33,894 bases of DNA, from contig JAIBBQ010000056.1 of the NCBI GenBank assembly GCA_019694595.1, positions 1 through 33,894 of the forward strand. Reading direction: 5' to 3'. Of this stretch, positions 1 through 33,894 are shown one piece after another. The DNA is from Myxococcaceae bacterium. Lineage in GTDB: Bacteria > Myxococcota > Myxococcia > Myxococcales > Myxococcaceae. The translations under genes were made by a program, and so were the position numbers. The notes beneath the pieces were generated by a model. That model had not been told where the DNA came from, did not search any database, and saw nothing but the letters and a program-made list of their open reading frames with translations. How positions within the stretch are numbered: position 1 is the stretch's first letter; every line of letters begins with the position of its first letter.

Positions 1-1683
1 ACAGGCGACAGCTTCTCGACTCCCGAAGACACCGCGCTGCAGCTCACCACCGCGCAGCTCCTGTCGAACGACACCGACGCGCAGACGCCGAACGGCCTGA
101 GCGTGACGGCGGTGATGAATGCGCTTCACGGCACGGTGGTGCTGTCGGGCAGCTCCATCACCTTCACGCCGGAGGCCGAATTCAACGGCCTCGGCTCCTT
201 CGAGTACACGGTGAGCGACGGACAGCTCACGGACGTTGGCGGGGTCGCGGTGACCATCACGCCGGTCGACGATCCGCCCGTCGCCACGCCGCAGATGGTG
301 AGCACCGACCGCAACACCCCGGTGGCCATCATCCTCTCGGGAACGGACATCGACACCCCGAAGATGAACCTCCTCTACGCGGTGGACGCGGGGCCTGCGC
401 ACGGCGCGGTCACGGGGACGCCGCCCAACGTCCTCTACACGCCCACCACCGGCTACTCGGGCGCCGACAGCTTCACCTTCACGGTCTCCGATTCGACGTC
501 CACCTCGCCCACCGCGACGGTGTCGCTGACCGTGACGCCGGTGCAGCTCTGCGGCGACGGCATCGTCGATGCGCCCGAGCCCTGCGACGACGGCAACAAG
601 GTCGACACCGACGGCTGCACCAACCAGTGCAAGGTGGGCCCGCTCTGCGACGCGACCGCGCTCGGCGGCGCCGACCGCTTCGTCACCGACCCTGCGACCG
701 GCACTTGCTACGCGTCCTACGACGACGACCAGACGACGTTCGCGGCGGCGCAGACCGCCTGCATCGCGGCGGGTGGCACGCTCGCCACCATCACCAGCGC
801 CTCCGAGCAGGCCTTCGTCTCGCTGGTCCAGAATCCGGCGCAGAACCCGTGGATCGGCGCGCAAGACGACGCCAACACCACGGACACCGTCTTCACCTGG
901 GTGACCAAGGAGCCGTGGAGCTACACCCACTTTGCCACCGGCCAGCCCGACGACGACGTGGGCACCGGCGGCAACGGTGACTGCCTCCACCTGATGAACC
1001 CGGCCGGGGAGTGGAACGACACCAACTGCACCTTCGCGGGCTTCGTCACCGGCCGCATCTGCGAGCTGCCGCAGAACGTGTGCGGCGACGGCATCGTGCA
1101 GAGCGCGCGCGGTGAGACCTGCGACGACGGCAACGCGGTCGGGAACGACGGCTGCTCGGCGACCTGCCAGGTGGAGACGCTGCGCTTCAGCGAGTACGTG
1201 GAAGGCAGCTCCAACAACAAGGCGCTCGAGATCTACAACCCGTTCCTCACCGCGACGAACCTCACCGGCTGCTCGCTGCGGCTGTACTCCAACGGGGCGA
1301 CGAGCCCGACCAACACCGTCGCCCTCACCCAGACCATCGCGTCGCACGACGTGTTCGTCGCCTGCAACTCGCTCTCGAACGCCTCCATTCTCGCCGCCTG
1401 TGACCTCCAGGTGTCGGCGGGCGCCCTGGGCTTCAACGGCGACGACGTGGTCGAGCTCTTCTGCAACGGCGCCGCGGTCGACGTCATCGGACAGATCGGC
1501 AACCGCGGCTCCGGCGGTGGCTGGGGCAGCGGCACGGTGAAGACCTTCGACGCGACGCTGCGCCGCAAGTGCTCGGTGTTCCGCGGCGACTCCAACGGCA
1601 CCAACGCCTTCGACCCCGCGCTGGAGTGGGACGGCTTCGCCACCGACCTGGCGACCGACCTCGGGACCTACAGCTGCCCGTGA
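1..1683 (+). CDS. Secreted multidomain adhesin-like protein (5' partial): Ig/cadherin-like, DUF4215, C-type lectin, lamin-tail domains
   Basis: The reading frame is open from the first base, so the N terminus lies outside the window. Visible domains in order: two Ig/cadherin-like tandem-repeat modules (about codons 1-180, with the typical DSFTFTVSD strand motif); a DUF4215 myxobacterial cysteine-rich repeat (codons about 184-215, CGDGIVD...CDDGN...DGC); a C-type lectin-like domain (about 225-350, with WIGAQD and GEWNDTNC, the latter matching the WND calcium/sugar-binding motif); a second DUF4215 repeat (about 360-392); and a lamin-tail-like domain to the end (SEYVEGSSNNKALEIYN). Cys-rich and Ig modules imply an extracellular, disulfide-bonded protein with adhesive or carbohydrate-binding function. 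No C-terminal sorting helix (MYXO-CTERM) is present. Domain calls are from motifs; ligand is unknown. Confidence 0.9.
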   Translation, partial: TGDSFSTPEDTALQLTTAQLLSNDTDAQTPNGLSVTAVMNALHGTVVLSGSSITFTPEAEFNGLGSFEYTVSDGQLTDVGGVAVTITPVDDPPVATPQMVSTDRNTPVAIILSGTDIDTPKMNLLYAVDAGPAHGAVTGTPPNVLYTPTTGYSGADSFTFTVSDSTSTSPTATVSLTVTPVQLCGDGIVDAPEPCDDGNKVDTDGCTNQCKVGPLCDATALGGADRFVTDPATGTCYASYDDDQTTFAAAQTACIAAGGTLATITSASEQAFVSLVQNPAQNPWIGAQDDANTTDTVFTWVTKEPWSYTHFATGQPDDDVGTGGNGDCLHLMNPAGEWNDTNCTFAGFVTGRICELPQNVCGDGIVQSARGETCDDGNAVGNDGCSATCQVETLRFSEYVEGSSNNKALEIYNPFLTATNLTGCSLRLYSNGATSPTNTVALTQTIASHDVFVACNSLSNASILAACDLQVSAGALGFNGDDVVELFCNGAAVDVIGQIGNRGSGGGWGSGTVKTFDATLRRKCSVFRGDSNGTNAFDPALEWDGFATDLATDLGTYSCP

Positions 1684-1735
1684 GGCACGACCGGGGAAGC
1701 GAACGGTCCTCGTCCGCTTCCGCCGGTGACGTCCC

Positions 1736-2911
1736 TCACTGGAGGTCGAGCCGCAGCGCGCGACCGCCGCGGCCGTCGAGCACGTAGAGCTTGCCGTCGG
1801 GGCCCTGCGCCAGGCCGGCGAGCGCGCCGGCGCCGAGCCCGGTGTCGAGGTCGCCCTTCACCACGCCGGTGGTGGACAGCACCTTCACGTGGCCGGTGGC
1901 GTACTCGCCCACCACCAGCTGCCCGTTGACCAGCAGGAGGCCGCTCGGCTTCCCGAGACCGGTGGCGACCGTCTCCACCTTGGTGCCCGGGACTTCGTAG
2001 AGCGGCGTCTCCGCGTGGTACGCGGGAATGCGACGCGCGGTGCTGAGCGAGGTGCGGGTGTCGAGGCGCACCACCCGGCCGCTGCCGGTGTCGGCGAGGT
2101 ACAGCTGGCGGGTGGAGACGTCGAAGGCCAGGTGGCTCGGCGCCTCGGCCACCCGCTTGAGCTGCCCGGTCGCGTAGCGCACGGTGATGCCGTCGGAGTG
2201 GTCGTCGCCGCCGAGCTGGTGCGGCTTGTTGAAGAAGTACCGGTCGACGCTGCCCGAGTTGCCGTTGAACACCCAGTACTCGCGCATGTCGGCCTGGCCG
2301 GTCGCCGGCCGCGCGCCCACCGCGATGCCCATCGCCTTGGGCGAGTGGTGGAGCATGTCGTAGTGCGAGTTGGTGCCGCCTTCGAAGTACCGGCGGTCGG
2401 AGGTGAAGAGCGTGGGGCCGGTGAAGTAGTTGCCCGCCGCGCGGCCGTTGTAGTCGTTGACGGAGTCGAGGCTCACCGCGAACTCCGCCTTGGTCGGCGA
2501 GAAGGCGATGCCCGTCGGGTTGTTCATGAAGTGGTTGGAGTCGTCGTAGAACTTCGCCGCCTTCGCGGTGCTCTTGCCGGGGTTGTCCACCACCACGGTG
2601 GTGTCGTCGCCGCGGTTGAGGATCCACAGCGAGCCGTCGCCCGGCTTGAACGCCATCGCGGTGGGCTTGAAGAGCTTCTCGGCGATGACCACCGCCTTCA
2701 CGCTGGAGGCCACCACGGTGCCGTTGATGTTGAACGGCGCGGCGGTCGCCGCCTGCTCGGTGGTCGCGTCGAAGGCGACCGTCTGATCATCGGCGTTCGC
2801 CGCCGCGACCTGCGAATCCGGGAACTCCGAGGGCTGCGGCTCATCCACCGGCCCGCACGCGAAAAGCCCAACGACGACGGCACTCGACACCAGCAGCTTG
2901 TTCATCGACAT
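1736..2911 (-). CDS. Lipoprotein with NHL/SMP-30-like beta-propeller
   Basis: A 391-residue protein. I start it at the ATG at 2911 (MSMNKLL) because GGGGAGGAG lies 8 bases upstream; a longer in-frame extension to 2980 has no such site. The signal peptide ends in a lipobox (GLFAC, Cys19), so it is probably lipid-anchored. The mature part has repeated blade-like segments such as PTAMAFKPGDGSLWILNRG, PTGIAFSPTKAEFAVS, PSHLAFDVSTRQLYLADTGSGRV and LAGLAQGPDGKLYVLDGRGG, the signature of NHL/SMP-30-type propellers. Propellers of this kind bind proteins or small ligands or act as lactonases; I see nothing that picks one. It is separated from the upstream minus-strand genes by 173 bases that contain a long dyad. 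Confidence 0.85.
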   Translation of the reverse strand: MSMNKLLVSSAVVVGLFACGPVDEPQPSEFPDSQVAAANADDQTVAFDATTEQAATAAPFNINGTVVASSVKAVVIAEKLFKPTAMAFKPGDGSLWILNRGDDTTVVVDNPGKSTAKAAKFYDDSNHFMNNPTGIAFSPTKAEFAVSLDSVNDYNGRAAGNYFTGPTLFTSDRRYFEGGTNSHYDMLHHSPKAMGIAVGARPATGQADMREYWVFNGNSGSVDRYFFNKPHQLGGDDHSDGITVRYATGQLKRVAEAPSHLAFDVSTRQLYLADTGSGRVVRLDTRTSLSTARRIPAYHAETPLYEVPGTKVETVATGLGKPSGLLLVNGQLVVGEYATGHVKVLSTTGVVKGDLDTGLGAGALAGLAQGPDGKLYVLDGRGGRALRLDLQ

Positions 2912-2947
2912 GTGCGCGACTCCTCCCCTTGTGGCGGGCGGGCCCTT

Positions 2948-2988
2948 CCCACACTTCCGGAATGAAAGGCAATTCCCCACAGTGTGGG
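2948..2988. promoter_or_regulatory. Nested inverted repeat upstream of the propeller lipoprotein
   Basis: CCCACACT (2948-2955) and AGTGTGGG (2981-2988) are perfect inverted repeats of 8 bases, enclosing a second dyad GGAAT (2959-2963) / ATTCC (2972-2976) around an 8-base loop. It lies 37 bases upstream of the start at 2911. It could be an operator or a leader hairpin; there is no T-run after it on the minus strand, which argues against a simple terminator of the upstream gene. Confidence 0.4.
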
Positions 2989-3084
2989 ACGAGCGCCATC
3001 CCCAACCCGCCTTGAATTCAGGGGTTTTGAATCACTTGCCCCCCGAACCTCGGGCCAGGGGCAGCTCCAGGGGTGCCGGTCGGC

Positions 3085-3909
3085 TCAGCGCAGCCGCAGG
3101 CCCAGCCGGTACGTCACGCGCTCGCCGGTGCGCAGCGTGTTCACCGCCCCGCCGAGCGGCAGCGCGACGTCGCTCCAGGGCTCGACGCACACGAAGGGTT
3201 TGCCCGGCTGCGTCCACAGCACCAGCGCCTGCGAGGTGGCGTCCCAGTCGAGCTCCAGCACCGCGCCGTCACCCAGCTCGAGCGCCGTGGCCGCCCGCGC
3301 CGGGCGCTTGAGGTGGAGGTCGAGCTCGCCTGCGAAGTCGAACGCCGGCAGCGGCCCGGTGCGCCCGGTGAGGTTGTCGTAGGCCTCGGGCGCGGCAGCC
3401 TCGACGCGGACCTTGGCCTTCAGCGCGACGTCGACGGCGAAGTACGGGTGGAGCCCGAAGTGCACCGGCACCTGGTCGCTCAGCGCGAGGACCTCGTGCT
3501 GCAGCTCCGCGAGCCCGGGCGACAGACGCAGCGTCTGGGTGAGGCGGAACCGATGGGGGTAGGCGGCGGTGGCCTCGCTGGCCTCGAGCACACAGGACAC
3601 TTGCGCGCGCTCGCCGCTCGCTTCCCGCTCCACCACGCGGAACGGCAGCAGCCGCGCGAAGCCGTGCTGCGCGAACGGGCTGCCCGCGGGCGGCTTTCCC
3701 GCGAAGGGGAAGAGGACGGGGATGCCGCCGCGCACGTTCTTGGTGCCGTCGGCGAAGGTCGCCTCGTCGAGCGCCAGCAGCTCGCGGCCGCGCAGCCGGA
3801 CCGAGGTGACGAGGCCGCCGCGGGTGGGCGCCAGCTCGGCCGACGCGTCACCGGCAGACAGGCGGAGCACCGGCCACCCGGCGCGGCTGGCATCGACGAT
3901 GGCGCTCAT
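3085..3909 (-). CDS. Aldose 1-epimerase / hexose-6-phosphate mutarotase-like protein
   Basis: A 274-residue cytoplasmic protein of the galactose-mutarotase superfamily, which interconverts alpha and beta anomers of aldoses or sugar phosphates. Family marks visible are the early APTRGGLVTSVRLRGRELL strand pair, PVLFPFAG, the FAQHGFAR motif, the catalytic-His region HFGLHPYFAVD and the catalytic-Glu region FVCVEPWSD. Length matches the family. The ATG at 3909 overlaps the stop of the upstream lipoprotein gene (ATGA), which fixes the start and implies translational coupling. The short form and the HGFAR/HPYF pattern look closer to YeaD-type hexose-6-phosphate mutarotases than to GalM, but substrate cannot be decided from sequence. 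No sugar operon surrounds it, so the coupling to a secreted lipoprotein is unexplained. Confidence 0.85.
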   Translation of the reverse strand: MSAIVDASRAGWPVLRLSAGDASAELAPTRGGLVTSVRLRGRELLALDEATFADGTKNVRGGIPVLFPFAGKPPAGSPFAQHGFARLLPFRVVEREASGERAQVSCVLEASEATAAYPHRFRLTQTLRLSPGLAELQHEVLALSDQVPVHFGLHPYFAVDVALKAKVRVEAAAPEAYDNLTGRTGPLPAFDFAGELDLHLKRPARAATALELGDGAVLELDWDATSQALVLWTQPGKPFVCVEPWSDVALPLGGAVNTLRTGERVTYRLGLRLR

Positions 3910-6095
3910 GGGGCGTGGGACAGGATGGCACCACTCGGCCCGACGACCCAGACCCCCGCGTCGCTGAGCGCGAGCGCGCCGGTGAGCTCGGGGGTGAGCG
4001 AGACGGGGGGACTCCAGGCCGTGCCGCCGTCGAGGCCCTCGAGCACCTCGCCGCTCTGGGTGACGGCCCACGCGCGGTCCTCGTCTTCCCAGACGGTGCG
4101 CACCAGGTTGCCGGTGGCCGTCGTCTTCACCGTCGTCCACCCGCCATCGCCTCTGGACAGGTACACCTTCGCGCCGCTCGACGACGCGATGAGCCGCAGC
4201 TCGCCGCTCGCGGTGGTGATGCCGCGAATCGAGTACACCGTGTTGCCGGGCGACAGCTCGGTGACCACTCCGCCGTCGCGGGTGAAGTCCGCGCGGGCGA
4301 TGTACTGCGACCCGGTGAGCCACACGCTCGACAGGCTGCTGCCCCAGACGTCGGAGCCGGAGGTGCCGGGCAACGCACGCTCCTGGACGTCGCGAAAGCC
4401 TGCGTCGCGGGTGAGGCCGACCACGTCACCGGTGAAGACGTACGGGCCCCCACCGGGCAGGCCCCACACCGCCCGGTACCCGGAGAAGTGGAAGTCGTCG
4501 ACGCAGGAGTCGTCGACCAGCGGGTCGAACCGCACCGCGAAGTTACCGACCACCGGCGCGTGGACGTCGCCCGTCACCCAATCGACCCACGGGCGCAGGA
4601 AGTGGTGGCTGCCGGAGGGCCTGGTGCAGGTGTGCTTCTGCCAGGTGGGCCGCAGGCCGGCGGGGGTGCGCGTGAGCCAGGCGTTGGTACCTCCGATGGC
4701 GAACAGCCCCGCGGTGGGGTGGCTCGAGACGTCGACGAGGTCCAGGGTCTCTCCCTGCGTGCGCACGGAGACGGTGGTGACGCCGCCGGTGACGGCGAGG
4801 TCCGCGTAGAGACCGCGGTCACCGGCGGCGGCGAGCTGGCCGCGCGCGCCGGAACCGATGCCACGGGTGCCGGCGAGCGACACCGCGCCCTGCGCGACGA
4901 AGGTCCCCGCGTCGAGCGCGGCGCGGAACACGCGCCCGCCCGAGCCCTCGTACATCCACAGGTCGTCGAAGGCGGTGCCGGCGAGCAGCCACGGCGCGCC
5001 GGGCACCGAGCCCGCGAAGAGCGGCTTGAAGAGCCGCGGCCCGACGCTGCCGCCCTGGGCGAACACGCCGGGGGGCGCGGCCGCGAGCGCCACGCCGTCG
5101 GGCGACATCCACAGCGAGGTGATGGGGCTGCCGGCGTCGTTGGCGAACGACACCCAGCTGGCGGAGCCCTTCATCCACACGAGCATCGCCCGGTCGGTCG
5201 CCGCCACGATGCGGTCAGGCCCCGTGCCAGCGAGTCCGAGGATGGTGCGATTGCCGGCGCCGGGCAGCGGCGCCACCGACATGGGCACCATTCCCTTGAG
5301 CTCGACCAGCCGCCCGCCGGTGCCGCCGGCGAGCGCGTCGTTGCCCAGCGGCGAGGCCCACACCGAGACGAGGTCGCCGCCGCCGGCATCGAGCAGCGTC
5401 GTCCACACCCCGTTGCCGGTGGAGCCGAGGACCAGGCCCTTCTCTCCCACCGCGTACAGCGCCCCGGTACCCACGCCCGCGATGGCGAAGAGGTCCCGCG
5501 TCGTGCCGCTGGCTTCGAGCGACCAGCCGTCGACGTGCCAGCGGAGGATGGTGCCCTGGCGCCCCACCGCCCAGACGTCGTCCGGCGACGCTGCGTAGAC
5601 ACCCAGCAGGTCGTTGCCCTGCGGGAACGGGTTCTCCCAGCACCAGCCTTCCTTGGTGCAGGCCAGTGGCTCTCCGCAGACGTTGGGGACCCGGGCACCG
5701 CAGCGGCTGCGCGCCGGGCACGTGCCACAGTCGACCGGAACGCCGCCGTCGCAGCCCGTCACCTGGCCACAGCCGAGCACGGCCGGACACCCGCACGCTC
5801 CGGGAGTGCCTCCCCCGGAAGCGGTGCCGCCACCCGACGCGGTGCCGCCACCCGACGCCGTTCCGCCGCCCGACGCCATTCCGCCGCCCGACGCCGTTCC
5901 GCCGCCCGACGCCGTTCCGCCGCCCGACGCCGTTCCGCCGCCCGACGCGCTCGCGCCGCAGTGCTTGTCGGCCGCACAGAACGAGCCTGGGCAGTCGCCG
6001 TCGGTCTCACAGAGGTAGCGCAGGGACGGATCGACCGCGGCGAGCTGGCACCCGACCAGGAGCACGGCGAGTGCGAAGGCCCCCGCGAACTTCAC
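3906..6095 (-). CDS. Cys-rich beta-propeller lipoprotein with SGGGTA repeat linker
   Basis: A 729-residue lipoprotein. The frame stays open further upstream, but the GTG at 6095 forms a GTGA overlap with the previous stop and is followed at once by a signal peptide with lipobox LLVGC (Cys16), so it is the likely start. After a short Cys-containing segment (LCETDGDC...CAADKHC) comes a low-complexity linker of eight SGGGTA-type hexapeptides, then a cysteine-rich stretch (CGCPAVLGCGQ...CGTCPARSRCG), then a long propeller region with repeats such as SPDDVWAVGRQGTILRW, GALYAVGEKGLVLGS and SGSDVWGSSLSSVWLTG. The pattern resembles the Ycf48/BNR-like propellers abundant in myxobacterial lipoproteins. 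It lies between a membrane protein gene and an epimerase gene, overlapping both by 4 bases. Function unknown, probably a surface or periplasmic scaffold. Confidence 0.85.
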   Translation of the reverse strand: MKFAGAFALAVLLVGCQLAAVDPSLRYLCETDGDCPGSFCAADKHCGASASGGGTASGGGTASGGGTASGGGMASGGGTASGGGTASGGGTASGGGTPGACGCPAVLGCGQVTGCDGGVPVDCGTCPARSRCGARVPNVCGEPLACTKEGWCWENPFPQGNDLLGVYAASPDDVWAVGRQGTILRWHVDGWSLEASGTTRDLFAIAGVGTGALYAVGEKGLVLGSTGNGVWTTLLDAGGGDLVSVWASPLGNDALAGGTGGRLVELKGMVPMSVAPLPGAGNRTILGLAGTGPDRIVAATDRAMLVWMKGSASWVSFANDAGSPITSLWMSPDGVALAAAPPGVFAQGGSVGPRLFKPLFAGSVPGAPWLLAGTAFDDLWMYEGSGGRVFRAALDAGTFVAQGAVSLAGTRGIGSGARGQLAAAGDRGLYADLAVTGGVTTVSVRTQGETLDLVDVSSHPTAGLFAIGGTNAWLTRTPAGLRPTWQKHTCTRPSGSHHFLRPWVDWVTGDVHAPVVGNFAVRFDPLVDDSCVDDFHFSGYRAVWGLPGGGPYVFTGDVVGLTRDAGFRDVQERALPGTSGSDVWGSSLSSVWLTGSQYIARADFTRDGGVVTELSPGNTVYSIRGITTASGELRLIASSSGAKVYLSRGDGGWTTVKTTATGNLVRTVWEDEDRAWAVTQSGEVLEGLDGGTAWSPPVSLTPELTGALALSDAGVWVVGPSGAILSHAP
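5803..5946. repeat. 18-bp tandem repeat coding the SGGGTA linker
   Basis: Seven consecutive 18-bp units run from 5821 to 5946 (the commonest being GCCGTTCCGCCGCCCGAC), preceded by a diverged unit at 5803-5820. Four units are identical and the others differ by one to three bases. The period is a multiple of three, so copy-number change would lengthen or shorten the linker without breaking the frame. Confidence 0.9.
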
Positions 6096-6892
6096 CACGT
6101 GAAGACGGCCACGCCACCGAGCCCCACGGCCGCGAGCGCCGAGACCAGGGACACCGTGGCGTGGGTGTTGGCGCGGCCGGCGAGCGCGTCGGCCTGGGCG
6201 CGGGTCAGCTCGGAGGTGTTGCCCTTGGTCCCTTCCTGGAGCGTGTTGCGCGCCACGATGGCCGAGGACAGGAAGCCCACCGCCACCGCGGCGGCGACGG
6301 TGGCACCGCCGGCAGCGAGCAGCGAGGGCACGTGGTTGGGGCCCGGGGGCTCGGCCACCTGGGGAATGACCGCCGCGGGAGGAACGGCTTCCGAGGCCAC
6401 GCCCGGGACCAGCGGCGGAGGCGCGAGCGGGGCTGCCGGCGGAGGCGCGGGCGCGAGCTGGCGGACCTTGGCGGTGAAGGACTGCAGCACGTCGTCGGGA
6501 ATGGTCGCGTTCGTCTGGTAGAGCGCCGCGGAGCGCTCCAGCATCTCGCCGTCGGACACGCGCATCAGCTCGAGACCGATGCTGCGGTTGGTGCCCACCT
6601 CGGTGAGCGAGATGAGCACCAGGTACGCGACGTCGAGCGCGCGCCCGGCTTCCTGCAGGCACTGCACCTTGGCGCCGCAGTCGACGGTGTCCTTGAGGCC
6701 CGCGAGTTCCAGGGTCTTCGCCACCGCGCGGCCGTCGCGCACCTCGCCGTCGTTGGTGGAAATGGCGCTGGCCACCTGGGCCGCGGTCTCGCGGGCGGTC
6801 TCCGGCGCCACCCCGGTGCGGCGAGCGACCAGCACGGCCGAGCCGTGCGGTCCAATCGCGGTAGCGAGCGTCAGCAACAGCGCGAGGGGCAT
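6092..6892 (-). CDS. Envelope protein of unknown function with periplasmic N-terminal domain and C-terminal membrane helices
   Basis: A 266-residue protein. The N terminus is a signal-peptide-like hydrophobic stretch (PLALLLTLATAIG). Residues about 25-155 form an alpha/beta domain (VARRTGVAPETARETAAQVASAI..., CGAKVQCLQEAGRALDVAYLVLISLTEVG), reminiscent of the CsgG/TolB-N-like domains that myxobacteria place in signalling or secretion proteins; this resemblance is by eye only. A Pro/Ala-rich linker (about 150-200) leads to two predicted membrane helices (about 200-220 and 248-266). Two cysteines (CGAKVQC) could form a disulfide. It is the first gene of the coupled set running to 3085. A TAGACT hexamer sits 9 bases before the ATG. 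Confidence 0.75.
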   Translation of the reverse strand: MPLALLLTLATAIGPHGSAVLVARRTGVAPETARETAAQVASAISTNDGEVRDGRAVAKTLELAGLKDTVDCGAKVQCLQEAGRALDVAYLVLISLTEVGTNRSIGLELMRVSDGEMLERSAALYQTNATIPDDVLQSFTAKVRQLAPAPPPAAPLAPPPLVPGVASEAVPPAAVIPQVAEPPGPNHVPSLLAAGGATVAAAVAVGFLSSAIVARNTLQEGTKGNTSELTRAQADALAGRANTHATVSLVSALAAVGLGGVAVFTW

Positions 6893-6901
6893 GCGCGCGG
6901 G

Positions 6902-6907
6902 AGTCTA
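6902..6907 (-). promoter_or_regulatory. Candidate -10 element, near-leaderless start
   Basis: On the minus strand the hexamer TAGACT lies 9 bases before the ATG at 6892 and there is no Shine-Dalgarno sequence between. If used as a -10 box the transcript would begin within a few bases of the start codon. Confidence 0.35.
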
Positions 6908-6940
6908 CCCGCCCTGCCTGCCAAGACGAACCTGTTCAGA

Positions 6941-8854
6941 TCACCGCTTGAGGAAGGCCGGCTCGAGCACGTCGAGTTCCCGCGCCACGTCCTTGCGTTC
7001 CGCCAGGGTGTTGGCCTTCGACAGCTTGAGCCGCGGGGACGAGAGCAGCACCTGCTTCGACGGGTCGCCCGCCGCCGAGTGCTCCAGGTCGTCGAGGCGG
7101 CGGCGCAGCACCGTCATCGCATACGGATCGGCCGCGGCCGTCTTGATCACCCGCGGGGGCTTGGGCGTGGGCTCGAGCGGCGCGGTGGCCGTCGGCGTCG
7201 CGGGGGCGGGCCTCGTCGGCGCCGGGACCGCCACCGGCGGCTGGGCCACCGGGGCCGGAGTGGCCGTCGCGGTGACGCGAGGCTCCGGCTCCTTGGGAGA
7301 CGGCAACGACGGCCGGGGCAGCTCGGGTGGCGGAACCGACGCCCTCGGCTTGCCGGTGGGCTTGGCCCCCAGGAGCCAGCCCACCCCGAGCCCGCCGCCG
7401 AGCAGCGCAGCCAGCGCGACCCACTGCCACCACCGCGACGGCGCGGCGTCGAGCGTCTCGCCGGGCAGGCGCGTGGTGGGGTAACCGTCGTTGCCCGAGG
7501 TCGGCTCCACCTCGTCGGTGTCGCCCGGGATCGGCCCACGGCGACGCGGGTCGCGGCCACCGGTCGGCGTCCCCTCCGCGGGGTCCGAGTCCATCGTCTC
7601 GTCCCGGCTGTCGCCGGGCATGTGCACGAGCTCGGTGGCGTTGGGCGGCGGCCCGGGGTTCGGCACCGGTCCCGCCTTCGCCGAGAGCCCTTCCCGCGGC
7701 GTCGGCTGCGACGCCGCCAGGCCCAGTGCGGGCTCGGCCGGCGTGAGGTCGTGCGGGGTGATGAAGTCGGGCGAGGCGCTCTGGGTGGGCAGCGGGCCCG
7801 TGCGCTTGAGGACCGCGGCGCGCGTCTGGGTGTTGGCCTCGGCGAGCAACGCGTCGAGCCGCTTGAGCTCGAAGCGCACGTCTTCGGCGCTGCGCGGCCG
7901 GTCCTCGGGCTTCTTGGCCATCAGCCAGAGCACGAAGGCGTCGACCTCGCCCGGCACGGTCCGCTCCACCGTCGACGGCGTGGGGCACGGCGCGGAGACG
8001 TGCTGCACCATCACGTCCATCGGCGTGTTGCCCAGGAACGGGAGCCGGCCGGTGAGCATCTGGAAGGCGATGACTCCCAGCGCGTAGAGGTCGGTCTGGA
8101 CGCTGACGTCGAGCGCGCGGGCCTGCTCCGGGGCCATGTAGTCGGGCGTGCCGGCGATCTGATGCACCGACGTCTGGCTGACGCGCCCGCCGACCGCGCC
8201 CATCTTGGCCAGGCCGAAGTCGAGCAGCTTCACGTAGCGGCTGCCGCCGGCCTGCTCGCAGAGGAAGATGTTGCTCGGCTTCAGGTCGCGGTGAATCACG
8301 CCCGCCTGGTGCGCGGCGTGGAGCGGCACGCAGATCTCGCCGAGGAGCTCGAGCACCTCGTGCGCGGGCATGGGGCTCTTGCGCCGCATGAAGAGGTCGA
8401 GCGGCTCACCGTCGAGGTACTCCATGACGATGTAGTGGCGCCCGTCGGGGAGCACGCCGACGTTGAAGATGTCGATGATGTTGCGGTGGCCGATGGAGTT
8501 CACCGCCTCGGCCTCGGCGAACAGGCGCTTCACCTGTCCCTGGTCGGTGGCGAACTCCGGCCGCAGGACCTTGATGGCGACCCGCTTCTTGATGACCGGC
8601 TGCACGCCCCGGTACACCACGCCCATGCCGCCTTCGCCGATCAGCTCCAGCACCTCGTAGTCGCCCAGGCGGGTGCCGAGCAGCTGCGTCATCGAGGCGC
8701 GCGACATGGGGCTGCCGCTGCCATACGCAAGGGTGCGTGGCGCGTCGGCGCCGTCGATGAAGAAGGTGGACCCGTCGTCGGGACAGCTGGTGGCCCCGTC
8801 GGGCACCGGCTTCCCGCACACGCCACACCTCGGTCTCAGGGAAAGAGACGTCAC
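6941..8854 (-). CDS. Transmembrane Hanks-type Ser/Thr protein kinase with N-terminal zinc-ribbon-like motif
   Basis: A 637-residue protein. I choose the GTG at 8854, which keeps a short cysteine motif at residues 10-28 (CxxC, then a third Cys before PDDGS) typical of the N terminus of myxobacterial kinases; the frame continues upstream into the divergent gene and is not coding there. The kinase domain spans about 66-330: G-loop GEGGMGVVY (73-81), catalytic Lys95, HRDLKPSN with Asp190, DFG Asp212, and GTPDYMAPEQ. A Pro/Thr-rich linker leads to a membrane helix (about 474-497, WVALAALLGGGLGVGWLL) and a Pro-rich outer segment ending in a coiled-coil-like tail. All catalytic residues are present, so it should be active. 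Its substrate is unknown; the divergent DUF1569 gene is 112 bases away. Confidence 0.92.
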   Translation of the reverse strand: MTSLSLRPRCGVCGKPVPDGATSCPDDGSTFFIDGADAPRTLAYGSGSPMSRASMTQLLGTRLGDYEVLELIGEGGMGVVYRGVQPVIKKRVAIKVLRPEFATDQGQVKRLFAEAEAVNSIGHRNIIDIFNVGVLPDGRHYIVMEYLDGEPLDLFMRRKSPMPAHEVLELLGEICVPLHAAHQAGVIHRDLKPSNIFLCEQAGGSRYVKLLDFGLAKMGAVGGRVSQTSVHQIAGTPDYMAPEQARALDVSVQTDLYALGVIAFQMLTGRLPFLGNTPMDVMVQHVSAPCPTPSTVERTVPGEVDAFVLWLMAKKPEDRPRSAEDVRFELKRLDALLAEANTQTRAAVLKRTGPLPTQSASPDFITPHDLTPAEPALGLAASQPTPREGLSAKAGPVPNPGPPPNATELVHMPGDSRDETMDSDPAEGTPTGGRDPRRRGPIPGDTDEVEPTSGNDGYPTTRLPGETLDAAPSRWWQWVALAALLGGGLGVGWLLGAKPTGKPRASVPPPELPRPSLPSPKEPEPRVTATATPAPVAQPPVAVPAPTRPAPATPTATAPLEPTPKPPRVIKTAAADPYAMTVLRRRLDDLEHSAAGDPSKQVLLSSPRLKLSKANTLAERKDVARELDVLEPAFLKR

Positions 8855-8953
8855 TCCGGGGCGCGAGTGTAGCCCCAAGCCACCGGGCTTTCTCCTGCGC
8901 GGTGCTGCGGAACGACGGCCTTCACCGTTGCAAGCGCAAACGCCGATCCATGG

Positions 8954-8959
8954 CAGAGT
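8954..8959 (+). promoter_or_regulatory. Candidate -10 element 7 bases before a start codon
   Basis: CAGAGT is followed by 7 bases and then the ATG at 8967. The spacing equals that at 33017-33022 and 32976-32981, and no ribosome-binding site is visible, which suggests leaderless initiation. A TTGCAA at 8928-8933 is a possible but distant -35 element. Confidence 0.3.
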
Positions 8960-8966
8960 CCGGCCG

Positions 8967-9410
8967 ATGGACCGATTGCCACCCTTGCGCTCGCTGAAGG
9001 ACGTGAAGACCTTTCTGGGTGGGCTTGTGCCTACTGCCCCCCACACCGGGTGGCCCTTGCCCGAGGTGCTCACGCACTGCGCCCAAAGCATCGAGTACTC
9101 GGTGCGCGGCTACCCGGTGCTGCGCTCGGGGCTGTTCCGGGCGACCATCGGCCCGCTGGTGAAGCGGCGCTTCCTGGCGAAGGGGGCGATGTCGCACGAC
9201 CTGACCGCGCCCATCGCCGGCGCGCCCGCGCTGGAGCCGGCGCCGCCCTTCCCCGAGGCGGTGGCCCGCCTGCGCCAGGCCATCGAGACCTTCGAGGCGC
9301 ACCCGGGCCCCTTCGCACCGCACCTCGCCTACGGCCCTTGCACGAAGGACGAGTACGACGTGCTCCACGCGCTCCACGTGGCGGACCACCTGCGGGTCTT
9401 CGGGGCTTGA
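8967..9410 (+). CDS. DUF1569 (DinB-superfamily) protein
   Basis: A 147-residue soluble protein. It matches the DUF1569 pattern: a conserved His in the first helix (EVLTHCAQSIEYSVRGYPV), SGLFRATIGPLVKRRF, the MSHDLTAPIAGAP segment, and a C-terminal helix pair ending in LHVADHLRVFG. DinB-type four-helix bundles usually bind a metal through three histidines and include thiol transferases and enzymes of unknown reaction; His residues are at the expected places, but the substrate cannot be inferred. The ATG at 8967 begins 112 bases from the divergent kinase start. No paralogue or partner gene lies in the window. Confidence 0.85.
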   Translation: MDRLPPLRSLKDVKTFLGGLVPTAPHTGWPLPEVLTHCAQSIEYSVRGYPVLRSGLFRATIGPLVKRRFLAKGAMSHDLTAPIAGAPALEPAPPFPEAVARLRQAIETFEAHPGPFAPHLAYGPCTKDEYDVLHALHVADHLRVFGA

Positions 9411-9432
9411 CCGCCACCACCTGCCCCGTGGG

Positions 9433-9438
9433 TAGAGT
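9433..9438 (+). promoter_or_regulatory. Candidate -10 element of first six-Cys lipoprotein gene
   Basis: TAGAGT lies 42 bases upstream of the ATG at 9481 inside a leader that is copied almost unchanged before the next gene (TAGAGT at 10872-10877, 43 bases before its ATG). Conservation between the two leaders supports a functional element. Confidence 0.45.
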
Positions 9439-9480
9439 CGGGTGCGGCGGCGGGCCGGGTGGTCGGTGAGGGTGGACTCG

Positions 9481-10764
9481 ATGCGCTGGCTCCTCGTGGC
9501 GGTGTTCGTGGCCGGCTGTCCTTCTGCCTTCAAGCCGGGGCCGTGCGACGGCAGCGGCGGAATGTCGACGGGCGGGAGCGGCACCGGATCCTTTCAGGAC
9601 AGCGCGGCGCTGACCGGCGTTCGCCAGTCGGTGCATCTGGAGAGCCCCGTGAGCGGGTGCCTCGCCTCGAGCGAGCTCTCGGTCACCGCGAAGGTCTACG
9701 ACCAGGACAACGTCGAGGTGCCGGCCACGGTGGAGCACGTGGTGCTGGAAAGTTTCATCGCCAGCGCCGACGTCGTCTTCACGCCGGTGAACCCGGGGAA
9801 CCACCACCTCACCGCGCGCTTCGAGCCCAACCTCGGCATCCAGCAGGCCGACGTGGTGGTGGTGGCCGATCGCCGCGGAGACAAGGGCACGGCGGTGCAG
9901 GTGCCTTCGGGCACGACGTGTGACGCGGTGACCTTGTTGCCGTCGACCGCGGTGCTCTGCCTGCGCACGTCCCGTTCCCTGCTCGAGGTCTACCGCGCGG
10001 GAGCGCTGGTCCAGAGCATCACCGGGGTCTCGGCGTACGCCACCCGGGGCGACGTGGTGTGGACCGGCGGCGTCACGCTGGTGCGCGGCGAGGACCGCGG
10101 CGCCGGGATGCTGGCGAGGAGCGGCGCGATCGGCGGCGCGTCCGGCGCGCAGCTCAAGATCCTTCCGGGCGGCGACGTGCTGGAGATCACCCCCGGCCAC
10201 ATCTACCGCTCGGGCTTCGATGGCGGCGCGGTGGTGCAGCCCTTCGTGCCGGTCGCGGTGAACTTCAGCGGACCGGTGGCGCTGTCGCCAGGTGGCCTGC
10301 GGGTGCTCGGCATCGGCGCCAGGGGCGCGTGCGTGGCGTCGGTGCCTGGCCAGGGCCCGGCAGAGTCCGGCTGCAGCGAGCAGACGGGCTCGTCGATCGG
10401 CGCGGATCACGGCGGCGTGTGGTCCGGGAACAACGGCAGCGGCCTCGTCACCTACTTCGCGGCGCTGGACACGCTTCCGCTCGACGGCGGGCAGGTCACG
10501 TCGTCGCAGCTGACGCTCCCCAACAACTGGATCGTCCAGAGCTCGACCTTCGCTCCCGCGGTCGAAACCTCGGTGCCCGGCTTCGGTCCAGCGGGCCCCG
10601 CGGGCGACTCGATGGCGGTCGGCTCGGGCCTGCCACGCGCGAGCGGAGGAACGCTCATCCTCGAGGAGTTCGCGCCCAAGGCCGGCACCGCCCGGGGCGA
10701 CGACGTGCAGGTGCTGGTGACGGCACCCGACGGCACGATGCGCGTGGTCCAGCGAGGCCCGTGA
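9481..10764 (+). CDS. Six-cysteine tandem-family lipoprotein, member 1
   Basis: A 427-residue lipoprotein starting at the ATG at 9481 (MRWLL), which is directly followed by a signal peptide with lipobox VAGC (Cys13). A Gly/Ser linker leads to an Ig-like N-terminal domain (about 40-135, ending FTPVNPGNHHLTARFEPNLG) and then a propeller-like second half with SGAQLKILPGGDVLEIT, GGVWSGNN and a C-terminal TAPDGTMRVV. Cysteines at 22, 60, 147, 160, 284 and 298 recur at equivalent places in the next three gene products. I do not recognise the family. Member 2 is the closest relative, with long identical blocks. Probably an exported scaffold or sensor anchored in the envelope. Confidence 0.85.
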   Translation: MRWLLVAVFVAGCPSAFKPGPCDGSGGMSTGGSGTGSFQDSAALTGVRQSVHLESPVSGCLASSELSVTAKVYDQDNVEVPATVEHVVLESFIASADVVFTPVNPGNHHLTARFEPNLGIQQADVVVVADRRGDKGTAVQVPSGTTCDAVTLLPSTAVLCLRTSRSLLEVYRAGALVQSITGVSAYATRGDVVWTGGVTLVRGEDRGAGMLARSGAIGGASGAQLKILPGGDVLEITPGHIYRSGFDGGAVVQPFVPVAVNFSGPVALSPGGLRVLGIGARGACVASVPGQGPAESGCSEQTGSSIGADHGGVWSGNNGSGLVTYFAALDTLPLDGGQVTSSQLTLPNNWIVQSSTFAPAVETSVPGFGPAGPAGDSMAVGSGLPRASGGTLILEEFAPKAGTARGDDVQVLVTAPDGTMRVVQRGP

Positions 10765-10871
10765 TGCCCCGATGGCTGCGTTCCGAACCGGCTCCGGCCG
10801 GCACCACGCGCTGCGCAGGGCGCCCCCTCCGCGGGTCGTCAGGGCTTGAGCGCCATCTCCTGCCTCGTGAG

Positions 10872-10877
10872 TAGAGT
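10872..10877 (+). promoter_or_regulatory. Candidate -10 element of second six-Cys lipoprotein gene
   Basis: TAGAGT in the duplicated leader, 43 bases before the ATG at 10921. The surrounding 60 bases (10861-10920) align with 9422-9480, including CCGGGCCGGGT-like and GTCGGCGAAGG-like stretches. Confidence 0.45.
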
Positions 10878-10920
10878 GCCCGGGCCGGACCGGGCCGGGT
10901 CGTCGGCGAAGGCGGGAGCG

Positions 10921-12201
10921 ATGCGCTGGTCGGTGGTCGCCTGCATGCTCATGGCCTGCTCCACGCCGGGCGAGCCGTGCTCCGGCACCGGAGGCTCCAG
11001 CGGTGGAGGTCCCATCACCGGCCAGGCACGACTGGCGCTCACCGGGGTGGGCCAGACGCTGAGCTTCGAGGTGCCGCTCTCCGAGTGCCTGGCGCCGAGG
11101 GACGTCAGCGCGACCGCGACGGTGTTCGACCCGGACAACGGAGAGGTCGCAGTCACCGTGGACCACGTCGGGGCCTCGGGCCTGCTCGCCGGCGCCGACG
11201 TTCACTTCACCCCCGTGGTCCCGGGCGCCCACCACGTGCTGGTGCGCTTCGAGCCCAACCTCGGCATCGCGCAGGGCGACGTGGAGGTGGTGGCAGACCG
11301 CAGCAGCGCGCCAGGCGTCGCGGTCCAGGTGCCGGTCGGCACCATCTGCGATGCGGTGACGCTGCTCCCCTCACGCGCGGTGCTGTGCCTGCACACGGCC
11401 CTCGCCCAGCTCGACGTCTTCCGCGGCGGCGCGGCGGTGGACCGCATCTCCGGGGTCTCGACCTTCGTCACCCAGGGCGACGTGGTGTGGACCGACGGCA
11501 GCGCCCTGTCGCGGTGGGAAGACCGGGGCACGGGGCCACTGGTGGCCTCGGGCTCGGCCGCGGCCGTCTCGGGCGCACAGCTCAAGCTGTTGCCGGGCGG
11601 CGACGTGCTGGAGATCACCTCGAGCCTCATCACCCGCACGGGCTTCGATGGCGGCGCGCTCTGGGAGCCCTTCCCACCCGTGGTGGCGACCCTCGAGCCC
11701 CCGGTCGCGCTCTCTCCCGAAGGCGGCCGCGTCCTCAGCGTGGGCGTCAAAGGCGCCTGCGTGGCGTCCGTGCCGGGACCTGCGCGGCCGCAGTTCGGCT
11801 GCGACCACGCGCGGGGCACCACGGTGGCGTCCATCAACTCGGACCGGGGCGGCGTCTGGGCCGGGAGCCTCAACCTCGACGGCATCCTCTATTACTACCC
11901 GGCGACCGACGCGCTCCCGCTCGACGGCGGGCCGGTGCCGTCGCTGCGGTTCACGCTGCCTCCGAGGTGGACCGAGCTCGACGGCGCGGCGTCCTTCGCC
12001 GAGTCGACGGTGCCGACCCTCGGTCCACTGGGCACGGGCATCGATGCGCAGGTGGTCGCCTCGGCGCTGCCACGCCCCCGGGGCAGCGCAGTGGTGCTCG
12101 AGTCGTTCGCCCCGACGGGCGGCTCCGCGCGTGGCGACGAGCGCCAGGTGCTGGTGACGGCGCCCGACGGCACGATGCGCCTGGTCGAGCGAGGCCCGTG
12201 A
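10921..12201 (+). CDS. Six-cysteine tandem-family lipoprotein, member 2
   Basis: A 426-residue lipoprotein; ATG at 10921 (MRWSV) followed by a lipobox LMAC (Cys13). It is a close paralogue of the preceding gene: both share FEPNLGI, CDAVTLLPS.AVLCL, GDVVWT, SGAQLK.LPGGDVLEIT, GACVASVPG and VLVTAPDGTMR, in the same order and spacing. Conserved cysteines are at 20, 56, 143, 156, 280 and 294. The 156 bases separating it from member 1 contain a copy of the first gene's leader, so the duplication included the promoter. Its stop overlaps the next start as TGATG, implying translational coupling with members 3 and 4. Function unknown. Confidence 0.85.
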   Translation: MRWSVVACMLMACSTPGEPCSGTGGSSGGGPITGQARLALTGVGQTLSFEVPLSECLAPRDVSATATVFDPDNGEVAVTVDHVGASGLLAGADVHFTPVVPGAHHVLVRFEPNLGIAQGDVEVVADRSSAPGVAVQVPVGTICDAVTLLPSRAVLCLHTALAQLDVFRGGAAVDRISGVSTFVTQGDVVWTDGSALSRWEDRGTGPLVASGSAAAVSGAQLKLLPGGDVLEITSSLITRTGFDGGALWEPFPPVVATLEPPVALSPEGGRVLSVGVKGACVASVPGPARPQFGCDHARGTTVASINSDRGGVWAGSLNLDGILYYYPATDALPLDGGPVPSLRFTLPPRWTELDGAASFAESTVPTLGPLGTGIDAQVVASALPRPRGSAVVLESFAPTGGSARGDERQVLVTAPDGTMRLVERGP

Positions 12202-13469
12202 TGCGCTCACCGCTCCTGGCCCTCGCGCTCACGCTCGTCTCGGCCTGCGGCCCGGCGGCGCCCGCCACCTGCAAGATTTCGCTCGCCCGTCCCACCGGGC
12301 GGCGCTTCGACGACGGCACGGTGGGCGTGCAGGGCCAGAGCCGCGACGTGGTCTTCACCTTCCAGGTCGCGACCTGCGCCACCGCGAACGACCTGTCGTT
12401 CCGCGTGCAGGTGACCGACCCGGCCAACCAGCCCGTCGAGGCCAGCGTGGCCCAGGCGACGGTGAAGAGCGGCGATGCCCGCGCCACCGTGCGCTTCCGG
12501 CCGTCGGTGGAAGGGCTGCACCACGTGACGCTGGGGGTGGAGCCCAACGTCGTCATCCTCCAGACGGAAGACCTCGCCGCCCGCGACCTGCGGCAGCGCG
12601 AAGGCGTGCCGCTGCCGCTGCCTCGGGGGACCGTCTGCTCGGCGTACGCGGTGCTGCCTTCGGACGGAGGAACGCTCTGTGCCGCGCCGGGGGGCGAGAC
12701 CACGCTGCACCGCGCGGACCGACCGCCGCTGCGCCTGAGCGAGGAAGAGGCCAACCTCTCCGTGGCCGGCGACGTCGCCTGGCTGCACGACCGCAGCGGG
12801 CTGTGGTCGCTGACCTTTCCGGCCGACGGTGGCGTGGAGAAGGACAGCGTGGGCCTCGCCTCGCAGCGCGACGGTGGGCTCCTTGGCCTGTCCTCGGGAG
12901 ACGTGGTGAACCTGAAGCAGACCTCCGTCGCCCGCTTCCGCGCCGGGGTGGGGCCGGTCGGCGAGGTCTTGCTCGGCCAGCGCCCGTTCGCCGCCGCCGT
13001 CTCCAGCGACGAGGCGACGCTGCTCACCGCCAGCCCTCAGCAGCTCTGCGTGATGGACGTGCCGCCCACCTTCCGCCCGCCGGTCTGCAAGAGCATCAGC
13101 ACCAGGGTGGTGGGCCAGAGCCCCGGCGGGCTCTATCTGCTCGGCGCGCTGGGCACGGTGCCCCAGCTCTCGCGGCTCACCGCCCGGCAGGCGCTCGACG
13201 CCGGCCCCACCGGCCCGGTGGTGGCGCTGGCGGTGGGGTGGTCGGCCGCGCCCCTGCCCGGCGGCACGGCCCAGGTCCCGGTGCTCTCCGGTCCGCTGGC
13301 GGCCGACGACTCCGGCCCACGCGGGGTGCTGGTGCCGAGGCTCGAAGGCGCGCTGCTCGCGCTGGAGGTGCACGCGGCGCCCGTCGGCACCACCGTGCTC
13401 GCCGACGAGCACTTCGTCTACCGCTTCTCGCCCGACGCCGGCGCGGTGGCGGTGCCGAGGGGCCCGTGA
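12201..13469 (+). CDS. Six-cysteine tandem-family lipoprotein, member 3
   Basis: A 422-residue lipoprotein whose ATG at 12201 overlaps the previous stop by one base (TGATG). Signal peptide with lipobox VSAC (Cys16). Overall identity with members 1 and 2 is low, but architecture is the same: an Ig-like domain (RVQVTDPANQPVEASV...VRFRPSVEGLHHVTLGVEPN), a Cys pair at 146/160 in GTVCSAYAVLPSDGGTLC, then a propeller-like half with LCVMDVP and a second pair at 283/296, plus cysteines 24 and 59. It lacks the Gly/Ser linker of members 1 and 2. Coupled to member 4 by a GTGA overlap. Function unknown. Confidence 0.82.
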   Translation: MRSPLLALALTLVSACGPAAPATCKISLARPTGRRFDDGTVGVQGQSRDVVFTFQVATCATANDLSFRVQVTDPANQPVEASVAQATVKSGDARATVRFRPSVEGLHHVTLGVEPNVVILQTEDLAARDLRQREGVPLPLPRGTVCSAYAVLPSDGGTLCAAPGGETTLHRADRPPLRLSEEEANLSVAGDVAWLHDRSGLWSLTFPADGGVEKDSVGLASQRDGGLLGLSSGDVVNLKQTSVARFRAGVGPVGEVLLGQRPFAAAVSSDEATLLTASPQQLCVMDVPPTFRPPVCKSISTRVVGQSPGGLYLLGALGTVPQLSRLTARQALDAGPTGPVVALAVGWSAAPLPGGTAQVPVLSGPLAADDSGPRGVLVPRLEGALLALEVHAAPVGTTVLADEHFVYRFSPDAGAVAVPRGP

Positions 13470-14749
13470 GCGTGCGCCTCGCACTGGCGCTCCTCGCGCT
13501 GGGCCTCGCGGCGTGTCCCGCCCCGGTGGACACCAGCCTGGTGCTCCGCTGCGTCGACGCCGGGCCGCCGCGGCCCGCCACCATCTCCCGCGCCGGCGAC
13601 GAGGTGGAGCTCGACGTCTCCATCGCCGCGCCGCAGCTGAGCTGCGACCAGCGGCTCGACGCGCTGCCGTCGGTGCGCGCCACGGTGGACGACCCCGACA
13701 ACCACCGGGTCGCCGTGGAGGCGAAGGCCCCCACCCTCTCGATGACGCCGGCCCCGGCGCTCACCGCCCGGCTGCGCTTCCGCACCGAGCTCCCGGGCAG
13801 CTACCACGTCACCGTCTTCTTCGAGCCGGTGGGCTCGGTACAGCTCGACGTCGCCGCGGCGCGCGTGCGCTCGGGCCTCGACGCGGGGGAGCCGCTCGCC
13901 GCGGTACACGGCGCGCGCTGTCGGGCAGCGACGCCGCTGCCCTTCTCGGCCGGAGTGCTGTGCGAGGAAGCGACCGGGGTGCGCGTCTTCTCCGACGCCG
14001 GGGAGCAGCGGCTCTCCGACCGGGAAGCGCTGGTGGTGGTGGAGGCGCAGCGGCTGTGGGTGCTGCGCGATGCGGGCGTCGACGTCTGGGGGGCCGGTGA
14101 CGCGGGCGAGCTCGCGCTGCGCCTGAGCAGCTTCACCTCGGCGCCGCCGGTGGTGGCGACCGCGGTGCGCGACGGCGGCATCGCGGTGGTGACCTTCACC
14201 CCGGAGACGGGCATCGCGCTGCTCGACCTGCTCGCCTTCGACGATGCGCACCTCGGGGTCGGCCTCTACACGTCGGCGCGCTCGGTGTTGCTGGCCGGGC
14301 ACCCGCCGGCGCTGGGCTTCTGGGCGACCATCGCCGACGACGTGGTGCTCTACGGCGATGGCCGCTCGCTCTGCACCGGGCCGCTCGATGCGGGAGCACC
14401 CGGCAGCTGTCCGACCATCACCCTCGTCGCGCCGGTGAGCGGCGAGCCCGGGGTGCTCTGGCTCCGGGAGCTCTTCGAGCCACGGCTGGGCTCGGCCCAC
14501 CTGCTCCAGGGCGTGCCGGTGGAGTCGGCGGGCCTGAGCCTCCCGCGTGGCTGGTCGGTGGAGCCGCGGCTCGGGCCGGGACAGGCGCCCGTCATCCGCC
14601 GCGAGGCCACGCGGCTGTTGCCGATGCTCCAGGGCGGCGCGCTCACCCTGGAGGCGTGGGAAGACGACGGTTTCGAGGTGCTGGGCGCGGACTCGGCGGA
14701 GGTGCGCGGCCTGCGGCCCGACGGCACCTGGGTGCGCATCGCGCGGTGA
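13466..14749 (+). CDS. Six-cysteine tandem-family lipoprotein, member 4
   Basis: A 427-residue lipoprotein. The GTG at 13466 overlaps the previous stop (GTGA) and opens a signal peptide with lipobox LAAC (Cys17); a second GTG two codons later is an alternative. It is the most diverged member, recognisable by the Ig-like segment (ATVDDPDNHRVAVE...LRFRTELPGSYHVTVFFEP) and by the six cysteines at 29, 60, 152, 166, 303 and 315, which keep the spacing of the other three. The second half has weak blade-like repeats (LWVLRDAGVDVWG, VVLYGDGRSLC). The next gene is convergent, 12 bases downstream, so the array ends here. Function unknown. Confidence 0.8.
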   Translation: MSVRLALALLALGLAACPAPVDTSLVLRCVDAGPPRPATISRAGDEVELDVSIAAPQLSCDQRLDALPSVRATVDDPDNHRVAVEAKAPTLSMTPAPALTARLRFRTELPGSYHVTVFFEPVGSVQLDVAAARVRSGLDAGEPLAAVHGARCRAATPLPFSAGVLCEEATGVRVFSDAGEQRLSDREALVVVEAQRLWVLRDAGVDVWGAGDAGELALRLSSFTSAPPVVATAVRDGGIAVVTFTPETGIALLDLLAFDDAHLGVGLYTSARSVLLAGHPPALGFWATIADDVVLYGDGRSLCTGPLDAGAPGSCPTITLVAPVSGEPGVLWLRELFEPRLGSAHLLQGVPVESAGLSLPRGWSVEPRLGPGQAPVIRREATRLLPMLQGGALTLEAWEDDGFEVLGADSAEVRGLRPDGTWVRIAR

Positions 14750-14761
14750 GGCGGGCGCGCT

Positions 14762-15451
14762 TCAGGTCTCCTGCGGCGGCATCGGCGGAATCTTGAGCAC
14801 CTTCTCCACCAGCGCGTGCACCGCGTAGATGGCGGGGGTAAGGGCGATGGCCACGGTGAGCTTCACCACGTAGCTCGCGAGCACCAGGGACACGAGGCGC
14901 CCGAGCTCGAGCGAGCCGCTCCACGCCAGGCTCTGGATGACGATGGTGTCGATGAGCTGGGACACCAGCGTGCTGCCGGTGGCGCGCAGCCAGAGGAAGC
15001 GGCCGTGGGTCTGCTTCTTGAGGAGGATGAAGACGCCGATGTCGATGAACTGCGCCAGCACGTAGGCCACGCAGGACGCGACGAGGATGTTGAGGCCCGA
15101 GCCGAAGACGCGGCCGAAGGCGTCGGGGGTGGCGCCGCCCCAGTCGGGCGCCAGGGTGAAGGGCGCGTAGGGCAGCTGCAGCACCAGCGCCACCACCGCG
15201 GTGGTGAAGACGGCGGCGGTGAAGCCCACCCACGTCACCAGCCGCGCGGCCTGCTTGCCGTAGAACTCGTTCAGCACGTCGGTGAGCAGGAAGGTGAGCG
15301 GGAACGGAATGATGCCCATCGAGAGCACGAAGGGCTTCCCCAGCACGGTGACCTCGACCAGCTTGCAGCCGATGAGGTCGCCCACCACGAGCGCGGCCAC
15401 GAAGATGCCGCAGAGGAAGAGGAACAGCCTGGACCGGGCGTCGAAGGTCAT
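14762..15451 (-). CDS. yhhQ: VUT-family integral membrane transporter, probable queuosine precursor transporter
   Basis: A 229-residue inner-membrane protein with about six hydrophobic helices. It fits the YhhQ/VUT family (queuosine precursor uptake, which in Escherichia coli salvages preQ0/preQ1 for tRNA modification): family marks include VVGDLIGCKLVEV near the N terminus, IIPFPLTFLLTDVLNEFYGKQAARLVTWVGF, and a late SQLIDTIVIQSLAW segment. Start ATG at 15451 (MTFDARSRL); the frame extends upstream through the divergent gene's 5' end, but the N-terminal helix of the family begins just after this Met. A TATGGT hexamer lies 12 bases before the ATG with no clear ribosome-binding site. No other queuosine gene is nearby, so the substrate is taken from the family alone. 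Confidence 0.88.
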   Translation of the reverse strand: MTFDARSRLFLFLCGIFVAALVVGDLIGCKLVEVTVLGKPFVLSMGIIPFPLTFLLTDVLNEFYGKQAARLVTWVGFTAAVFTTAVVALVLQLPYAPFTLAPDWGGATPDAFGRVFGSGLNILVASCVAYVLAQFIDIGVFILLKKQTHGRFLWLRATGSTLVSQLIDTIVIQSLAWSGSLELGRLVSLVLASYVVKLTVAIALTPAIYAVHALVEKVLKIPPMPPQET

Positions 15452-15533
15452 GGAAGGCGGCGGACCATAAAGGCGAGCACTGCGCGGTGCACGGCCGGCG
15501 TCGTTTTCCCCTAAGTTCCCCGGTCGGAAAGCC

Positions 15534-16784
15534 GTGCGCGCCCTGGTCCTCGCCACCACCTGCCTCGCCACCGCCGCGTTCGCGCAGGCGACTCCATTCC
15601 AGGGGAGCCAGCGGCTCTTGCTGTCGAGCGGCACCCTGCGGGGCAGCCCGCGCATGATGGGCCTGGGCGGCGCCTACGTGGGCATCGCCGAGGGCGCCGA
15701 AGGCATGACGCGCAACGCGGCGAGCATCGTGTCCAAGGACGCGCACTTCGACGGCGACTCGTCGCTCGACTTCGGCGGCACGATGCACTTCCTCATGCCC
15801 GGCTCGGTGAAGGAGCAGGACTGGGACAACGACGGCCGCCCGGAGCAGCGCGAAGGCCCGCTCGCCAACCTGGGCACGCAGGTTTTCTATTCAGTCGTCG
15901 CGTTCCGCTACAAGAACTTCGGCATCGGCGGCGGGTTCGACCTGCAGAACTTCCTCGCCGCCACCCGGAAGGACGGCGAGACGTTCGACCGCGTGCTGAA
16001 CGTGGGCCTGCTGCACTTCTTCGGCGCGCTCGGGTACAGCTTCTGGAACGACCAGATCCTCGTCGGGGCGGGCGTGGAGACCACCCACGCGCTCTTCGGC
16101 TACGGCGAGAAGCCCGACGGGCAGCTCCTGCCCGGCTTCAACGACTCGGCGGGCTACCACGGCTGGGGGCTGCAGCTCGGCGCGCTCTGGCGCCCGGAGA
16201 ACGAGAACTACCGCATCGGCTTCGCCTTCAGCCCCAACACCACCGCCTGGCAGGCGGGGAGCAAGGCGCAGATCGGCGGGTGGACCTTGCCGTCGCAGGT
16301 CGTCTCCCCGGGCCGCGTCTCGCTCGGCGGCAGCTTCGCCTTCGGAGAAGGCCGCGCGTACAACATCACCTCCCGCGAAGGGTGGATGCTGGGCCCCGAC
16401 GGCCAGCCGGGCCGCACCGCGGCGATGACCAAGTGGCTGGTGACCGCGCAGCTCGACGTCACCCTGCCGGTGGACAACGCGGTGGCGATGTCGCCCTTCC
16501 TCGAGCAGCCGCTCACCGACGCCATTCCCGCGGGCGACCGGCCAACCTTCTGTCTGCGCGCGGCGGTGGAGAAGGAAGTCTTCATCGACCGCCTGCGGCT
16601 GCGGCTCGGCGGCTACCTCGAGCCGCCCACCACCGCGACGGGGCCGATCCTCCGGCCGCACCTCAACTTCGGCTTCGAGATCTTCCTCTTCAAGGTGAAG
16701 ACCACCCGCATGTCGTTCGGGCTGTCGTTCGACTTCGCGCGCCTGTACCAGAACCTCTCCTTCGCGGTGCTGGTGTGGAAATGA
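15534..16784 (+). CDS. Outer membrane beta-barrel protein (PorV/FadL-like appearance)
   Basis: A 416-residue protein starting at GTG 15534 with a cleavable signal peptide (RALVLATTCLATAAFAQA) and no lipobox. The mature N terminus (SGTLRGSPRMMGLGGAYVGIAEGAEGMTRNAASIV) is the characteristic start of FadL/PorV-type barrels, where an N-terminal segment with a Gly-rich turn and an N-A-A motif plugs the barrel. The rest has alternating aromatic/Gly strands such as FGIGGGFDLQNFLAA, WGLQLGALWRP and YRIGFAFSPN, and ends in an aromatic-rich terminal strand (FAVLVWK). It probably moves hydrophobic compounds or acts as a barrel adaptor. The next gene follows 12 bases downstream and may be co-transcribed. 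Confidence 0.82.
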   Translation: MRALVLATTCLATAAFAQATPFQGSQRLLLSSGTLRGSPRMMGLGGAYVGIAEGAEGMTRNAASIVSKDAHFDGDSSLDFGGTMHFLMPGSVKEQDWDNDGRPEQREGPLANLGTQVFYSVVAFRYKNFGIGGGFDLQNFLAATRKDGETFDRVLNVGLLHFFGALGYSFWNDQILVGAGVETTHALFGYGEKPDGQLLPGFNDSAGYHGWGLQLGALWRPENENYRIGFAFSPNTTAWQAGSKAQIGGWTLPSQVVSPGRVSLGGSFAFGEGRAYNITSREGWMLGPDGQPGRTAAMTKWLVTAQLDVTLPVDNAVAMSPFLEQPLTDAIPAGDRPTFCLRAAVEKEVFIDRLRLRLGGYLEPPTTATGPILRPHLNFGFEIFLFKVKTTRMSFGLSFDFARLYQNLSFAVLVWK

Positions 16785-16796
16785 GAGCGCCCTGAC

Positions 16797-17222
16797 ATGG
16801 ACACCGGCACCCGCTTGAACGACGCCGAGCTCGCGCTCGCCCGCGAGGCGCTCCCCGACTGGTCGGTCGACGCCCAGGAGCTGCGCCGCAACTACGAGTT
16901 CGCCACCTTCCTCGACGCGGTGGCCTTCGTGCAGTGCGTGGCCCAGGCCGCGGAAGAGGCCGACCACCACCCGGACATCGACATTCGCTACACGATGGTG
17001 ACGCTGGCGCTCACCACCCACGATGCGGGGGGCGTCACCGAGAAGGACACCGCGCTCGCTTCCACCTGCGAGGAGCTCTTCGCCCTGCCCGCCTTCTCCG
17101 GCGACGGCGAGGACCCGCTGGGTGACGAGGGCGAAGACGGCGAGGGGCTCTCCGACGAGGCCCCCGACGAGGAAGCGCCGAGCGTGCCCGCGCTCACCTT
17201 CAAGCGCCCCATCATCGGCTGA
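16797..17222 (+). CDS. phhB: Pterin-4a-carbinolamine dehydratase with acidic C-terminal extension
   Basis: A 141-residue cytoplasmic protein. Residues 1-95 match PCD/DCoH, which dehydrates 4a-hydroxytetrahydropterin to recycle the cofactor of aromatic amino acid hydroxylases: EEADHHPDIDIRY (His57, His58), then TTHDAGGVTEKD (His75, Asp84) give the usual active-site set. The family is normally about 95-115 residues; here a tail of some 45 residues follows, strongly acidic (GDGEDPLGDEGEDGEG...DEAPDEEAP) and ending in a short basic/hydrophobic stretch. No phenylalanine hydroxylase gene is in the window. The gene lies 12 bases after the barrel protein gene and 120 bases before the sigma factor. 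Confidence 0.9.
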   Translation: MDTGTRLNDAELALAREALPDWSVDAQELRRNYEFATFLDAVAFVQCVAQAAEEADHHPDIDIRYTMVTLALTTHDAGGVTEKDTALASTCEELFALPAFSGDGEDPLGDEGEDGEGLSDEAPDEEAPSVPALTFKRPIIG

Positions 17223-17276
17223 CCGCGGCGCTTTGGGCCTCCCCGGGCCGGCGCCAGGTGCCTTCGGCGCGCCGTT

Positions 17277-17307
17277 GGACCAAGATGGTCCCCGACGCAA
17301 AGGGGAC
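17277..17307. promoter_or_regulatory. Two mutually exclusive inverted repeats in the sigma-factor leader
   Basis: GGACC (17277-17281) pairs with GGTCC (17287-17291), while GTCCCC (17289-17294) pairs with GGGGAC (17302-17307). The two stems share the GTCC bases, so only one can form. A further GCGCC/GGCGC dyad lies about 20 bases upstream. This is the leader of the sigma factor gene starting at 17343. It may be a regulatory leader or end-of-transcript structure; no T-run follows. Confidence 0.3.
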
Positions 17308-17342
17308 GCAGCCCGGCCGGCCGCCCGGGACCTTTCTTCGCA

Positions 17343-18122
17343 GTGAACCTCGCGACTGCACAGCGCGCGCTGGACGAAGGCGAGGCCCGTTACGGCCCGC
17401 TCGGGGTGAACCTCGAGGCCTTCGCCCGCTTCCTCGCCGAGCACGGCCGCGCGGCGCGCACCGCGGCCTTCGCCGACCTCGCGCTGGCCTTCGCCTGTGG
17501 CACCGGCAGCGCCCAGGCCCACGCCGCCATCGAGCGCCACGTCTTCTCGCAGCTGCCGGCGGCGCTGGCGCGGCTCGACCGGGGCCGCGGCCGCGTCGAC
17601 GACGTGCTGCAGCAGCTGCGCGAGCAGTACTTCGTGGGCCAGAAGCCCGGCGTGCTGGGCTACCTCGGCAAGGGCCCGCTCGCGGGGTGGTTCCGCACCG
17701 TGGCCACCCGCATGACGCTGGGGCTCGACCGCTCGGGGCCTTCGGGCCACGACACCGAGCGCGAGCTCGAGGCGCTCTCCACCACCATCGACGTGGAGCG
17801 GCTGCAGCTGCGCAAGGAGCACGGCCCCCTCTTCCGCCGGGCGTTCGCCGCGGCCTTCGAGTCGCTCTCCAGCCGCGAGCGCGCGGTGCTGCGGCTGCAT
17901 CTGGTGGAAGGCCAGTCCATCGATCAGATCGCCGCGGTGTACGAGATTCACCGCGCCACCGCCGCGCGCTGGGTGCAGCGGGTGCGCGACGTGCTGCTCG
18001 AGCGCACCGAGGACCGCTTCGCCCGGGACAGCAAGACGTCTCCCGAGGAGCTCGACAGCCTGATGCGCTCGCTGGTGAGCGCCATCGACCTGAGCATCGA
18101 GCGGCTCTTGCGGGAAGGCTGA
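17343..18122 (+). CDS. ECF-like sigma-70 family RNA polymerase sigma factor (myxobacterial type)
   Basis: A 259-residue protein starting at GTG 17343. The C-terminal part is a clear sigma region 4: FESLSSRERAVLRLHLVEGQSIDQIAAVYEIHRATAARWVQRV, with the helix-turn-helix at IDQIAAVYEIHRATAARWVQ (about residues 197-217). The central part resembles region 2 but is diverged, as in a group of long sigma-70-like proteins described mainly in myxobacteria (TIGR03001-like; assignment by memory). Ten bases downstream begins a kinase with an N-terminal anti-sigma-type zinc motif, so the two genes form an operon and the kinase is the likely regulator. The 120-base leader has competing hairpins. Confidence 0.88.
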   Translation: MNLATAQRALDEGEARYGPLGVNLEAFARFLAEHGRAARTAAFADLALAFACGTGSAQAHAAIERHVFSQLPAALARLDRGRGRVDDVLQQLREQYFVGQKPGVLGYLGKGPLAGWFRTVATRMTLGLDRSGPSGHDTERELEALSTTIDVERLQLRKEHGPLFRRAFAAAFESLSSRERAVLRLHLVEGQSIDQIAAVYEIHRATAARWVQRVRDVLLERTEDRFARDSKTSPEELDSLMRSLVSAIDLSIERLLREG

Positions 18123-18132
18123 CAGCGGCCCG

Positions 18133-20745
18133 ATGCGCTGCGGCGACGAGCAGCAGCTGAGCGCCTGGGCGTCGGGGTGGCTCGACGCCGACGAGAGCGC
18201 GGCGGTGCGCGAGCACCTCGACGGGTGCGCGAGCTGCCGGCTCCTCGCCGACGCCATCGTGGGCGCGGACGGCGACGGCGCGCTGGTGCTCAAGCCCGGC
18301 GCGCGGCTCGAGCACTACGTCATCGCCGAGTGGCTCGGCTCCGGGGCGATGGCCGACGTCTTCGCCGCCGAGGACACGCGGCTCGGGCGGGCGGTGGCGC
18401 TCAAGGTGCTGCGCGCGGAGTGGAAGACGCAGGCCGCCCACATGCTGCAGACCGAGGCGCGGGCGATGGCGGCGCTCAGCCACCCCAACGTCGCCACCGT
18501 CTTCGACATCGGCCAGGTGAAGCAGACGCCGTACCTGGTGATGGAGCGCCTGCCCGGCGGCACCCTGCGCCACTGGCTCGCGAGCCCGCGCACCGAGAGC
18601 GAGGTGCTGCGCGTCTTCGCGGCGCTCGCCGACGGGCTCCACCACGCCCACCGCCTCGGGGTGCTGCACCGCGACTTCAAGCCCGAGAACGTGCTCTTCA
18701 CCGACGACGGGGTGCCGCGCATCACCGACTTCGGGCTCGCGCTGCTCGAGGAGCCCCGGGGCACGCCCGCGCCCGCGCCGCAGCCGGCGCGCGTGGCCGG
18801 CACGCCCGCCTTCCTCGCTCCCGAGCTGCTCCGAGGTTCGCCGGCCTCCGCGGCGAGCGACCAGTACGCCTTCGGGCGGGCCCTGCAGCTCGCGCTGGAG
18901 CCGCTCGCGCCCGGCCGCGCGGCGCTCGACGCCGTCACCCGGATGCTCTCGAGCGAGCCCCGAGCGCGCTTCGAGGACCTGGCCGCGGTGGCGTCCGCCC
19001 TGCGACAGGCCGACCCGGTCCGGCGGGTGGCGAGGCGCCGGGTCGCCCTCGCGCTTTCCGCGGTGGCCGTGGCCGCGGGGCTGTCGTGGGCCGGGCTGCG
19101 GGCGCTCGAGGTGCGCCGCTGCCAGCGCTTCGCCGCCGACGCTTCACCGCGCGGGAGTGCGCCCTTTCCGTGGCTCCAGCGGGAGTTCGAGCTGCTGGGC
19201 CAGCGTCAGACGGAGCAGCTCGAGCGCGCCTGCCGGTTGGGTGGCGTCGAATCGCCCGCGGCCGCCTGTCTCGAGGTCGCTGCGGCCGTCACCAGCCGGA
19301 CCTGGGCCGACCTCGGCCAGCCGGGGCTCCCGGCCGAGGACGCGCTCGACCAGTTCCTCGCGCTGCCGGTGCAGCAGTGCGAGCTCGTCCCCGGCAGCGA
19401 GCAGGCGCCCTTCCAGGGGGCGGCGCTCGCGCGGCGGCGGCAGCTCGAGCGCGCGCTCGGCGGACACTGGGCCGACCCCCTGGCGCTGGGCGCCCAGGCT
19501 TCCAGCCTCGGCGACGACGACCTCGCGGTGCGGCTCGAGGCGGGCATGCGGCGGCTCACCCTGCTCGAGCGCGGCGACCTCTCGAGCTGCGACGAGGAGC
19601 GCGCGGCGACGCTGGCGAACCTGGAGCGCGACGCGCAGCGGGCCCACGCGCCCGGGGCGCAGCTCTTCGTCACCAGCCGCCTCGCGATGTGCCAGCGCCG
19701 CCAGGGGGAACGGCCCCGGGTGCTGGACACGCTGCAGCGGGGCGCCGACGCCGCCGCGCTGCTGGGGCCCCGCTCGCTCGCCGCGCTCAACTTCCAGCTG
19801 CGGCGCGCGCGCCTGCTCGCCACCATCGAGCGGCGCGCGGAGGCCCGCGAGGTGCTGCTCCCGCTGCGGGCGGCGCTGCCTTCGACCGTGGGCCCGGGGC
19901 ACCCGCTGTCCGGCAGCCTGCTGTCCACCGAGGCCTACGTGGGGACGGAGCCGCTCGACCCCGTGACGTCTGCCAGGCTGTACGGGGCGGCGCTCGCCGA
20001 CCTGGTGCCCGCGCTGGGGCCCGACGCGCGCGAGGTGCGCTTCGCACGCCACAACCGCGCCAGCATGCTCGCCGAGCGGTTCGCCTACGTGCAGGCGCTC
20101 GAGGAGCTCGAGCAGGTGAGCGAGTCGCAGCGGCGCTCCGAGGGGGCGCTCTCGCCCGGGGTGGTCTCCGAGCAGGTCCCGCTCTTCCTCGCCGTGGGCC
20201 GCATCCCCGACGCCGTCGCCGCGGCGCGCGCGCTGGAGAGCGAGGTCCCGGTGGACCGGCTGTCCACCATGGTGTCGGCGCAGCAGTTCCTGGGCGCGTG
20301 GGCGGAAGGACTGCTCGCGGCGGGAGAGGCCGCCGAGGTCGAGCAGCGGCTCAAGGCGGCGCGGGCCATCGAGCACGTCGCCCCGCCGGACGAGTCGGCG
20401 ATGGCCGAGCGGCGCTCGCAGGAGGCGCGGGCGCTCGCGGCGCTCGGTCGCCCGGCAGAGGGCCTGAAGCTCCTCGACGAGGTGTCGGAGCGCGTGGCGC
20501 GGCTGGGGCCCACCGAGCGCCAGCAGGTGGCGTGGGCCCGGGTGGTGGCGCTGGTCGCCTTGGGTCGGCGGGACGCCGCGGCGGCGGTGGCCTCTGCGCT
20601 GCCGCTCGACGACTCCCCGGGCATCGACCCTGCGAGACGCGCGTGGCTCCACCTCCTCGCGGGGGTGGAGCCGGAGCGCGCGCGGACCTTCGCAGCCACC
20701 CTGGGCCCCCGCGCCGCGTGGGCGCTCGAGGCCGGGCGGCCCTGA
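18133..20745 (+). CDS. Membrane Ser/Thr kinase with N-terminal zinc anti-sigma motif and C-terminal helical repeat region
   Basis: An 870-residue protein. Residues 1-40 carry an anti-sigma zinc finger (ZAS-type): Cys3, His28-x3-Cys32-x2-Cys35 in the setting WLDADESAAVREHLDGC. The kinase domain follows (about 62-300): a slightly unusual G-loop GSGAMADVF (69-77), Lys91, HRDFKPENV with Asp181, DFG Asp199 and GTPAFLAPEL. A membrane helix lies at about 303-322 (ALALSAVAVAAGLSWAGL), then about 550 residues of Ala/Leu/Arg-rich helical repeats resembling TPR arrays, predicted outside the cytoplasm. It is 10 bases downstream of a sigma factor gene. The simplest reading is a transmembrane sensor that binds the sigma factor through the zinc motif and phosphorylates it or a partner. 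Partner choice is inference. Confidence 0.9.
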   Translation: MRCGDEQQLSAWASGWLDADESAAVREHLDGCASCRLLADAIVGADGDGALVLKPGARLEHYVIAEWLGSGAMADVFAAEDTRLGRAVALKVLRAEWKTQAAHMLQTEARAMAALSHPNVATVFDIGQVKQTPYLVMERLPGGTLRHWLASPRTESEVLRVFAALADGLHHAHRLGVLHRDFKPENVLFTDDGVPRITDFGLALLEEPRGTPAPAPQPARVAGTPAFLAPELLRGSPASAASDQYAFGRALQLALEPLAPGRAALDAVTRMLSSEPRARFEDLAAVASALRQADPVRRVARRRVALALSAVAVAAGLSWAGLRALEVRRCQRFAADASPRGSAPFPWLQREFELLGQRQTEQLERACRLGGVESPAAACLEVAAAVTSRTWADLGQPGLPAEDALDQFLALPVQQCELVPGSEQAPFQGAALARRRQLERALGGHWADPLALGAQASSLGDDDLAVRLEAGMRRLTLLERGDLSSCDEERAATLANLERDAQRAHAPGAQLFVTSRLAMCQRRQGERPRVLDTLQRGADAAALLGPRSLAALNFQLRRARLLATIERRAEAREVLLPLRAALPSTVGPGHPLSGSLLSTEAYVGTEPLDPVTSARLYGAALADLVPALGPDAREVRFARHNRASMLAERFAYVQALEELEQVSESQRRSEGALSPGVVSEQVPLFLAVGRIPDAVAAARALESEVPVDRLSTMVSAQQFLGAWAEGLLAAGEAAEVEQRLKAARAIEHVAPPDESAMAERRSQEARALAALGRPAEGLKLLDEVSERVARLGPTERQQVAWARVVALVALGRRDAAAAVASALPLDDSPGIDPARRAWLHLLAGVEPERARTFAATLGPRAAWALEAGRP

Positions 20746-20748
20746 CGG

Positions 20749-22383
20749 TCAGTTCTTGCAGTACTTGCCGTTGTTGCCCGACAGCCAGAAGGGCGACGGC
20801 AGGTGCAGGCCGATGGTGAGCTTGAGGCACTCGTTGCGGTCGGCCACCTCGCCGGCGATGACCGACAGCCCGTTCACCGCGCCGCCGAGGATCAGGTAGG
20901 CGATGTCGTCGCCGGGGAAGGGCGAGGCGGCCACCCAGCCGGCGACGCCCGAGTCGAGCGCGGCCGCGGCGTCGTTGGAGGCGTTGGCGATGGACTGGGT
21001 GGTGTGGCGGTTGAAATAGAACGAGGTGGACACGATGCCCTTGTGCCACTCACCCACGCCGTTGCTGGCGAGGGTCTCCGGCTCGTTGTCCGCGTCCATC
21101 CACGCGCGGCCGCTGATGGTGCCCACCACGTCGATGATGACCTGCGCCCCGGCGCGCTGCCCCGGCGAGCGCAGCGCCACCGTGGCGTAGCCTTCGTCGT
21201 CGAGCGGCACGATGGCCAGGTTCGCCTTGTTCCCCTGGAAGGGCATGAAGGACAGCGTCGGGTACTCGGTGTTGCCGCCGCCCACGGTGAGGATCGCCGG
21301 GGTGATGGGGCTCGAGCCGCTGGGGTCGGCGACGGTGACGTTGGCGATGACCGCGGCGTTCTGGCCCGGCACCTGCGGGAGGTTGCTCAGCTTGATGCGG
21401 CGCAGGTCGGTGGAGCGCTTGCCCGTGTCGGTCCAGAAGTAGTTGCCGGCCTGCCGGGTGTCGAGCAGCCGCACCGGCGGAAAGATGGTGACCGTGCCGT
21501 CGGAGCCCGGGCGCTCGATGAGGTAGGCCTGCAGCGTCGAGCGCAGCTTGAGCCCCGCGTACGTGTAGACGTTGAGGTACCCGTCGTCGGTGGCGAGGAA
21601 CTGCGTGTTGGTCTGCGGACCCGCGCTGTAGTTGCCGTGGGAGAACTCGCCGCGGCTGCCGCCGGTGTACGCGGTGAGGTAGCCCTCGCCCGCGGGGTCG
21701 GCCACGTCGAAGTTGACGATGCCGCCGTGAATGAGGCCGCTGAACGGAATGTTGTCCGCCGACTGGCCGCCGGTGATGCGGTAGTTGGCGACACCGCCCG
21801 CCGGCAGGACCAGCTGCCCCTGCGGGTTGGGGTAGACGCCCGCGGGGATGAGCATCGACTGCACCGGGGCAATCTTGGCGCCGGTCCCGTCGTTCACGAA
21901 TCGGCCGGTGACGTCGACGATGACGTGGGTCGAGGCCGTCTCTCCGTTGAAGATGAAGAAGCAGCGCGACGGGTCGAGTTCCACCGCGGCGGCGTTGGCG
22001 ATGGGCTTGCCGACCTTGAAGTTGAGGTTGGAGGCGATGGGCAGCGACGGCCCCGGGTACGCGGTCAGGTAGCCTTCGCCGTCGGCGTTGACCGCCACCA
22101 GGCTCACCATCACCGCGCGGGTGTTGGCGGGCACCGGCGGGCAGAGCCTGTGGGTGGTGCCCCGGCCCATCTTCTGCCGGCTGTCCATGTTGCGGCTGTC
22201 CCAGAGCCGGTAGGTGCCTTCGGAGAGGAAGGTCAGCCCGCTGGTGAGCGGCTTCTCGGCCACCGCGGCGAGCGGATCCGGATCCACCGGGACCGAGACC
22301 TCCGCGGTGCCACAGCCCGCGAACAGCGCAGCCACGACGAGCAACGGAAGCAGGAAGAAGACGCGAAGCGGGCGGTGAGTCAT
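20749..22383 (-). CDS. Lipoprotein with three surface-type 'LLDTR' repeat modules
   Basis: A 544-residue lipoprotein: signal peptide with lipobox FAGC (Cys24). Three related modules follow. The first (about 50-165) runs from YRLWDSRN through GEGYLTAYPGPSLPIASNLNF to STHVIVDVTGRF; the second (about 170-290) includes AGEGYLTAYTGGS and GYLNVYTYAGLK; the third (about 300-425) runs from RLLDTRQAGNYF through AVIANVTVADPSG to AQVIIDVVGTISG. The pattern RLLDTR ... N.T...P...GYLT.YP ... VIVDV.G.F is a known repeat of exported proteins in actinobacteria and some myxobacteria, often attached to peptidoglycan amidases or peptidases. Here there is no catalytic domain; the last 120 residues are unassigned. 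Its stop lies 3 bases from that of the convergent kinase gene. Confidence 0.82.
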   Translation of the reverse strand: MTHRPLRVFFLLPLLVVAALFAGCGTAEVSVPVDPDPLAAVAEKPLTSGLTFLSEGTYRLWDSRNMDSRQKMGRGTTHRLCPPVPANTRAVMVSLVAVNADGEGYLTAYPGPSLPIASNLNFKVGKPIANAAAVELDPSRCFFIFNGETASTHVIVDVTGRFVNDGTGAKIAPVQSMLIPAGVYPNPQGQLVLPAGGVANYRITGGQSADNIPFSGLIHGGIVNFDVADPAGEGYLTAYTGGSRGEFSHGNYSAGPQTNTQFLATDDGYLNVYTYAGLKLRSTLQAYLIERPGSDGTVTIFPPVRLLDTRQAGNYFWTDTGKRSTDLRRIKLSNLPQVPGQNAAVIANVTVADPSGSSPITPAILTVGGGNTEYPTLSFMPFQGNKANLAIVPLDDEGYATVALRSPGQRAGAQVIIDVVGTISGRAWMDADNEPETLASNGVGEWHKGIVSTSFYFNRHTTQSIANASNDAAAALDSGVAGWVAASPFPGDDIAYLILGGAVNGLSVIAGEVADRNECLKLTIGLHLPSPFWLSGNNGKYCKN

Positions 22384-22480
22384 GGACGGACCTGTCGGTG
22401 ACGGCGTGCGAGTGAGTGCTGCTCCCCTTGGACCTCGACTTCACCGCCAGTGGGGCTCGCACCGCCGTTGTCGCACCCGC

Positions 22481-22514
22481 GCCGAGCATCCTCGGCACGC
22501 CCTGAGAAATCAGG
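22481..22514 (-). terminator. Two adjacent hairpins after the envelope lipoprotein operon
   Basis: On the minus strand, just after the stop at 22523, CCTGA-TTTC-TCAGG (22514-22501) is followed by GCCGAG-GATG-CTCGGC (22496-22481). Both are perfect short stems with 4-base loops. No T-run follows, so this would have to be an atypical terminator or an RNA-stabilising structure. Confidence 0.35.
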
Positions 22515-22522
22515 AGCTTGCT

Positions 22523-22825
22523 TCAGCGCACCGGGTCGGCAGGCGCCTTGGGCTCCACCGCGGCCTCGAGGCGCGTCTCCCCGCCGCGGGTGCTGAAGCC
22601 CACCCGGCTCTGACCCACCTTGAGGCCCACCGCGAGCCCCCGAGGCACCACGGGCAGCGTCTTGTCCACGCTCACCGAGAGCGCGAACGGCGCGTTGCTC
22701 GCAGGCGTACTGAGCCCGGGCTGGGGCAGCACCTGCGAGGCGGCGAGCGGCGTCGTCTGCGCCTTGACCGTGATGCAGCCCGACACCGCCAGCGTCACCA
22801 CCGAGAGGCAGAGCAGCGTTTTCAT
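22523..22825 (-). CDS. Small lipoprotein of unknown function
   Basis: A 100-residue protein. The start is the ATG at 22825 (MKTLLCLSV), because it opens a signal peptide with lipobox VSGC (Cys17); an upstream ATG in frame gives a hydrophilic lead that would spoil the signal. The mature 84 residues hold a Thr/Pro-rich stretch, then a likely beta-rich segment (FALSVSVDKTLPVVPRGLAVGLKVGQSRVGFSTRGGETRLEAAVEP). It follows the WD40-like lipoprotein gene by 54 bases in the same direction, and is probably the third gene of that operon. I do not recognise a family. Confidence 0.7.
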   Translation of the reverse strand: MKTLLCLSVVTLAVSGCITVKAQTTPLAASQVLPQPGLSTPASNAPFALSVSVDKTLPVVPRGLAVGLKVGQSRVGFSTRGGETRLEAAVEPKAPADPVR

Positions 22826-22879
22826 GGTGACTGCTGGTTGCCGCCCGCGCGGAAGGCGATCCACGCCCCGCGCACCGCG

Positions 22880-24472
22880 TCAGGGCGCGACGACGGTGGG
22901 CGACTCGCGGCCGACTTCCCACGCGGCGGCGCTGGTGTTGCTCTTGTGGTCGCCCATCGGGTTCTGCGGCGTCCACGCGGCGACGACGAGGTAGCGGCCG
23001 TCGGCGGTGAAGCGCAGCCGGCGCACGGCCCAGCCGAAGGAGCGCTCCACCGGCTCGCCGCCCGAGCGGTGCAGCAGCACGCGCTTGTCCCAGCCGCCGG
23101 TCGCCAGGGTGACGCCGTCGGGGCTGATGGCCGCAGTGGCCACCACGCCGTGGTGACCGTGCACCTGCTCCAGCACCGCACCGGTGGCGGCGTCGACGCG
23201 CGCTCCGCAGTCCCACGCGCGGTCGGGCTCGACGATGCCCTTCTTCTCGCGCTCGTAGATGTCGCGGGTGCGCTCGCTCTTGGTCTCGCTGAAGGCCACG
23301 CCCAGCACCTTGCCGGCGCGGTCGAGCGAGAAGTCGTTCACCGAGCCCTGGAAGGTGAAGCGCTGCGTCTCCTTGAGCGTCAGCCCCACGCTGGACTGCG
23401 CCGCGGCGGTCGCCACCTTGCGCTTGAGCACCGCTTCCTTCGCCGCCTCGTCGTAGGAGAGGTCCACCAGGTCCGCGAAGCCCTGCCCCAGCGCCGCCTG
23501 GGCGCCTTCGGCCACGCACGCCTCGCAGATGGCGACGTCGAGCCCGTCGAGCTGCAGCCCCTTGAAGGACACCGACACGCCGTGGGCCACCTTGGCGTTG
23601 ACGGTGCCGAAGGCCGACTGCAGGGGGACCTCGTCCTTGAGCTCGGTGGCGTCGAGGCCGCTCGTCTTGGCGAGCGCGGGGCGCACCACCACCGCGACGG
23701 GGAGCCGCGCGTCGATGGCGAAGGTCGCGGACGCCTTGCCCGCCAGCGTGCCGCGCACCTGCGCCGCGCCGCCCTTGCGGTCGAAGTGGATGCGCGCGCT
23801 GTCGCTCGCGAGCTGCTCTTCCTGCGAAGTGAACACGACGATGCTCTTGTCCCAGCTGCCGGTGAAGAGCCGCCCGTCGGGAGCGAAGGCGAGCGCGCGC
23901 ACCTCGTCGGCGTGCACCCGGGTCTCGGCGACGAACTGCAGCGACGGCCAGGCGAGCGTGGTGACGAGGCCCTTGGCGCTGCCCACCACCAGCCAGTGGC
24001 CCGACGGGTGGAAGGCGAGCGTCACCAGCGGCTCCTCGGTGAGCCACTGTCCGACGAGCTTCGCCGTCTTGGCGTCGTAGGCCCGCACCGCGCGGTCGCG
24101 GCTCACCGCGGCCACCGCAGCGCCGTCGGGCGCGTACTCCACCGCGTCGATGTCGAACTCGTACGGGTTGACCGCGACGTCGCCGAGCTGCCTGGGCGGG
24201 TTCTCCAGCGCCCACAGGGTGAGCTGGAAGTTCTTCATGCCCAGGCGGGAGACGGCCACCGCGCTGGAATCGGGCGAAGGCTTGGCGTCGTAGACGAAGT
24301 CTTCGTTGTTGAGCAGCAGCGCGGGCTCGTTGAGCTCCACCGGCGTGCCCACCACGTAGCTGCCGGGCTTGGCGCGCAGCGCGGCGCGCACGTCGTCGGG
24401 CAGCGGCACGGCGTGCTTGCAGGCGGTGAGCGCGAGCGAAAGGCCCAGCGCGAGTCGAGCGAGGGTCTTCAT
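22880..24472 (-). CDS. WD40-like lipoprotein with embedded degenerate retropepsin-like domain
   Basis: A 530-residue lipoprotein (lipobox LTAC, Cys18). WD40-type blades occur on both sides: EYAPDGAAVAAVSRDRAVRAYD, AFHPSGHWLVVGSAKG and AFAPDGRLFTGSWDKSIVVF before residue 225, and AISPDGVTLATGGWDKRVLLH and RFTADGRYLVVAAW after 440. Between them, about 228-345, sits a segment with the outline of a retroviral-type aspartic protease half: TFAID (Asp254), then PALAKTSGL, a GTVNAKVAHGVSVSFKGLQLDGLDVAIC strand pair and ALGQGF (327-332). The catalytic DTG/DSG triplet is replaced by Asp-Ala-Arg, so it is probably non-catalytic. The start forms an ATGA overlap with the upstream LpoA-like gene. Likely a periplasmic or outer-membrane interaction scaffold. 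Confidence 0.82.
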   Translation of the reverse strand: MKTLARLALGLSLALTACKHAVPLPDDVRAALRAKPGSYVVGTPVELNEPALLLNNEDFVYDAKPSPDSSAVAVSRLGMKNFQLTLWALENPPRQLGDVAVNPYEFDIDAVEYAPDGAAVAAVSRDRAVRAYDAKTAKLVGQWLTEEPLVTLAFHPSGHWLVVGSAKGLVTTLAWPSLQFVAETRVHADEVRALAFAPDGRLFTGSWDKSIVVFTSQEEQLASDSARIHFDRKGGAAQVRGTLAGKASATFAIDARLPVAVVVRPALAKTSGLDATELKDEVPLQSAFGTVNAKVAHGVSVSFKGLQLDGLDVAICEACVAEGAQAALGQGFADLVDLSYDEAAKEAVLKRKVATAAAQSSVGLTLKETQRFTFQGSVNDFSLDRAGKVLGVAFSETKSERTRDIYEREKKGIVEPDRAWDCGARVDAATGAVLEQVHGHHGVVATAAISPDGVTLATGGWDKRVLLHRSGGEPVERSFGWAVRRLRFTADGRYLVVAAWTPQNPMGDHKSNTSAAAWEVGRESPTVVAP

Positions 24473-26541
24473 CCCTGCGGCTTCCCGGCGGCGACGGGGG
24501 GAAGCTCCTTGATGCCCTTGGGGTCGATGGTCAGCATGAAGAGCGGCTTCACCGCCTCGCGCTTCTCGTCGAAGCGGGTGAGGCCGGTGGCGCCGTCGTA
24601 GTCGTGCAGGCCGGCGAGCTGCTCGCGCAGCTCCGCGCGCGACTTGGGCGCCTTGGTGTCGAGCAGCAGCTTGAGCATGCCGCCGGTGTCGAAGCCCACG
24701 GCGTCGAGCAGGCTGGGCTGCGCGTCCTTGTTGGCGTCGTGGAAGAGGTCGACGAAGGCCTTGGTCGCCTTACGGCTGGAGCCTTCGTAGAAGCCGTCGA
24801 CGTAGATGGAGCAGTGCACGAACTTGCCGCCGCGCACCACGAGCTCGTAGTCGTCGACGGTGCGGGACTTGGGCGAACTCCAGGTCGACGGGCCGAGCAG
24901 CACCACGGTCTTGAGCTTGTCCTGCCCGGTGGTCTTCTGGATCTTCTCCAGGTCCTTCTTGTCGCAGGCGTTGGTGATGATGTCTTCCACCGCGAGCGCG
25001 GGGGCGACCAGCGACACGCGCTGCCAGGAATCGGCGATGAGCAGCGCCTCGAAGTCGATGACCGGAGGCAGGTCCTTCTTCACCTTCTCCAGCGCCTTGC
25101 GGCGGTGGTAGTCGTCGAGGCCCTGCTCGCGCAGCTCGCGGAGCTTCTCGAGGTAATCGCCGCGGTCTTCCATGTAGTACCGGCCGACCAGGCGCTTGGC
25201 CTCGCTGGTGAACGTCGTCTGGTCGTGGTCGTACGTCTCCGCCGCGCGCAGGGTGCCGCCGCGCTTCTCCACCGCGTCCCAGAAGTCGTTGGCCACTTCC
25301 ACGCCGAAGGGGATGTTCGGGTACAGCACGCCGAACGACTTGAAGCCGAGCGACTTGGTCGCGTACTCGGCGAGCGCGTCGGCCTGCTGCTGGTTGGTCA
25401 GCATGTTGCGGAACACGTGCGGCCCGATGGCGGTGAGGCCTTCGGCGCGGCTCAGGCTGATGATGGGCACCTGCAGCTCTTCCGCCACCAGCGCGGCGCG
25501 GCGCGCGTCGTCAGACAGCAGCGGTCCCACGATGGCGATGGCGCCTTCGTCGAGCGCGAGCTCTTCCACCAGCTTGCCGGCGAGGTTCACGTCGCCCTGG
25601 GAGTCCTTGGCGATGAGCTCGACGTCGCTGCCCTTGAGCGCCAGGGTGAGGCCGCGCATCACCGCCTCGCCGAGCGCCTTGTACTTGCCGCTCAGGGGCA
25701 GCACCGCGCCCACCACCTTGGGCTTCACCTCGAAGCGGCGCGCGGTGCGGTCGAGCATCTGCCGGGCCGACGGCGCCCAGGGCGAGCTCGGCGCCTCGCG
25801 CAGGAGCGTGCGCAGCGTCTCGTCGAGCCGCTGCCAGTCGCGCAGGTGGAAGTAGATGCGCGCCAGCTTGAAGGTGAGCAGCGGCCAGGCCGGGTGGCCG
25901 GGAGACAGGCCCTGGTACGCCTCGGCGACCGAGAGGAAGTTGGCCTTGGTCTCCACCACGTCTTCCATCGCCTTGAGCGCCTCGTCGCGCTCGGCGCCGC
26001 TGGTGTCGTCGACCCGCTTGAGCGCCAGCTTGAGCGCGTCGGCGTACTGCTTGGCGCCGGCGGCGGCGCGGGCGAGCGCTTCCTCGGCGCGGCGCTTGTC
26101 GGGGCCGGACAGGGTGTCCACCAGCGACTGCAGCGCCTGGTACGCGTCGCGGTACTGCTTGAGCTCGAGCGCGGCGAGCGCCGAGGTCAGCCGCGCCTGG
26201 TCCGCCTGCGGGTAGAGCGGGTTCTCGAAGATCAGCTCGTCGAGCGAGCGGCGCGCGGTGGCGTAGTCGCCTTCCTCGTAGGCGGCGATGCCCGCGCGGT
26301 AGAGCGCTTCCTCGCCCGCGGTGGTCTCGGGGAAGGCCTTGCGCACCGAGAGGTACGCGTCGACCGCGGCCTTGCGGCCCTTGGTGTCCTGCACGTGGAC
26401 GGCGTCGGCGAGCGCCTGGTCGGCGCGCTTGTCGGACTTCGCCTCCACCCGCGGCTTGCCGTTCACGGTGGTGCTGCCGCCGGGCCGCGGACATGCGGCC
26501 AGACAGACACCCAGGCTCAACAGGAAGATCCGGTGCGTCAT
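24469..26541 (-). CDS. LpoA-like lipoprotein: TPR region plus periplasmic-binding-protein domain
   Basis: A 690-residue lipoprotein. The start is the ATG at 26541 (MTHRIFLL), giving a lipobox LAAC (Cys17); a much longer frame upstream runs antisense to nothing recognisable and overlaps the next gene. Residues about 40-270 are TPR-like helical repeats (AFPETTAGEEALYRAGIAAYEEGDYATARRSL, YPQADQARLTSALAALELKQYRDAYQAL). From about 275 a type-I periplasmic binding fold begins (KVVGAVLPLSGKYKALGEAVMRGLTLAL, AIAIVGPLLSDDARRAALVAEELQVPIISLSRAEGL). This order is that of LpoA, the outer-membrane activator of the peptidoglycan synthase PBP1A, though amino-acid-binding receptors share the second domain. 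It is coupled to the WD40-like lipoprotein gene. Confidence 0.85.
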   Translation of the reverse strand: MTHRIFLLSLGVCLAACPRPGGSTTVNGKPRVEAKSDKRADQALADAVHVQDTKGRKAAVDAYLSVRKAFPETTAGEEALYRAGIAAYEEGDYATARRSLDELIFENPLYPQADQARLTSALAALELKQYRDAYQALQSLVDTLSGPDKRRAEEALARAAAGAKQYADALKLALKRVDDTSGAERDEALKAMEDVVETKANFLSVAEAYQGLSPGHPAWPLLTFKLARIYFHLRDWQRLDETLRTLLREAPSSPWAPSARQMLDRTARRFEVKPKVVGAVLPLSGKYKALGEAVMRGLTLALKGSDVELIAKDSQGDVNLAGKLVEELALDEGAIAIVGPLLSDDARRAALVAEELQVPIISLSRAEGLTAIGPHVFRNMLTNQQQADALAEYATKSLGFKSFGVLYPNIPFGVEVANDFWDAVEKRGGTLRAAETYDHDQTTFTSEAKRLVGRYYMEDRGDYLEKLRELREQGLDDYHRRKALEKVKKDLPPVIDFEALLIADSWQRVSLVAPALAVEDIITNACDKKDLEKIQKTTGQDKLKTVVLLGPSTWSSPKSRTVDDYELVVRGGKFVHCSIYVDGFYEGSSRKATKAFVDLFHDANKDAQPSLLDAVGFDTGGMLKLLLDTKAPKSRAELREQLAGLHDYDGATGLTRFDEKREAVKPLFMLTIDPKGIKELPPVAAGKPQG

Positions 26542-26600
26542 CGAGGGCCGTGCATAGTGCACTTCGCGCGCCTTGGTCGTTCCCTTTGCAGCGCCCCGGG

Positions 26601-27686
26601 TCAGGGCAGCAGCGTGCTGTTGACGCAGAGCCGGGGCACGCTGGTGGGGAAGACGTAGCTCAGCATCAGACACTGCTCGTCGAGCTCGAGGCTGGCGCCG
26701 GTGTGGATGACCCGGTTGGTCGGGTTGACGTAGTCGCAGGCGTACTGCGCGCCGGCGGTCGGCGCGGGGAAGGCGGGGGCGGCCCAGGTGGACGCGCCGG
26801 GGTGCTCCCAGTCGTTCCCGTCGAAGAGCGTCGTCGCGCCGTCGAACACCCGGGCGCGCGTGCCCTGCTTGTGGGTGAACACGGACAGCCAGGTGAACTT
26901 GGTGCTGGTGGGCAGCGGGCACGTGGCCGAGGCCGTCGTCGAGCCGCTCGCGGGAATGTTGAGGTTCGCGTTGTAGGCGACCAGCGAGTCCGCGCGCGTC
27001 ACCCCGGCGTCGACCGGGTAGAGCCCCACCTCGAGCTCCGCGCTGGAGTCGAGCGCTCCGCTCGTGGGGTTGGTCACCACCAGGTACAGGTAGCCGGACG
27101 TGCCGGGGGCGATGACCTTGGCGAGCGGGTGGCCCGCGCCGTCGTCCGCGGGGAACGACCAGCCGGCGTCAGGCTCCCACGCCGAGTACGCCCACGACGC
27201 CTTGCCTGGGTCCTGCGCGCAGTCGGTGGTGGTGAAGGTGCCCGCGTCGGCCAGCGCGGTGTTCGACAGCCAGAGCGACAGGTAGTGCACCGACGCCGTC
27301 GACCGGGAGCGCCACGACTTCACCGCCACCTCGGCCGCGTTCGCGGTGCGGAAGTGGTAGCAGAACGCGGTCTGCGTGCCTGCGTCGACGCTGAAGGCCG
27401 GCACGGTGATGGTGAAGGCGAGCGGGTTGCCCGCATCGACGCCCGCGTCGACGCTGCCGCCGTCCATTCCAGCATCGAGCACGCCGGCGTCGGAGCCCGC
27501 GTCCGGCGCGCCACCGTCGCTCAGGCCCGCGTCGATGCCCGCGTCCACACCCGCGTCGAGGCCGGCGTCCGTGCCAGCGTCGACTCCGGCGTCGAGGCCC
27601 GCGTCTTGCCCGCCCGCGTCCGACGGACCGGGGCTTCCCGAGCAACCAACCACCACGACACAGAGGACCAGGCAAGCGGAGCGCAT
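26601..27686 (-). CDS. DAG-repeat lipoprotein resembling copper type II ascorbate-dependent monooxygenase
   Basis: A 361-residue lipoprotein (ATG at 27686; lipobox VVGC, Cys15). Residues about 20-85 are a low-complexity linker of DAG/DAGVDAG units. The rest looks like the two-module copper type II monooxygenase fold (PHM/DBH-like): first module FTITVPAFSVDAGTQTAFCYHF, KSWRSRSTASVHYLSLWLS; second module WLSVFTHKQGTRARVF, DGNDWEHPG, YACDYVNPTNRVIHTGASLELDEQCLML. In active enzymes the first module has a His pair, the second an HxH motif and a Met ligand (EMC); here I see VHY, a single His in FTHKQGT and DEQC, so copper ligands are largely missing. It may be a binding protein derived from the enzyme. 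Assignment is by pattern only. The gene ends 59 bases before the LpoA-like start. Confidence 0.72.
   Translation of the reverse strand: MRSACLVLCVVVVGCSGSPGPSDAGGQDAGLDAGVDAGTDAGLDAGVDAGIDAGLSDGGAPDAGSDAGVLDAGMDGGSVDAGVDAGNPLAFTITVPAFSVDAGTQTAFCYHFRTANAAEVAVKSWRSRSTASVHYLSLWLSNTALADAGTFTTTDCAQDPGKASWAYSAWEPDAGWSFPADDGAGHPLAKVIAPGTSGYLYLVVTNPTSGALDSSAELEVGLYPVDAGVTRADSLVAYNANLNIPASGSTTASATCPLPTSTKFTWLSVFTHKQGTRARVFDGATTLFDGNDWEHPGASTWAAPAFPAPTAGAQYACDYVNPTNRVIHTGASLELDEQCLMLSYVFPTSVPRLCVNSTLLP
27430..27624. repeat. Low-complexity GCGTCGA-type repeat coding the DAG linker
   Basis: Imperfect 9- and 18-base units coding for DAG, LDAG, VDAG and TDAG fill most of this stretch, on the minus strand of the lipoprotein gene. 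Period is a multiple of three. The linker is Asp-rich, unlike the Gly/Ser-rich ones elsewhere in the window. Confidence 0.8.
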
Positions 27687-27709
27687 GCTTGCGCTGCCTA
27701 GCAAAAGCC

Positions 27710-28840
27710 TCAGCGCTTGGTCGCGGCGAAGAGCGACTTCACCTTGTCGAAGAAGCCCTTGGTGCGCGGGCTCACCGAGTCGCCGGCTTCCTTGGCGAAG
27801 GCCTCGAGCAGCTCGCGCTGCCGCGCCGACAGCTCGCTGGGCGTCTCGATGGCGATGCGCACGTGCTGGTCGCCGCGCCCGCCGCCGTGGAGCCGCGGCA
27901 CGCCCTTGCCCTTGAGGCGGAACACCTTGCCCCACTGGGTGCCCGCGGGCACGCGCATGGTGACCGGCCCGTCGAGCGTGGGGACCTCGATGTCCGCGCC
28001 CAGCGCTGCCTGGGTGAAGGCGATGGGGACCTCGCAGAGGATGTCGTCTTCCTCGCGGTGGAAGATGGCGTGCTCGCGCACCTGCACCACGACGTACAGG
28101 TCGCCGGCGGGGCCGCCGTTGGGGCCGGGCTCGCCTTCGCCCGCCAGCCGCACGCGGGTGCCGTTGTCCACGCCGCCGGGAATCTTCACCGTGAGGCTCG
28201 ACTCCGACTCCACGTGCCCCAAGCCCTTGCAGCTCTTGCAGGGGTCGGCGACCACCTTGCCGGTGCCGCTGCACTGGCCGCAGGCGCGGGCCACCGCGAA
28301 GAAGCCCTGGGTGAAGCGGACCTCGCCGGCGCCGCCGCAGGTGGGGCAGGTGCGCGACTGCTTGGTCTTGGAGCCGGTGCCCTCGCACGCCTCGCAGGCC
28401 TTGGGCCGCGGGATGCGGACCGCGACCTCGGTGCCGAAGCAGGCTTCCTCGAAGGAGATTTCCAGGTTGTAGCGGAGGTCCGCGCCGCGCTGGCGCTGCG
28501 GGCCCCGGGGTCCGCCCCGACGGCCGCCGAAGATGTCGCCGAAGATTTCCCCGAAGATCTCGTTCAGGTCGACCGCGGTGCCGAAGCCCTGCCCCTGGCC
28601 GCCGCCGAAGCCTTCCAGGCCCTGGTGGCCGAACCGGTCGTACCGGGCGCGCTTCTCCGGGGTGGAGAGCACGTCGTACGCCTCGGACGCTTCCTTGAAC
28701 TTCTCCTCGGCGCTCGCGTCCCCTGGGTTGCGGTCGGGGTGGAACTGCATGGCGAGCTTGCGGAAGGCGCTCTTGAGCGCCGCCGCGTCGGCGCCTTTGT
28801 CCACGCCGAGGACCTCGTAGTAGTCGCGCTTGGCCGCCAT
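27710..28840 (-). CDS. dnaJ: Type I J-domain chaperone DnaJ
   Basis: A 376-residue co-chaperone of DnaK (Hsp70): it delivers unfolded proteins and stimulates DnaK ATPase. All family parts are present: J domain (1-70) with the HPD motif at 34-36 (MQFHPDRNPG), a Gly/Phe region (GGGQGQGFG...GGRRGGPRGP), four CxxCxGxG zinc-finger repeats (CEACEGTG, CPTCGGAG, CGQCSGTG, CKSCKGLG), and the C-terminal substrate-binding beta domains. Start ATG at 28840 (MAAKRDYYEVLG). A TTATAT hexamer (28860-28855 on the minus strand) lies 14 bases before it with no ribosome-binding site, so the mRNA leader may be very short. dnaK and grpE are not nearby. The start overlaps the first codon of the divergent ABC gene. 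Confidence 0.97.
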   Translation of the reverse strand: MAAKRDYYEVLGVDKGADAAALKSAFRKLAMQFHPDRNPGDASAEEKFKEASEAYDVLSTPEKRARYDRFGHQGLEGFGGGQGQGFGTAVDLNEIFGEIFGDIFGGRRGGPRGPQRQRGADLRYNLEISFEEACFGTEVAVRIPRPKACEACEGTGSKTKQSRTCPTCGGAGEVRFTQGFFAVARACGQCSGTGKVVADPCKSCKGLGHVESESSLTVKIPGGVDNGTRVRLAGEGEPGPNGGPAGDLYVVVQVREHAIFHREEDDILCEVPIAFTQAALGADIEVPTLDGPVTMRVPAGTQWGKVFRLKGKGVPRLHGGGRGDQHVRIAIETPSELSARQRELLEAFAKEAGDSVSPRTKGFFDKVKSLFAATKR

Positions 28841-30569
28841 GAAGGAACGCGCACATATAACGCAGGCTTCGCCGCCGGCAACGCGCGCGCTCATCCTGCG
28901 GGTGGGAGGGTGGATCCGCCCCTTTCGTACCCAGGTCGCCCTGGCCGCCCTCGCCGCCCTGGTGGCAGCCCTCGCCGGCAGCGGCTTCACCACCGTGGTG
29001 GGCCCCCTGCTCCACGGCATGCTGGCGGGAGAGACCGGGAGCTGGCCGGTGCTCCAGCTCGCCGGCCTGGTGGTGGCCCTGGCCGGCGCCCGGGCGCTCT
29101 CGATGTGGGTGCACACCGGGCTCATGCAGGGCGTGGCGCAGAAGGTGCTCTCGCGGCTGCGCGCCGACCTCCACCGCCACGTGCTGGCGCTGGGGCCCGC
29201 GTGGCACCAGGCGCACCACTCGGGCGAGGTGGTGGCGCGCTTCAGCCTCGACGTGGACCGCGTCGAGCTCACCGTGGGCCAGGTGCTGACCAGCGCGCTG
29301 CGTGACGGCCTCCAGGTGGTGGCGCTCCTGGGCGCCTGCCTGGTCATCGACGTGCGGCTCTTCGCGCTGGCCTTCGTGGTGGTGCCGCTGATGGCGTGGC
29401 CGGTGTCCCGCTTCGCCAAGGCGCTCAAGAAGGTGGCGGTCGGCGCGCAGCAATCGCTCGGAGGGCTGACGGTGCTCGCGGCGGAGACGCTGCAGAACCT
29501 CGCGGTGGTGCAGACCACGCAGTCCGAAGGGGTGGTGCTGGAGAAGGCCGACCAGGAGCACCGCGTCTACCTGGGGCTGATGCGCCGCTCGCTCCTGGTG
29601 CGCGGCGCCTTCACGCCGACGCTCGAGGTGCTGGGCATCGCGGGGGTGGCGCTCGCGCTCGCGCTCGGCGTGCGCGCGGTGCAGCAGGAGCCGGCGCTGG
29701 CGCCCAAGCTGCTCAGCTTCCTGGCCGCGGCGCTCCTCGTCTACCAGCCGGTGAAGGGGCTCTCCGGGGCCTTCGGGCAGCTCTCGCAGGGCCTCGCCGC
29801 CGCGGGGCGCCTCACCGAGGTGCTCGACGCACCGGTGATGCCCGACGAGGGCACCTCCTGCGGTCCGCTGACGGGTGCGCTCGCCTTCGAGGGCGTCCGG
29901 GTGCGCTTCGGTGACGACCGCGAAGGCCTCAAGGGCCTCGACCTGTCGCTGCCCGCGGGGAAGCTCATCGCGCTCGTGGGCGAGAGCGGCTCGGGGAAGA
30001 CGACGCTGCTGCGCACGGTGCTGCGGCTGCTGGAGCCGAGCGCCGGCCGGGTGCTGTGGGACGGCACGCCCCTGTCGACCATCGCCCCGTCGAGCCTGCG
30101 CGCGCAGGTGGCGTGGATGCCGCAGGAAGCGGTCGTCCTCTCCGGCACCGTGCGCGACAACCTGCTGCTCGCGAAGCCCGGCGCCACCGAGGACGAGCTG
30201 TGGGCGGCGCTCACCTCCGCGCACGCGGACACCTTCGTGCGCGCGCGGCCGGGCGGGCTCGATGCGCCGGTGGGCGAGCGCGGCAACCAGCTCTCGGGCG
30301 GCCAGCGCCAGCGGCTCGCGATGGCGCGCGTGTTCCTCGCCGCGCCCTCGGTGCTGCTGCTCGACGAGCCCACCAGCGCGCTCGACGCCGAGGCCCAGGC
30401 AGCGGTGGAAGAAGGCTTGCGGGCGCTGCGTGCCGGCCGCACGGTGCTGATGGCGGCGCACCGCCTGGAGACGGTGCGCGACGCCGACCTGGTGGTGGTG
30501 CTGCGCGACGGCCAGGTGCTGAAGCAGGGCCGCCCGGACGAGGTGCTGGCCGGCGGACTGCCCGGCTGA
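28839..30569 (+). CDS. ABC exporter, fused transmembrane and ATPase half-transporter (MsbA/LmrA-like)
   Basis: A 576-residue half-transporter expected to work as a homodimer. Residues 1-330 hold six membrane helices (for example VALAALAALVAALAGSGFTTVVG, LQVVALLGACLVI, FALAFVVVPLMAWPV). The ATPase has Walker A GESGSGKTT (about 381), Q-loop PQE, signature LSGGQRQR, Walker B VLLLDEP, and H-loop AAHR, all intact. The family includes lipid and drug exporters; substrate cannot be told. The start is uncertain: ATG at 28839 shares its bases with the dnaJ start on the other strand (CATG), a TTG lies 3 codons upstream and a GTG at 28902 would remove 21 residues. The gene converges on the DJ-1-like gene, 24 bases away. 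Confidence 0.9.
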   Translation: MKERAHITQASPPATRALILRVGGWIRPFRTQVALAALAALVAALAGSGFTTVVGPLLHGMLAGETGSWPVLQLAGLVVALAGARALSMWVHTGLMQGVAQKVLSRLRADLHRHVLALGPAWHQAHHSGEVVARFSLDVDRVELTVGQVLTSALRDGLQVVALLGACLVIDVRLFALAFVVVPLMAWPVSRFAKALKKVAVGAQQSLGGLTVLAAETLQNLAVVQTTQSEGVVLEKADQEHRVYLGLMRRSLLVRGAFTPTLEVLGIAGVALALALGVRAVQQEPALAPKLLSFLAAALLVYQPVKGLSGAFGQLSQGLAAAGRLTEVLDAPVMPDEGTSCGPLTGALAFEGVRVRFGDDREGLKGLDLSLPAGKLIALVGESGSGKTTLLRTVLRLLEPSAGRVLWDGTPLSTIAPSSLRAQVAWMPQEAVVLSGTVRDNLLLAKPGATEDELWAALTSAHADTFVRARPGGLDAPVGERGNQLSGGQRQRLAMARVFLAAPSVLLLDEPTSALDAEAQAAVEEGLRALRAGRTVLMAAHRLETVRDADLVVVLRDGQVLKQGRPDEVLAGGLPG

Positions 30570-30593
30570 GCCCATCGCCCGGGCGGAAGGACT

Positions 30594-31268
30594 TCAGCGG
30601 CCGCTCGCCGCGACGAGCACTTCCTGCGCCGCCGCCTTGGACGAGGCCGGGTTCTGGCCGGTCACCAGCCGCCCGTCGCGCACCGCGTGGCTCGCCCAGT
30701 TCGGCCCGCGCTCGTAGGTGCCCCCGAGCTCGGCGAGGCGCGTCTCGAGGAGGAAGGGGACTACCTTGGTGAGCCCCACCGCCGCCTCTTCCTCGTTGCT
30801 GAAGGCGGTGAAGCGGCGACCCTTCACGATGGGCTGACCGGCCGCGTCCTTCACGCCCACCAGGCCCGCGGGGCCGTGGCACACCGCGGCCACCACCTTG
30901 CCCGCCTTCCACGCCTCGGACAGCACGCGGGCAACGTCGGCGCTGGTGGGCAGGTCCCACATGGTGCCGTGGCCGCCGGCGACGAACACCGCGTCGTAGC
31001 CGCCCTTCACCTCGCCGAGCGGCAGGGTGTGCTTCAGCTTCTCCACCGCGGCGGTGTCGGCGAGGAAGGCCTTGGTCTCGGCCGACGGCTCCTTCTCGCT
31101 CTTGGGGTCGACCGGCGCGGGCCCGCCCAGCGGAGAGGCGAGGTCGACCTGCGCCCCGGCGGCGCGGAACACCTGGTACGGGACCGCGACTTCCTCGAGC
31201 CAGAGCCCGGTCTTCATGCCCGAGCTCCCGAGGACGGCGTGGCTGGTGACGACGATGAGGATCTTCAT
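30594..31268 (-). CDS. DJ-1/PfpI-superfamily protein (type 1 glutamine amidotransferase-like)
   Basis: A 224-residue cytoplasmic protein with the DJ-1/HchA fold. The nucleophile elbow is AAVCHGPAGL with Cys130, preceded by VFVAGGHGTMWDL; Glu25/Glu26 in GLWLEEVAVPYQVFRAAG matches the acidic residue next to the Cys. These are the marks of class I glyoxalase/deglycase-type members that act on methylglyoxal, though some are chaperones; the pattern SPLGGPAPVDPKS is typical of this subgroup. Start ATG at 31268 has GGAG 8 bases upstream. It lies divergent from a LysR regulator, 109 bases away, which probably controls it. Confidence 0.9.
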   Translation of the reverse strand: MKILIVVTSHAVLGSSGMKTGLWLEEVAVPYQVFRAAGAQVDLASPLGGPAPVDPKSEKEPSAETKAFLADTAAVEKLKHTLPLGEVKGGYDAVFVAGGHGTMWDLPTSADVARVLSEAWKAGKVVAAVCHGPAGLVGVKDAAGQPIVKGRRFTAFSNEEEAAVGLTKVVPFLLETRLAELGGTYERGPNWASHAVRDGRLVTGQNPASSKAAAQEVLVAASGR

Positions 31269-31377
31269 GGCGTGACTCCGTTGGAACGGTGCCGCCTTCA
31301 GTGGCGGCCACGAAGGAATCATCTGCCCCGACGTTGTGGAGTTCATCGAAACTTGATTCAGTCCTTGTGAAGCCACG
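31269..31377. promoter_or_regulatory. Divergent promoter region between DJ-1-like and LysR genes
   Basis: This 109-base gap separates the two divergent starts. It contains ATC (31345-31347)-N7-GAT (31355-31357), and a GAATCA (31316-31321) / TGATTC (31354-31359) inverted pair, which could be the LysR-type operator. LysR-type regulators usually bind such dyads between themselves and a divergent target; the exact site is a guess. Confidence 0.35.
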
Positions 31378-32325
31378 GTGAACAACCTCGACGCCATCAA
31401 CCTCGAGCTGCTGCGCACCTTCGTGGTCGCCGCCGCCCACCGGACCTTCGGCGAGGCGGCGCGGGCGCGCGGGGTGTCGGTCTCCGCCATCTCGCAGCAG
31501 GTGAAGCAGCTCGAGGCGCAGACGCGGCTCGCGCTCTTCGAGCGGCTGGGGCGCCGGGTGCGGCTGACGCGGGAAGGGGCGGCCCTCGCGGAAGTCCTGC
31601 GTACCCACCTGGGCCAGGTGGCCGCCGCGCTGGAGGAGGCGAGCGGCGCGGTCCAGCGCCTCGCCGGGCTGGTGACGGTGGGCGGCCCGCGGACCTTCGG
31701 CGGACACTTCGTGCTGCCCCGCCTGGCGCCACTGCTCCGGGAGCACCCGGGCCTGCGGGTGGATCAGGTCTTCGACGTGCCGTCGGCGCTGGAGCCCCGG
31801 CTCCTCGACGGCGCGCTGGACTTCGCCGTGCTCGGGCGCCCGGCCCAGCTTCCCGGCCTCGAGACCGAGGCGCTGGCGCAGGAGACCTTCGTGTGCGTGA
31901 CCGCCCCGGCGCTCCTGCGGCGGCTCCAGGGCGGGCGCGACGAGGCCGCGCTCCTGGGCTGGCCGTGGCTCATCTTCGACCGCGACCTCCCCATGCACGC
32001 CTCGTGGTGGAAGGCCGCCTTCGGCCGGCCGGCGCCGCCGCCCGCGCGGGTGGTGAGCGCGACCGCGAGCCTGGAGCAGCTGCAGGCGCTGGCGGAGGCG
32101 GGCCTCGGCGCGGTGGTGCTGCCCGACTACCTGGTCGCGCCCGCGCTGGCCTCCGGTGCGCTCGCGCTGGTGGAGCCACGCGCCTCGGGCGCCCGGCCGC
32201 CGCGGCCTGCCCGCAACACGCTCTTCCTCTCTTGGCGCCGCGGAGCCCCGGCGAGCGCCCGGACGGATGCCGTTCGCGCCGCGCTGCTGGCGAAGACGGC
32301 CCCGCGCCTCAGCGCTCGGCGGTGA
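31378..32325 (+). CDS. LysR-family transcriptional regulator
   Basis: A 315-residue regulator starting at GTG 31378. The N terminus is a winged helix-turn-helix (LELLRTFVVAAAHRTFGEAARARGVSVSAISQQVKQLEAQTRLALFERLGRRVRLT, residues 9-64), followed by the linker helix and an effector-binding domain of the periplasmic-binding type (VTVGGPRTFGGHFVLPRLAPLLREHPGL, LDGALDFAVLGRP, AEAGLGAVVLPDYLV). It is divergent from the DJ-1-like gene, the likely target. Its 3' end overlaps the convergent membrane protein gene by 17 bases. Its ligand is unknown. Confidence 0.95.
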   Translation: MNNLDAINLELLRTFVVAAAHRTFGEAARARGVSVSAISQQVKQLEAQTRLALFERLGRRVRLTREGAALAEVLRTHLGQVAAALEEASGAVQRLAGLVTVGGPRTFGGHFVLPRLAPLLREHPGLRVDQVFDVPSALEPRLLDGALDFAVLGRPAQLPGLETEALAQETFVCVTAPALLRRLQGGRDEAALLGWPWLIFDRDLPMHASWWKAAFGRPAPPPARVVSATASLEQLQALAEAGLGAVVLPDYLVAPALASGALALVEPRASGARPPRPARNTLFLSWRRGAPASARTDAVRAALLAKTAPRLSARR

Positions 32326-32968
32326 GCGCGCGCGCCGCGTCGAGCAGCGCCCCGAGGTGGGCGGTGAGCAGCTCCTCGGTGACGTACTTGGTGTAGGTCG
32401 CGGTGATCAGCTTCCCGTTCAGCAGCGCCGCGCCCCAGTGGCCCTTCGCGAAGTCGCGGTGGAAGAGCACCGAGAGCTCGGAGCCAGGCGCGGCGACCTT
32501 GGCCACGATGGCGCGCCCCGCCGAGGTGGAGAACGCGCGCAGCCCGTCGCCCAGGTCCTGCTCCTCGCCGTCGGGGACGCTCTTCTTCATCCGGTAGGCG
32601 AGCGCCTTGGGCCCGATGGCCACCTGGTCCGACCAGGGCCCGGGCGGCAGCGTCACCGTCACGCACACCGGCCGGCCCACCTCGTTGTTCGACTCCGAGG
32701 CGTAGTGGAGGTGAAAGCCGCCGAGGTCGCCTTCGAGCTCGTCGTTGGCGATGCCCGGCTTCGCGGTGAGGCCGAGCCTCTGGCCGACCGCGACGACCGC
32801 CCGCCTCTGCCCCTGGCGCGTCCACACGTACTCGGCGATGGCCAGCACGGCGGCGGCCGGACCGATGAAGAGCGCCTTGGCGAGCCACCCCATCTCCCGG
32901 GTGAGCACCAGGCCGGCGACGGTGAGGACGACCACGCCACCGCGAATCACCCAGGGCGTCCTGTCCAT
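32309..32968 (-). CDS. Two-helix membrane protein of unknown function
   Basis: A 219-residue protein starting at the ATG at 32968 (MDRTPWV). Two hydrophobic helices lie near the N terminus (about 7-23, IRGGVVVLTVAGLVL, and 29-48, LAKALFIGPAAAVLAIAEYV). The remaining 165 residues are soluble and probably face the cytoplasm, with no motif I recognise (ELEGDLGGFHLHYASESNN, VTVTLPPGPWSDQVAIG, LFHRDFAKGHWGAALLNGK). A TAGAGC hexamer (32981-32976 on the minus strand) is 7 bases from the ATG and no ribosome-binding site is seen. It is divergent from the DUF1697 gene, 61 bases away. Confidence 0.75.
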   Translation of the reverse strand: MDRTPWVIRGGVVVLTVAGLVLTREMGWLAKALFIGPAAAVLAIAEYVWTRQGQRRAVVAVGQRLGLTAKPGIANDELEGDLGGFHLHYASESNNEVGRPVCVTVTLPPGPWSDQVAIGPKALAYRMKKSVPDGEEQDLGDGLRAFSTSAGRAIVAKVAAPGSELSVLFHRDFAKGHWGAALLNGKLITATYTKYVTEELLTAHLGALLDAARALTAER

Positions 32969-32975
32969 GGTGCGG

Positions 32976-32981
32976 GCTCTA
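32976..32981 (-). promoter_or_regulatory. Candidate -10 element 7 bases before a start codon
   Basis: On the minus strand TAGAGC precedes the ATG at 32968 by 7 bases; TTGCCT (33005-33000) is 18 bases further up as a possible -35 element. Confidence 0.35.
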
Positions 32982-33016
32982 GGAGAGTCCGCGCGTCGAA
33001 GGCAATCGAGCTCACC

Positions 33017-33022
33017 TACAGT
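33017..33022 (+). promoter_or_regulatory. Candidate -10 element 7 bases before a start codon
   Basis: TACAGT lies 7 bases before the ATG at 33030 without a ribosome-binding site. The opposite-strand element at 32976-32981 lies back-to-back with it in the same 61-base gap. Confidence 0.35.
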
Positions 33023-33029
33023 GTGCGCC

Positions 33030-33551
33030 ATGAGACAGGTGGCGCTCCTGCGCGGCATCAACGTCGGCGGCAACAACATCATCCCCATGAAGCAGCTCGT
33101 CGAGCTCTGTCAGAAGAAGCTCGGCTGGGAAGACGTGCAGACGTACATCCAGAGCGGGAACGTGGTCTTCACCTCCGACGAAGCGCGCCCCGCCGAGGTG
33201 CTGCGCGCGGCCATCGCCAAGCGCTTCAAGCTCGACATTCCCGTGGTCACGCGCACCGCGAAGGCGCTCGACACGGTGGTGAAGGGCAACCCGTTTCCGG
33301 GCGCCGACCCCAAGCTGCTCCACGTGGGTTTCCTCAGCACCACGCCGACCGCGACCCAGGTGGCCCGGCTCGACCCCGAGCGCTCGCCGGGCGACGAGTT
33401 CCGGGTGGTCGGCTCGCACCTCTACGTGAACTACGCGGGGGGCGTGGCCAAGACCAAGCTCACGCCGCAGTACCTCGACTCCCGGTTGGAGACGATGTGC
33501 ACCGCGCGCAACTGGCGCACCGTGCTCACGCTCCAGGAGCTGCTGGGCTGA
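33030..33551 (+). CDS. DUF1697 protein
   Basis: A 173-residue soluble protein matching the DUF1697 family in length and marks: MRQVALLRGINVGGNN at the start, the YIQSGNVVF strand, a middle segment with HVGFLSTTP, and LYVNYAGGVAKTKLT...LDSRLETMCTARNWRTVLTL, ending in a leucine-rich helix. The family is widespread in bacteria and its function is not established; it adopts an alpha/beta fold. The ATG at 33030 lies 61 bases from the divergent membrane protein gene. No operon partner. Confidence 0.9.
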   Translation: MRQVALLRGINVGGNNIIPMKQLVELCQKKLGWEDVQTYIQSGNVVFTSDEARPAEVLRAAIAKRFKLDIPVVTRTAKALDTVVKGNPFPGADPKLLHVGFLSTTPTATQVARLDPERSPGDEFRVVGSHLYVNYAGGVAKTKLTPQYLDSRLETMCTARNWRTVLTLQELLG

Positions 33552-33662
33552 CCACTCCGGAGGGCAACGCGGCGGTGCATCGACGCTCCAGCGCGCGTGA
33601 AACCCGTTGATCCGCCACGAGGCACGAATCCTGTAAGTTGAGCGCCGTTCCACCCAATTCCT

Positions 33663-33667
33663 GGAGG
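33663..33667 (+). promoter_or_regulatory. Strong ribosome-binding site of the last gene
   Basis: GGAGG ends 5 bases before the GTG at 33673 and decides this start. The 121-base gap upstream holds no gene; TTGATC (33607-33612) and CTGTAA (33631-33636) are a weak candidate promoter. Confidence 0.6.
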
Positions 33668-33672
33668 CACGC

Positions 33673-33894
33673 GTGACCCGGATTCTCTCCGCAGCACTCG
33701 GACTGTCGCTCTGTGGCGCGCTCGCGTGCGGCGGGACTGCGGGGTCCGGGAGCGGAGGCGGTTCCGGCGGCTCGGGCGGCGGCGACGCGAGCGCGGGCGG
33801 CGGCACCACCGCCTCGGGCGGCGGGACTTCTTCCAGCGGCGGCGGCTCGGCAGCCTCGGGCGGCGGCAGCGGCGCGAGTGGCGGCGGGGCCTCG
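33673..33894 (+). CDS. Lipoprotein with SGGG repeat linker (3' partial)
   Basis: The first 74 codons of a gene running off the window. GTG start with a strong GGAGG site; signal peptide with lipobox ALAC (Cys19). From residue 20 to the window end the sequence is entirely Gly/Ser/Ala/Thr: GGGSGGSGGG, then ASGGG units spaced by short variants. It has the same style of linker as the lipoprotein at 3906-6095, but the units are less regular. A folded domain is expected further downstream and cannot be seen. Confidence 0.85.
   Translation, partial: MTRILSAALGLSLCGALACGGTAGSGSGGGSGGSGGGDASAGGGTTASGGGTSSSGGGSAASGGGSGASGGGAS
33742..33894. repeat. Imperfect GGCGGC-rich repeat coding a Gly/Ser linker
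   Basis: Codons for S/A-G-G-G units repeat with 15- to 18-base spacing to the window edge, with little identity between units beyond the GGCGGCGG cores. It continues outside the window. Confidence 0.75.

Follow-up and report, generated by a model that had tools for sequence, protein, structure and literature searches.

What do four adjacent genes do that each encode a lipoprotein, and do their products belong together? The question is raised by a 33,894-nucleotide stretch of DNA from a Myxococcaceae bacterium (contig JAIBBQ010000056.1; the whole stretch is called the window below). The first-pass annotation of the window had placed four lipoprotein genes of 422 to 427 residues, here LP1 to LP4, at positions 9481 to 14749, and had described them as diverged paralogues whose preserved order suggests joint assembly, perhaps as a hetero-oligomer on the cell surface. 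The open reading frames and the lipoboxes found at the N-terminus of LP1, LP2, LP3 and LP4 agree with the gene assignment. The features are listed in Table 1. The DUF1569 gene before the array reaches with its 3' end into the LP1 upstream region. Scanning the window for Rfam families and tRNA genes gave no match.

Table 1. Features of the lipoprotein array and of the genes that follow it (positions in the window)
Feature	Position	Strand	Description
LP1 upstream region	9362..9480	+	Duplicated block, copy 1; motif CTTGAnCGCCAnCnCCTGCCnCGTGnGTAGAGT at 9406-9438
LP1	9481..10764	+	Lipoprotein, 427 aa; lipobox Cys13; Cys 22, 60, 147, 160, 284, 298
LP1 domains (predicted)			Ig-like, ~residues 46-130; propeller-like, ~131-427
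LP2 upstream region	10801..10920	+	Duplicated block, copy 2; motif at 10845-10877
LP2	10921..12201	+	Lipoprotein, 426 aa; tandem duplicate of LP1, 57% identity
LP3	12201..13469	+	Lipoprotein, 422 aa; start ATG; 1-nt overlap with LP2 stop
LP4	13466..14749	+	Lipoprotein, 427 aa; start GTG; 4-nt overlap with LP3 end
OMP, predicted outer-membrane protein	15534..16784	+	416 aa; assigned by reading of the sequence; single copy in the genome
PCD, pterin-4a-carbinolamine dehydratase	16797..17222	+	Pfam PF01329, 2e-28

The relationship of the four proteins was examined with a hidden Markov model (HMM) trained on 57 members from other genomes; the window's own genome was left out to avoid circularity. 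LP1, LP2, LP3 and LP4 scored 190, 182, 132 and 134 bits, compared to 6.6 bits for the best of 200 shuffled copies. The independent model bears out the description of the four as diverged paralogues, which share about 26 to 32% pairwise identity outside the LP1/LP2 pair. The remark that no named family fits also held, since searches of Pfam and NCBIfam revealed no family match naming these proteins, and no paper on the family was found in a literature search limited to open-licence papers. Used alone as a single-protein query of the genome contigs, LP1 gave no match, and a narrower alignment recovered two loci only, in Myxococcus sp. CA023 and Myxococcus xanthus AM003. The segment PG.HH/YHV....EP, noted on first reading, proved to be a feature of the whole family: F100, P102, G106 and P116 are kept in 58 to 65 of 66 members. 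Conservation reaches 85% of members or more in the columns of seven cysteines, of these four residues and of W194, R202, G272, W314 and P366, and no Asp, Glu, His, Lys or Ser occurs among them. These best-kept columns appear to be structural residues without a catalytic set. Genes around the relatives were called with a simple codon-usage script; 67 of the 75 members at the examined loci are full-length, and several of the others are cut by contig ends.

Inspection of the cysteines confirmed the six positions reported earlier in all four proteins. Mature LP1 to LP4 contain exactly seven cysteines each, that is, the lipid-bearing cysteine and the listed six (offset from mature to full numbering: +12 for LP1 and LP2, +15 for LP3, +16 for LP4). 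Among 66 full-length members, the lipobox cysteine and then the six others are kept in 63, 65, 66, 65, 65, 60 and 61, and the mature chain contains a total of 5, 7 or 9 cysteines in 61 of the 66, corresponding to 4, 6 or 8 non-lipid cysteines. The six cysteines are a family hallmark and behave as pairs: Cys147 and Cys160 are absent together in one member (L081), and Cys284 and Cys298 are jointly displaced or lost in four (three L039 members and L089). The paired losses argue for disulfides 147-160 and 284-298, which leaves 22-60 as the third; the three pairs are supported, not proven. An even number of non-lipid cysteines together with paired loss, as found here, is the mark of a disulfide-stabilised exported protein.

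The N-terminal part of the proteins resembles filamin domains. The Pfam model Filamin (PF00630) matched 9 of 25 members weakly (best E value 6e-4); LP3 reached 19 bits (E value 0.0026), which is under the gathering cut-off of 26.9 bits. In a profile search of the Protein Data Bank (PDB), filamins led the list, with filamin-C first (E value 0.0015). The Ig part is filamin-like, yet it is not classed as a Filamin/ABP280 repeat. The NHL, WD40, PQQ and Kelch propeller models of Pfam matched none of the 25 members at E values up to 0.1. AlphaFold models were generated for two members that share 30% identity, LP1 (from 3 sequences) and LP3 (from 6), with the window proteins and the Myxococcus proteins of L074/L075 as input. 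The mean pLDDT was 46 and 48, respectively, with values of 67 to 82 over most of the Ig part in the LP3 model. Foldseek returned the filamin-NHL protein Lin41 as the top match of both models (2e-5 and 2e-6), followed mostly by beta-propellers. VIA-align likewise returned mostly propellers, at Z scores of 8 to 10 over approximately residues 106 to 407 of the mature chain; these matches come from weak models, as the pLDDT of the propeller region is about 25 to 70 in both. Because both models have a mean pLDDT below 50 and TM-scores to the structural matches of about 0.2 to 0.3, the fold assignment rests on the consistency of the matches. The two-domain fold proposed in the first-pass annotation is the best guess for the two modelled members, although the models are poor, and an Ig-like plus propeller architecture is likely.

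Known proteins of comparable architecture were considered. TRIM71/Lin41 (PDB entries 6fq3 and 6fpt) has a filamin-type Ig domain and, after it, a beta-propeller, which is the order predicted for the LP proteins. However, it is a eukaryotic, cytoplasmic, RNA-binding protein without a lipid anchor, NHL repeats were not matched by the sequences of the lipoproteins, and the TM-score is low because the models are poor. The likeness is best taken as architectural analogy, not membership. BamB of the Bam complex is a lipid-anchored outer-membrane propeller of about 400 residues, as the LP proteins are likely to be; it is conserved and widespread and has no Ig domain, whereas the LP proteins are fast-evolving and lineage-restricted, and they did not match the BamB/PQQ family models in Pfam and NCBIfam. 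The archaeal surface-layer protein 1l0q (tandem YVTN propeller and PKD) also combines a propeller with an Ig-like fold (VIA-align Z 8.5, rmsd 6.3, 166 aligned), but it differs in domain order and repeats and has no sequence match. The paralogous families of Myxococcus xanthus in TIGRFAMs/NCBIfam are restricted to myxobacteria, as the LP family is, and some consist of lipoproteins; none of these models matches any LP protein tested. Many periplasmic enzymes have propellers, and quinoprotein dehydrogenases and virginiamycin B lyase were among the structural matches, as expected if the LP proteins were secreted or surface enzymes with a propeller catalytic domain. Given best-kept columns devoid of catalytic-type residues and the absence of any enzyme family match in Pfam or NCBIfam, we regard an enzymatic role as highly improbable.

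Analysis of the N-termini addressed the cellular location. The signal peptide with lipobox and Cys+1 typical of bacterial lipoproteins is found across the family: the lipobox cysteine is aligned in 63 of 66 members, and the remaining three look like start-site or alignment artefacts. In M. xanthus lipoproteins, Lys at position +2 is the inner-membrane mark and Ala at +7 the matrix mark, and outer-membrane lipoproteins carry none (PMC3222651). Residue +2 of the LP proteins is P, S, A, L, G, T or E; Lys+2 occurs in none of the 63 members and Ala+7 in two, one of which is LP3. Since Lys+2 is missing and Ala+7 is rare, the outer membrane is favoured, at either face, under a sorting rule that is a weak predictor only. 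The LP proteins are predicted to be lipidated and not to be retained in the inner membrane; the sequence argues no further, for example to surface exposure. From these features we infer an outer-membrane location.

The LP family, with roughly 140 members, was detected in 57 of the 96 genomes surveyed from the window's GTDB family, among them Myxococcus genomes. A survey of 195 genomes of the phylum yielded only one other genome, with a marginal partial match (E value 3.5e-4), and within the phylum the family is essentially restricted to Myxococcaceae. The relatives mostly stand alone as single genes, each at a locus of its own. Almost all Myxococcus genomes have two copies at two sites, and the maximum is 10 copies per genome. 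The genome of the window (7.28 Mb, 394 contigs) has about 10 members: four in the window, three on contig C152 and one each on C289, C212 and C277. Three genera are free of LP genes, namely g26 (all 16 genomes), g8 (six) and g12 (four).

One genomic position recurs. At 13 loci in other genera, the gene order is glpK, LP, PCD and predicted OMP. Most of these sites contain one LP gene, one site contains two (L045) and another three (L041). In genera without LP genes, the glpK-PCD-OMP order is intact, with no lipoprotein gene between glpK and PCD; the copy number at one site is therefore 0, 1, 2 or 3. In the window, the array adjoins PCD and the only OMP copy of the genome, with a Vut_1 transporter gene on the opposite strand in between, and glpK is located elsewhere (contig C222). 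The OMP gave no match in Pfam, NCBIfam or the PDB. OMP and PCD were observed to travel together across the family, usually with glpK, with or without LP genes. In one genome, the glpK-site LP gene is split over two frames and is probably a pseudogene (L096; G103:C1, ~6729435-6730801).

Phylogenetic analysis clustered the LP members of the window's own genome together (support 86/83). The four window proteins do not form a single clade in the best tree, and such a clade was not rejected (p = 0.215). A strict orthology of the glpK-site LP genes with the window array, which have the position beside OMP and PCD in common, was rejected by the AU test (p = 0.005), and the same test with all own-genome members gave p = 0.038. 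The shared position may be old, with later replacement, or may result from repeated insertion near the same genes.

The evolutionary rate at the glpK site was compared in four close within-genus pairs, two of which are from one genus. Protein identity was 67 to 84% for LP, 98 to 99% for glpK and 94 to 98% for OMP. Nei-Gojobori dN/dS ratios were 0.41 to 0.77 for LP, 0.07 to 0.09 for glpK and 0.05 to 0.17 for OMP; the method may bias the ratio on GC-rich genes, which would affect the flanking genes equally. At the glpK site, LP evolves several times faster than the flanking glpK and OMP genes. By domain, with seven pairs pooled, dN/dS was 0.80 in the linker, 0.59 in the Ig part and 0.40 to 0.54 in the propeller. 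Two other loci gave lower values, the second Myxococcus locus 0.28 to 0.35 and an Mla-linked one 0.15, so the pace of the LP genes depends on the locus. The whole-gene ratio never exceeded 1.

These data bear on the possibility that an LP protein is a helper or partner of the neighbouring OMP, in the manner of BamB or of a PorV-type accessory protein. It would account for the OMP and PCD genes adjoining LP genes at the 13 glpK-site loci and for the position of the window array beside the only OMP copy, and Foldseek matched LP3 to BamB (7ttc_B), among other structures. However, the OMP persists in genera without LP, many LP genes belong to genomes in which no OMP homologue was detected (g5 and g17), the LP rate is several times that of the OMP, and the AU test places the window proteins outside the glpK-site clade. 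We consider such a partnership distinctly unlikely.

The arrangement of the array itself was then set against the proposal of a single hetero-oligomer. The upstream regions of LP1 and LP2 share 77 nt at 78% identity (9362-9438 and 10801-10877). A 33-nt pattern drawn from both copies occurs within the window only at those two places, which is not expected by chance. LP1 and LP2 arose by tandem duplication of a unit about 1.44 kb long, upstream region included; this duplication is a later event that carried its own upstream region along. Since each of the two genes has a copy of the upstream block, they probably have separate promoters. The coupled translation noted earlier is plausible at LP2-LP3 (TGATG) and LP3-LP4 (GTGA) but not at LP1-LP2, where the genes are 156 nt apart; judged from their 1- and 4-nt overlaps, LP2, LP3 and LP4 are probably co-translated. 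That overlap fits products assembling as one complex. The claim of an array kept in order for this purpose is nevertheless not supported, since the relatives are mostly single genes, as with the two per Myxococcus genome, and copy number at one fixed site changes between genera. Array size varies as well, and other arrays are mostly non-overlapping: gaps between their genes are 15 to 197 nt, and overlapping LP genes are found only in the window and at one junction of the L081 array. With LP1 and LP2 each having its own duplicated upstream region, a hetero-oligomer of all four products seems very unlikely. Arrays of two or three LP genes were present at eight other examined loci and consist mostly of lineage-specific groups. 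The window array is one among many lineage-specific expansions.

The rapid change of the family could also result from relaxed constraint. The LP proteins would then be weakly constrained and dispensable: the disulfide-bound fold is kept, the surface, on which little depends, drifts, and duplication and loss are near neutral. Whole genera lack LP while glpK-PCD-OMP is intact, the glpK-site copy in G103 is split between two frames, and whole-gene dN/dS is below 1, all of which suits this explanation. On the other hand, the great majority of members are full-length with the six cysteines kept, almost all Myxococcus genomes retain their two copies at two sites, and it is hard to see why expansion would recur independently if the proteins had no use. 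We therefore regard dispensability as rather unlikely.

The reading that we favour, at about even confidence, is that the LP proteins are disulfide-pinned, fast-diversifying outer-membrane binding proteins restricted to Myxococcaceae. The data establish the homology of the members, the cysteine pattern, the distribution, the synteny, the changes in copy number and the rapid evolution. Around a conserved scaffold the sequence changes quickly, and conserved residues of catalytic appearance are lacking, which makes binding the most likely mode of action. Likewise, a fold that is kept, a fast surface, a labile copy number and a range of one family make up the pattern of binding proteins with a changing partner. 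It is from these patterns that we infer the binding role and the kind of ligand. LP1 to LP4 would represent a local, lineage-specific expansion of a Myxococcaceae outer-membrane lipoprotein family. In each protein, the N-terminal lipid anchor would be followed by a short variable linker, then by a filamin-like Ig domain and finally by a beta-propeller. The 22-60 disulfide would join the linker to the Ig domain, and 147-160 and 284-298 would close short propeller loops or hairpins. The propeller face and the Ig loops may contact a varying partner (prey, kin, phage or extracellular material), and the binding repertoire would broaden as genes duplicate.

Myxobacteria must tell kin from prey, and they carry large sets of unexplained lipoproteins. 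The LP family is a well-defined one that general family databases have missed, and it is present at two fixed sites in the model genus Myxococcus. It combines a six-cysteine signature and a plausible binding architecture with rates and copy numbers that follow the pattern to be expected of recognition proteins. Only tentatively do we extend this to an undescribed myxobacterial recognition repertoire, which would arise by repeated tandem duplication and rapid change and determine the binding targets of the outer membrane (kin, prey or phage).

Further observations concern the surroundings of LP genes. In one genus group (g5) and one relative, an LP member lies beside an Mla/MCE-like lipid-transport operon (L043, L058, L091, L092, L094 and L097); read from sequence alone, the operon contains genes for an ABC ATPase, two permeases, an MCE protein and an AarF/UbiB-like kinase. 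Ser/Thr kinases are common at LP loci, and they are common in these genomes. On the minus strand of the window, more genes for predicted lipoproteins or exported proteins follow one another between positions 20749 and 27686; the one at 26601-27686 encodes a long Asp/Ala/Gly-rich repeat behind the signal peptide. Positions 17343 to 20745 of the window encode a sigma-70 region 4 protein, directly followed by an apparent anti-sigma/Ser-Thr kinase fusion.
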